Virus record (IMG/VR): IMGVR_UViG_3300020020_000113
Span: 1-34,436 of that record
DNA: 34,436 bases
From: a virus
Reading direction: 5' to 3' (one strand)
Shown: positions 1-34,436 of the stretch, one piece after another
How the letters are laid out: the number at the start of each line of letters is the position of its first letter
Position numbering within the stretch: position 1 is the first letter of the stretch
Translations under genes and position numbers: made by a program
The notes under the pieces: model-generated
Databases searched by the model: none
The model's input: only the letters and a program-made list of their open reading frames with translations
Told to the model about the DNA's origin: nothing

Positions 1-32
1 ATTCTCTATGAGAACTGGTTCTCATAGAGAAT
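1..32. repeat. Perfect 15-bp inverted repeat at contig start (probable foldback artefact)
   Basis: Bases 1-15 are the exact reverse complement of 18-32, with a 2-base loop (TG). In the second copy of this region near 34303-34334 only the inner 7 base pairs (TGAGAAC/GTTCTCA) are present, and the 8 outer bases on the left differ. Bases 1-8 are therefore an inverted copy of 25-32, the pattern expected when amplification or assembly folds back at a small hairpin. A true covalently closed hairpin end is a less likely alternative. Confidence 0.75.
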
Positions 33-134
33 CAGAATGTGAGCAGAAAATTTATATTGAGATGGAAACACTTAACAATTTAATGATTTTTTTAAAGACA
101 TTTAGGGAAAATTAATGACTAATGAAAAAGTTAA
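9..134. repeat. Left copy of 126-bp terminal direct repeat
   Basis: These 126 bases are identical to 34311-34436. The simplest explanation is a circular (or circularly permuted) genome cut open by the assembler, giving a unit length of about 34,302 bp. A genuine short terminal repeat of a linear virion genome cannot be excluded. The repeat interrupts a gene (34232-34417), which argues against it being a natural end. Confidence 0.9.
11..115 (+). CDS. 3' part of small hypothetical gene duplicated from the contig end
   Basis: This is the C-terminal 34 codons of the 61-residue protein encoded in full at 34232-34417, repeated because the contig overlaps itself. It is not a separate gene. Its TAA stop overlaps the ATG of the next gene (TAATG), showing that the small-gene operon runs without a break across the contig junction. 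Confidence 0.85.
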   Translation, partial: RTGSHRESECEQKIYIEMETLNNLMIFLKTFREN

Positions 135-279
135 AGATTCGGCTATTGAGACAATTAAGAAAGTTTTGAAGGGTAAAATTAAGGTAACGGTTAAGCCTGC
201 TTGTCGCCATTCCTTTAAGCTTAAATGTGAATGTTGTGGTGAAATGGTTGAGCTTAGTATGAGAGGAAAATGCGGATGA
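115..279 (+). CDS. Small Cys-rich basic protein, 54 aa
   Basis: The 54-codon frame begins at an ATG that overlaps the upstream stop, with AGGGA six bases before it. The product has a Lys-rich N-terminal half and then a likely metal-binding region: a lone Cys-x2-His (CRH) followed by KCECCGEM with a CxCC cluster. This resembles the many short zinc-ribbon proteins of phage early operons, but I do not recognise a named family. It is tightly packed between coupled genes, which supports it being real. The role is unknown; nucleic-acid or host-protein binding would be a guess. Confidence 0.7.
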   Translation: MTNEKVKDSAIETIKKVLKGKIKVTVKPACRHSFKLKCECCGEMVELSMRGKCG

Positions 280-461
280 TGTGTTATCAGGATAAAACAT
301 TTTGTGCTTCACCTGATTGTAAAAATCAGTGCGGGCGACAAATTACGGATTTACAGCGCGGTGCAGCACAACGACAAGGGTTACCGATTGCATGGGGGTA
401 TTTTTGTGATTTACCAGCAGCAATGAAGGCATCAATTAAAGAAAACGAGGCTCCAGAATGA
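276..461 (+). CDS. Small Cys-rich phage protein, 61 aa
   Basis: The start is chosen at ATG 276, which overlaps the previous TGA and has AGAGG nine bases upstream; a longer start at 270 is possible. The protein begins with CYQDKTFCASPDCKNQCGR, a four-cysteine cluster that looks like a small zinc-binding knuckle, and ends with a GYFC motif about 40 residues later. Short proteins of this make-up occur in many tailed phages, where they are left as hypothetical. No function can be given. Confidence 0.75.
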   Translation: MMCYQDKTFCASPDCKNQCGRQITDLQRGAAQRQGLPIAWGYFCDLPAAMKASIKENEAPE

Positions 462-595
462 TTGAAATTAGGTTTACAAAAGAAGAATTGGAAATAATTT
501 ATTTAAACTTATGTGTGAATCCTAAGACAGCAGACATTTTAAATAAATTAGCTACGATAATTGAACGTTTAAAAATAGCTGAGGTGTTATCGTGA
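458..595 (+). CDS. Small hypothetical protein, 45 aa
   Basis: A 45-codon frame is coupled on both sides: ATG 458 overlaps the previous TGA, and its own TGA overlaps the GTG of the next gene. GAGG lies seven bases before the start. The product (MIEIRFTKEELEIIYLNL at the N-terminus) is predicted to be wholly helical. No family is recognised. The perfect operon packing is the main evidence. Confidence 0.65.
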   Translation: MIEIRFTKEELEIIYLNLCVNPKTADILNKLATIIERLKIAEVLS

Positions 596-816
596 ATAAG
601 TATCAAATAGGGCAAATATTGTACTGGATAAAATATGCCAATAGTATACCCAACTTACAAAGTTTCGTTGTTGGTTGCATTAAGCAAGATAAGTCTGGAT
701 ATAAGTATACGAGCGGCAAGGTTGGATTTATGGCGATTAATGAATGGGATTTATTTTTAACGGCCGAAGAAGCTATTAAGAATGGTTGTGAGATTTTAAA
801 GGATTTATTGAAATGA
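592..816 (+). CDS. Small hypothetical protein, 74 aa, GTG start
   Basis: The frame opens at GTG 592, overlapping the previous stop (GTGA), with GAGG seven bases upstream. The N-terminal half (QIGQILYWIKYANSIPNL, then QSFVVGCIKQ) suggests a small beta-rich fold, and the C-terminus is helical. Genes of this type are common in early phage operons. I recognise no family and assign no function. Confidence 0.7.
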   Translation: MNKYQIGQILYWIKYANSIPNLQSFVVGCIKQDKSGYKYTSGKVGFMAINEWDLFLTAEEAIKNGCEILKDLLK

Positions 817-1031
817 ATGATTATAACGAGCATTTTTTAGTACAAATGCAAAAGGAAATAGATGAGCTTACTCTTACAATAAGAGGTGCTGCACATATGT
901 TGAGTGCTGAAACACCTCATCATGAATTTTTAATGTATGTTCGTAAGGTTTTATTTGCTATGTATGATGATATTGCATTACACCGTATCAACTTATCCGG
1001 GATTAAAAGCGTTGAGAAAAATAATGAATGA
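813..1031 (+). CDS. Small helical protein, first of a tandem paralogous pair, 72 aa
   Basis: The start overlaps the previous stop (ATGA). AAAGGA is placed about ten bases upstream. The protein is almost all alpha-helical: a coiled-coil-like stretch (QMQKEIDELTLTIRGAAHML), a short break containing ETPHHEF, and a second helix VRKVLFAMYDDIALH. The next gene has the same plan with matching positions (NSPHYAYF, then LQRVIFGMHDKLAF), so the two look like an old tandem duplication. Function is unknown. Confidence 0.75.
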   Translation: MNDYNEHFLVQMQKEIDELTLTIRGAAHMLSAETPHHEFLMYVRKVLFAMYDDIALHRINLSGIKSVEKNNE

Positions 1032-1236
1032 TTTAATTGCCATATTAATTGAAATAAAAAAAGACTTATCAGCCTTGGGCGAGCAACTAGAGGGTGCAAA
1101 AGGAATGATAAATGAAAATTCACCACATTATGCATATTTCAAACACTTGCAACGCGTAATATTTGGCATGCATGATAAATTAGCTTTTCAAATTAAAATC
1201 TCAAAAGATAAATCCCCTGCGTTAAACTGCTCTTAA
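1024..1236 (+). CDS. Small helical protein, second of a tandem paralogous pair, 70 aa
   Basis: The start is set at ATG 1024, overlapping the end of the preceding gene by eight bases; an upstream in-frame ATG at 937 would lie deep inside that gene and is rejected. The layout mirrors its neighbour: an N-terminal helix (ILIEIKKDLSALGEQLEGAK), a break ENSPHYAYF, and a helix LQRVIFGMHDKLAF. It is the last gene before a good intrinsic terminator, closing the operon that starts at the Cro-like regulator across the junction. Confidence 0.75.
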   Translation: MNDLIAILIEIKKDLSALGEQLEGAKGMINENSPHYAYFKHLQRVIFGMHDKLAFQIKISKDKSPALNCS

Positions 1237-1263
1237 AAATCTAATAAAAACCGCCAAATTAGG

Positions 1264-1289
1264 CCGTGGTTAAACGCTACGGTTTTTTT
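1264..1289 (+). terminator. Intrinsic terminator of the small-gene operon
   Basis: CCGTGG (1264-1269) pairs with CTACGG (1277-1282), including one G-U pair, around a 7-base loop, followed by seven T residues. It sits 28 bases after the last rightward gene and just before the convergent rep gene. Confidence 0.75.
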
Positions 1290-1306
1290 GATACCTAAGT
1301 GACCCA

Positions 1307-2224
1307 TCATGTATTTAAACTCTTAATATAGGCTCCTGTATCGCTCATGAATCCATTGATGACCCAATTCTCAAATGTTGGTGTAGGCGTGGTAACAGGA
1401 ATAAGTTTTAACTTCTTCATTGAATTTAATTCATTAACAAAATTTGAATAGTGAACTTCGGGTGCAATTTCAGTAATTATCTTTGACGGTCTAGGTTTAT
1501 CTGCGCAAGCAGGTGTCACAATATCATCTTCCCACCTTTTGCCGTTGAGATACGTTGAGGGGTGCGGAATAAATTCCAAATCTTTGCCTTTCCATTCTGA
1601 TTCCAAGCGTTTTGTTATGTCTGCGATAAGCATTGCAACAAATTCATCATTAGGTTTATTTTTCCTAAACCATTTCAATGCATGCTCTTTGCCTTTTTTT
1701 CTTGGATAAATATTCCAAAAGTCATTAAATGTATCAGTCCCCAAGGGGACTATAGGGGTTTTCTTTTTAGTATCTGGAATAGTATATGGTATAGGTGTCA
1801 CGGATCGGGGAAATTGATTTCCCCATTCGGTGAAATGGTGATTGCCACTCATTTCACCGTTTGGGGAAATCGATAGGTAAAGGAGTTTAAGGTATTTTTC
1901 ATTAGCTAGTTCAGGAAAAAACCAATAGGATTTATATGTAAGGGCATACCAACATGTTCGGTCATATCCAGTGGTATTATAATTACCCTTTATGATTAAT
2001 CCTGCTTTGAGGGCATTAGTAATAACACGTTCCATTTGACGTTTAGTCCAATAGGGAAAAATATCGTGAAAAGCTTCAAGAGTGTCATAAGTCCAGCAAA
2101 AACCATCATGTATATGATTTTTATTTGCTAGATTTTTGAAAGTCCAATGTTTGAGATGTTGAAGAAATAAAGCAGTGTCTATATCGAATTGTGTGGCTAT
2201 TGTTACATTAAAAGCGTGTTCCAT
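1307..2224 (-). CDS. Phage replication initiation protein / helicase loader, lambda O-like
   Basis: This 305-residue protein has the usual two-part plan of phage replication initiators. Residues 10-80 form a predicted winged-helix DNA-binding region (WTYDTLEAFHDIFPYWTKRQ, then ITNALKAGLIIKGNY). After a linker, residues 166-180 hold the signature FWNIYPRKKGKEHAL, followed by a conserved PHPSTYLNGKRWEDD stretch near residues 215-235. Those C-terminal motifs are typical of O/DnaT-type proteins that bring the host replicative helicase to the origin. AAGGTAA lies about ten bases before the ATG. No phage helicase or polymerase is present, so it most likely recruits host DnaB. The gene itself contains a dense inverted-repeat cluster (1807-1874), as lambda O contains its origin. 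It is transcribed opposite to both neighbours. Confidence 0.85.
   Translation of the reverse strand: MEHAFNVTIATQFDIDTALFLQHLKHWTFKNLANKNHIHDGFCWTYDTLEAFHDIFPYWTKRQMERVITNALKAGLIIKGNYNTTGYDRTCWYALTYKSYWFFPELANEKYLKLLYLSISPNGEMSGNHHFTEWGNQFPRSVTPIPYTIPDTKKKTPIVPLGTDTFNDFWNIYPRKKGKEHALKWFRKNKPNDEFVAMLIADITKRLESEWKGKDLEFIPHPSTYLNGKRWEDDIVTPACADKPRPSKIITEIAPEVHYSNFVNELNSMKKLKLIPVTTPTPTFENWVINGFMSDTGAYIKSLNT
1807..1874. repeat. Inverted-repeat/iteron cluster inside the rep gene (candidate origin)
   Basis: Two 25-bp arms (1813-1837 and 1850-1874) are inverted repeats matching at 22 of 25 positions, separated by 12 bases. A further perfect 8-bp palindrome, GGGGAAAT-TG-ATTTCCCC, spans 1807-1824. Read as units, GGGGAAATYGAT-like sequence occurs three times (starting 1807 and 1863 on plus, and at 1824 on minus), and GGTGAAATG occurs twice in opposite orientation (1829-1837, 1850-1858). 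Initiator genes of the lambda O type often carry their own binding sites within the coding region, so this is the best candidate for the phage origin. Confidence 0.6.
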
Positions 2225-2275
2225 TTGTATTTACCTTAGTATTTAGTTGCATAAACAAAAGGCATCCGTTAAAAT

Positions 2276-2360
2276 CCAACAACTCGTGTTTAGAGTGTTG
2301 TTAGCGTTCGGAGAACCTTCAACTTGAACTGGCCGCGTTACTGCGTGGCCGTTTGTTCAA
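2276..2360. other. Three consecutive hairpins upstream of rep (structured leader or small RNA)
   Basis: AACAAC (2278-2283) pairs with GTTGTT (2297-2302). GTTC-GGA-GAAC forms a small hairpin around 2307-2315. TTGAAC plus GGCCGCG (2324-2337) pairs with CGTGGCC plus GTTCAA (2344-2360), with a small internal loop. On the minus strand this would be most of the rep 5' leader. On the plus strand it is followed by a strong terminator at 2494-2521, so it could equally be a short non-coding transcript. No open frame of useful length explains it. Confidence 0.5.
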
Positions 2361-2379
2361 CCTTGCCATACTAAACAGA

Positions 2380-2408
2380 ATTATATAAATAATCTATTTA
2401 AATCAGTT
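2380..2408 (-). promoter_or_regulatory. Possible promoter for rep (good -10, weak -35)
   Basis: On the minus strand TATAAT (2380-2385) is a perfect -10 box set in very AT-rich DNA. The sequence 17 bases further upstream (AACTGA) is a poor -35. Transcription from here would give a leader of about 150 bases containing the three hairpins. Confidence 0.35.
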
Positions 2409-2493
2409 GTAAATCCTAAAAAACTCATGCAATATAAATTATCTGGTTTATCCTGTTCTCCAGATATTCTCGTTTGTCATCCTGTTTTAAACT

Positions 2494-2521
2494 AAAGCCC
2501 AGAACGCTACTGGGCTTTTTT
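2494..2521 (+). terminator. Strong rightward intrinsic terminator in the rep/lysis intergenic region
   Basis: AAAGCCCAG (2494-2502) pairs perfectly with CTGGGCTTT (2510-2518) around a 7-base loop, and the T-run continues to 2521. There is no rightward gene between 1236 and here, so it must end a non-coding rightward transcript or act as an attenuator ahead of the lysis operon. The region 2225-2581 holds no gene. Confidence 0.8.
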
Positions 2522-2523
2522 AT

Positions 2524-2552
2524 TTGTCATGTAATCCATTGTTTGTTACGAT
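2524..2552 (+). promoter_or_regulatory. Predicted sigma70 promoter of the lysis operon
   Basis: TTGTCA (2524-2529), 17 bases, then TACGAT (2547-2552). It lies directly after the terminator and 30 bases before the first gene of the operon, which has AAGGA ten bases before its ATG. The -10 box matches consensus at four of six positions. Confidence 0.5.
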
Positions 2553-2581
2553 AAATCAAAATTACTTAAGGATTTAATCCC

Positions 2582-2818
2582 ATGGCAAAAGAAATTATTG
2601 ATAAACCGAGACGTGTACCTGTAGTGACAGAATCCACACGCAAGAAACATCCAGGCTTTGTGAATCCTAATAAAGGTATTGAAGTTGCGCCAGGATTGAC
2701 TATGCAAGATGTACCGCGCGAAATGATAGTGCGTCACATGCGAGAAACTGAAAATTTTTGGAAAAGTCGTTTTTCAGCTCAATACGGTGGTAGTCATGGC
2801 GGCTCACAATCATTTTAA
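2582..2818 (+). CDS. Hypothetical protein opening the lysis operon, 78 aa
   Basis: The ATG at 2582 has AAGGA upstream (2568-2572). The N-terminus is basic and Pro-rich (KPRRVPVVTESTRKKHPGF), followed by a helix ending in MIVRHMRETENFWKSRF and a Gly/Ser-rich tail (YGGSHGGSQSF). No transmembrane segment is visible, so it is not an obvious holin even though the endolysin follows nine bases later. It could be a minor virion or regulatory protein. No family is recognised. Confidence 0.75.
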   Translation: MAKEIIDKPRRVPVVTESTRKKHPGFVNPNKGIEVAPGLTMQDVPREMIVRHMRETENFWKSRFSAQYGGSHGGSQSF

Positions 2819-2827
2819 AGGATTAAA

Positions 2828-3373
2828 GTGGCAATATTTGAATCATGTGTAGATTATGTTTTGAAACATGAAGGTGGATTGACAAAAGATGTGGCAGACC
2901 CTGGCGGCATCACAAATTTCGGTATCTCTTTAAGATTCCTGCGGGAAGTCGATGCATTACTATTAAAGCGTATCGGGGTTTTTGAAGAAGTTTCAAGCCA
3001 GACTATTATTGATTTGACGAAAGACCAAGCAGAAAAGATTTATTATAGTGAATTTTGGCTAAAAGCTCCTTTTGAAAAGATAATTAATAACATCCTGGCA
3101 AAGTATATTTTCGATATGTCAGTTAATTTTGGTATTGCCGAGGCAGTTAAGATTACTCAGCGAGCCTGTTGTGCTGCTCAAAAGATGAAAGATTATGTTA
3201 AAGATGATGGAATGTTTTGTGCTAAAACGCTGCAAGCCATTAACCAAGCGTCTTTTATGTTGATACCGGCTTTGATTGCACAAAGGACAGGATTTTATCG
3301 TCAATTAGTTGCTGTCAATCCTAAAAGTGAGGTATTCTTAGACGGATGGTTGGAACGTGCTTTTGACATTTGA
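2828..3373 (+). CDS. Endolysin, GH108-type N-acetylmuramidase
   Basis: The 181-residue protein starts at GTG 2828, preceded by AAAGGA. The N-terminus has the family hallmark LKHEGGLTKDVADPGG followed by TNFGIS; Glu15 in HEGG is the expected catalytic acid of glycoside hydrolase family 108, which cuts the glycan backbone of peptidoglycan. The C-terminal third (from about residue 130, ending FLDGWLERAF) matches the peptidoglycan-binding part usually fused to this domain. The length is normal. There is no signal peptide or membrane anchor, so release should depend on a separate holin; none is adjacent, and the best candidate is the coiled-coil membrane protein at 33078. Confidence 0.9.
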   Translation: MAIFESCVDYVLKHEGGLTKDVADPGGITNFGISLRFLREVDALLLKRIGVFEEVSSQTIIDLTKDQAEKIYYSEFWLKAPFEKIINNILAKYIFDMSVNFGIAEAVKITQRACCAAQKMKDYVKDDGMFCAKTLQAINQASFMLIPALIAQRTGFYRQLVAVNPKSEVFLDGWLERAFDI

Positions 3374-3384
3374 TGGGGATCCAA

Positions 3385-3597
3385 ATGAATTACGGTACAG
3401 ACTTAAAACTTAAGAAAAGCATGGGTGCTGGTGCATATGGTGACCATAAAGCAAAAGCAAGGCCTGGCGCCGCTAAAGGTCAAGGTGCTGGCCTAGATGG
3501 CTATAAGTCAGCGGTTGTAAATGCTGCGATGGAAAGCATTAAAGGTGGTGGTGGCAAGCCAACGTATTATTGTGGCGGTTCTAAGATGGGGCGTTAA
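3385..3597 (+). CDS. Small Gly/Lys-rich protein, 70 aa
   Basis: I place the start at ATG 3385, which has GGGGA at good distance; an in-frame ATG at 3373 that overlaps the endolysin stop is also possible. The product is basic and rich in Gly, Ala and Lys (KKSMGAGAYGDHKAKARPG), with GGGG and CGGS near the C-terminus, and looks largely disordered. Short Gly-rich proteins like this appear in podovirus genomes and may be minor virion components. No function is assigned. Confidence 0.65.
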   Translation: MNYGTDLKLKKSMGAGAYGDHKAKARPGAAKGQGAGLDGYKSAVVNAAMESIKGGGGKPTYYCGGSKMGR

Positions 3598-3598
3598 A

Positions 3599-3850
3599 AT
3601 GGCTATTGATCATGAAGCTCATAAGATTAGGATTAAAGCTGTTTCGGATAAAATGAACCACCCCATGGAATATAACGATGCTGGAGCGCCAAAAGAAAGC
3701 GTTCGTGCAATGATGGGGCGCGAGCAAGGTGAGCGTCGCATACGCGAAGAACCTAATTACAATTGGAATAAAGACGAGCGTTATATTGCTTCTCAAAAAT
3801 TACAAAGAGAATCAAATAAAAAAGAATTGGCGCGTCGAGCGAAAAAGTAA
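3599..3850 (+). CDS. Small charged hypothetical protein, 83 aa
   Basis: The start is ATG 3599, two bases after the previous TAA; a longer frame opening at 3521 overlaps the preceding gene and is rejected. The protein is very rich in Arg, Glu and Lys (for example EQGERRIREEPNYNW and KKELARRAKK) and is predicted to be helical or disordered. It contains a Met-rich MNHPMEYNDAG segment. Nothing identifies a family. It sits in the run of three small genes after the endolysin. Confidence 0.7.
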   Translation: MAIDHEAHKIRIKAVSDKMNHPMEYNDAGAPKESVRAMMGREQGERRIREEPNYNWNKDERYIASQKLQRESNKKELARRAKK

Positions 3851-3852
3851 TA

Positions 3853-4062
3853 ATGAACCATAAGCAATATTTAGATGCGGTTCACGAATACCGATTAAAG
3901 TCTGGTCATGCGATAAATTATTATGATGGTGGCCAAGAAAATAATGCGCTTGGTTCACTAGCAAAAAATAAGATGCGAAACTTGCTTGCTAAAGGTGATA
4001 GTAAATCTAATCTAGCAAGTAAGAGAAAAAATGATTTGGGATTGATTAACGATCCTCAATAA
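3853..4062 (+). CDS. Small hypothetical protein, 69 aa, last gene of the lysis operon
   Basis: The ATG lies two bases after the previous TAA. The product begins NHKQYLDAVHEYRLKSGH and continues to a basic, Ser/Lys-rich C-terminal part (LLAKGDSKSNLASKRKND). No domain is recognised. It is followed by a 120-base convergent region that holds a perfect 12-bp inverted repeat at 4086-4119. Confidence 0.65.
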   Translation: MNHKQYLDAVHEYRLKSGHAINYYDGGQENNALGSLAKNKMRNLLAKGDSKSNLASKRKNDLGLINDPQ

Positions 4063-4085
4063 GTTTCCTTAGCTGGGAAAATTCG

Positions 4086-4119
4086 GTACCCATTTTGTAT
4101 AGTCCTGCAAAATGGGTAC
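4086..4119. repeat. Perfect 12-bp inverted repeat between convergent operons
   Basis: GGTACCCATTTTG, less its first base, at 4086-4097 (GTACCCATTTTG) is mirrored by CAAAATGGGTAC at 4108-4119 around a 10-base loop. It lies between the ends of the rightward lysis operon and the leftward small-gene operon. A bidirectional terminator would fit the position, but no T-run follows on the plus strand and only AATTTT follows on minus. A protein binding site or RNase processing hairpin are alternatives. Confidence 0.6.
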
Positions 4120-4185
4120 AATTGGTGGCGTCTTGTTGCTGATAGACTTGCCATTAAGTGAAGCTGAGTAAACGTAATTGGCGCG

Positions 4186-4293
4186 CTATTCCCAATCCTC
4201 GGTTTCTTCGTCTGCCTCGGCATCATAACGTTGTTCGCGTAATTCTCTTTGTTCACATTCTAGTTCTAATTCATCCCCGTGAAATTCGCCCAT
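4186..4293 (-). CDS. Tiny highly acidic protein, 35 aa
   Basis: This 35-codon frame starts one base after the stop of the upstream gene (TAA-A-ATG) and has 14 Glu and Asp residues (for example GDELELECEQRELREQRY, then AEADEETEDWE). It is the last gene of the leftward operon. Very acidic small phage proteins are sometimes DNA mimics or host-enzyme inhibitors, but that is only a guess. The coupling with its neighbour supports translation; the short length limits certainty. Confidence 0.5.
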   Translation of the reverse strand: MGEFHGDELELECEQRELREQRYDAEADEETEDWE

Positions 4294-4294
4294 T

Positions 4295-4525
4295 TTAACA
4301 AGCTCCCTCGGTGGCTTCTAAAATCCTTTTACAATTTTCGCGTAAAAATTCTATGTCTATGCGTGACATGGAACGATTGTATTCGTAATCATTAACCCGG
4401 GCGCAAAGGTTGTAATCAAAATATTCTTGGCCGTCACCTTCAAACTCACACTTAAAATCAAATTCCGTGTCGCTTAAATCTGCAAGGTTCACTCGTTGAC
4501 CTCGATTGACTTCGTGCTTAATCAT
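4295..4525 (-). CDS. Small acidic hypothetical protein, 76 aa
   Basis: GAGGAA is well placed before ATG 4525. The protein is acidic: residues 15-40 include LADLSDTEFDFKCEFEGDGQ, followed by a Tyr-rich stretch (YFDYNLCARVNDYEYN) and a C-terminal helix. It shares a general plan with the next gene upstream (4599-4823): an acidic strand with a lone Cys, then a YEY motif followed by Met/Arg. The two may be distantly related. No family is recognised. Confidence 0.7.
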   Translation of the reverse strand: MIKHEVNRGQRVNLADLSDTEFDFKCEFEGDGQEYFDYNLCARVNDYEYNRSMSRIDIEFLRENCKRILEATEGAC

Positions 4526-4561
4526 GCTATATTCCTCGCGTTAGGTAAAGATAAGTAAGTT

Positions 4562-4591
4562 CCCCTAGGGCAGTTAGAGCTAACCTAGGGG
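4562..4591. repeat. Nested hairpin within the leftward operon
   Basis: CCCCTAGG (4562-4569) pairs with CCTAGGGG (4584-4591), and inside it GTTAG pairs with CTAAC. It lies in the 73-base gap between two leftward genes. No T-run follows on the minus strand, so a simple terminator is unlikely. It could set mRNA processing or stability, or bind a protein. Confidence 0.55.
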
Positions 4592-4598
4592 TTTAGAT

Positions 4599-4823
4599 TT
4601 ATTCGGCTTCTTTTTTAATAAAATCATGAATAGTTATATTCATAATTTGTTCTACATTCATTCGATAGATATACTCGTAGCCAGTCGCATTAACTCTATA
4701 TTGTTCGCGTGATGTCGGCCAAATGTCAGTTGGGCTATCACAAGCAAAGTCCCATTCAATGTTAATCCTAGTTTGTAGTTCCAGGGATATAGCTGCTATA
4801 TGTTTCTTGATTTCGTTTAGCAT
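4599..4823 (-). CDS. Small hypothetical protein, 74 aa
   Basis: AAAGGAAA stands before ATG 4823. The N-terminal 20 residues form a helix (NEIKKHIAAISLELQTRI), then come IEWDFACDSPTDIWP, a VNATGYEYIYRMNVEQI segment and an acidic C-terminus. The order (acidic strand with Cys, then YEY and Met) resembles the following gene. No domain is recognised. It belongs to the early leftward operon driven by the promoter at 5267-5295. Confidence 0.7.
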   Translation of the reverse strand: MLNEIKKHIAAISLELQTRINIEWDFACDSPTDIWPTSREQYRVNATGYEYIYRMNVEQIMNITIHDFIKKEAE

Positions 4824-4848
4824 TTTATTTTCCTTTTATAATTTTTAA

Positions 4849-5046
4849 TTAAAATACGCTTACTTGAACATTATCAGAAGTAAATATCATTCGGCTGCCA
4901 TCTTTGAATCTGTAATACAAATGGCCGGTAGCTTTATCAGTAGTATTTATTGCCAGTGGATAGGCTGCGGTTCTAAGAGTATCCAAACGATTTGGGCATT
5001 TAGAATCAGTATAAAGTTCGCTGTATAATATCATTGCAATATTCAT
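4849..5046 (-). CDS. Small hypothetical protein, 65 aa
   Basis: CAGGAT precedes ATG 5046. The product looks like a compact beta-rich fold: a helical start (MNIAMILYSELYTDSKC), then TGHLYYRFKDGSRMIFTSDN. No family is recognised. It is the second gene of the early leftward operon, and its position behind a near-consensus promoter suggests early expression. Confidence 0.7.
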   Translation of the reverse strand: MNIAMILYSELYTDSKCPNRLDTLRTAAYPLAINTTDKATGHLYYRFKDGSRMIFTSDNVQVSVF

Positions 5047-5080
5047 TTTAATATCCTGTTTATGTTAGGTTTAGAGCCGT

Positions 5081-5233
5081 TTACACGGCTACTACTTTAA
5101 TTATTATTCCGTTTTTTGCGATTAACTTCATATTAACCCTTAAATCTTTCAGCCATTTGTTCGCGCTCCTTAAATCACATGAACCCGATTCGTAGGCTTT
5201 TTTATATAATTCTATTATTTGGTTGTTGCACAT
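5081..5233 (-). CDS. Small hypothetical protein, 50 aa, first gene of leftward operon
   Basis: The start is set at ATG 5233, which has AGAGAG upstream; the longer frame from 5278 begins at the transcription start region of the promoter and has no ribosome site. The product has an N-terminal helical part (NNQIIELYKKAYESG), a middle SANKWLKDLRVNMKL and a hydrophobic strand at the end (NGIIIKVVAV). No function is recognised. Its leader is short, only about 25 bases from the expected transcription start. Confidence 0.65.
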   Translation of the reverse strand: MCNNQIIELYKKAYESGSCDLRSANKWLKDLRVNMKLIAKNGIIIKVVAV

Positions 5234-5266
5234 TTTATTCTCTCTATTTGTTGTTGGTATGAGGGA

Positions 5267-5295
5267 AGTATAGAGCATTGTATGAGTATTGTCAA
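5267..5295 (-). promoter_or_regulatory. Near-consensus early leftward promoter
   Basis: On the minus strand TTGACA (5290-5295), 17 bases, TATACT (5267-5272). It is an almost ideal sigma70 promoter reading into the leftward small-gene operon. The -35 box lies inside an 18-bp operator-like site shared with the other leftward operon. Confidence 0.85.
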
Positions 5296-5307
5296 ATAAA
5301 TCTTACA
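5290..5307. promoter_or_regulatory. Operator-like site O1 (TGTCA-N8-TTACA)
   Basis: TGTCAAATAAATCTTACA is identical to the site at 32661-32678 and related to 32703-32720. It overlaps the -35 box, so binding would block polymerase. Identity continues one base further (T). Confidence 0.7.
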
Positions 5308-5413
5308 TTAATTTAACTTATTTGATAAATAGTTTCATTTAAATTTTACTGTCATGAAATTTAATGGTTAAATTAAACTTTAAATCTTTGTGTTTTTTTG
5401 TGATACTTCAAAC

Positions 5414-5857
5414 ATGAAAGAAAAAACTAAGAAAACAGCAAAGATAAATGTTGGGGGTAGACCAACCACTCTTACCGAAGCATTGGCCGAACTTATTGTT
5501 GCGGATGTTCGAAAATATTTATCTCTTGCACACGCAGCAGAAGCTAATGGGATTCCACGTAGCACGCTTGCTACTTGGATGAGCCATGGAAACAAAGACT
5601 ATGAGAATGGAATAGACACTATATTCTCAAAGTTTACGAAGTCTATAAAAAGTGCAAGAGCAGAATTTGTGCATGATTCAATACATATAATCAATACCGG
5701 TGATAAGAATTGGCAATCAAACGCTTGGTTATTAGAGCGTTGTTGCGCTGAAGATTTTGGAAAAGATTCAGAATTGTATAAGCAGTTGCTTGAAGATTAT
5801 AAGATGTTGATACAGTCTCTTGTCGATCAAAACAAAGGGGTTAATCATGCCGGGTAA
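5414..5857 (+). CDS. Probable terminase small subunit / HTH DNA-binding protein
   Basis: The 147-residue protein starts at ATG 5414; a GTG at 5390 in the same frame has no better ribosome site. Residues 12-65 form a homeodomain-like helix-turn-helix (GRPTTLTEALAELI, then HAAEANGIPRSTLATWMSHG), and the following region (SKFTKSIKSARAEFVHDS, then WQSNAWLLERCCAEDFGK) is the usual second half of terminase small subunits and related phage DNA-binding proteins. This protein would recognise the packaging site and load the large subunit. The large subunit lies more than 21 kb downstream (27153), an uncommon separation. It opens the long late operon. A transcription regulator of similar build remains possible. 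Confidence 0.65.
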   Translation: MKEKTKKTAKINVGGRPTTLTEALAELIVADVRKYLSLAHAAEANGIPRSTLATWMSHGNKDYENGIDTIFSKFTKSIKSARAEFVHDSIHIINTGDKNWQSNAWLLERCCAEDFGKDSELYKQLLEDYKMLIQSLVDQNKGVNHAG

Positions 5858-6026
5858 AAATTGGATTGCGAAGGCCATCAAAAAGCCAGGTGCGCTTCAT
5901 AAACAACTTGGAGTACCTCAAGGTAAAAAGATTCCCGCTAAGAAACTTGCAGTCGCTGCAAAGAAACCAGGCAAAGAAGGCAAGCGAGCGCGGTTAGCAC
6001 AAACTCTTAAGAAATTGCACAAATGA
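5847..6026 (+). CDS. Small basic phage protein, 59 aa
   Basis: I choose ATG 5847, with AAGGGG just upstream, over the longer in-frame start at 5820, which lies inside the preceding gene. The product is strongly basic (MPGKNWIAKAIKKPGALHKQ, then KKIPAKKLAVAAKK) and matches a pattern common in phages and prophages: a short Lys-rich protein beginning WIxxAIKxPGALHxxLGVPxGKKIP. The family is widespread but uncharacterised; association with DNA or the virion is plausible from its charge. Confidence 0.75.
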   Translation: MPGKNWIAKAIKKPGALHKQLGVPQGKKIPAKKLAVAAKKPGKEGKRARLAQTLKKLHK

Positions 6027-6065
6027 AAAGATTATCATGCGTACCTCGATTAATAAGATTGAATA

Positions 6066-6266
6066 ATGTACATTAAAGTTTTTGAAAGTCGCGATTCAAG
6101 CAAATGCTATCTGCTACAATATAGATTAAGTTTAAATATGGCTGATGTTGATAGGTTTCATTTAGAAAATGAGAAACATAATAGTACTATTGTTTTAGAA
6201 AAAGATTTATTTAATCTATTAGATACATTATTCAAGGGAAAACAAAATGAAACCGAAAAAGTCTGA
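6066..6266 (+). CDS. Small hypothetical protein, 66 aa
   Basis: The frame starts at ATG 6066 after a 39-base gap. The product mixes a beta-like start (YIKVFESRDSSKCYLLQYRL) with a C-terminal helix (LEKDLFNLLDTLFKGKQN). The next gene begins inside its 3' end. No family is recognised and no motif suggests a role. Confidence 0.6.
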   Translation: MYIKVFESRDSSKCYLLQYRLSLNMADVDRFHLENEKHNSTIVLEKDLFNLLDTLFKGKQNETEKV

Positions 6267-6381
6267 TATGAAGAAAGGCGAAAAAATGATGGATAAGAAA
6301 ATTAAAGAGTCTGAGAAGAAAGATGTTAAACAAGATGCCAAGATGATGAAAGCTAAAATGAAAAATGCAAAGGCTCAGTAA
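6247..6381 (+). CDS. Tiny Lys/Met-rich protein, 44 aa
   Basis: A 44-codon frame starts at ATG 6247 inside the end of the previous gene, with AAGGGAAA upstream, and its TAA abuts the next ATG (TAAATG). The product is about one third lysine (for example KPKKSDMKKGEKMMDKK) with regularly placed Met and Glu, predicted as a single charged helix. Similar small Lys-rich proteins sit near virion genes in other podoviruses. Its function is not known. Confidence 0.6.
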   Translation: MKPKKSDMKKGEKMMDKKIKESEKKDVKQDAKMMKAKMKNAKAQ

Positions 6382-6735
6382 ATGACGCTAGAAGAATTAT
6401 TACAACAAAATATTCCAAATAGAATTACTCAAATAGAAAATATGTATCAACAAGAAAGCTTGGCTTTAATAAAAATTAAAGAATATTTAAATGAGATTGA
6501 AACAAGAGATAAAAAGTTTTTACAGATAGAGGAATCATTAATAGGGCGGATGTCTCTAATAGAAGAATTCATAAAAAAAATTGCTGAATTGTCTTACAAA
6601 GGTGGATTTTATAAACCTGATAAATCAAAAGAACAAGAAAAAATTGCTAGCTTAAAAAAAGAAATTGAAGATAAGAATAAACGTATTGCTGAATTTGAAA
6701 ATACTTTAAAACAATTAATGGGAAAAAAGGATTAA
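6382..6735 (+). CDS. Coiled-coil protein, 117 aa
   Basis: The ATG follows the previous stop directly. Two long coiled-coil stretches make up nearly the whole protein: residues 1-65 (for example RITQIENMYQQESLALIKIK) and about 80-115 (EQEKIASLKKEIEDKNKRIA), joined by a short GGFYKPDKS link. No enzymatic motif is seen. A structural or scaffolding role is possible but not shown by the sequence. Confidence 0.75.
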   Translation: MTLEELLQQNIPNRITQIENMYQQESLALIKIKEYLNEIETRDKKFLQIEESLIGRMSLIEEFIKKIAELSYKGGFYKPDKSKEQEKIASLKKEIEDKNKRIAEFENTLKQLMGKKD

Positions 6736-6740
6736 CAACT

Positions 6741-7016
6741 ATGGATATAGAAATTATACAATTAAGATTAGAAGTATTACGTCAACAATTCGTGACGTTT
6801 ATGCAGCATGTTATAGATGCGCCTGGCTCAAACCATCAAAAGCAATTAGCATTGGTTAGGTTTGATGAAGGTCATATGTGGATGCAAAATGCAATTGCTA
6901 GTTATAAAGAACCAGATCAAGCGCCAGAAATGTCACAAGTAAAATCGCCAGCATCAAATAATGAATGTGCACCAGCGGCAGAAACTGTCAATCAAGAACC
7001 TCTAGCGGTTGCATAA
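6741..7016 (+). CDS. Acb2-like (DUF7681-type) helical-hairpin protein, candidate anti-CBASS
   Basis: Residues 5-26 and 31-54 of this 91-residue protein form two helices joined by a DAPGSN turn. The second helix reads KQLALVRFDEGHMWMQNAI (residues 34-52), matching the pattern of the Acb2 family: a basic residue, then LAL, an aromatic, an acidic residue, and MW followed by xxAI. Acb2 proteins form a cyclic-nucleotide sponge that soaks up CBASS signals and so blocks that host defence. The last 35 residues are a low-complexity Pro/Ala/Glu tail that is not part of that fold. The assignment rests on motif memory, not on a search. It sits among small accessory genes between terminase candidate and portal. 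Confidence 0.5.
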   Translation: MDIEIIQLRLEVLRQQFVTFMQHVIDAPGSNHQKQLALVRFDEGHMWMQNAIASYKEPDQAPEMSQVKSPASNNECAPAAETVNQEPLAVA

Positions 7017-7234
7017 TGAGCCGCTATCAAGATCCTAAAAATACAGCGATGGCCGATGCATTTAAAAAGGCTTGTGAAAATAGGGCTGAAAAAATCTTGA
7101 GTGAAGATTATATAATAGGCATTGACATGCCATGCGAGCATCAAAGCGATGGTAAAAATTATACAAATGATGATGCTGAACGAAATGGTCATTATCTATC
7201 TAAGTGTATTAAGTGCGGAAGTATTTATAGATGA
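7016..7234 (+). CDS. Small zinc-ribbon-like protein, 72 aa
   Basis: The start is ATG 7016, overlapping the previous stop (TAATG); the longer frame from 6965 overlaps the Acb2-like gene and is rejected. After a helical N-terminus (PKNTAMADAFKKACENRAEK) come MPCEHQ near residue 45 and KCIKCGSIYR at the end, together a Cys-x-His plus Cys-x2-Cys set likely to bind one zinc. Three other proteins here share this CEH...CxxC layout (12400, 33533 and more loosely 33954). Function unknown. Confidence 0.7.
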   Translation: MSRYQDPKNTAMADAFKKACENRAEKILSEDYIIGIDMPCEHQSDGKNYTNDDAERNGHYLSKCIKCGSIYR

Positions 7235-7467
7235 AGGTTAAACGCATATATGAAATGAGCGAGCTAGAAAAAGCCATCATCAAGATGGTTTGGGATGACG
7301 TCAAAGACTTGCCCAATTATGCGAACTGGCGTAAGTACGAGCGCGGCTTCACACACGATGAAAAAAAATATCGTTATCGCTGTCAATTCAAGATTGAAGA
7401 TGGACACCTACGTTTATTGAATACTGAAATTGAACACGAGCAAGTAGTGCTTGATATCATACATTAA
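7231..7467 (+). CDS. Small hypothetical protein, 78 aa
   Basis: The start overlaps the previous TGA (ATGA). The sequence is charged, with an N-terminal helix (SELEKAIIKMVWDDVKDL) and a beta-rich second half (KKYRYRCQFKIEDGHLRLL). No family is recognised. It is translationally coupled to both neighbours in the accessory stretch upstream of the portal. Confidence 0.7.
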   Translation: MKVKRIYEMSELEKAIIKMVWDDVKDLPNYANWRKYERGFTHDEKKYRYRCQFKIEDGHLRLLNTEIEHEQVVLDIIH

Positions 7468-7477
7468 GGATAATCAT

Positions 7478-7600
7478 ATGCATATTCTAGGCAATATTTT
7501 TAGAGCATTGGATTACCTGATTACAATCTCAATTAAGCCGCTAGTATTCTGTTTATTAATCGAAGCGAATTATGTAGGGTGGTATTTATTGCATGGATAA
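7478..7600 (+). CDS. Tiny hydrophobic protein, 40 aa
   Basis: A 40-codon frame begins at ATG 7478 with AAGGA upstream and overlaps the next gene by eight bases. The product (NIFRALDYLITISIKPLVF, then CLLIEANYVGWYLLHG) is hydrophobic throughout and could cross or lie on the membrane once, with a central Lys-Pro kink. It might be a small membrane effector, but no family is recognised. Its short length keeps confidence moderate. Confidence 0.5.
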   Translation: MHILGNIFRALDYLITISIKPLVFCLLIEANYVGWYLLHG

Positions 7601-7841
7601 AAATGTAGACTTAGATAATGTAAATCACCCTAAACACTATTTGTCGAGAAACATTTATTGCCCTTGTGAGTGCGGATGCTTGCCGTTAAAGCCTATAGAA
7701 TGCATTGATATAACGCGTCACTTTAATTTTAACCTGGGAAATGCAATAAAATATATTTGGCGCAGCGACTACAAAGGTAATAAGAAAGAGGATTTGCTTA
7801 AAGCAATCTGGTATCTAAACGATGAAATTAAAGAAATATGA
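7593..7841 (+). CDS. DUF3310 family protein with a Cys-rich insertion
   Basis: The 82-residue protein carries the full DUF3310 pattern: NHPKHY near residue 12, IECIDITRHFNFNLGNAIKY in the middle, then WRSDYKGNKKEDLLKAIWYL. DUF3310 proteins are widespread in tailed phages, and the family has been linked with T7 gene 1.7, a nucleotide kinase; the catalytic role of short stand-alone versions is not settled. Unusual here is an insertion between the two motifs with CPCECGC, four Cys in seven residues, which could bind metal. It lies in the accessory stretch before the portal. Confidence 0.85.
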   Translation: MDKNVDLDNVNHPKHYLSRNIYCPCECGCLPLKPIECIDITRHFNFNLGNAIKYIWRSDYKGNKKEDLLKAIWYLNDEIKEI

Positions 7842-8245
7842 TACATGTTTTTTGTTTTTACAACATCTCCTCAGGCATTCAAGCAAAATTATCATTTAGT
7901 AAAACATTTAAACATTGTAACATTATCACATTTGACGGCGAAATGTGGTTAGCTACTGAGTTTGATTTACAAGGCATTATAACAAGACGTATAAATGTTT
8001 ACACCGGAAAATCATTATTACGTGGTTTAAAGCATATTGAAAGCCTAATAGGTATAATCACGGTTGATGTAACAGAGCGTGCTAGGCATTGCTGGAAACC
8101 TTATATCGTTCGAAGTTGTAACGAGCTTGATAGGTACATATCTGGCGTTGATGTAGGATTTACGTTTAACCCGAAACACCTGTACAATAAACTCCTTAAG
8201 CACAACGGCAATAATTACAGAGTCTTGTACCACTGGAGGCGATAA
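7838..8245 (+). CDS. Conserved phage protein upstream of portal, 135 aa
   Basis: The start overlaps the previous stop (ATGA). The protein looks beta-rich in its first half (HCNIITFDGEMWLATEFDLQ) and ends with a conserved-looking block WKPYIVRSCNELDRYISG, then VGFTFNPKHLYNKLL. Proteins with this C-terminal block are often found just before the portal gene in podoviruses and remain uncharacterised. It might act in packaging or virion assembly because of its location, but no motif proves this. Confidence 0.75.
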   Translation: MIHVFCFYNISSGIQAKLSFSKTFKHCNIITFDGEMWLATEFDLQGIITRRINVYTGKSLLRGLKHIESLIGIITVDVTERARHCWKPYIVRSCNELDRYISGVDVGFTFNPKHLYNKLLKHNGNNYRVLYHWRR

Positions 8246-8246
8246 A

Positions 8247-8423
8247 ATGGGATTTTTTGGTAATGGTGGAAATTCCGGCGCACAAAGCACCTCGGATGCA
8301 TTAATCACAAATCAGTTTAGGCAAAATCAGGCAGAGATTGAAAAGAAGAAGAAAGATTTATACCAAGAGCGCTTGGATATCATTAAATCCCAAGGTGGTC
8401 AATCCTGGCATCCTAAAAAATAG
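8247..8423 (+). CDS. Small protein immediately upstream of portal, 58 aa
   Basis: A 58-codon frame opens at ATG 8247 with GGAGG at 8235-8239. The N-terminus is Gly-rich (GFFGNGGNSGAQSTSDAL) and the rest is a charged helix (QAEIEKKKKDLYQERLDIIK) ending SWHPKK. It fills the gap between the conserved upstream gene and the portal exactly. A minor virion or assembly role is inferred from position only. Confidence 0.7.
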   Translation: MGFFGNGGNSGAQSTSDALITNQFRQNQAEIEKKKKDLYQERLDIIKSQGGQSWHPKK

Positions 8424-8431
8424 AGGTTATC

Positions 8432-10015
8432 ATGCAACCACCTGAAAATTTTCATAAGCTGAACGATAGATTTCAAGAAGCTCGCTATTATAAAGATAGG
8501 TGGCTCGCGCTCTATAAAAACTTGTACCTCTATGTAATTCCAGACCGTGACGCGTTCAACATAAAATTCAATTTCACCGATAGCGGAAAACCTGTCACGC
8601 AAATGATATGGGATAGTACTGCGATGATTGCCGCTTATCAACGAGCTAATGACTTGCACGGTTTGCTTATGCCAAAAGATAGGGTATGGGGAAAATATGT
8701 TTTAGACCCTCATCAACATGCCGAGCAAGATATACAAAAAGGCCAAATTGTTCTGGATAAAATTAATGACCGTATTATGTTCTATCTCAACGAATCAAAT
8801 ATTGCTCGTGTTGTTGGTTCTAGTAATCTTGATTTGGTGGGCGGCACGGGTGTTATTTGGGTGGAGTCACCAAGCGACGATGTACCTTTATATTTTCGTA
8901 GTATACCCGCTGTTGCTTTGTATATTGAGTATTGCAATGATGACCTAATTAGAAACTGTTGGTACGTTTCTAAAATGACAGGCCGTGCGGTGCTTGATAC
9001 GTTTCCTGATTACAACGGTACGCAATATAACAATCTTAAAGATAACCCGAATGATACATACTCAGTAAATTATGGACAGGTAGAAGTAGGGAAAGAGGAG
9101 TATTATATATATGCTGTACTTGATAACGATCCATTTACTGTTTTATGGGATAGGTATAGTGATTATCGCCAAATCATTGTTTACCGTGATAGGGTAAGAC
9201 CAGGCGAAGCGGAAGGTCGGGGCGTAGCCATTGACATGATGCCGACAATTATGGATTTAAACCGTATTGTTGAATATTCACGAAAGAACATGGCATTCAA
9301 AGCAAATCCACCAATGTTTTATGATGCGGGAAGCTATTTTAATCCGTATTCGATTCGGCAGTGGGCAGGTGCAATGATTGCGCGTCAGCCGAATGGCCGC
9401 AATCCTTTGGAAGCATTGCAAATGCCCGAATATCCTGATGTTATGCAGCATATAATTCATATGCAGGATACAATACAAAAGGCGTTTATGGTTGACCCCC
9501 TTGGAGAAATTCAAACACCGGTTAAGTCGGCCACAGAGGTATCGATTCGTGAAAACAGAGCGCAACGTACAGCAAGCACAGACATATCACGGTTGATAAA
9601 CGAATTGCCAAGGCAGATATTCGAAGTTTCGGCCAAAATTCTAAACGGACGAGGCTTATTATTAAAACCAAAAGAAGTGATACCAGGATTTGATCCACGA
9701 CAATTAAAGTTTGCGTTTCAATCACCATTGTACGATATCCAAAACCAGTCAGATTTAAATCATCTTATCACTGCTTTGCAGACTAAGCAGCAATTCTGGG
9801 GACAAAGCGCGCCTATGATTACCATGGATTTATTTGAGACAAATAGGTTTATCATGGACAAGCTTAACTTGCCCGCAAAACTATCGGCATCCGATGATCA
9901 GATGAAGAAAACACTTGCGGAAGGTGCTGCGCAACAACAAGCAGCAACTGGTGCGCAACCGTCAACAACTGCGGGCGCTGTACAGTTTCCTAAGGAGCAG
10001 GGTGTTACTATATGA
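8432..10015 (+). CDS. Portal (head-to-tail connecting) protein
   Basis: At 527 residues it has the size of podovirus portals (T7 gp8 is about 536) and the recognisable layout of the head-tail connector family: an N-terminal YKDRWLALYKNLYLYVIPDR block, a central VGSSNLDLVGGTGVIWVE, a clip-like segment with DMMPTIMDLNRIVEYSRKNM, then KSATEVSIRENRAQ and a Gln/Ala-rich low-complexity tail near residues 490-515. Twelve copies should form the ring at one capsid vertex, through which DNA is packaged by the terminase. AGAGG precedes the ATG. It overlaps the Bbp19-like gene by four bases. Confidence 0.93.
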   Translation: MQPPENFHKLNDRFQEARYYKDRWLALYKNLYLYVIPDRDAFNIKFNFTDSGKPVTQMIWDSTAMIAAYQRANDLHGLLMPKDRVWGKYVLDPHQHAEQDIQKGQIVLDKINDRIMFYLNESNIARVVGSSNLDLVGGTGVIWVESPSDDVPLYFRSIPAVALYIEYCNDDLIRNCWYVSKMTGRAVLDTFPDYNGTQYNNLKDNPNDTYSVNYGQVEVGKEEYYIYAVLDNDPFTVLWDRYSDYRQIIVYRDRVRPGEAEGRGVAIDMMPTIMDLNRIVEYSRKNMAFKANPPMFYDAGSYFNPYSIRQWAGAMIARQPNGRNPLEALQMPEYPDVMQHIIHMQDTIQKAFMVDPLGEIQTPVKSATEVSIRENRAQRTASTDISRLINELPRQIFEVSAKILNGRGLLLKPKEVIPGFDPRQLKFAFQSPLYDIQNQSDLNHLITALQTKQQFWGQSAPMITMDLFETNRFIMDKLNLPAKLSASDDQMKKTLAEGAAQQQAATGAQPSTTAGAVQFPKEQGVTI

Positions 10016-10278
10016 TACAGGAACTAATGGAAGCCAAATTAATATCACCTAAGGAATTCAAAATCTATCAGTTATTTACTAGTGATTTAGGTCGAGAATG
10101 TTTTACTACGATGACTGATGAATTATTTTGGGAAGAACCTGGTGAGGAAGCAATGACCGAAGGCGTGCTGGGATTCTACGATGGCAGACGTTCGGTATTG
10201 CGCGGTATTAAGTCAACAATTGAGAAGGTTCAAAACTTGATTCATAAACAAAATACAGCGAGTCAAGATGCCGTATAA
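10012..10278 (+). CDS. Bbp19-like phage protein
   Basis: The 88-residue protein begins MIQELMEAKLISPKEF and contains the stretch FYDGRRSVLRGIKSTIEK. A short protein with F-x-x-G-x-R-S-V and adjacent helix directly behind the portal gene is typical of the Bbp19 group named after Bordetella phage BPP-1. The role is not established; its constant link with the portal suggests assembly or a minor structural position. It is coupled to the portal by a four-base overlap. Confidence 0.65.
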   Translation: MIQELMEAKLISPKEFKIYQLFTSDLGRECFTTMTDELFWEEPGEEAMTEGVLGFYDGRRSVLRGIKSTIEKVQNLIHKQNTASQDAV

Positions 10279-10531
10279 TATGGCGGCAATAACTGAATTT
10301 GATAAAATAACGGGTATTGTTAAAGTTGAAGATTTTGAAATAAAAGATTGTCCATTTTGTGGTGCATTACCAATATTTATGTGTAGGGCGTATGACAGTA
10401 TTGGTGAGGATAACGACCAGATAAGCATGGGCTTCATATATTGTAGCGAATGTAATATAGGACAATCAGTAATTGAAGATGCGAAAATTTGTATAGAAAA
10501 ATGGAATAATAGGACTACAAACAATGTCTGA
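10268..10531 (+). CDS. Lar-like zinc protein, candidate restriction alleviation factor
   Basis: The 87-residue protein shows the pattern of the Lar family: KDCPFCGALP (Cys28 and Cys31), then YCSECNIGQ as the second Cys pair, and a final helix ending ICIEKWNNRT, where Lar proteins end in a conserved EAWNxR. Lar-family proteins help phages by reducing type I restriction of unmodified DNA; many members are untested. An ATG at 10280 is an alternative start. Both starts overlap or closely follow the upstream gene and neither has a good ribosome site, so translation may depend on coupling. It is not a structural gene and so is an accessory insertion between portal and scaffold. Confidence 0.65.
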   Translation: MPYNMAAITEFDKITGIVKVEDFEIKDCPFCGALPIFMCRAYDSIGEDNDQISMGFIYCSECNIGQSVIEDAKICIEKWNNRTTNNV

Positions 10532-10718
10532 ATTTAAAGATGGTGAGATTACTTTTACAATAGATTTTAAATTAATGAAATATCAGCTTGTAGAAAATGT
10601 AGAAGGGTTTAATGCTAAGTACAATAGTACTAAAAGTTATATGTCAAATGGTATGTTTCACACAAAAAACGAAGCAATAGATGCAATGATTAGGCAATTA
10701 GAGGAACTAAAAGAATGA
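10524..10718 (+). CDS. Small hypothetical protein, 64 aa
   Basis: The start overlaps the end of the Lar-like gene and the stop overlaps the scaffold start (ATGA). The product has a beta-like N-terminus (KDGEITFTIDFKLMKYQL) and a helical end (KNEAIDAMIRQLEELKE). No family is recognised. Its coupling on both sides supports it being translated together with the assembly genes. Confidence 0.65.
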   Translation: MSEFKDGEITFTIDFKLMKYQLVENVEGFNAKYNSTKSYMSNGMFHTKNEAIDAMIRQLEELKE

Positions 10719-11344
10719 CAGACGGAACACAAGACAAGTTATATGCAGGTAAGTTTAAAACAGTTGAAGAACTAGAGGCAGGATACAACAATGCTGCGAA
10801 AGTTTATCAAGAGAATGAAGATATCAAGAGCAAATATACTCAGGCAACAACGGTTCCTGATGACTATCAGGTTCCCGCAAACGTCTCACTGCACGATAAT
10901 GATGTTGCTCAGCTCAAGCAAGCAGCAAAAGAAAGTGGATTGAATCAAGCACAGTTTGAAAAATTAACATTGAAGCAAAATGATAGTGCACGTTCAAAGA
11001 TGGATGCGTTTGAGAACTCAAAAAAAGAGATTGGAGCAGATAACCTTAATTTAATGCAAGACTTTATCAGCAAAACATATCCTGAAAAAGCTGGTGAAGC
11101 ATTAATGAAAGAAGCCATCAAGAACAAAGAGGTGCGCGAGGCAATCATGGCTCAGCGGACAGCGGCTTTAAACTCAAGTACGCCTGGTGTTGGTCGAGTT
11201 AGTTCTAGTAATTATAACAATGTTACGCATCAAGACATTATAAAAGCTCGTGAAGTTATGACAAAATCCAGAGGTAAAGCTAGGGTTGAAGCACAGCGAC
11301 ATTATATTGCATTGTCAGCACAACTAGCTCATGCAGGTGAATAA
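10715..11344 (+). CDS. Capsid scaffolding / assembly protein
   Basis: The 209-residue protein is acidic in its N-terminal half and basic at its C-terminus, with no enzymatic motif. It opens LYAGKFKTVEELEAGYNNAA, followed by a PDDYQVPANVSL linker and a long helical region rich in Lys, Glu and Gln (residues 65-140), and ends in a basic helical segment (IKAREVMTKSRGKARVEAQ). The start GKFKSVEELExAY and this overall plan are characteristic of podovirus scaffolds, which guide shell formation and leave before packaging. The major capsid gene normally follows directly; here 1.85 kb intervenes. Confidence 0.85.
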   Translation: MTDGTQDKLYAGKFKTVEELEAGYNNAAKVYQENEDIKSKYTQATTVPDDYQVPANVSLHDNDVAQLKQAAKESGLNQAQFEKLTLKQNDSARSKMDAFENSKKEIGADNLNLMQDFISKTYPEKAGEALMKEAIKNKEVREAIMAQRTAALNSSTPGVGRVSSSNYNNVTHQDIIKAREVMTKSRGKARVEAQRHYIALSAQLAHAGE

Positions 11345-11607
11345 TGAGACCTGTTAATTATCCAAGAATTATCCAAATCATTCCATGTGAAAATATTTGG
11401 ATTGAACACAAAACTAAAGATGACCATTGGGCAGAAAAAGCAGTTGCTTTAGCGCTCATAGAAAAAAGAGACCGACAGACAGGAGGTATACATACGTTTA
11501 CTTGTTATATTGGTTTGCACGATGTTAACGAAAGCAATACACAAGGTGTGTTATTGCATAATTATCATTATATTTATTCAGTAACAAAGCCAGTATTTCA
11601 AGAATAA
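11344..11607 (+). CDS. Small hypothetical protein, 87 aa
   Basis: The start overlaps the scaffold stop (TAATG). The product has an aromatic, beta-rich look (IIQIIPCENIWIEHKTKDDH, HTFTCYIGLHDVNES, YHYIYSVTKP). No family is recognised. It is the first gene of the 1.85-kb insertion between scaffold and capsid and its stop codon lies inside the first of four phased GAATAAA repeats. Confidence 0.65.
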   Translation: MRPVNYPRIIQIIPCENIWIEHKTKDDHWAEKAVALALIEKRDRQTGGIHTFTCYIGLHDVNESNTQGVLLHNYHYIYSVTKPVFQE

Positions 11608-11640
11608 AGAAGAATAAATCACGAATAAATCGAGAATAAA
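11602..11640. repeat. Four phased GAATAAA repeats
   Basis: GAATAAA starts at 11602, 11612, 11623 and 11634, a spacing of 10, 11 and 11 bases, close to one helical turn each. They fill the 33-base gap before the next gene and replace a normal ribosome site. A protein binding array, or slippage products, are both possible. Confidence 0.6.
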
Positions 11641-11859
11641 ATGGATATGCAAGCACCAGTTACAGGCATTAAATCAAGATTCAAATTAAACTATCCTAGT
11701 TACAAGTTAGATATCAAGTTCGACGTCATAAATGCAATGTATTTATTTACTGTGTATAAAGGTAGCGAAAATTTAGGTGGTTTGACATTTATTCGCGAAA
11801 CCCCAATTGATGAAGTTTGGGGTAATCTCATTGAATGGATGCGGCATATAGTGAGGTAA
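11641..11859 (+). CDS. Small hypothetical protein, 72 aa
   Basis: The ATG directly follows the GAATAAA array, with no clear Shine-Dalgarno. The product contains a beta-like core (YKLDIKFDVINAMYLFTVYK, then NLGGLTFIRE) and ends with a helix (VWGNLIEWMRHIVR). No family is recognised. It belongs to the accessory stretch between scaffold and capsid. Confidence 0.6.
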   Translation: MDMQAPVTGIKSRFKLNYPSYKLDIKFDVINAMYLFTVYKGSENLGGLTFIRETPIDEVWGNLIEWMRHIVR

Positions 11860-12033
11860 ATGATGAATAACGTTATTTCGTTACCTCGAAAATTACCACA
11901 ATATACTTGTGGTGAATGTGAATCAGAGGTATTTATTTTATGCGAAGACGAAAGCGGTAAATTAGTGGCAGTTTGTTTTAATTGCCAATGTCCAACAGTA
12001 CAAATTGGATGTGGTTGTTTAGATATCAGCTGA
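11860..12033 (+). CDS. Small zinc-ribbon protein, 57 aa
   Basis: The ATG follows the previous TAA without a gap (TAAATGATG; a second ATG at 11863 is equally likely). The product has YTCGECESEVFIL near residue 17, then LVAVCFNCQCP and IGCGCLDIS: two Cys-x2-Cys pairs that form a classic zinc ribbon, plus extra Cys at the end. Short phage zinc ribbons are common and their targets unknown. The stop codon lies within a 16-bp palindrome at 12022-12037. Confidence 0.7.
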   Translation: MMNNVISLPRKLPQYTCGECESEVFILCEDESGKLVAVCFNCQCPTVQIGCGCLDIS

Positions 12034-12061
12034 TATCAAATGACATCAACTGATAATTGAT
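12022..12061. repeat. Four phased 10-bp repeats with a 16-bp palindrome
   Basis: GATATCAGCT, GATATCAAAT, GACATCAACT and GATAATTGAT follow each other in exact 10-base steps, and GATATCAG reappears at 12069. The first copy and the start of the second form the perfect palindrome GATATCAGCTGATATC (12022-12037). A TTATATA stretch follows, then CAGGAA and the next ATG. This looks like an operator or promoter region inserted into the late operon. Confidence 0.6.
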
Positions 12062-12088
12062 TTATATAGATATCAGGAATATAAAATT

Positions 12089-12397
12089 ATGAAAATAGAA
12101 GTTAGACATAATCGAGATACAATGCAGTATGAAGCAGATGCATTGTTAGTAAATAATATAAAGTTTCATACAGCATCGGAATCACTGGAAAATTTATTTA
12201 AAGAATTATTTAAAATAGCAGATAGTTTCAAACCTTGGTTGGAGATAAATAAAAACCAAGAGATATCAAAACAAATAAAAAAACCAGAGATTGGGTTGTT
12301 CGGTAATGAAGTACAAAATATAATTCACAGAGATATGATGAATACAATATATGAAAGATTATCGAGACTAGAATTATTGACAGGGATTAAAGCGTAG
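12089..12397 (+). CDS. Hypothetical protein, 102 aa
   Basis: CAGGAA precedes the ATG. The N-terminal half is a plausible small alpha/beta fold (KIEVRHNRDTMQYEADALLV, then a helix ENLFKELFKIADSFK), followed by a Lys-rich link and a C-terminal helix (MMNTIYERLSRLELLTG). No family is recognised. The phased repeats just upstream suggest it has its own regulation, unlike the coupled genes before it. Confidence 0.65.
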   Translation: MKIEVRHNRDTMQYEADALLVNNIKFHTASESLENLFKELFKIADSFKPWLEINKNQEISKQIKKPEIGLFGNEVQNIIHRDMMNTIYERLSRLELLTGIKA

Positions 12398-12399
12398 TT

Positions 12400-12570
12400 A
12401 TGAATTGGCTTAAACGAATGATTGAATACTGGCAAGACAAAAGACTTGCTGAAAGATGCGGATTGAAAATTGAAGATGTTTGTCATCATCAATATGAGAA
12501 AATTAAATTATTTGCAGACATTGATATTCAAAGATGCACGAAATGTAATTATAGAAAACCAAGATTATGA
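12400..12570 (+). CDS. Small zinc-binding-like protein, 56 aa
   Basis: A 56-codon frame begins at ATG 12400, three bases after the previous stop. After a basic helix (NWLKRMIEYWQDKRLAER) comes VCHHQYEKIK and, near the end, QRCTKCNYRKP: a Cys-His-His and a Cys-x2-Cys set in the same layout (CxH ... CxxC) as the genes at 7016 and 33533. These look like members of one loose phage family of one-zinc proteins. Function unknown. Confidence 0.6.
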   Translation: MNWLKRMIEYWQDKRLAERCGLKIEDVCHHQYEKIKLFADIDIQRCTKCNYRKPRL

Positions 12571-12738
12571 CAAGTGAGTCCTGAGCGGATATAAAACTTT
12601 TAAGCCCTGAGCTATATTATGAAAGTGCGAGACCTGGGCATGAGTTGCGCTGAAAACTTTCCTAACCTGAAATGGTTACACTTGTCGCCTATTATGACAA
12701 TCACGGCGTGTGGGAAACGCAGGGTATATTATTGACTT
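12571..12738. other. 168 bases without a clear gene, repeat-rich
   Basis: No convincing gene lies here. CCTGAGC occurs twice (12580 and 12606), and GAAAGT/ACTTTC and AAAACTTT elements recur, giving several possible weak hairpins. The base composition is more GC-rich than the flanks. A 38-codon frame (12619-12735) is present but has no ribosome site and no homologue that I recognise. It may be the 3' flank of the leftward gene that follows. Confidence 0.4.
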
Positions 12739-13047
12739 TTAACCCGACACTGGAAAGTCATTACCAGGTTTGTCAAGATGGTTCGAAGCCATCTGATTGT
12801 CATTTTCATAATCAAGCGTTAGAGCTTCTTGAAGCTCGATAGATAAAGGCGTCAAATCCCCTTCATCCATATGATAAGCAAGAGTACTAATAAAAAAATA
12901 AGCACGCTGCACTCTAGTTGTATCACGCGATTTTACTCCTTTTTCCATCATATCAAAAAACCTGCGAATATCTTTTAATTCGCGCAAAACATGCAACCGC
13001 ATTTTTGTAACATCTTTCATATTTGACAATATCAGACTTTGAGGCAT
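12739..13047 (-). CDS. Leftward hypothetical protein within the late operon (moron candidate)
   Basis: This 102-residue frame is the only leftward gene between 5.3 and 30.5 kb. The protein looks genuine: an N-terminal helical region (LRELKDIRRFFDMMEKGVKS, then VQRAYFFISTLAYHMDEGD) and an acidic C-terminus with ELQEALTLDYENDNQ. No rightward frame competes. Alternative starts lie at 13020 and 13002, and no clear Shine-Dalgarno marks any of them. Upstream on minus, TTGCCA-N17-TAATGT could serve as a weak promoter. Being opposed to all neighbours suggests an independently expressed cargo gene. No family is recognised. Confidence 0.5.
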   Translation of the reverse strand: MPQSLILSNMKDVTKMRLHVLRELKDIRRFFDMMEKGVKSRDTTRVQRAYFFISTLAYHMDEGDLTPLSIELQEALTLDYENDNQMASNHLDKPGNDFPVSG

Positions 13048-13132
13048 AAAATATAGACATTACAGAACGGAAGCCCGAATGGCAACCTTTCGTTTTGAAA
13101 TCAGTCTTAATATTGGCCGGAATACTCCGCAA

Positions 13133-13186
13133 CCCAATAGTTATGGATAGGCACACGCATAGCGTGTATTTATAAATACTATTGGG
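13133..13186. repeat. Nested inverted repeats in the capsid gene leader
   Basis: CCCAATAG (13133-13140) pairs with CTATTGGG (13179-13186); inside it ACACGC (13153-13158) pairs with GCGTGT (13162-13167) around a 3-base loop. The outer arm ends 10 bases before the capsid ATG and covers the GGGG that would serve as its ribosome site. It could be a translational control element or a processed mRNA end. The region 13048-13196 holds no gene. Confidence 0.55.
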
Positions 13187-13196
13187 GTTCGCAATC

Positions 13197-14081
13197 ATGG
13201 CCGATCAAATCGATCTGGCAACGGCGTCACAATTATTTGATACCGAAGTCACAATAAAATACCAAAATAGCCAGTATCTGGCAGACACTATTGAAGAACG
13301 TCACGGAACTACTGGTGAAGCAACCAATGTTCCTGTTTCTGATATTATCGAAATGCAATCACAGACCTTTGCGCCTGTAGATATCCCTATTACTCCAGTA
13401 AATCCCACAAACGTAATGATTGTGCCTTATAACTATGCGCTGAAAACTGTTATTGGCGGTGGTGAAAAGACATTATTTGCGTACGATAAAATCGTAGACC
13501 ATGCAAAATTACATGCATTGGCGGCAGCGCGTATGGTGGATTACATAAAAATTAATGCATTGTTTACCTCAGCAGGATTTAGCACAATATTTAGTGTGCC
13601 TGTTACTGTTGGTGTGAATACCGGTATGAATGAAGCAAAAATGGCTCAAGCATTATCTTACTTGGAAAACCAAGGTGTTAATGTCATGGAACATTCTTGC
13701 TCTCTATGGCTGCCTGCAATCACTAAACAATCAATGTTGAATGACGATCGAGTTGTAAATATATTTTACAATGACGTTCGACCTTTGGTTGATAATAAAT
13801 TGTCTAGTTACCTTGGTGTTGATATTAGAACCCTGGGCGCAAATGGTATCAATACAATCCCATTCACTAGTGCAGCAGGAATCGATACCTATCTAACTCC
13901 GCTTGTACACATGGATTCGATGGTGCAGATTTTTAACCGTGATGTTTCAACCTCGATTACCTGGGTACCGCAAAATGACCGTTGGGAATTATTGACTGTT
14001 ATAACATCCGGTGCAAATGTGATTCAGTACAACGGTATTGCATTAATTGAAACTAACAACCCATACGCTGCCAACGCATAA
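13197..14081 (+). CDS. Major capsid protein
   Basis: I set the start at ATG 13197, with GGGG about nine bases upstream; a TTG at 13182 in the same frame is less likely. The 294-residue product begins ADQIDLATASQLFDTEVTIK and has the spine-helix pattern expected of HK97-fold capsids (DHAKLHALAAARMVDYIKIN) followed by a beta-rich second half. Sequence style and position (after scaffold, before tail tubular genes) agree with the podovirus capsid group that includes BPP-1-like phages. It should form the icosahedral shell. Its leader carries a stable nested hairpin. Confidence 0.9.
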   Translation: MADQIDLATASQLFDTEVTIKYQNSQYLADTIEERHGTTGEATNVPVSDIIEMQSQTFAPVDIPITPVNPTNVMIVPYNYALKTVIGGGEKTLFAYDKIVDHAKLHALAAARMVDYIKINALFTSAGFSTIFSVPVTVGVNTGMNEAKMAQALSYLENQGVNVMEHSCSLWLPAITKQSMLNDDRVVNIFYNDVRPLVDNKLSSYLGVDIRTLGANGINTIPFTSAAGIDTYLTPLVHMDSMVQIFNRDVSTSITWVPQNDRWELLTVITSGANVIQYNGIALIETNNPYAANA

Positions 14082-14098
14082 GATAAGGAGAGCAACCC

Positions 14099-15526
14099 AT
14101 GTCAAATTTTGAAACGCTGGCGCTTGTGACCGAAGGCAATACTAGTACTGCTCCAAATATTTTTGTAGCGAGTACGGTTGATGCATTGGCTACGATATTA
14201 GCAGCGGGATATCTTAATGATATTCAGAAAAAAGTTAAATCGAACGACATTATCTATGTTAATTACCTGGATGCAAGTGTATTTCCGCTTGATACAGGGG
14301 AATCAGCATTGAGAGGAACGTTTACAGTAAGTTATGATCCATCAGCAGAAAACTGGAATATGATTCAATCATCATCAACAGTCACTGGCATTGGTGCATA
14401 CGGATTGCGTTCAACCCGATATATAAATGCAGGCGGTTCAGCAACAACCACTATTACCGATTCTCAAATCAATCCAAATATGGTTGTATTAGCTGCGTGG
14501 CAAGCAAGTGCAAATGCAGTTTCAATCAATAAGGTTACTCCAGGTGTCGGTACATTGACTGTATTATCATCCGGTGATCCAGGCGCGTCAACATTAACTT
14601 ATCTTGCATTTACACCATCTGCTCAATTAGAGAGCATAGGCGTACATGCAGCTCGATATAGCAACGCTGGCGGCTCCGCTACAGTTACTATTACCGATGC
14701 GGCAATCACAGCGGCAATGATAGTTGATGCGAATATTGTTAGCTCAGCAAATGCAGTCATAATTCAAAAAGTAACTGCAACGGCTGGAGTATTAACAATA
14801 TTGTGCAGTAGTAATCCAGGTTTGTCCGTGTTTAGTTATGTAGCGACAGTTGCATCAACAGCATTAACTAACCTGGGATTATATGCGACCTCTTACTCTA
14901 ATGCGGGCGGTAGTGCAACAACTACTATTACGGATGCGAGCATAAGCGCGACAAGTGATGTTGTAGCTAACTGGGCGTCATCAGTAACCGCAGTAAATAT
15001 TCAAAAAGTGACAGCAAGTGCTAGCACATTGACTATCTTATCGAGTGCAGATCCTGGCGTTTCGGTACTTGATTACCAAGCAACCCCGCAAAATGAAACT
15101 ACTGATGCATCAAATTCGCTGATATCTGCTAATAATTTATCAGATGTTGCTAGCACAAGTACTTCATTAGCAAATCTTGGTGGATTGCCTTTAGCCGGCG
15201 GTCAAATGACTGGTTCAATTTTGCTAGACCGTGGTACCGCAACTAGTACAGCGGGTGCTGCAACTATCAATAAACAGTCTGGTGTTATTACAACCGAGGC
15301 ATTAACCACGGCAGCGGCCGCAGCGTATGCGTTTACCTTAACTAACTCAAGAATCGCCTCAACTTCGATTATTGTATTAACGTTGATGGGCGGAACAAAT
15401 ACAACGCGCGGTATTGAACTTCGAGCAATCCCAGGCTCAGGTTCAGCAACGCTATCACTGTATAATAACAATGTTGCCGGTACAGCTTTAAACGGTACAT
15501 TGATATTTGGGTTTGAAGTAATCTAA
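14099..15526 (+). CDS. Capsid decoration / head-fibre candidate with three tandem repeats
   Basis: The 475-residue protein follows the capsid gene with AAGGAG upstream. Residues 1-100 form a globular start. Three copies of a 79-residue unit follow, each marked by NAGGSAT at residues 110, 189 and 268 and by V-x-I-x-K-V-T and LTxLSSxDPG-like segments, ending about residue 335. Then come NNLSDVASTSTSLANLGG, a fibre-like linker, and a beta-rich C-terminal domain ending NGTLIFGFEVI. Bead-like repeats plus a terminal beta domain suggest a fibre projecting from the capsid. It is Ala/Ser/Thr rich. A tail-fibre function is the main alternative. A strong terminator follows. Confidence 0.6.
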   Translation: MSNFETLALVTEGNTSTAPNIFVASTVDALATILAAGYLNDIQKKVKSNDIIYVNYLDASVFPLDTGESALRGTFTVSYDPSAENWNMIQSSSTVTGIGAYGLRSTRYINAGGSATTTITDSQINPNMVVLAAWQASANAVSINKVTPGVGTLTVLSSGDPGASTLTYLAFTPSAQLESIGVHAARYSNAGGSATVTITDAAITAAMIVDANIVSSANAVIIQKVTATAGVLTILCSSNPGLSVFSYVATVASTALTNLGLYATSYSNAGGSATTTITDASISATSDVVANWASSVTAVNIQKVTASASTLTILSSADPGVSVLDYQATPQNETTDASNSLISANNLSDVASTSTSLANLGGLPLAGGQMTGSILLDRGTATSTAGAATINKQSGVITTEALTTAAAAAYAFTLTNSRIASTSIIVLTLMGGTNTTRGIELRAIPGSGSATLSLYNNNVAGTALNGTLIFGFEVI

Positions 15527-15528
15527 CG

Positions 15529-15556
15529 AATAGGGGTAGCAATACCCCTATTTTTT
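15529..15556 (+). terminator. Strong terminator after the head-fibre gene
   Basis: AATAGGGGTA (15529-15538) pairs perfectly with TACCCCTATT (15543-15552) around a GCAA tetraloop of the stable GNRA type, and six T residues run from 15551. It lies in the middle of the late operon, so it probably sets a step down in expression from capsid to tail genes. Confidence 0.9.
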
Positions 15557-15568
15557 CAAGGTGATTAA

Positions 15569-16138
15569 ATGCCAACTCATTTGCAATTAGTTAATCGAAC
15601 ACTATCTGAGTTAGGTAGGTTATCAGTAGCTGCAATTGCTGAAAGTCCAGATGCACAAACAGCAAGTGCTAAAATATTAGAACTAGAGCCAGAATTATAC
15701 CTTGTCTATAATTGGACATTTTTAGTTAAGTACATATTTGATAACACGCCATTAACGACCAATTTTTCACCGGATTATAGCTACACATATCAATTACCGG
15801 GTGATTTTGGGCATTTTTTTAAGTGGCAAGACACGAGTTCGCAATGGCCTATTTATCAATTTGCGGATGGTTTATTGTTAGCCCAGGTTAAGCCTGTAGG
15901 ATATTACTATATAGTGAACCAAGCAGTACCAGAGGTTTACACACCATTATTCGCTAGAGCATTAGTATTGTATGCGGCTGCAAAATTATCGCCAACATTA
16001 ACAAATAATGTTCAGTTGACAGCATATCTAGAAAAAGAATATGAGAAAATGATTGCCAAAGCGATTATTCAGGATGATATGGAGAGGCCGGTATTTGCAA
16101 CTCCTTACAACGATTTCAACCGTATTACCTATGTTTAG
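15569..16138 (+). CDS. Tail tubular protein A (gp11-like adaptor)
   Basis: The 189-residue protein is the size of T7 gp11 (196) and has the same motifs: an N-terminal helical start (NRTLSELGRLSVAAIAES), a YNWTFLVK segment, and LPGDFGHFFKW followed by WPIYQFADGLLL. It should form a ring under the portal and connect it to the nozzle. AAGGTG precedes the ATG. The neighbouring gene is the matching nozzle protein. Confidence 0.88.
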   Translation: MPTHLQLVNRTLSELGRLSVAAIAESPDAQTASAKILELEPELYLVYNWTFLVKYIFDNTPLTTNFSPDYSYTYQLPGDFGHFFKWQDTSSQWPIYQFADGLLLAQVKPVGYYYIVNQAVPEVYTPLFARALVLYAAAKLSPTLTNNVQLTAYLEKEYEKMIAKAIIQDDMERPVFATPYNDFNRITYV

Positions 16139-16221
16139 CACTAATACGCTATATTAATTAAAGTATACTATTACTAAAACGATGCATTAGTTGAAGTGTA
16201 CAAATTTTGAAGGTGTTTTTT

Positions 16222-18333
16222 ATGGGTGAGATGGTAAGACAGACTTCGTTTTTAGCAGGTGAAGCAGACGAGGTCACATGGAAACGAACAGATATCCCTG
16301 AATATTTAACCGCAGCCCAAAGCCTTTTAAATTGTGAAGTTGGTACAACCGGATTATCGAGAAAGCGCAAAGGCACGTCATTTAAAATTAATGCAACAGA
16401 CCAAGCTGTTTTAAGTTCTACAATGTATGAGTTCATAGATAAAAATGGCACGTACTACATTGTAATGGGCGGCGACAAGTTTTTTTATGTTTTTTCAGTA
16501 CCAAGTGGGCTGGCGAACGTAATTGATTACCAAGCTTTATTGGTCGTAGATTATCTGGGGAACCAGGTGGTTTACAATGATGCAACAGTCGGTTTTGTTC
16601 AAGCCATACCAGTTGATTATAATGCAGCTGATTTATTTGACATAGATTACACCGAAGATAATGATTCACTTATTTTAACATCCCCGAATTACCCACCAGG
16701 CAGGATTTTTATTGATAGCTATTCACCTTTGCATTTTGCATTTGAATATCTTGATATCTACCCATTACCTGCATTTGATTTCAACCAGATTAATTATAAC
16801 AATACGACTGTAGCTATTACTGGCACGGGATTAAGTGGTTCAATAACGACATTTACGTTTACAAATATGCCATTTGGGCCAGGTATACCAGTATTCACGG
16901 CGGCATGGTTAGGCGGTCAAATTATTGGTGGTGGAACAACTACACTATCACCAATTGGTTATGGAATAATTCAAACAGTCATACAAGGAACAACGACTGT
17001 TACATTTACAGTACTTGTGCAGATTCCGTTTTTAACTACGGCCGCAGGTGCTTCAACGGTAGGAAGTCAATATTCTATTCGACAAGTAGCATGGGTAAGA
17101 ACCTTAGGAAATCCTTTTGATTTAGGATATCCAGCAAAATGCTTATATTTTCAAAATAGACTTTGGTTTGCACGAACTGCATTATTAAGAAATACTGTAT
17201 TTGGTTCCAAGCTTAATCAGCCGATTTCATTTGACGTAGGAACTGGAAAAGATACCGATGCAATTATATTCACCATTGGACAAACTAATACTGGTGCGAT
17301 TGAATGGTTAAATGGTGGTAAGCAACTGGAAATATATTGTTCAAATTATGAATTTGCCTGTCCGCAGAATGAAGAAATAGGATTAACTCCAAGTACATTT
17401 TCAGTGCGTCAGCAATCATCCTATGGTTCATCAACGATATTAAAGCCTCAAACGTATTTGAATGATTCATATTTTGTACAAAAGACTGGGAAAGCGGCGA
17501 TTAATTTCCACTTCACAGGTGTAGGGCTTGCGTATGCAGCGACAAATGTAGCACCGCAAAGTCAGCATTTGATGAAAAATCCTAACAATAGAGCCTTATT
17601 GCGTGGTAATGATTTATCACAAGACAACTTTATTTATCTGCAAAATACAGACAATACGTTAACAGCCTTTCAGTTTGCTACAGAGGTTAAGCTAGCCGCG
17701 TTAACCCCTATAGTTTTTCAAGAAAACGTGCAGTTAATTGATATTGTTAGTGTAGATAATTTTGTTTATATATTGAAATATTATGCGCTTACTCAGCAGT
17801 TTACAATTGAACGATTAGAAAGAGGGGTATTTGTTGATAGCCAGCAATCTTATTTAATGAGTTCAAATGGAAAGATTACTGGCTTAGATAGGCTGGATGG
17901 TTATTTGGTACAGGTAATTTATCAAGCACAGGATTATGGAAAATACACAGTTGTAAATGGCGAGATAACAGTAAATAATCCTGATGAAATAGTTGATATT
18001 GTACAAATTGGGATATTATATGATGTTGAGATGATACCAATGTACCCGTATTACAGCGCAACGAGTGCGCCGTTTGAAAAGCAAGTTTCGAGGATTTACA
18101 TTGACTATTATCAGTCGCTGAATTTCCAAATCAATGGTGTTTTGGTTCAATATCAAAATTTCCATGATATTCAATTAGGATTGCCATTGATTCCGAAAAC
18201 GGATACAGCAATTTTTTCGCCAGTTTCTGGGTATAGTAGGTTTGACGGAGATTCAATTGTAATCACACAATCGTCACCATTTGATTTACAAATTCTATCA
18301 ATTGGGTATCAAATAGATATGGCAGTTATTTAA
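16222..18333 (+). CDS. Tail tubular protein B (gp12-like nozzle)
   Basis: I choose ATG 16222, with GAAGGTG upstream; the same frame could open at a TTG 15 bases earlier. The 703-residue product starts EMVRQTSFLAGEADE, TDIPEYLTAAQSLLNCEV and GLSRKRKGTSFK, the usual opening of podovirus nozzle proteins, and continues as a long beta-rich chain with no enzymatic motif. T7 gp12 is 794 residues, so this one is slightly short. It should form the distal part of the short tail. The upstream gap (16139-16221) holds AT-rich sequence and no clear promoter. Confidence 0.85.
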   Translation: MGEMVRQTSFLAGEADEVTWKRTDIPEYLTAAQSLLNCEVGTTGLSRKRKGTSFKINATDQAVLSSTMYEFIDKNGTYYIVMGGDKFFYVFSVPSGLANVIDYQALLVVDYLGNQVVYNDATVGFVQAIPVDYNAADLFDIDYTEDNDSLILTSPNYPPGRIFIDSYSPLHFAFEYLDIYPLPAFDFNQINYNNTTVAITGTGLSGSITTFTFTNMPFGPGIPVFTAAWLGGQIIGGGTTTLSPIGYGIIQTVIQGTTTVTFTVLVQIPFLTTAAGASTVGSQYSIRQVAWVRTLGNPFDLGYPAKCLYFQNRLWFARTALLRNTVFGSKLNQPISFDVGTGKDTDAIIFTIGQTNTGAIEWLNGGKQLEIYCSNYEFACPQNEEIGLTPSTFSVRQQSSYGSSTILKPQTYLNDSYFVQKTGKAAINFHFTGVGLAYAATNVAPQSQHLMKNPNNRALLRGNDLSQDNFIYLQNTDNTLTAFQFATEVKLAALTPIVFQENVQLIDIVSVDNFVYILKYYALTQQFTIERLERGVFVDSQQSYLMSSNGKITGLDRLDGYLVQVIYQAQDYGKYTVVNGEITVNNPDEIVDIVQIGILYDVEMIPMYPYYSATSAPFEKQVSRIYIDYYQSLNFQINGVLVQYQNFHDIQLGLPLIPKTDTAIFSPVSGYSRFDGDSIVITQSSPFDLQILSIGYQIDMAVI

Positions 18334-18346
18334 TAATGAGGCAATC

Positions 18347-18820
18347 ATGGGATTAGAAGTCGCAGGTTTTGCACTGGCTGCAATATCAACAGGTGCAACA
18401 ATTGGTAAGATGAGCGCTGAAAAAGAGGCAGAGCAAGCAAATCTATCCGCGCTTAATCAGCAATCACAATTGTCTGCGTTACAATATCAACAAAAGACGC
18501 TCCAGAATTTAGATATTACTGATAAAATGCTGAGCCGTCAGGCTGCGCAAATGGCTGTCCGAGGAGTTGCATTTGATTCGCCCAGCTTTAATGCCATTCA
18601 GCGAGAGACAGTAAATATTGGTGGTCGTAAGGCATCTAATTTAGAAACAGAGGAATCATTGTCTCAGCAGGGAATCAATATTGAAAAGAAAAATGTGAAA
18701 AACACATTACATGCGCAATTATTCGGTGACGTATCAAACCTAGCGCTGAATTTAGCAGGTTTCGGAACAAAACTACCGACTGGTGGAACGAGTAAATTGC
18801 CCCAGGTTGAGGATATATAA
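18347..18820 (+). CDS. Internal virion protein, gp14-like ejection protein
   Basis: The 157-residue protein starts with a hydrophobic Gly/Ala segment (LEVAGFALAAISTGATIGK) that could insert into a membrane, followed by a Gln-rich coiled-coil region (residues 30-70) and VRGVAFDSPSFNAI, a segment like the conserved G-x-x-x-x-S-S of the T7 gp14 group. Gene order (just before two very large ejection proteins) fits the smallest of the three DNA-ejection proteins, which forms the outer-membrane part of the channel in T7. It overlaps the next gene by one base. Confidence 0.7.
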   Translation: MGLEVAGFALAAISTGATIGKMSAEKEAEQANLSALNQQSQLSALQYQQKTLQNLDITDKMLSRQAAQMAVRGVAFDSPSFNAIQRETVNIGGRKASNLETEESLSQQGINIEKKNVKNTLHAQLFGDVSNLALNLAGFGTKLPTGGTSKLPQVEDI

Positions 18821-21321
18821 TGGCATCAGAAATTGTACAAAATAAAGAAACTAATCCAGTCATTAATCCACCTGCGAGTAAGTCAGCGGCTACGGGTTAT
18901 AATAATATGGCTCAAGCATTTGGCCAAATAGCTGATAGAACTGCGGTCAAGGCTACTGAATACGCTAGTGAAGCGTCAAAAGCAAACCTATTGCAAACCC
19001 ATGGAATGCTACAAGATGTTGAAGCACAAAGTAAGATTGAGATATTTAAAAATCCGGGTAATGCCGAGGCAATAGCAAAGAATGCAGAGCAGACAACAGC
19101 AAAAATTCAGCGCGACGCTAGGTTAAATAGCGGTGATAGGCGCTTACTCAAAGATATGTCAGATAGTACTATTAGAGGATTGAGTTTAACCGCGGCAGAA
19201 AAATCTATATCACTATCTAGAGAGCGTGCAAAATATGCCGCTCTTTCTTCAATGGGCGATACATTGCGCTCGATTAGAAATGATATTCATAATAATCCTG
19301 AACAAGCTGATGCATTAATTAATGCACAATATGAAGCTATTCAAGGGCAAGTAAGCGCAGGAATTATTACAGCCGTTGAAGGTGCAAATTTACATAAGCA
19401 ATTTGCAGCTGAAATAGATATGGCACATGAGTTGGTGGCAGGGTTAAAAGAAAATATTTTAACGGCATCGGATTTAAGTGCGTATCATGCAACAGATCCA
19501 GGTCAAATTGGCATGAGCAATGCTCATTTGCCAATGGATCACGGTACAGCAATGAATACCGACCACCACTTTGGGCAATTAACGTTAAATGATATTCAAT
19601 CAAAAATTGCAAATGGTGAGAGAGTAACACCACGTGATCTGGTATCTATTAAAAAGATTTCAGATTTAGACCACGTTTTAAATTATGGCATGGGTGCGGC
19701 AAAATCTACAGGTGATATCAATAGTGGTATGTCATGGGTGCAATTAAATCACAAACTTGAGGTACTAAAAAAGAAAGAAAAGCGTAGTTCTATAGAGGAA
19801 GGTTACAAAAACAGGTTGAATAATTTCATTAATGACGCGAAACAACCTGGGCATTATCAAAACTTTATTGCAGGAACACCCGAAGGCGCAAGAATGTATC
19901 AAGACTTTGCGCAGACCCAAACGGCAATTGATAAAGACGTTCCTTTCGGTACGGAGGCGCAAGTTGCGAATCAAAAGCATATCAGGTCAAACGATAATTT
20001 AAATAATCTTATTAGCAAATCTGATGCATTAGGAATTGGCATGCATTACCCAGATTATTTACGCCAACCAATTCCTATACAGCTTTTAAGTCCTATTGTG
20101 AATGCGTTTAATAAAGACGGCGATATCAATAGTGCGATTAATAATATATTGACGCTTAATCCTAAAAATCGCGTTTATGCGATGAATGCCTTTCAAGATA
20201 ATCCACGAAAAGCTTTAACCGTTTATGAAATAGGAAATCTTGAAGGCAAAGCCGATGCTGGATTCATGGTTGATTTATTTGCCTCGCAACAAGTTGATGC
20301 GCTTGGTGCGAAGGGTGATAAAAAAGATAGTCAGCAAAAGTTTTTGCAATTAGATACTAGTAAAGAAGGATATTCCGATAAGAAATTGATAGCTAGAATC
20401 AGTCCGGCATTAACATCTATTAATAATTACTTAAGCCAGCAGCCTAATGGCGGCAATCTTATATCAGCTAAAACAGACCAAGCATTAAGGTATATTAAGA
20501 AGGTAGCAGCAGACCATAACGATTATGGGTTTGAGCATTTAGATGATTATCTTAAAACCTATCAAAACAATATGGATAAAGCTTATCCGGTAAAATCTGG
20601 ATTTAATTATGTGATAGATGCAAATAGCGTGCCACTTGACGATAATCAAATACAAGTTTTGGCATCTCACGCTTTAAATGAAACTAGAGAAAAATTATTA
20701 GAATATAGAAGTCCATCGGAAGTTGATGCAATATTTGCACAAACTCCACCAAGGTTAGTTAGTTCGCCAGGTGGGCGTATTACCGTTATTTATCCAAATG
20801 GCCAAGCAATTCCTAATTCGCATGGTCAGCCAGCGTTTAATGAATTATTTACCGAGTCAGTTTGGCGCAAGGCTGAACATGATACGAATATTTATCAAGA
20901 AGGTGAGGCAGCGGGAACGGTGAAAACAAATCCATTCCTGTCAAGACGACCTGATTTACTTTTGAAGCAAGAGGATAGAAGGTTCTTGCGTGGTAAGCCT
21001 GAGATTGTACGCCCTATTACCGAAGGCAATATTAAGCTAGAGGATAGGCCGAAAGTTTGGAATGAAAAAGGCGAGTACAGCACGGTATCAACGAGCACTT
21101 TTGGAATCGATGAAAAAGGGGATGAAAATGGTAAAACAGTTTTATTGCCCACTATTATAAATGGTAAACGAGTTTCAGGAAAAGAAGCATTCCAGCATTA
21201 TAAAAAGACTGGCGAGCATATGGGTATATTCAAAACTAAGAAAGAGGCCAATAAGTACGACAAGCAATTGCATGAGCGAATGGGCTGGCTAGGAAAATCA
21301 AATAAATGGGATGAAAAATAA
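18820..21321 (+). CDS. Large internal virion / ejection protein, 833 aa
   Basis: This is the first of three very large, mostly helical proteins expected to leave the virion with the DNA. Residues 20-220 are Ala/Gln/Lys-rich helix (for example DRTAVKATEYASEASKANLL), consistent with T7 gp15-type proteins. The last 110 residues are different: EGNIKLEDRPKVWNEKGEYS, then ENGKTVLLPTIINGKRVSGK and HYKKTGEHMGIFKTKKEA, a compact domain found at the end of internal proteins in many podoviruses, whose role is not known. No lytic transglycosylase motif is visible. It overlaps both neighbours by one base. Confidence 0.75.
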   Translation: MASEIVQNKETNPVINPPASKSAATGYNNMAQAFGQIADRTAVKATEYASEASKANLLQTHGMLQDVEAQSKIEIFKNPGNAEAIAKNAEQTTAKIQRDARLNSGDRRLLKDMSDSTIRGLSLTAAEKSISLSRERAKYAALSSMGDTLRSIRNDIHNNPEQADALINAQYEAIQGQVSAGIITAVEGANLHKQFAAEIDMAHELVAGLKENILTASDLSAYHATDPGQIGMSNAHLPMDHGTAMNTDHHFGQLTLNDIQSKIANGERVTPRDLVSIKKISDLDHVLNYGMGAAKSTGDINSGMSWVQLNHKLEVLKKKEKRSSIEEGYKNRLNNFINDAKQPGHYQNFIAGTPEGARMYQDFAQTQTAIDKDVPFGTEAQVANQKHIRSNDNLNNLISKSDALGIGMHYPDYLRQPIPIQLLSPIVNAFNKDGDINSAINNILTLNPKNRVYAMNAFQDNPRKALTVYEIGNLEGKADAGFMVDLFASQQVDALGAKGDKKDSQQKFLQLDTSKEGYSDKKLIARISPALTSINNYLSQQPNGGNLISAKTDQALRYIKKVAADHNDYGFEHLDDYLKTYQNNMDKAYPVKSGFNYVIDANSVPLDDNQIQVLASHALNETREKLLEYRSPSEVDAIFAQTPPRLVSSPGGRITVIYPNGQAIPNSHGQPAFNELFTESVWRKAEHDTNIYQEGEAAGTVKTNPFLSRRPDLLLKQEDRRFLRGKPEIVRPITEGNIKLEDRPKVWNEKGEYSTVSTSTFGIDEKGDENGKTVLLPTIINGKRVSGKEAFQHYKKTGEHMGIFKTKKEANKYDKQLHERMGWLGKSNKWDEK

Positions 21322-23609
21322 TGTTAGGCGGTGAGCGTCAAGTAGCACGAGTTGATGATATAGCGCCTAAGCCTGGCTATGGTCAGACAGCAAGTGCTGC
21401 ATTTAGCAAACCCATTGAGCAGGTACAGCAACTCGCAGACTATGTTTTTCCAGGATTATCTAGTGAAAAGACTAGGCGTGAAGGAGCCGAACGTTTAGCG
21501 ACTATCAATGAAACATTGAACGACCCTAGACAAGGATTTGGCCAGCAAACAGTCAATACAATAAGTGGTATCGTAGGCGGACTATTACCAACAGCACCAT
21601 TGGCATTTGCCGGCGGCGCTATTGGTGCGGGTGTGGCTGGTGTTATAGGATTTGGTGCGAGAGAATTGGCATTAGATATCGCAAGCGAACATGCATTAGC
21701 AAGATACCTGTCAACCCAGGTTCCTATTAGCAAATTAGTACCGGAAGCTGTAAGCCACTTTGTGCCAAATGCCAGTATAGGAGCAATAGCAGCAGGTGCA
21801 ACCGAGGCATATACAGCATATAAAGGGTTTGTGATTCCTGAGCACTTTGCAGAACATTATAATGCTGTAGAAAATTCTCTAGATGTAAGCCACGCTATTC
21901 AAGATTGGGGTTCAGATAATTACGGTTTCTTGTTAGGTGGTGCGCCACTGGCCGCTGGGTATATAGCATACAAAGGTATTGGTGGAGTTATAAGCCGTAG
22001 AAATGCCGCAGCAACAGGCCGAGCAGCAGAGGCAGAATTAACTCGCTTGCATGCTGAGCACGAAGCAGTATTAAAAGAGAATCAGATTAAAGAAGGCGAG
22101 ACAGCAGCACGAGAAGCCAAAGTTTCTGAACTTCAAAATCATTTACAACAAGCCGAAGACGAAGGATTTATAACACATGAAATGCACAGTTGGTATCTTG
22201 ATTACTTGGAAAATCCTAATGACAATATTAAAAAAATCACATTATATAGAGGACATCATAAGAATGAGGAACATGGTATATGGTGGACAAAAAATTTAAA
22301 GCAGGCAAAATCATATGCAAAAAAGGAAGGACATATAATTTCAAAAGTTTATATTTCACCAGAAGAATTAACAAAACATTTTGAAACGCATGATGAAAAT
22401 ACTTTTAATGAACATTATTCATTTGGTGGAACAAAAGAAGAATTTAATAAAATAACGCAAAACAATGAAAGAAATATTCATGAGCGTGGATTAAAGATAC
22501 TACAAGATTTACAGATACCCTATGACCGCGTTACAGGTAGGGTTTGGAATCAGGTATTAAGCCCTGAGGGCGTCAAGAACGTTCAAAGCGCAATGTTCGA
22601 TCAACATATTACCGGATTCAGTGAAGAAGAAAATCAATTGCTATCTAGCTATGTCATTCACAACGAACTGGATGGTTACATAGCAAATATGCGTGAAAAT
22701 CCAAATTTAATCCATGCTATAAATGGCATGACACATAATTTAGGATTAAAGATTGAAGCGCATAGTCAGGCTTTAAAAGAATTTGATTATGCATTAAGCC
22801 GAAAATTACCGGAAGGTTTACTTAAAAGACAGATATTGTCACAAAATAATATTTATCAAAACTTGAAGAAGTTTCAAGAACAAAAGCCTAATGGTAAAGC
22901 TGTTAGGCGTAGTGAAATACCTCATCATGTACCAAAAGAGGTAGCATTAAAGTTAAATTTAGCGCATCAGATTAAATTAATTGAGACTAAGAAAACAACC
23001 AAATATCAAAGAATGTTTGATAAAGGCGAGCACCTAGTTCTCAAAGAGATGTTAAAAGCTATTAAACTTATGCATCCAGCAGATGAGTTATTGCATATAA
23101 AAGATACATTATTACCGGAAGGCAAGTTAATAGGTGATTTCAAAAATAGAAGCGCATATCATAGATTAGAGGACTTATCACAAGTCTGGCCGAATGCAAA
23201 AGTTTTGCTTGATAGAATCCATATGGAGGCAATCAATGTTAAACAGCAAGGGCTTAATGCGGTTCTTAAGAAATTTATGGATATGGTTGATTCTAATTCT
23301 GCGCTGCTTGCTAACCCTGATAATGTTAAAAGATATCTATCTACAAGGATTGAAAAATCTGTACCAGGCGCTAGAGAATTTGAATCAACTGGAATCAAAT
23401 ATCAAGACGTTGTAGCAGAACAAAAAGCGGCATTGAATGAATCGATGAAGCCAGATGTTTTATATAATGAAGCCTCAGTACAGAAAGTCACGACATCGGA
23501 ATACAAAGAAGCTGCGGTGCATTTTGAAGAAAGCGTAAGGCGCTACAAACAATTTACTGAAAATGAAAAGGCTCTTGCAGAGTTAATAACATGCGCACTG
23601 GGTGAATAA
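21321..23609 (+). CDS. Large internal virion protein with a possible ART-like insert, 762 aa
   Basis: The N-terminus contains hydrophobic Gly/Ala-rich segments (residues 80-125: AFAGGAIGAGVAGVIGFG; and residues 195-225) that could enter the host membrane. Coiled coil covers residues 230-285. Residues 293-393 form a distinct domain with ITLYRGHHK (Arg310), GIWWTKNLKQAKSYAKKEG (Thr323) and KVYISPEEL. YRG followed by W-T-x(5)-A-x2-YA is the layout seen in ADP-ribosyltransferase-like toxins and polyvalent-protein domains, but no clear catalytic Glu pair is visible. DNA for this part is about 27% GC against 40-48% on both sides, so it looks inserted. The rest (residues 395-762) is helical. It is probably ejected with the genome. 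Confidence 0.65.
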   Translation: MLGGERQVARVDDIAPKPGYGQTASAAFSKPIEQVQQLADYVFPGLSSEKTRREGAERLATINETLNDPRQGFGQQTVNTISGIVGGLLPTAPLAFAGGAIGAGVAGVIGFGARELALDIASEHALARYLSTQVPISKLVPEAVSHFVPNASIGAIAAGATEAYTAYKGFVIPEHFAEHYNAVENSLDVSHAIQDWGSDNYGFLLGGAPLAAGYIAYKGIGGVISRRNAAATGRAAEAELTRLHAEHEAVLKENQIKEGETAAREAKVSELQNHLQQAEDEGFITHEMHSWYLDYLENPNDNIKKITLYRGHHKNEEHGIWWTKNLKQAKSYAKKEGHIISKVYISPEELTKHFETHDENTFNEHYSFGGTKEEFNKITQNNERNIHERGLKILQDLQIPYDRVTGRVWNQVLSPEGVKNVQSAMFDQHITGFSEEENQLLSSYVIHNELDGYIANMRENPNLIHAINGMTHNLGLKIEAHSQALKEFDYALSRKLPEGLLKRQILSQNNIYQNLKKFQEQKPNGKAVRRSEIPHHVPKEVALKLNLAHQIKLIETKKTTKYQRMFDKGEHLVLKEMLKAIKLMHPADELLHIKDTLLPEGKLIGDFKNRSAYHRLEDLSQVWPNAKVLLDRIHMEAINVKQQGLNAVLKKFMDMVDSNSALLANPDNVKRYLSTRIEKSVPGAREFESTGIKYQDVVAEQKAALNESMKPDVLYNEASVQKVTTSEYKEAAVHFEESVRRYKQFTENEKALAELITCALGE

Positions 23610-25984
23610 TGACTAAAAGCAGAAGTGAATGTGTTGATACGGCTAGAATGGCACTTAATTTATTTACCGGTGAAGAACTGGAAGGCTATATAAAACAAGT
23701 TAATAGTCGAGCACGAGAATTGCAAGCCCAGGGAATTCCATTTGCTAGAAATGCCGCTATCAAAGAAATCAATAAAACTCATTTAGAAATTTTATTAGAT
23801 GATTCAGCTAGGTCAGCGAGAAATATTGGCAAGTGGGATACCATTAAAACCAAGATGGATACTATTAAGACTAAGAAAGACACCTATATTACCCCAAGAG
23901 CATTCTTGGAAAAAACGCGCATGAACACAGATTATAATGTTGAAACGGCGTCAAATGCTGCGAGGCAACTTTTAACAACTCAAGCATTCAATAAAATGTC
24001 TAAAGAACATTTGGATATGTTAGAAGAAAAAACTTTTGATGATGCTATTTTTGCGGTTGCCGATGGTGGAACGCATGAAAATAAAATGGTAATGCAAATA
24101 GGTGAATCATTAAGAGATTACATTGACCCGCGAAATGCTATGTTAATTAAATCCGATGCCATGCAACCATCAGCAATGAGTGAAGAAAGATTTTTTCGCA
24201 ATATGTACGATCAATCCAAAATAAGAAAAATTGGTCGTGAATCCTGGATAGAATTACACAAATCTAGAATTGATGTTGAGGCAACGTTTAGAAATACTAG
24301 GGCTATGAAAATAGATGGTTCACTAGATGACGCAATTGTAAATGAAATGATAGGTAACACCTTCGATAACATCATCCAGGGGAATGGGCCATTATTTACA
24401 AGAGCAGCCGTTGCAAGGGATAGTCAGGCTATAGAACGCGGTCGCCATATGTTTTACAAGTATAAAGACTGGAAAAGCTGGGGAATTTCTAATAATGAAT
24501 ATGGCCAAGGCTCATTGATTGAAGCGTGGCATAGTGATATTCGAACATCCGGTCAACAAGTTGGACTATCTGAAATCCTGGGAAGCGCTCCGCAAAGCAT
24601 GTGGTTGGAAATGCGTCATGCTCAAGTTGCGAAACAAGGAGCGGAGGGTAATACGCTTAAAAATGGCCTTGAACATCAAACTAGTGATGCATTATTTAAT
24701 AACCTGTTAGGATCAACTAAAGGTGTGATGAATCCTAAGATTGCTAACATTAGCGCTAGCATTCGTTCCATAACATCCGTTGCACGTTTAGGTAAAATTG
24801 CACTTTTAAGTATTTCAGATACGGCAAACATTGCCGGATTCGCACAACGTGCTGGTGCGGGTTATTGGTCACCGTATGTTAATGCAATAGTTAATATGTT
24901 TGATAAACTTCCTAGTAGCGAAAGCAGGATTGCATTGTCCAGAATAATGTCATCTTCAATTAACGTTCACAGTGGCACAATATCCAGATTTTCTGATTTA
25001 AGCGGAATGGGTGATACAGTAAATAAATTATCTAATAAATTTTTCCATCGCATGGGATTGCATGCGCTAGATAGAGGGAACAAGCTAAGTGCAATGGAAC
25101 CGATTATGAAAGTTTATGGAAAGCAATCTAGTAAAGCATTCAATGCGCTAGACCATCAGCAACAAGCTTATTTGAAAAGGTTCAATATTGGTGAGGCTGA
25201 ATGGGATGCGTTGCGTTCCAAGACTGATAATAGATTATTTTCTACAGACAACGTTACAAATATGACTGAAAGCGAGATACGCGAATTATGGAAAGATACA
25301 GATCAAGTCGTACCTTTGTCTGAGTATGGTTCAACATTATACAGAAAAGTATTCGCAATGTTTGATACAGCACAAGAGTTTTCAGTTTTGAACCCAACAG
25401 GTTATACCAACATGATAACTACAGGCAATTTTAGACCTGGGCATATTGGCGGCGAGATATGGCGTATGTTTGCACAGTTCAAAGCATACCCTGCTCAATA
25501 TTTTAGACGTGTTTGGGTTGGTGGGATGCAGGATTTTGATAGCTATCAGGGCAAGATGATGTTTGCCTTGAATCAATGCCTGGGTACTATTATGCTTGCG
25601 ACATTATCCGAGGCTGTAATTGCAGTAAGTAATGGATTAACACCACCAAACCCCGCAAATATGAGCGCGGGGGAAAGAGCAAAATATTTTGCGAAACTAT
25701 TGGGTGGTGGACTTGGAGTATTTGGTTCAATATTGGGTGATAAGAATGCATCAAAGTCAGCAGCTGGCGCATTATTTGGTACGCCAACCTGGAAGTTTCT
25801 ATATGACCCTCTTAAAACAGCATTCGCATTAACAACAGGTGACTTAAAAGGCGCTAAAAATGCAGCAAGGGAATTTGCGAATGTTGCGAATCCAATAAGT
25901 ACAGTACCCGTGATATCAAAATACGTTGATTCATTTTTGGGTAACAAACCTTATGTTGAACCTGGTCAACATACATTATTTTAA
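23609..25984 (+). CDS. Large internal virion / ejection protein, 791 aa
   Basis: This is the third large protein of the ejection set. It is mostly helical and contains a block FHRMGLHALDRGNKLSAMEP near residue 480 and MFAQFKAYPAQYFRRVW near residue 620, with a following Gly-rich hydrophobic part (LLGGGLGVFGSILG). These match a class of T7 gp16-like or core proteins of podoviruses. In T7 the largest ejection protein carries a lytic transglycosylase; I see no such motif here. It should cross the cell envelope with the DNA. It ends PVISKYVDSFLG, shortly before the collar fibre gene. Confidence 0.75.
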   Translation: MTKSRSECVDTARMALNLFTGEELEGYIKQVNSRARELQAQGIPFARNAAIKEINKTHLEILLDDSARSARNIGKWDTIKTKMDTIKTKKDTYITPRAFLEKTRMNTDYNVETASNAARQLLTTQAFNKMSKEHLDMLEEKTFDDAIFAVADGGTHENKMVMQIGESLRDYIDPRNAMLIKSDAMQPSAMSEERFFRNMYDQSKIRKIGRESWIELHKSRIDVEATFRNTRAMKIDGSLDDAIVNEMIGNTFDNIIQGNGPLFTRAAVARDSQAIERGRHMFYKYKDWKSWGISNNEYGQGSLIEAWHSDIRTSGQQVGLSEILGSAPQSMWLEMRHAQVAKQGAEGNTLKNGLEHQTSDALFNNLLGSTKGVMNPKIANISASIRSITSVARLGKIALLSISDTANIAGFAQRAGAGYWSPYVNAIVNMFDKLPSSESRIALSRIMSSSINVHSGTISRFSDLSGMGDTVNKLSNKFFHRMGLHALDRGNKLSAMEPIMKVYGKQSSKAFNALDHQQQAYLKRFNIGEAEWDALRSKTDNRLFSTDNVTNMTESEIRELWKDTDQVVPLSEYGSTLYRKVFAMFDTAQEFSVLNPTGYTNMITTGNFRPGHIGGEIWRMFAQFKAYPAQYFRRVWVGGMQDFDSYQGKMMFALNQCLGTIMLATLSEAVIAVSNGLTPPNPANMSAGERAKYFAKLLGGGLGVFGSILGDKNASKSAAGALFGTPTWKFLYDPLKTAFALTTGDLKGAKNAAREFANVANPISTVPVISKYVDSFLGNKPYVEPGQHTLF

Positions 25985-25993
25985 GGATATATC

Positions 25994-27148
25994 ATGGCAA
26001 ATTTACCCCAGCAAAATACGGTTGTTCAATACTTGGCCGATGGTATAGCCACAGATTATATTGTACCGTTTTTTACACCGATTGAATTTGATGGAACGCC
26101 CGATATTGATGTTTACTCGCAATTAGCCACGGCTGCCCCCAACCCAACAAATGATATTAAAGTCTGGAATGTTGATTATATATACATACCAAATCTTGAC
26201 CCAATTACAGGCGGCATAATAAGGTTTCAACCTGGATTTATTCCACCATCAGGGTATGCGGTTACTATTGTTAGAGATGTTTCAGCGTCTTTAGATGCGG
26301 AATTCTCTAATGCGCAAAATTTTTCAGGTATTACATTAGATGCTGTACTTGATAAGCTACTGCTTATTGCTCAGCAAAATAAATCATATGCTTTTGATAG
26401 AAACATATCTTACATTGTTAATTCATATTTTCCCGATGACACCCTGAATGCTAATGTGCAAATTCCTATATTGCAGCCAGGTCAAGTATGGTTTGGTGCA
26501 TTAGGCGGGGTAATCGCTGCAACATTAGAGCAGCCCGCGGATGTTTCGACCTTGCGCTCAGAGCTGGCAAATGAGCAACCGGTAACAAATGGCGCTGGAT
26601 TAGTTGGCTATTATGATTCGGTCAATTTAAACCCCACAACCGTGGAAGCGCAGTTAACATTACTCACAAGTGCGGTTGTGGCGCCATTCCCTACAGGATG
26701 TATAATTGATTTTGGTGGGACAACAATACCATCAGGTTTTTTATTATGTGATGGTAGTGCGGTTTCGCGAACAACTTATGCAAACCTATTTGCAGCAATT
26801 GGAGTACTTTGGGGTGCAGGTAATGGCACAACAACATTTAACGTGCCTAATTTAGTAGAACGCGTTACCGCTGGTGCAAATGGTACATTATTCAGTGGTA
26901 CAAATGTCGTGGGTACAGTGGGTGGATTAAACACGCACACAATGCAAGCGTCAGAATTAATTGGTCATACACATGCATTAACTGGACAGACAGGTACGCC
27001 GGTTACGTTTTCATCGTCAGGTGGTGGGACAAGCTATTTATCTGGTGTTGGCGGAGCGTTTTCAACCCAGACGGCAGGCTCAGCAACCCCGACACCATTT
27101 ACTATCGTGCAGCCCACAGCATTAGTACTTAAAATAATTAAGATTTAA
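25994..27148 (+). CDS. Tail fibre with C-terminal phage collar domain
   Basis: AAGGA precedes the ATG. Residues 1-150 resemble the T7 fibre N-terminal part that attaches to the tail (VVQYLADGIATDYIVPFFTP, then VTIVRDV). After a linker, residues 230-290 form a phage tail-collar domain: GCIIDFGGTTIPSGFLLCDG, then TYANLFAAIGVLWGAGNG and TFNVPNL. The C-terminus is Gly/Thr-rich with a THTMQASELIGHTH metal-type His motif, usual for this class. It should bind the cell surface. It lies directly before terL. Confidence 0.85.
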   Translation: MANLPQQNTVVQYLADGIATDYIVPFFTPIEFDGTPDIDVYSQLATAAPNPTNDIKVWNVDYIYIPNLDPITGGIIRFQPGFIPPSGYAVTIVRDVSASLDAEFSNAQNFSGITLDAVLDKLLLIAQQNKSYAFDRNISYIVNSYFPDDTLNANVQIPILQPGQVWFGALGGVIAATLEQPADVSTLRSELANEQPVTNGAGLVGYYDSVNLNPTTVEAQLTLLTSAVVAPFPTGCIIDFGGTTIPSGFLLCDGSAVSRTTYANLFAAIGVLWGAGNGTTTFNVPNLVERVTAGANGTLFSGTNVVGTVGGLNTHTMQASELIGHTHALTGQTGTPVTFSSSGGGTSYLSGVGGAFSTQTAGSATPTPFTIVQPTALVLKIIKI

Positions 27149-27152
27149 CAAT

Positions 27153-28643
27153 ATGAGTCTATTACAAGAAGCCAAAGCCTTGCGTGATAAGGCTTTGGGC
27201 GCTTATCACAAGCAATCATTAAGTACCTATGAATTAACGCGTGATGATTTAAACAATTTACACGTTAATTGGGGTGATGGTTATAGCGTGCGCATTCCGG
27301 TTATTAATTTTAGACCATATCAGCGTGAAGTTAGAGACGTTTTGCTCAATAAGGAATCTAAGAGAATATTAGCGGAATGGCCTAGGCGTGCGGGTAAAGA
27401 GGTTACAACCTGGAATCTAGTTTTAGATTTTGCGATTAGTGACCCAGGCATGTATTTGATGGTTTACCCTACAAACGTTCGTGCTCGCAAAATTTTGTGG
27501 GAAGGGGCAATGTTAGATTTGGGGACAGGTAAAAGTATCAAGTTTTTAGATATGATTCCTAAACGCCTTATGGCTCGCAAATCTAATGATGCAGACATGA
27601 CGATTCATTTAACCAACGGCAGCTTAATTTGGGTTGTTGGTTGTGATATTGACCCCGAAAAGCTTCGTGGTACTAACCCGCGTGGCATCGTTTATTGTGA
27701 GCTGGCATTCTCCGACCCCAAAGTTCTTTATTCCATGATGCCGGTGCTTAGGCAGAATGGCGGTTGGTTATTTGGACAATCCACATACAACGGTATGAAT
27801 CATTTTTATTGGATGTTGAAAAAGAACCAAGACGACCCGCTTTGGTTTTGCCGCGAGGAAAGTATTAATACACTGGTTGATGAAGAAGGTCAGCCATACA
27901 TAACCGATGCGGATGTTGACGAGGATAGGCGTGCCGGAATGCCTGAATACCTCATTCAACAAGAGTATTACGGCAATGTACAGGTAAATGAGGAAACCAA
28001 ATATTTTGCGATTGCTATTAATGCCGTTCATGATTCAGAAAGAATTATTAAAGGTTATTATTTGCCAAATAAAGCAGCATATGCTTTTTATGATATTGGT
28101 GTATCAGATTGCACGTCAATAACTATTGCGCAATTTGAATCAAGAAACGGAAAGCTTTGGCCTACAGTAATTGGCTATATTGAAAATAATAACCGCGCTC
28201 TTGCTTTTTATGTTGGGGAATTAAAGGCATTTTGTAATGCTAGAAATCTAGTATTGAAAGCGCATTATGTGCCGCATGACGGAGCAAATAGAAATTTTGG
28301 TGATGGTTTAAAAACTACTCAGGATTATTTACAGGAAATGGGCGAGATGGCTTATATAGTGAAGCGGCCAAGTACTCATAAAACAGCAATTGAAACTATA
28401 CGCCAAAAACTTTATATGACAACTTTCAATGAAGAAAATACTCAACGATTGATTGATTGTATTAGTAACTATGAAAAGGAATTTGATGTTAAAATGGGTA
28501 AATTTAAAGACCATCCGAAACACGACTGGTCAAGCCATGGGGTTAAAAGTTATCAAACTTTAGCGCTGGCGTTAGAGAGTGAATTGATTAATGAAATATC
28601 GTATGATGTTATTTATATAGACCAAAATAAGGGTATGTCATGA
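27153..28643 (+). CDS. terL: Terminase large subunit (packaging ATPase/nuclease)
   Basis: The 496-residue protein has both terminase domains. The ATPase shows a Walker A of the terminase type, WPRRAGKE (residues 76-83), and Walker B with acidic residue in IVYCE (179-183). The nuclease shows FYDIGVSD (Asp314), HDGANRNFGDG (Asp376) and, near the end, KHDWSSHGVKSYQTLAL (Asp458), the usual place for the third metal ligand, though a more common D in GxDAxR is Lys here. It drives DNA into the capsid through the portal and cuts the concatemer. It is unusual in lying after the fibre gene and far from its likely small subunit (5414). Confidence 0.92.
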   Translation: MSLLQEAKALRDKALGAYHKQSLSTYELTRDDLNNLHVNWGDGYSVRIPVINFRPYQREVRDVLLNKESKRILAEWPRRAGKEVTTWNLVLDFAISDPGMYLMVYPTNVRARKILWEGAMLDLGTGKSIKFLDMIPKRLMARKSNDADMTIHLTNGSLIWVVGCDIDPEKLRGTNPRGIVYCELAFSDPKVLYSMMPVLRQNGGWLFGQSTYNGMNHFYWMLKKNQDDPLWFCREESINTLVDEEGQPYITDADVDEDRRAGMPEYLIQQEYYGNVQVNEETKYFAIAINAVHDSERIIKGYYLPNKAAYAFYDIGVSDCTSITIAQFESRNGKLWPTVIGYIENNNRALAFYVGELKAFCNARNLVLKAHYVPHDGANRNFGDGLKTTQDYLQEMGEMAYIVKRPSTHKTAIETIRQKLYMTTFNEENTQRLIDCISNYEKEFDVKMGKFKDHPKHDWSSHGVKSYQTLALALESELINEISYDVIYIDQNKGMS

Positions 28644-28912
28644 TAAGTTGGGGCTTTGCTTTCGGTTACTCAGATTTGGCTACGGTTGACATTAATTTTG
28701 CACTTCCAAGTTGTTATTTATATGTGTCGGGTGCTACGGGTGACATTGTTTACATGAACACCGCTGGATTGCCACAGTTTTTTCCTAATGCGCAGGGCAA
28801 TAATATTTATCCGATTGCTGCGACTAGAATTTTAAGTACAGCCGATGTAAATGGAACTTCTAGAACCACAACCGCAACTAATATTGTATATTGTTCAACT
28901 AACATTCCATAG
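28640..28912 (+). CDS. Small conserved-type protein behind terL, 90 aa
   Basis: The start overlaps the terL stop (ATGATAAG). The product is beta-rich, with SCYLYVSGATGDIVYMNTAG and PQFFPNAQGNNIYPIAATRI followed by SRTTTATNIVYCSTN. This looks like a small jelly-roll or beta-sandwich virion protein. Genes of this kind often follow terL in podoviruses and are left as hypothetical. A minor capsid or tail decoration role is inferred only from context. Confidence 0.7.
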   Translation: MISWGFAFGYSDLATVDINFALPSCYLYVSGATGDIVYMNTAGLPQFFPNAQGNNIYPIAATRILSTADVNGTSRTTTATNIVYCSTNIP

Positions 28913-28921
28913 GGGTATGAT

Positions 28922-29083
28922 ATGCATTTTTATTCGCATTTAATTACTATATTATTTCCTTTTTGTGTTTTGGGTAATCAAAACGAGATGGAACCACCCA
29001 CGGGTTTCGCGCATGTAGTAGATTATCTTGGTAACTTCGTTGTAACTTATAATAACGCATTTGTAATTGCAAAAGAGGTTTAA
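28922..29083 (+). CDS. Small protein with hydrophobic N-terminus, 53 aa
   Basis: A 53-codon frame fills the gap before the last fibre gene, with AGGGG at 28911-28915. The first 18 residues (HFYSHLITILFPFCVLGN) are hydrophobic and could be a signal peptide or membrane segment; the cysteine does not have a proper lipobox. The rest (PPTGFAHVVDYLGNFVV, then YNNAFVIAKEV) is beta-like. The role is not recognised, and it could be a minor surface protein. Confidence 0.55.
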   Translation: MHFYSHLITILFPFCVLGNQNEMEPPTGFAHVVDYLGNFVVTYNNAFVIAKEV

Positions 29084-29088
29084 AAATC

Positions 29089-30498
29089 ATGGCTATCAAT
29101 ATTCAATTAAAATCCTTCACAACAAAAGCCGCGCCAGTTCCCGCTGATATAATTTATGGGGGCAATTCTGCAAGTAGTTTTGATGAAGTACAAATGACAA
29201 TCGAGGACTTGATTGGCGCTTATCCTGGATTGCTATCAATTGGCGGCTTAACAACGGCAGCAAATGAGTATATCTATACAACAGGTGTTGATACGTATGC
29301 TGTCCATGCTATCACGGCGACACCTACAGCAAGTATATTGGCGGCCTGGGATGCAAATAAAAATTTATCGGCGAATAATCATATTCAAGCTTATACAACG
29401 ACAGCAACAGCGGCAGGCACAACCACGCTTTTAGTCGGAAGTACATTTCAGCAATTTTTTACTGGTGTAACAACACAAACTGTACTTTTGCCTGTTACCT
29501 CAACTTTAGTACTTGGAATGAGTTATAGTATAGTTAACAACTCCACTGGAATAGTTACTGTACAATCATCTGGAGCGAATACAGTCTTAGCGGTTGCCCC
29601 AGGAACAGCGGCATTATTTACATGTATATTGACGTCTGGTACAACGGCGGCATCATGGTCAGTGAACACAAGCGGAATTGCATTGCCAGTTTCTATTGCC
29701 AATGGTGGTACCGGGGTCACGTCAGTTACAACGGTGCCAGCAGCATCTGCATGGGCTGGATGGGATGCAAATAGCAACTTATCTGCAAATAACTTTTTAT
29801 CTGGATTCACAACCACTGCAACCGCGGCAGGTACTACCACATTAACCGTTGCAAGTACTCAGATTCAGCAATTTACTGGTGCGACTACGCAAACAGTTGT
29901 TATGCCCGTGGTTTCAACATTAAAAGCTGGTCAAAGCTTCGAGATTATTAATAGTTCTACGGGAACACTTACTGTTAACTCATCAGGTGGGAATTTGATT
30001 ACAACCGTACTTGGTGGAAATACATTAATTATAACTTGTATTTTAATCACTGGGACAACGGCTGCCTCTTGGTCAGCAACAATAAGCACTATATTTCCGC
30101 CAGTAAATCTTTCATGGACACCCGCAATAACTTTTGCGACACCAGGGGATTTAAGTGTTTCATATTCGACCCAAAGTGGAACTTATACGCGCATTGGAAA
30201 TCTTGTTTACATAACTTTTATTCTGGCATTTGCGCCTACATTTACTACAGCCAGTGGTAGTTTTCAAATAACAGGATTACCATTTGCAATTGGCGCAAGC
30301 TGTATTGGTACGCTTCAATACCAAGCAACGGCTTTTCCAGCTGGCACCACATATATGTATCTACGTGGGACAGCGGCGCAATCTATATTGACGATAAATG
30401 CTAGTGGCTCTAGTACCTCAACAACAGCATTATCAGTAACTCAAATGACAACAGGCTCAAACGTCACAATGCTTGGCACTATGACCTATCTAGTTTAA
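29089..30498 (+). CDS. Tail fibre-like protein with two tandem repeats, 469 aa
   Basis: The protein is Thr/Ala/Ser-rich. Residues 1-85 form a short N-terminal part (IQLKSFTTKAAPVPADIIYG). Two copies of a 138-residue unit follow, each starting with WDANxNLSANN (Trp87 and Trp225) and containing TTTATAAGTTTL, TQTVxLPVxSTL and GTTAASWS. A different C-terminal beta domain (from about residue 345) ends TMLGTMTYLV. Such repeats are typical of fibre or decoration beads. It is the last gene of the rightward late region and precedes a strong terminator. It may be a receptor-binding or capsid-surface fibre. Confidence 0.65.
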   Translation: MAINIQLKSFTTKAAPVPADIIYGGNSASSFDEVQMTIEDLIGAYPGLLSIGGLTTAANEYIYTTGVDTYAVHAITATPTASILAAWDANKNLSANNHIQAYTTTATAAGTTTLLVGSTFQQFFTGVTTQTVLLPVTSTLVLGMSYSIVNNSTGIVTVQSSGANTVLAVAPGTAALFTCILTSGTTAASWSVNTSGIALPVSIANGGTGVTSVTTVPAASAWAGWDANSNLSANNFLSGFTTTATAAGTTTLTVASTQIQQFTGATTQTVVMPVVSTLKAGQSFEIINSSTGTLTVNSSGGNLITTVLGGNTLIITCILITGTTAASWSATISTIFPPVNLSWTPAITFATPGDLSVSYSTQSGTYTRIGNLVYITFILAFAPTFTTASGSFQITGLPFAIGASCIGTLQYQATAFPAGTTYMYLRGTAAQSILTINASGSSTSTTALSVTQMTTGSNVTMLGTMTYLV

Positions 30499-30502
30499 AT
30501 AT

Positions 30503-30531
30503 TTACCACCCTAAAAGGGTGGTAATCTTTT
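30503..30531. terminator. Bidirectional terminator between late and recombination operons
   Basis: TTACCACCCT (30503-30512) pairs perfectly with AGGGTGGTAA (30516-30525) around a 3-base loop. Five T residues follow on the plus strand, and an AATATTT stretch lies on the other side. The two operons end within a few bases of the hairpin. Confidence 0.85.
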
Positions 30532-31028
30532 TAAAATGGTATATCTTCTTCGAGCGTTTGTTCAACTTGCAACGCTGGTGCAGCGTGAGAATGATTTACA
30601 ACGCTACCATCAGCAGTAAGCACAAAATCTTTAACATCGTTCCTGTCAGCCCACATTTCCCCAGAGCCATCCGTTTTTAATGTGCCGCGTTTGATTACTA
30701 TATCTGCGTGACCTTGCTTGCCAATTGTTTTATCAATCTCAAAAATGGCATCTTCATATTGTTGGAGCATTCCTATCGTTTTAGCAAAATGACGTAGCTT
30801 ATAAGCAAAATTCCCATCGCCAGAAATATAGGTGAATAATGTGCGCTCACGGTTTTCTGCATCCCAAATTAATAATTTAAGCTTGGCCATATCAGTACCG
30901 TTCTTATCACGCAATGGTTGGCCGTATTGGTCAGTTATGATGGCTTCTAGAACCTGAAAGCGATAGATTCCAGGTTCCATTACATTCATGCTTTGTATTT
31001 GTGCTTCGGTATATGGTGTATATTTCAT
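30531..31028 (-). CDS. SSB-like single-stranded DNA-binding protein
   Basis: The 165-residue protein has a central beta-rich part that could form an OB fold (GIYRFQVLEAIITDQYGQPL, then AKLKLLIWDAENRERTLFTY) and ends EEDIPF. A short acidic tail ending in a DDIPF-like motif is the mark of SSB proteins, where it recruits partner enzymes. Phage proteins of this size beside Sak4 and Gp157 usually bind single-stranded DNA. It lacks the typical SSB N-terminal signature, so it is a distant type. TTAAGGA precedes the ATG. It is the last gene of the leftward recombination operon. Confidence 0.7.
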   Translation of the reverse strand: MKYTPYTEAQIQSMNVMEPGIYRFQVLEAIITDQYGQPLRDKNGTDMAKLKLLIWDAENRERTLFTYISGDGNFAYKLRHFAKTIGMLQQYEDAIFEIDKTIGKQGHADIVIKRGTLKTDGSGEMWADRNDVKDFVLTADGSVVNHSHAAPALQVEQTLEEDIPF

Positions 31029-31054
31029 CTTTTATCCTTAATTGTTAAGTTATG

Positions 31055-31546
31055 TTATTTAATTTCAAGTTTTAATCGGCGAGTAATACAAGCACCGGCA
31101 ACCTCAATGCCTTCATTGAGCACCTCTTTTAATCTTACCTTATCTATTGTGGTCGTTACTTTTTCGCGCCAAAATTCAGCGGGTATAAAATCCTCGCTGA
31201 TAATATCAACGGATGCAGGACATTGTTTAATCCTGATTTTAAAATATGGCGAACTCTTAATTTCCTTGATTGCCAACTTTTGCATGTTGAATTGTAAATA
31301 GTCTGATAAAGATACTACTTGCTTTGTCAGTCTTGCTTTGCGTGTCTTCATGTCATCCATGGCCTGGGTAATGGCCGCTTCCTCGGCCTCTAAGTTTTTG
31401 ATATATGTTGCTACGCAGACAGCCTTATTTTCAAAATCTTGTTGTAATGCATCTAATGTTTCAATCATATCGGTTGTTATTTCGCCATTTTCATCTACTT
31501 GATTGAAGACGTTTTCATATTCATTGGTTATTTTATATAGTTGCAT
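31055..31546 (-). CDS. Siphovirus Gp157-like protein
   Basis: The 163-residue protein matches the Gp157 plan: a helical start (DALQQDFENKAVCVATYIKN), a central coiled coil (LEAEEAAITQAMDDMKTRKA and RLTKQVVSLSDYLQFNMQKL), then FKIRIKQCPASVDIISED and a C-terminal VRLKEVLNEGIEVAGACI. The family is common beside SSB and annealing proteins in phages and was first described in Streptococcus phages, where it was tied to phage resistance; the molecular role is unclear, though a recombination function is likely from its context. AAGGAATCC precedes the ATG and the gene overlaps Sak4 by 14 bases. Confidence 0.85.
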   Translation of the reverse strand: MQLYKITNEYENVFNQVDENGEITTDMIETLDALQQDFENKAVCVATYIKNLEAEEAAITQAMDDMKTRKARLTKQVVSLSDYLQFNMQKLAIKEIKSSPYFKIRIKQCPASVDIISEDFIPAEFWREKVTTTIDKVRLKEVLNEGIEVAGACITRRLKLEIK

Positions 31547-32222
31547 GTTGGATTCCTTGGTTATCGCCTAAGTTATAATGTTCAATCTTATTTAGTATTT
31601 CGTTGAGATCATTATCAACATACGTTTCATCAAAGCATCCCATGGGTGTTTTTGCCATGTGCTGGCCATCATTTGCGGTGATGAATTTGTATTGATAGTC
31701 TACAATTAAAGATTGAAATACATAAGTAAAAGACCCTTCAATCATGTTGGTTTGATCAATCATTTTACCTATAGTTTTAGGCTTACATTTACCATGAACA
31801 TCTATATCAACATGCATTGTAATAATGCAATTTAAATCTTCTCTTAAACCGCGTAATGAGTTTATTAATTCCCAGGCATTACGGCCTATATCAGTGAACT
31901 TATCATAGCCTTTTTCACGAGCGCGGCGCATAAAAGTATTAGTAATTGTAAAGCCAAAATCATCAATAATAAGATTAGTAATTTCCGGCCTCTTTGTATT
32001 AATTAGTTTAATAACGCGCATTATTTTTTCGTGGTCGTCAGTTTCGTAATAATTGCCCGTTAAACCATCAACTGATAATTTTGTATAATTTGTTTTATAT
32101 CCCCTAAACGGTAAGGGCTTATCTAAGATATTAATGATAAATGTTTTGGTTGGGTCAAGGTTACGTAAACTAGTTGATTTGCCCGTTCCACTGTCCCCTA
32201 AGATTAAAATTGCATTACTCAT
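31533..32222 (-). CDS. Sak4-like RecA-type ATPase (single-strand annealing)
   Basis: The 229-residue protein carries Walker A GDSGTGKST (residues 9-17) and Walker B NLIIDDFG (near residue 92), with a THVDID segment that follows in the RecA-like core. Size, motifs and neighbours (SSB-like and Gp157-like) fit the Sak4/AAA_24 group of phage ATPases, which promote strand annealing with a partner SSB. It should help recombination-dependent replication and repair of the phage genome. Its ATG overlaps the stop of the tiny membrane gene upstream. Confidence 0.85.
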   Translation of the reverse strand: MSNAILILGDSGTGKSTSLRNLDPTKTFIINILDKPLPFRGYKTNYTKLSVDGLTGNYYETDDHEKIMRVIKLINTKRPEITNLIIDDFGFTITNTFMRRAREKGYDKFTDIGRNAWELINSLRGLREDLNCIITMHVDIDVHGKCKPKTIGKMIDQTNMIEGSFTYVFQSLIVDYQYKFITANDGQHMAKTPMGCFDETYVDNDLNEILNKIEHYNLGDNQGIQHATI

Positions 32223-32344
32223 GATATCAAACTCCCGACTACAAAAATGATTATACCAATTACGATTAAGTTAAAATTATTATGCCTATTTAGGCTCTTA
32301 ATGCGCTGTTTTGAGGTTATAAAATCTTTTAAGTTACTCGTCAT
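32219..32344 (-). CDS. Tiny single-pass membrane protein, 41 aa
   Basis: The start is ATG 32344, which overlaps the end of the previous leftward gene; a longer frame from 32404 lies within it and is rejected. The first 20 residues are basic (SNLKDFITSKQRIKSLNRHN) and the last 15 form a clear transmembrane helix (NLIVIGIIIFVVGSLIS). A basic start followed by one membrane helix would place the N-terminus inside the cell. A membrane protein in the middle of a recombination operon is unexpected. It could be a superinfection or host-membrane effector; this is not shown. Confidence 0.6.
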   Translation of the reverse strand: MTSNLKDFITSKQRIKSLNRHNNFNLIVIGIIIFVVGSLIS

Positions 32345-32591
32345 CAAACCAACTCCCGAAAATGTCAGATTCAGCACACATACGGTTAGAGCACGCATCA
32401 TCAATATACTCTTGCATAATAATATCTAAGTTATTATTGAGATTTAAAATCTTAGATACGAATGCCAGTTTATCTTCTGCGTTTAATTCTCGAATATCAA
32501 GTTTATATTCATTATCAATGAGTTTAGCTTTTTTGAATACCAGGGAATCCGAAATTTCAATAAGCGGTCTTTCGAATGATTTGATTGTCAT
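32334..32591 (-). CDS. First gene of the leftward recombination operon, 85 aa
   Basis: GAGGCA precedes ATG 32591. The protein starts SFERPLIEISDSLVFKKAKL, continues with DNEYKLDIRELNAEDKLAFV and a Met/Asp-rich helical C-terminus with CSNRMCAESDIFG. No family is recognised. It sits directly behind the early leftward promoter (32638-32666) and overlaps the tiny membrane gene, so it should be among the first proteins made. Function unknown. Confidence 0.7.
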   Translation of the reverse strand: MTIKSFERPLIEISDSLVFKKAKLIDNEYKLDIRELNAEDKLAFVSKILNLNNNLDIIMQEYIDDACSNRMCAESDIFGSWFDDE

Positions 32592-32600
32592 GATTTGCCT

Positions 32601-32630
32601 CGTTATGTTTTGTTATGTTTCGTTAAGTTA
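32601..32630. repeat. Three 10-bp direct repeats in the leader
   Basis: CGTTATGTTT, TGTTATGTTT and CGTTAAGTTA follow each other without spacing between the early leftward promoter and its first gene. They may be slippage products or a binding site; they lie within the expected untranslated leader and overlap its ribosome site region. Confidence 0.5.
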
Positions 32631-32637
32631 CCCATGC

Positions 32638-32666
32638 ATAATAGCAGACGTATTTTGCTATGTCAA
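32638..32666 (-). promoter_or_regulatory. Near-consensus leftward promoter of the recombination operon
   Basis: On the minus strand TTGACA (32661-32666), 17 bases, TATTAT (32638-32643). The -35 box lies in operator-like site O2. It shares its upstream 19 bases with the promoter at 5267-5295, so the two leftward operons should be switched together. Confidence 0.88.
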
Positions 32667-32678
32667 ATAAATCTTACA
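32661..32678. promoter_or_regulatory. Operator-like site O2 (TGTCA-N8-TTACA)
   Basis: TGTCAAATAAATCTTACA, identical to O1 (5290-5307). It covers the -35 box of the leftward promoter in the divergent region 32592-32769. Confidence 0.75.
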
Positions 32679-32702
32679 TAAATATTACATTTGTATTATT
32701 AA

Positions 32703-32720
32703 TGTCAGAATAAATTGACA
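32703..32720. promoter_or_regulatory. Operator-like site O3 (TGTCA-N8-TGACA)
   Basis: TGTCAGAATAAATTGACA is a perfect 5-bp dyad; its reverse complement agrees with O1/O2 at 14 of 18 positions. It covers the -35 box of the regulator's own promoter, as expected for autoregulation. Confidence 0.7.
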
Positions 32721-32743
32721 GTAATCAAACATTAAGTTATAAG
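32715..32743 (+). promoter_or_regulatory. Promoter of the Cro-like regulator and small-gene operon
   Basis: TTGACA (32715-32720), 17 bases, TATAAG (32738-32743). Transcription would begin about 20 bases before the regulator gene. It is divergent to the leftward promoter, with 48 bases between their -35 boxes. Confidence 0.8.
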
Positions 32744-32769
32744 GAGTGGAATATTAAAAGGGGTTAAAA

Positions 32770-32979
32770 ATGGATTCACCGATTAAAAAAATTAGAGAAC
32801 ATATGTTATTGACCCAAGAAGGATTAAGTAAATTATTAAAAATTTGTAGACCGATGCTATCGGAATATGAGACAGGAAGAAGAAAGCCACGTTTTGAATT
32901 AATAAAGAAATTACTAGTAATTGCTGAGGAAAATAATATTGACGTAAAAGTGGAAGATTTTTTTGCAAAAGAAAAATAG
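32770..32979 (+). CDS. Cro/CI-type helix-turn-helix regulator, 69 aa
   Basis: The 69-residue protein is a bare HTH domain of the XRE type: the HTH is LLTQEGLSKLLKICRPMLSE followed by YETGRRKP (residues 14-41), then helices to the end. It has no C-terminal cleavage or dimerisation domain as in lambda CI, so it is closer to Cro. It is divergent from the recombination operon, and its promoter carries one of three related operator-like sites. It is therefore the obvious candidate to bind those sites and switch both leftward operons and itself. AAAAGGGG precedes the ATG. No integrase or partner repressor was found. Confidence 0.85.
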   Translation: MDSPIKKIREHMLLTQEGLSKLLKICRPMLSEYETGRRKPRFELIKKLLVIAEENNIDVKVEDFFAKEK

Positions 32980-33000
32980 TTATCCACAGTTTTCGTGGAT
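32980..33000. promoter_or_regulatory. DnaA box with inverted partner
   Basis: TTATCCACA (32980-32988) matches the host DnaA-box consensus exactly. On the other strand ATATCCACG (33001-32993) matches seven of nine positions, and the two form a 7-bp hairpin TATCCAC/GTGGATA (32981-33000). They are followed by about 75 bases of AT-rich, gene-free DNA. A host-DnaA-dependent origin or a DnaA-sensing switch is possible. Confidence 0.5.
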
Positions 33001-33077
33001 ATAGTTGTTGATTAGTTTCTAAGTTATTGAAGGCAATAATTAACGTTAAATGTTAATAAAAAAACATAAGGATTAAA

Positions 33078-33362
33078 ATGGGAACGATGAATAAAAACAC
33101 AGAAAATAATGTTAAGGATTATCCTACTAAAATTGATACGCGAGTAGCATTACTTGAGATGTCTATATCGCATATTAATGAAACCTTGATCAGAATAGAA
33201 AAAAGGTTTGATAAAATTGATGATAGGTTCGATAAAATTGACAACAAAATTGATAAAATTGATTCAAAAATTGATTCCAGGTTTTTTTGGTTGTTATCAT
33301 TTCAAATAGGTGGCTTTGTTGGATTGCTTGGGGTTATTGGCCGTGTAGCGCATTGGATATAA
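33078..33362 (+). CDS. Coiled-coil protein with C-terminal membrane segment (holin candidate)
   Basis: AAGGA precedes the ATG. The 94-residue protein has an N-terminal polar part, a coiled coil built from seven-residue units (RFDKIDD-RFDKIDN-KIDKIDS-KIDSRF) near residues 44-70, and a C-terminal membrane segment (LLSFQIGGFVGLLGVIG) ending RVAHWI. This plan resembles XhlA-type and related phage membrane proteins that assist or act as holins. No other holin is seen, and the endolysin at 2828 needs one, but that gene lies 3.8 kb away across the junction. A virion-linked or exclusion membrane protein is an alternative. Confidence 0.6.
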   Translation: MGTMNKNTENNVKDYPTKIDTRVALLEMSISHINETLIRIEKRFDKIDDRFDKIDNKIDKIDSKIDSRFFWLLSFQIGGFVGLLGVIGRVAHWI

Positions 33363-33371
33363 GGAAAATAA

Positions 33372-33530
33372 ATGTCAATTAGTTCGGATATCATCATCGA
33401 AATATTAGATAAATATTTGGATGAAAAAATAAAAGAAAAGCATAAAACGTGCCTAACTGATCAATTTGACAATGGTTATTTTTGGGCATTGAAAGAGCTT
33501 CAAGAGTTTATGCATAAAAAAATAGGTTGA
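33372..33530 (+). CDS. Small hypothetical protein, 52 aa
   Basis: AAGGAAA is well placed before ATG 33372. The product is a charged helical protein (SDIIIEILDKYLDEKIKEKH, then FDNGYFWALKELQEFMHKK). No domain is recognised. It lies between the membrane protein and a zinc-binding-like gene in the rightward small-gene operon. Confidence 0.65.
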   Translation: MSISSDIIIEILDKYLDEKIKEKHKTCLTDQFDNGYFWALKELQEFMHKKIG

Positions 33531-33532
33531 TT

Positions 33533-33757
33533 ATGAATGACTTCACGAAAGAAGAACTTAGACATCTAACTACACTTTTTAAGCTTACCGAAGTTGCATA
33601 TCCAGATTTTCCCATATATGACAATCTTTGGATGAAAATTGAATCTATGATCGATAACTATTGTGAGCATGATTACAGAGTGTTAAGCCCAAATGTCATC
33701 CAATGTTATCAATGTGGGACTGGTCATATAATTAATACAAGAGGAAGTGAAAAATGA
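33533..33757 (+). CDS. Small zinc-binding-like protein, 74 aa
   Basis: The start is ATG 33533, two bases after the previous stop; a TTG in the same frame at 33527 is less likely. A helical N-terminus (FTKEELRHLTTLFKLTEVAY) leads to YCEHDYRVLSPNVIQCYQCG, a Cys-x-His plus Cys-x2-Cys set that should hold one zinc. It resembles the CEH...CxxC genes at 7016 and 12400. Function unknown; its four-base overlap with the next gene indicates coupling. Confidence 0.7.
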   Translation: MNDFTKEELRHLTTLFKLTEVAYPDFPIYDNLWMKIESMIDNYCEHDYRVLSPNVIQCYQCGTGHIINTRGSEK

Positions 33758-33957
33758 ATTGGTTCACAATATTAAATATTATTTTAGTGGTGGTATTGCT
33801 TATAAATAACTTTATTTTATACATACTGCGTAGAAAAGTCAGGTGGTTAATAATGCAAATAGAGTTAGATTATAAAGATAGATTGAAGCCTATTGATCAA
33901 ATTGTTGAATCATCTAGTGATTTGGCGTACTTGAAAGAACGGGGCTTTATACGATGA
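33754..33957 (+). CDS. Small membrane protein, 67 aa
   Basis: The start overlaps the previous stop (ATGA). Residues 4-25 form a strong transmembrane helix (TILNIILVVVLLINNFILYI), followed by a basic stretch RRKVRW and a soluble helical tail with YKDRLKPIDQIVESS. Topology should be N-terminus outside, C-terminus inside. It could be part of lysis (for example an i-spanin-like protein) or exclusion; spanin features such as a lipoprotein partner are absent. Confidence 0.7.
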   Translation: MNWFTILNIILVVVLLINNFILYILRRKVRWLIMQIELDYKDRLKPIDQIVESSSDLAYLKERGFIR

Positions 33958-34235
33958 CTGATAAATTACAATCGTTGGTATTAGATACGGATAAATATTT
34001 GTATATCGGATGTATTCCAGTTTGTGTGCATCCTGAGCATCCTAATGATCAATCGCCTTGCACGATAATTAGTTGCCCTAATTGTGATCGTGAAATTTGG
34101 TTTAGTGAGAAGAAAGAAAAAATCAGGGATGCAAATCCCGATAAAGTTAGAGTTTATTGCCTGGAATGCTTAGCTATTGCGGCTATGTATATGGGTTATG
34201 AGCCAGAATTATTGGATATAGGGAAAATGCAATGA
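33954..34235 (+). CDS. Cys-rich zinc-binding-like protein, 93 aa
   Basis: The start overlaps the previous stop (ATGA). The middle carries CIPVCVHPEHPNDQSPCTII, then SCPNCDREIWFSEKKEK and, after a Lys-rich link, VYCLECLAIAAMYMG. At least three Cys-x2-Cys or Cys-x3-Cys pairs and two His suggest two zinc sites. No family is recognised. It is one of several Cys-rich small proteins in this operon. Confidence 0.7.
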   Translation: MTDKLQSLVLDTDKYLYIGCIPVCVHPEHPNDQSPCTIISCPNCDREIWFSEKKEKIRDANPDKVRVYCLECLAIAAMYMGYEPELLDIGKMQ

Positions 34236-34417
34236 ATGACGAAGAACGAAAAAATCACTGTTATTTAGGCGATGCTGTTTATGCTGAATATGATGGTTGT
34301 GGTGTGATACTGAGAACTGGTTCTCATAGAGAATCAGAATGTGAGCAGAAAATTTATATTGAGATGGAAACACTTAACAATTTAATGATTTTTTTAAAGA
34401 CATTTAGGGAAAATTAA
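34232..34417 (+). CDS. Small hypothetical protein spanning the contig junction, 61 aa
   Basis: The start overlaps the previous stop (ATGA). The product begins NDEERKNHCYLGDAVYAEYD and ends with a helix LNNLMIFLKTFREN. YLGDAVYAEYDGCGVIL followed by a helical IYIEMETLN segment is a pattern seen in small phage proteins of unknown role. The whole gene is intact here; its last part is repeated at the contig start, proving that the operon continues around the circle. Confidence 0.75.
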   Translation: MNDEERKNHCYLGDAVYAEYDGCGVILRTGSHRESECEQKIYIEMETLNNLMIFLKTFREN

Positions 34418-34436
34418 TGACTAATGAAAAAGTTAA
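34311..34436. repeat. Right copy of 126-bp terminal direct repeat
   Basis: Identical to 9-134. It contains the end of the gene at 34232 and the start of the next (34417 onward corresponds to 115 onward). See the left copy. Confidence 0.9.

Follow-up and report, generated by a model that had tools for sequence, protein, structure and literature searches.

Does one small phage protein, reading one operator sequence, control two separate early operons together with its own gene? The question is raised by an uncultivated virus record of 34,436 bases, analysed here over its whole length (the window), in which three similar sites, O1, O2 and O3, lie at promoters. The window encodes a Head-tail_con portal, a major head protein, tail proteins, internal virion proteins and a candidate terminase large subunit, and it was therefore taken to be a podovirus. 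No nucleotide relatives of it were found in the phage collection, and portal identity to the nearest named phages is about 23-26%. Portals 84-93% identical to that of the window were found on seventeen viral contigs. The regulator alone recovered nothing when used as a query for close relatives; its 85-aa neighbor and the portal did work as queries. In relatives such as L090, the homolog of the last gene (34232) runs straight into the homolog of the first (270), suggesting that the genome is probably circular or circularly permuted, with the ends of the record falling between these two genes. Across that apparent join, O1 would lie about 7 kb from the regulator. The operator shared by two distant early operons, as described in the first-pass annotation, stands, with the distance between the operons refined to about 7 kb.

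Operators, promoters and the genes they face

O1 and O2 are the same 19-mer, as read directly from the sequence, and 14 of the 18 positions of O3 agree with O1 read as its reverse complement (Table 1). Both observations had been made in the first-pass annotation and were reproduced. The 19-mer is the longest exact match between the regulator intergenic region and the rest of the genome. The motif TGTCA-N8-TKACA, whose wide scattering away from promoters would have spoken against a regulon, was found in the genome only at the places of O1, O2 and O3 (four matches at three places, O3 being readable on both strands). Shuffled sequence gave a mean of 0.28 matches, and four were reached in 1 of 100 shuffles. 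A matrix built from the three operators scored them at 21.5, 21.5 and 20.3 bits, values that are partly built in since it was trained on its own three sites; the informative quantity is the gap to the next best site, at 12.2 bits, and the scan of the whole genome gave no fourth operator. In 100 simulated genomes the best score had a mean of 12.9 and reached 19.6 at the largest (once).

Table 1. Features of the control regions and of the genes next to them in the window
Feature	Position	Strand	Details
Putative leftward early operon under O1	4295..5278	-	ORFs 5278-5081, 5046-4849, 4823-4599, 4525-4295
Leftward early promoter at O1	5267..5295	-	TTGACA (5295-5290), 17-nt spacer, TATACT (5272-5267)
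Operator O1	5290-5308		TGTCAAATAAATCTTACAT 19-mer (18-bp site 5290-5307); over the -35 box of the leftward promoter
Promoter-like extended -10	5399..5413	+	TGTGATACT; 6 bp before terminase ATG 5414; no operator on the element
Terminase small subunit	5414..5857	+	phrog_4102, E 7.5e-17; start of the rightward late operon
Leftward early operon at O2	30531..32591	-	phrog_2872 E 2.7e-66, PF05565 E 8.6e-36
Genes of the O2 operon		-	85-aa protein 32591-32334; Sak4-like annealing protein 32222-31533; Gp157/Gam-like protein 31546-31055; 165-aa protein 31028-30531
Leftward early promoter at O2	32638..32666	-	TTGACA (32666-32661), 17-nt spacer, TATTAT ending 32638; TG before the -10
Operator O2	32661-32679		TGTCAAATAAATCTTACAT (18-bp site 32661-32678); over the -35 of the leftward recombination-operon promoter
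Operator O3	32703-32720		TGTCAGAATAAATTGACA; over the -35 box of the regulator's own promoter
Rightward promoter at O3	32715..32743	+	TTGACA (32715-32720), 17-nt spacer, TATAAG (32738-32743)
69-aa single-domain HTH_3 regulator (Cro/C2-type fold)	32770..32979	+	Proposed binder of O1, O2 and O3
DnaA-box pair, inverted	32980..33001		TTATCCACA at 32980; directly after the regulator gene

Two candidates were rejected. The stretch 16630-16645, a 16-bp match to O2, covers one half-site and the center, with the second half-site missing, and lies inside a tail gene; it is the one imperfect exception to the three-site pattern. The 19-mer was dismissed as a marker for relatives, since six other viral contigs (L084-L089) have it at an unrelated place, outside this regulon. 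It occurs there once per contig, with flanks near-identical among the six. The proteins of these contigs are unrelated to those of the window, except that two of them have a protein weakly matching the replication initiator.

Each operator covers the -35 box of a near-consensus promoter with a 17-base spacer, as had been claimed and as the sequence bears out. The promoters at O1 and O2 are among the few sites of the genome scoring 11/12 in a promoter scan. The one at O3 was read from the sequence, and the scan omits it since its -10 box lacks the final T. The layout of the O1 promoter is kept in most relatives, and equivalents of the O3 promoter are present in L136, L108, L107 and L110. The rightward unit at O3 consists of the regulator and small early genes and runs across the record ends. 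The labels early and late derive from the gene content of the operons. None of the four small proteins of the O1 operon had a match in PHROGs. The leader of the O2 operon (32600-32640) holds conserved repeats, reading GTAACTTAACGAAACATAACAAAACATAACGAGG on the transcript, which are found at the same place in L136, L109, L108, L107 and L138-L140; similar repeats also precede other leftward genes.

For the terminase gene, whose start was placed at ATG 5414 in preference to GTG 5390, the rightward transcript has its own promoter-like element, free of operators, beside O1. The three-site regulon claimed earlier is refined accordingly: the operators at the three early promoters stay in it, and this element stands apart. 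The element has an extended -10 and merely a poor -35. The pattern TTTTGNRATA(C/A)T-N6-ATG, read by eye, precedes the terminase gene in 12 of 15 relatives (e.g., L090, L095, L097, L099, L104 and L106), and the window has one site of this type in front of its terminase. Since the extended -10 is spaced 6 bases from the ATG, transcription is predicted to start at the start codon itself (5414), giving a leaderless late mRNA.

A Cro-type regulator beside divergent promoters

The protein expected to read the operators matches PF01381 (E 6e-09; 36.2 bits against a cut-off of 23), which makes it an HTH protein of the Cro/C1 type. Its AlphaFold2 model has five helices and a mean pLDDT of 92. Compared with the PDB, the model matched CylR2, the DNA-binding domain of DdrO, P2 C and P22 c2, with high probability (best 1.00) and with E-values that were all above 0.001 (best 4.5e-03). 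The many HTH proteins returned by a family profile search by sequence include 434 repressor, P22 c2 and 434 Cro. The layout is that of a Cro gene: a single-domain protein is encoded beside divergent early promoters, with O3 over its own -35 box and O2 over the divergent one. No opposing CI repressor was recognized, the divergent gene encoding the 85-aa protein (without a match in Pfam or PHROGs) and being followed by Sak4 and Gp157. Among the ORFs scanned with Pfam and PHROGs there was no second HTH_3 protein, and no SOS-cleavable repressor was recognized. The inverted DnaA-box pair directly behind the regulator gene is a possible replication origin. Similar pairs lie downstream of the regulator in L110 (about 1487-1502) and L108 (about 1705-1740).

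Control regions matched within each phage

Before the terminase gene, most relatives have a leftward promoter whose -35 box is covered by a palindrome-like sequence, and this sequence differs between phages; the divergent region beside the regulator likewise varies from phage to phage. Every divergent region was compared with every pre-terminase region in a small set of seven genomes. Six of them are single contigs carrying both regions (the window, G001, G006, G008, G009 and L138), and the seventh, L106/L136, consists of two contigs of one metagenome that were taken, without proof, as probably one phage. The own pair had the top score in all seven rows and columns. Among the 5040 permutations only the true pairing reached the observed sum (1/720 when L106/L136 was left out). 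When the divergent region was reduced to its leader, 4495 of 5040 permutations reached the corresponding sum, and 220 of 5040 did so when only the last 90 bp before the terminase gene were used, pointing to a weak kinship signal there. Against simulated pre-terminase sequence, the score of the own pair was reached in 0 of 1000 cases in every genome except G006 (p = 0.004). When each contig was searched with its own divergent region, the pre-terminase site ranked first in five of six genomes and second in L138, where the top match was a repeated leader sequence. G006 and L138 fit less well, G006 having a weaker pair and L138 11-bp tandem repeats without a clear dyad.

Control regions that are alike within a phage and different between phages support the claim of a three-site regulon under the 69-residue protein. 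At the level of sequence, this matching shows a common factor reading both regions, not the sign of its action. Upstream of the regulator, L138 and L139 have tandem 11-bp repeats of the TTATCATTCG type where the others have dyad operators, possibly reflecting a different mode of binding. In L096/L097, TGTCAAAATCAATTGACA fits TGTCA-N8-TKACA and was rejected, as it apparently lies inside a leftward ORF; the site matching that phage's own regulator region is AATGTCAACCGATAGTTTGCATTTA.

The regulator and its operators have changed together. When the window is set against G001 or L136/L106, most of the leftward operon shows 74-93% identity (G001 lacks a match to the Sak4 gene), and the genes from the regulator up to the replication initiator show 31-62%. 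Beyond the replication initiator identity is again mostly 64-93%, with some small genes poorly conserved. The regulator is 41% identical to that of G001 and its divergent neighbor 92%, and in the alignment the boundary falls between the -10 and -35 boxes of the O2 promoter. O1 lies outside the diverged block and its flanks align well between the window and L106. Its core nevertheless changes from TGTCAAATAAATC-TTACA in the window to TGTCAAGTTAAACTTAACA in L106, where it resembles the control region of L136. The simplest explanation would be selection that keeps O1 readable by the resident regulator. Operators thus change with the repressor between relatives, as they do between immunity groups.

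Early shut-off, its alternatives and known circuits

We consider it probable that the 69-residue protein is a Cro-type autorepressor that shuts off three early promoters, its own included, with no recognized opposing repressor. Early in infection, host RNA polymerase would fire three strong sigma-70 promoters, with transcription running leftward from O1 into small genes, leftward from O2 into the Sak4/Gp157 recombination genes, and rightward from O3 into the regulator and early genes across the record ends. The accumulating regulator, presumably as a dimer, would then sit on the 18-bp dyads over the -35 boxes and turn all three promoters off. Such negative feedback, extending to its own promoter, would produce a pulse of early expression, and with the early promoters off, polymerase could become available to the rightward late operon; the promoter-like element of that operon carries no operator.

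Early shut-off is favored over lysogeny, in line with the first-pass annotation, which held early-to-late timing or a carrier state to be likelier than classic lysogeny. A repressor of a non-integrating temperate phage or carrier state would keep the operators shut for long periods, leaving quiescent, plasmid-like DNA and immunity to phages of the same operator type. The divergence of the regulator block and its operators between sister phages, like that of a lambdoid immunity region, would fit such a state, as would repression covering early promoters on both sides and DnaA boxes adjoining the regulator. It is nevertheless unlikely, given the gene content: the tyrosine integrase domain PF00589 is absent in 11 records including the window, in agreement with the earlier statement that there is no integrase, and both the serine recombinase domain PF00239 and the ParB_N partition domain are absent in 6 records. 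Nor was a CI-like or SOS-cleavable repressor recognized, self-repression of the sole regulator gene disfavors a stable repressed state, and a one-genome-per-species search gave just two phage-sized contigs inside MAGs. Temperate cousins may exist, since the distant relative CKB-S2 has an annotated integrase.

The regulator might repress the early promoters and in addition assist late transcription from its position at O1, in the way that CI acts at PRM of lambda; its target would be the operator-free leaderless promoter. An extended -10 with a poor -35 could call for help, but the late -10 is about 95 bp downstream of O1, a distance beyond that of the usual direct contact, and no operator is near the late promoter-like element, so that we regard this as improbable. 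It is still harder to credit that a host transcription factor rather than a phage protein reads the shared sequence: near-palindromic sites over -35 boxes resemble many bacterial operators, yet from one sister phage to the next the sequence changes along with the phage regulator, a pattern that one host factor would leave unexplained. Chance sharing of -35 boxes and AT-rich flanks by strong promoters, or a recent copy of one of them, can practically be dismissed, since relatives show the same pairing with sequences of their own, even if TTGACA lies within the shared 19-mer and the region is AT-rich; promoter duplication was rejected, as the spacers and -10 boxes of the O1 and O2 promoters differ.

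An early shut-off repressor could also silence incoming phages with the same operators, so that immunity groups would form without lysogeny in integrase-free podoviruses, a tentative proposal that we put forward with some doubt. If true, the regulator and its three operators, one of them about 7 kb off and outside the exchanged block, would be driven to diversify together.

In the lambdoid phages 434, P22 and lambda, Cro acts with OR/OL at divergent early promoters, and the regulator-operator block diverges as a unit. The present circuit shares the small single-domain HTH repressor, the divergent early promoters, the dyad operators over promoter elements and the divergence of the block as a unit between relatives. 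It differs in that no CI partner was recognized and no integrase was found, in having one operator per promoter instead of three-site clusters, and in its third, distant operator at the early/late boundary. We did not file it as a lambdoid switch, since the partner repressor that defines a lambda-type switch was not found.

Cluster A mycobacteriophages have one repressor and dispersed stoperators, and motif and repressor diverge together between subclusters (PMC6550527). Repressor and sites diverge as a pair here too, whereas cluster A phages carry genes for integration or partitioning, and most of their stoperators share one orientation (PMC6550527); the window has three promoter-bound sites instead. 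The Aca autorepressors of anti-CRISPR operons are likewise small HTH proteins controlling their own operon (PMC9410906); the window differs from them in having no anti-CRISPR assignment and three separate promoters predicted to be under control. Methylophilales phage MEP301 and Vibrio phage CKB-S2 have a similar genome size and a homologous head-tail connector (about 24-26% identity). The annotation of MEP301 lists no such regulator, and CKB-S2 is set apart by its annotated integrase. Neither the lineage nor the circuit is described in the part of the literature that was searched.

It is mostly in temperate phages that shifts in repressor specificity are studied. In the present case, matched divergence of regulator and operators is seen at two separate genome places in an uncultivated lineage without recognizable integration genes. 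It supplies natural regulator/operator pairs for HTH_3 recognition and opens to experiment the question of whether superinfection immunity can arise from a lytic-type regulator. For phages that are known from metagenomes alone, pairing the control regions genome by genome also provides a way to map a regulon.

In L146/L174, a MAG contig of a more distant relative, AACCACTGG repeats occur in the divergent region, and no third copy of them was found elsewhere in the contig. At about 11735-12435 of L174 (G023:C65:26634-27334; portal 69%), two genes for HTH proteins lie with a small gene between them, an arrangement that is a possible two-regulator circuit.

Follow-up and report, generated by a model that had tools for sequence, protein, structure and literature searches.

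Control of the amount and timing of the major capsid protein (MCP) in tailed phages is known mainly as transcription timing. At the post-transcriptional level, the scaffolding protein of P22 is autoregulated by its assembly state, and in the maturation-gene leader of the RNA phage MS2, folding order limits translation to fresh transcripts. The Mu-gpT-DE RNA motif is a structured leader that precedes the major head gene of a phage and lies close to the Shine-Dalgarno sequence.

The leader described here precedes the MCP gene in a window of 34,436 nt (the whole stretch of DNA analysed, IMG/VR virus record IMGVR_UViG_3300020020_000113) and shares features with each of these systems. Like Mu-gpT-DE, as that motif is described, it is a structured RNA ahead of a head gene and near the Shine-Dalgarno sequence, but it belongs to another phage group. 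As in P22, podovirus head-protein synthesis may be coupled post-transcriptionally to assembly, although the scaffold is regulated there and the MCP here, where the RNA site is visible. Folding order may give a brief translation window, as in MS2, which is, however, an RNA phage whose leader lacks twin loops. With translational riboswitches, the leader shares competing helices, conserved internal loops and a 5' leader position; it differs in that its partner is putative, its loops drift within the clade, its gene encodes a capsid protein and it stands outside Rfam.

Gene turnover between the scaffold-like and capsid genes

The features of the interval and its flanks are as follows:

10268-10531, + strand: restriction alleviation gene of the Lar type, not part of the interval (PF14354, E 6e-9; TIGR03655, E 2e-10)
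10715-11344, + strand: scaffold-like gene, between the portal and MCP genes, left edge of the accessory slot
11344-11607, + strand: cargo gene A87, whose start overlaps the scaffold stop by 1 nt
11598-11640, no strand: phased repeat of about 11 nt, AAGAATAAA-like, between A87 and B72 (TRF score 58)
11641-11859, + strand: cargo gene B72, predicted alpha-beta3-alpha fold
11860-12033, + strand: cargo gene C57, Cys-rich
12022-12076, no strand: GATATC-rich repeat/palindrome between C57 and D102 (TRF score 47 at 12022-12055)
12089-12397, + strand: cargo gene D102
12400-12570, + strand: cargo gene E56, CxxC-type small protein
12739-13020, - strand: opposing cargo gene Rev102 (the listed ORF extends to 13047, but the start is probably at 13020)
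13197-14081, + strand: MCP gene, ATG at 13197 (PF19821, E 9e-19; phrog_3437, E 8e-18)

An earlier note on this DNA described a 1.85 kb accessory insertion between scaffold and capsid genes that normally lie close together. The distance from the end of the scaffold-like gene (11344) to the MCP ATG is indeed 1,852 nt. Among 48 records (window included), this gap ranges from 170 to 3,457 nt, a 20-fold variation among relatives whose MCPs are 79-98% identical, and the normal closeness of the two genes holds, as 24 of the records have a gap of at most 206 nt, essentially the promoter plus the leader. The name "scaffold" is based on position, given that 10715-11344 has no significant family match (best phrog_458, E 0.008); its homologues, with 35-76% identity, occupy the equivalent position in relatives. 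Used as a query, the scaffold-like protein recovered one additional locus only (L063), and it did not align with the MEP301 capsid assembly protein.

Comparison of the same locus across relatives revealed variable genes between conserved flanks, the pattern of a hotspot of gene turnover. All five rightward ORFs were confirmed, and instead of forming a conserved core module, four of them have zero or one match in relatives: A87 lacks a homologue in every fetched locus and matches no family below E 0.04, the fetched loci hold no homologue of D102 or E56, and C57 has one in L063 only. B72, found in 13 of 61 loci, is the sole recurrent cargo family. Its predicted structure (10-member alignment, AlphaFold pLDDT 88) gave no PDB match below E 0.03 (best 0.033), and the best match among viral structures, an uncharacterised protein at 1.9e-6, gives no function. 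The opposing ORF (12739-13047) is real, because a homologue of 76% identity lies at the equivalent place and orientation in L009, the one contig with matches; its predicted fold, from 2 sequences, reached a pLDDT of 60. The two phased repeat arrays are also present, and we regard them as modest yet above chance, since shuffles of the interval reach TRF scores of 58 and 47 in 2 and 9 of 200 cases, respectively. A 42 nt intergenic stretch of L014 is 83% identical to the 12022-12076 region. The stretch at 12578-12626 holds three look-alike CCTGRGC segments; a Pistol ribozyme candidate located there (15.2 of 34.5 bits, E 4) was rejected as a chance match, unconserved in the fetched loci.

A conserved structured leader with its own promoter

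In every record examined, the cargo is confined to the space between the scaffold stop codon and a promoter-leader unit, and it leaves that unit uninterrupted. The "repeat-rich gap" of the earlier note (13048-13196) does exist, but what fills it is a conserved promoter and a structured RNA leader, not random repeats. The conserved RNA at 13052-13196, the candidate switch and the most striking part of the interval, had been overlooked. The elements are:

13023-13052, + strand: MCP promoter, sigma70-like (TTGACA, 18 nt, TAAAAT; 11 of 12 matches)
13059-13108, + strand: hairpin M1, closing pair G13073-C13087, internal loop CC (13074-13075) / GCAAC (13082-13086)
13111-13139, + strand: hairpin M2, strands S1 (13111-13116, TATTGG) and S2 (13134-13139, CCAATA), internal loop CC (13117-13118) / GCAAC (13129-13133)
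13134-13187, + strand: alternative hairpin S2:S3, 13134-13141 pairing with 13178-13185 (ACTATTGG); inverted repeat I7

The promoter position is conserved, with a score of at least 9 in 36 of 38 distinct leaders against 19% of random windows, and in 18 of these 38 the scaffold stop TGA falls inside the -35 box. Judging from this promoter, the leader is presumably transcribed. Since the MCP gene has its own promoter and leader, accessory genes can insert after the scaffold gene without breaking the operon.

The leader, of about 145 nt, is structured (MFE -51.2, z -4.6 in the window). R1, a covariance model of the element (window match 13059-13142, 56.9 bits), matched upstream of the MCP gene in 62 of 62 leaders and then in all 13 found later, so that it places the element just upstream of the MCP gene in 75 of the 76 leaders searched; L001 alone fails. 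The element thus lies in the 5' untranslated region of a single gene, on the sense strand, with a conserved secondary structure and compensatory changes, as befits a cis-regulatory leader RNA. M1 and M2 stand in tandem and have in common an asymmetric internal loop, CC / RYAAC; in the window, the inner stem of M1 has one pair only in the consensus register. Across 62 distinct leaders, 90.2% of M1 and M2 cells are paired, compared with 30-46% in slid controls, and 21 of the 24 pairs changed on both sides; the outer helix of M2 is 99.2% paired, with double changes. The 13 later leaders (12 distinct), which were outside model building, again gave 90.2%. On the MCP sense strand, G-U exceeds A-C by 109 to 25 in M1 and M2 and by 64 to 4 in S2:S3, an excess that points to a sense-strand RNA.

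In individual phages, the loops of M1 and M2 change together (a result reached by 0 of 5000 permutations over 22 distinct combinations, in a comparison that does not correct for shared ancestry), and this concerted change fits a single shared, co-evolving partner. Loop variants follow subclades: RYAAC, CAUAC, UACC and AYUAC. Degeneracy affects the loop of M1 in L289-L292 and the 5' arm of M1 in L012 and L014, which suggests that two sites are dispensable in some leaders; M1 is absent from L001.

The leader RNA matches no Rfam family: Rfam 15 gave no match at the gathering threshold across 9 loci, the best scores below threshold in the window being Yar_1 (15.3 of 50 bits) and Pistol (15.2 of 34.5). 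Nor do the named, distant relatives carry a copy detectable by R1 upstream of the MCP gene (MEP301, the pelagiphages HTVC010P and HTVC024P, and two Vibrio phages); in HTVC010P, a match at E 0.54 lies away from that region. Motif-like pieces are visible by eye in MEP301, yet they have no R1 score. Among 369 genomes of G020's class, the one R1 match besides G020 itself fell within an S13-like coding region of G118 (25.6 bits, E 0.02) and was attributed to chance. A DNA-pattern scan of viral contigs found 17 stretches, five of them upstream of an MCP relative; the other 12 have no leader context, approximately the number expected by chance (hand estimate). The clade is known here almost wholly from metagenomes.

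Mutually exclusive helices at the Shine-Dalgarno sequence

S2 is complementary to both S1 and S3, and consequently M2 and S2:S3 are mutually exclusive. The latter covers the MCP Shine-Dalgarno sequence, GGGG at 13184-13187; a second, excluding structure over the ribosome site, the arrangement of translational riboswitches, is therefore present, with accessibility as a predicted quantity. On 43 leaders, 94.5% of S2:S3 cells are paired, compared with 28-53% in slid controls, and at the five positions of S1, S2 and S3, 40-43 of the 43 have standard pairs in both S1:S2 and S2:S3; in L110 and L146, all three strands have changed. S3 is less variable than S2, and their pairing is often by G-U. Two of five S2:S3 measures are not clearly above shuffling, namely double-change pairs (reached by 31 of 500 shuffles) and pair types (reached by 440 of 500).

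Refined energies, computed for 70 of 75 leaders (five were skipped), predict that S2:S3 is favoured in 63 of the 70, with a median of -7.2 kcal/mol, and M2 in 7. The predicted unpaired fraction of S3 is 0.49 with M2 forced, compared with 0.007 in the free ensemble. An earlier, cruder run favoured S2:S3 in 40 of 56 leaders, and there the accessibility of the Shine-Dalgarno sequence barely differed (4 vs 3 of 10 unpaired).

A proposed switch for capsid synthesis

We consider it fairly probable that the MCP leader, with its own sigma70-like promoter and a putative partner on the twin loops, switches capsid synthesis at the level of translation. We infer which structures fold first, what binds them and which way control runs as follows. 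The MCP gene would be transcribed from its own promoter, and M1 and M2, each with its asymmetric internal loop, would form first during RNA synthesis. As long as M2 is held, S3 would be free and MCP translated; a shift of S2 to S3, the thermodynamically favoured pairing, would bury the ribosome site. A partner bound to the twin loops would steady M2 and so keep capsid synthesis on. The switch is probably set by a phage protein, and our preferred candidate is a phage-encoded head-assembly protein.

A timer that needs no ligand could operate with the same helices: M2 would form first and S2:S3 later, MCP would be translated from fresh transcripts and the loops would serve for stability only. The greater predicted stability of S2:S3 in most leaders agrees with this, as does the order of synthesis in the window, where M2 is complete at 13139, about 40-45 nt before S3 (13178-13185) is made. 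A pure timer, however, does not need internal loops that are conserved, alike in kind and changing together, and we regard it as rather unlikely. The loops might instead be tandem aptamers for a metabolite reporting host state, given that sensor hairpins joined to a mutually exclusive platform at the Shine-Dalgarno sequence form the architecture of a translational riboswitch. The cores of metabolite aptamers, though, usually vary very little, whereas these loops drift between subclades, and the element is found upstream of a single phage gene only. Riboswitches do occur in phages, if rarely (PMC9004378); despite this precedent, we find a small-molecule sensor unlikely.

An operator, an origin or a recombination site, acting as DNA and pairing as a DNA palindrome, is a very improbable reading of the conserved stretch. 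In L001, a bacterial-looking tmRNA is fused to the leader, with the junction midway through M2, as might happen at an integration site, but the sense-strand G-U excess, the asymmetric loops, the constant location between the promoter and the start codon and the Shine-Dalgarno sequence within S3 all argue for RNA. The earlier note saw in the interval a likely hotspot for defence or counter-defence cargo; on such a reading, the leader would be incidental. Its variable cargo slot stands, and gene turnover, the adjoining Lar gene and a DNA methyltransferase in the equivalent slot of L022 (phrog_757, E 1.5e-56) agree with that view; the same slot in L024 holds a SASA esterase, which is not a defence gene. 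The Lar ORF exceeds the curated cut-offs (36.4 vs 28.6 bits for PF14354, 41.1 vs 39.6 for TIGR03655) and is a member of the Lar restriction alleviation proteins, but it is outside the interval and unrelated to the leader. The defence part of the claim is weakly supported: the window's own cargo has no significant family match, and none of its six genes falls below E 0.001 in PADLOC (D102 comes nearest, at 0.0047). Moreover, the 24 records without room for cargo still retain the leader, which makes this account improbable as well.

Returning to the translational switch, a compact RNA conserved in 75 of 76 leaders of one clade has an evident switch design with two repeated, putative recognition loops. 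We tentatively suggest, as one possibility, that this twin-site RNA senses a head-assembly protein, either the scaffold or capsid protein not yet assembled, in which case capsid translation would track assembly across a widespread podovirus clade. The leader opens a direct test of which molecule binds and whether binding opens or closes translation.

The leader RNA and its setting

The finding reported here is a leader RNA directly ahead of the major capsid protein (MCP) gene, which had been overlooked in the earlier note. The window comprises an entire virus record (34,436 bases), and its reference genes are the following:

8432-10015, podovirus-type portal gene (PF12236)
10715-11344, scaffold-like gene
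13197-14081, MCP gene (PF19821)
27153-28643, terminase-like gene

Searches with the MCP found 61 relatives in IMG/VR (79-98% identity) and two in MAG contigs (84% and 75%), and additional relatives were also found, the remotest of them 51% identical to its search query. In the phage collection, a direct MCP search reached MEP301 alone (24.6%), and Vibrio phages and pelagiphages were reached via the MCP of MEP301. The gene downstream of the MCP (14099-15526) contains about three alike segments of about 75 aa each, and in many relatives the match is limited to the first ~95 aa, the remainder being unmatched; it may encode a modular protein serving as head decoration or fibre. Elsewhere in the window, 33078-33362 encodes a small protein with an KIDDRFDKIDNKIDKIDSK heptad-like repeat, together with tandem repeats at the DNA level.

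An accessory slot ahead of the capsid promoter

The earlier note described 11344-13196 as an accessory insertion and a likely hotspot for defence or counter-defence cargo. All the parts that it named are present, including five small rightward ORFs (A87, B72, C57, D102 and E56) and an opposing ORF, which is a real gene, as a 76% identical homologue occupies the same place and orientation in the related contig L009. Few shuffles score as high as the phased repeats at 11598-11640 and 12022-12055 (2 and 9 of 200, respectively). Both genes and the MCP start were found in 48 records (47 of the 61 IMG/VR loci plus the window, several being near-identical contigs), and these were used to measure the scaffold-to-MCP gap; it spans 170-206 nt in 24 of them and 250-3,457 nt in the remaining 24. 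By inspection, the small genes in the larger gaps differ between phages. The B72 family was located between scaffold and MCP in 13 of the 61 loci, its ten aligned members sharing 23-37% identity with the window protein, and a confident alpha-beta3-alpha model was predicted, for which the structure search returned no informative match. Among the fetched loci, A87, D102 and E56 had no match, C57 matched L063 only and the opposing gene matched one contig. Other cargo includes a DNA methyltransferase (phrog_757) in L022 and, in L024, a SASA esterase with a ribbon-helix-helix-like gene, the latter under its cut-off. The differing small genes therefore establish an accessory slot, so that the reading in the earlier note is supported in part. 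Defence would be a tentative role for this slot; the closest counter-defence gene in the window, a Lar-type restriction alleviation gene (10268-10531), lies in the portal-scaffold interval, outside that between scaffold and MCP.

In the pelagiphages HTVC010P, HTVC024P and perhaps EXVC031P, the capsid assembly gene is separated from the MCP by an additional small gene, so the site may accept genes in distant relatives as well. Within the window, a CCTGRGC-like segment occurs three or four times, at a spacing of 26-34 nt, in the non-coding stretch 12568-12680, which weakly matches the Pistol ribozyme model (E 4).

In the alignment, the last ~175 nt upstream of the MCP start keep their layout with cargo present or absent. 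This stretch opens with a sigma70-like promoter, in the window TTGACA-18-TAAAAT (13023-13052). Under one scoring rule, at least 9 points were reached in 36 of 38 distinct leaders and at least 10 in 23, compared with 19% and 2% of random windows; L012 and L014 have low scores. The scaffold TGA stop lies within the -35 box in 18 of the 38, and by the same rule the distance from -35 to ATG is 151-210 nt across the 48 records. The cargo therefore sits downstream of the scaffold stop and upstream of the promoter; none was found inside the promoter-leader unit in these 48 records.

Twin hairpins in the capsid gene leader

The leader (folding z-score -4.6) contains two tandem hairpins, M1 and M2, of common layout: a G-C-closed outer helix, a 5' CC, an inner stem and a 3' RYAAC. 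When the 24-pair M1+M2 structure was imposed on a plain MAFFT alignment of 42 sequences, 88.2% of cells were paired, against 28-45% in controls with a shifted pairing partner, and 20 of the 24 pairs showed double-sided changes. A covariance model built from this alignment and structure, R1, matched 62 of 62 distinct leaders submitted, 42 of which had served to build it, and 13 of 13 later-found leaders (E up to 0.0035), every match being directly upstream of the MCP. After realignment, 90.2% of cells were paired in the 62 leaders and likewise in 12 distinct later rows, none from the building set, though these values lean towards the structure because the alignments were fitted to it. L002, L036, L053, L055, L056 and L059 were left out, as their start is too near or within the MCP. 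The one leader with sufficient upstream sequence that lacked an R1 match was L001, whose MCP is 98% identical; there (positions 1-382 of the contig), a bacterial-looking tmRNA 3' end is fused to the leader in mid-M2, either a chimeric assembly or an integration junction. ARAGORN did not call this tmRNA, perhaps because its 5' end is missing.

Each of 20 full relative records, including the window and one MAG, has one strong R1 match (E 1e-8 or better), with a second, weak one in two of them (E 0.13 and 0.47). Among five named distant phages, four had no match and the sole match in HTVC010P (E 0.54) lies elsewhere than upstream of the MCP. Across 369 genomes from the class to which genome G020 belongs, R1 matched the phage contig of G020 itself and one other site, a chance match inside an S13-like ORF. 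A DNA-pattern search of IMG/VR for M2 plus the Shine-Dalgarno region strand (S3) gave 17 stretches, five of them ahead of an MCP relative, including L142, which protein searches had not previously revealed. Rfam gave no family at threshold in nine relatives and no credible score in the window.

A competing pairing and a possible translational switch

S2, the 3' strand of M2, has S3 as a second complementary partner. Run unprompted on a second plain MAFFT alignment (43 sequences), RNAalifold returned the S2:S3 hairpin as consensus; 94.5% of cells were paired against 28-53% in the shifted controls, and the covariation score was 0.457 against at most 0.183. Two of five measures were not clearly above shuffling, because S3 shows little variation and uses G-U pairs. 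At the five positions where one S2 letter has to suit two partners, 40-43 of the 43 sequences have standard pairs with both, and in L110 and L146 both M2 strands and S3 all differ from other leaders and are still complementary. Counts of G-U versus A-C are 109 versus 25 in M1/M2 and 64 versus 4 in S2:S3, an excess indicative of MCP sense-strand RNA.

Partition functions were computed for 70 of 75 leaders (five were skipped under the script's rules). S2:S3 was predicted to be favoured over M2 in 63 of the 70, by a median of 7.2 kcal/mol, and the predicted median probability of S3 being unpaired was 0.49 with M2 forced versus 0.007 in the unconstrained ensemble. In 58 of the 70, S3 has its 3' end 10-13 nt upstream of the start codon. 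An earlier, cruder run favoured S2:S3 in 40 of 56, with accessibility nearly unchanged. In the predicted minimum-energy state of the window, the freed 5' strand of M2 would pair with the first MCP codons.

The leader has the layout of a translational switch. M2 would be completed first during synthesis, S2:S3 would be the more stable state, with the ribosome site in S3, and a partner binding M2 would activate through thermodynamic linkage. In the remotest relatives (L289-L292) the M1 inner loop is lost and M2 and S3 are nearly perfect, which suggests that these two form the core of the switch.

M1 and M2 carry internal loops of the same type, which vary in concert within a phage (ATAAC with ATAAC, CATAC with CATAC, 5'-side CT with CT); over 22 distinct combinations, similarity was 242, compared with a mean of 209.6 under permutation (0 of 5000 permutations). 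This suggests a single shared partner that evolves with the phage, which would make a phage protein more likely than a metabolite. The scaffold or the MCP would be natural candidates, and autoregulation by the P22 scaffold is a precedent.

In the titles and abstract openings searched, no structured MCP-gene leader was found in such phages. One study reports that a marine myophage carries a glutamine riboswitch together with a tmRNA gene, and describes riboswitches as rare in phages (PMC9004378). As far as these searches go, the leader represents a new RNA family of the cis-regulatory leader type, unusual in its target gene and in its twin, putative recognition loops.
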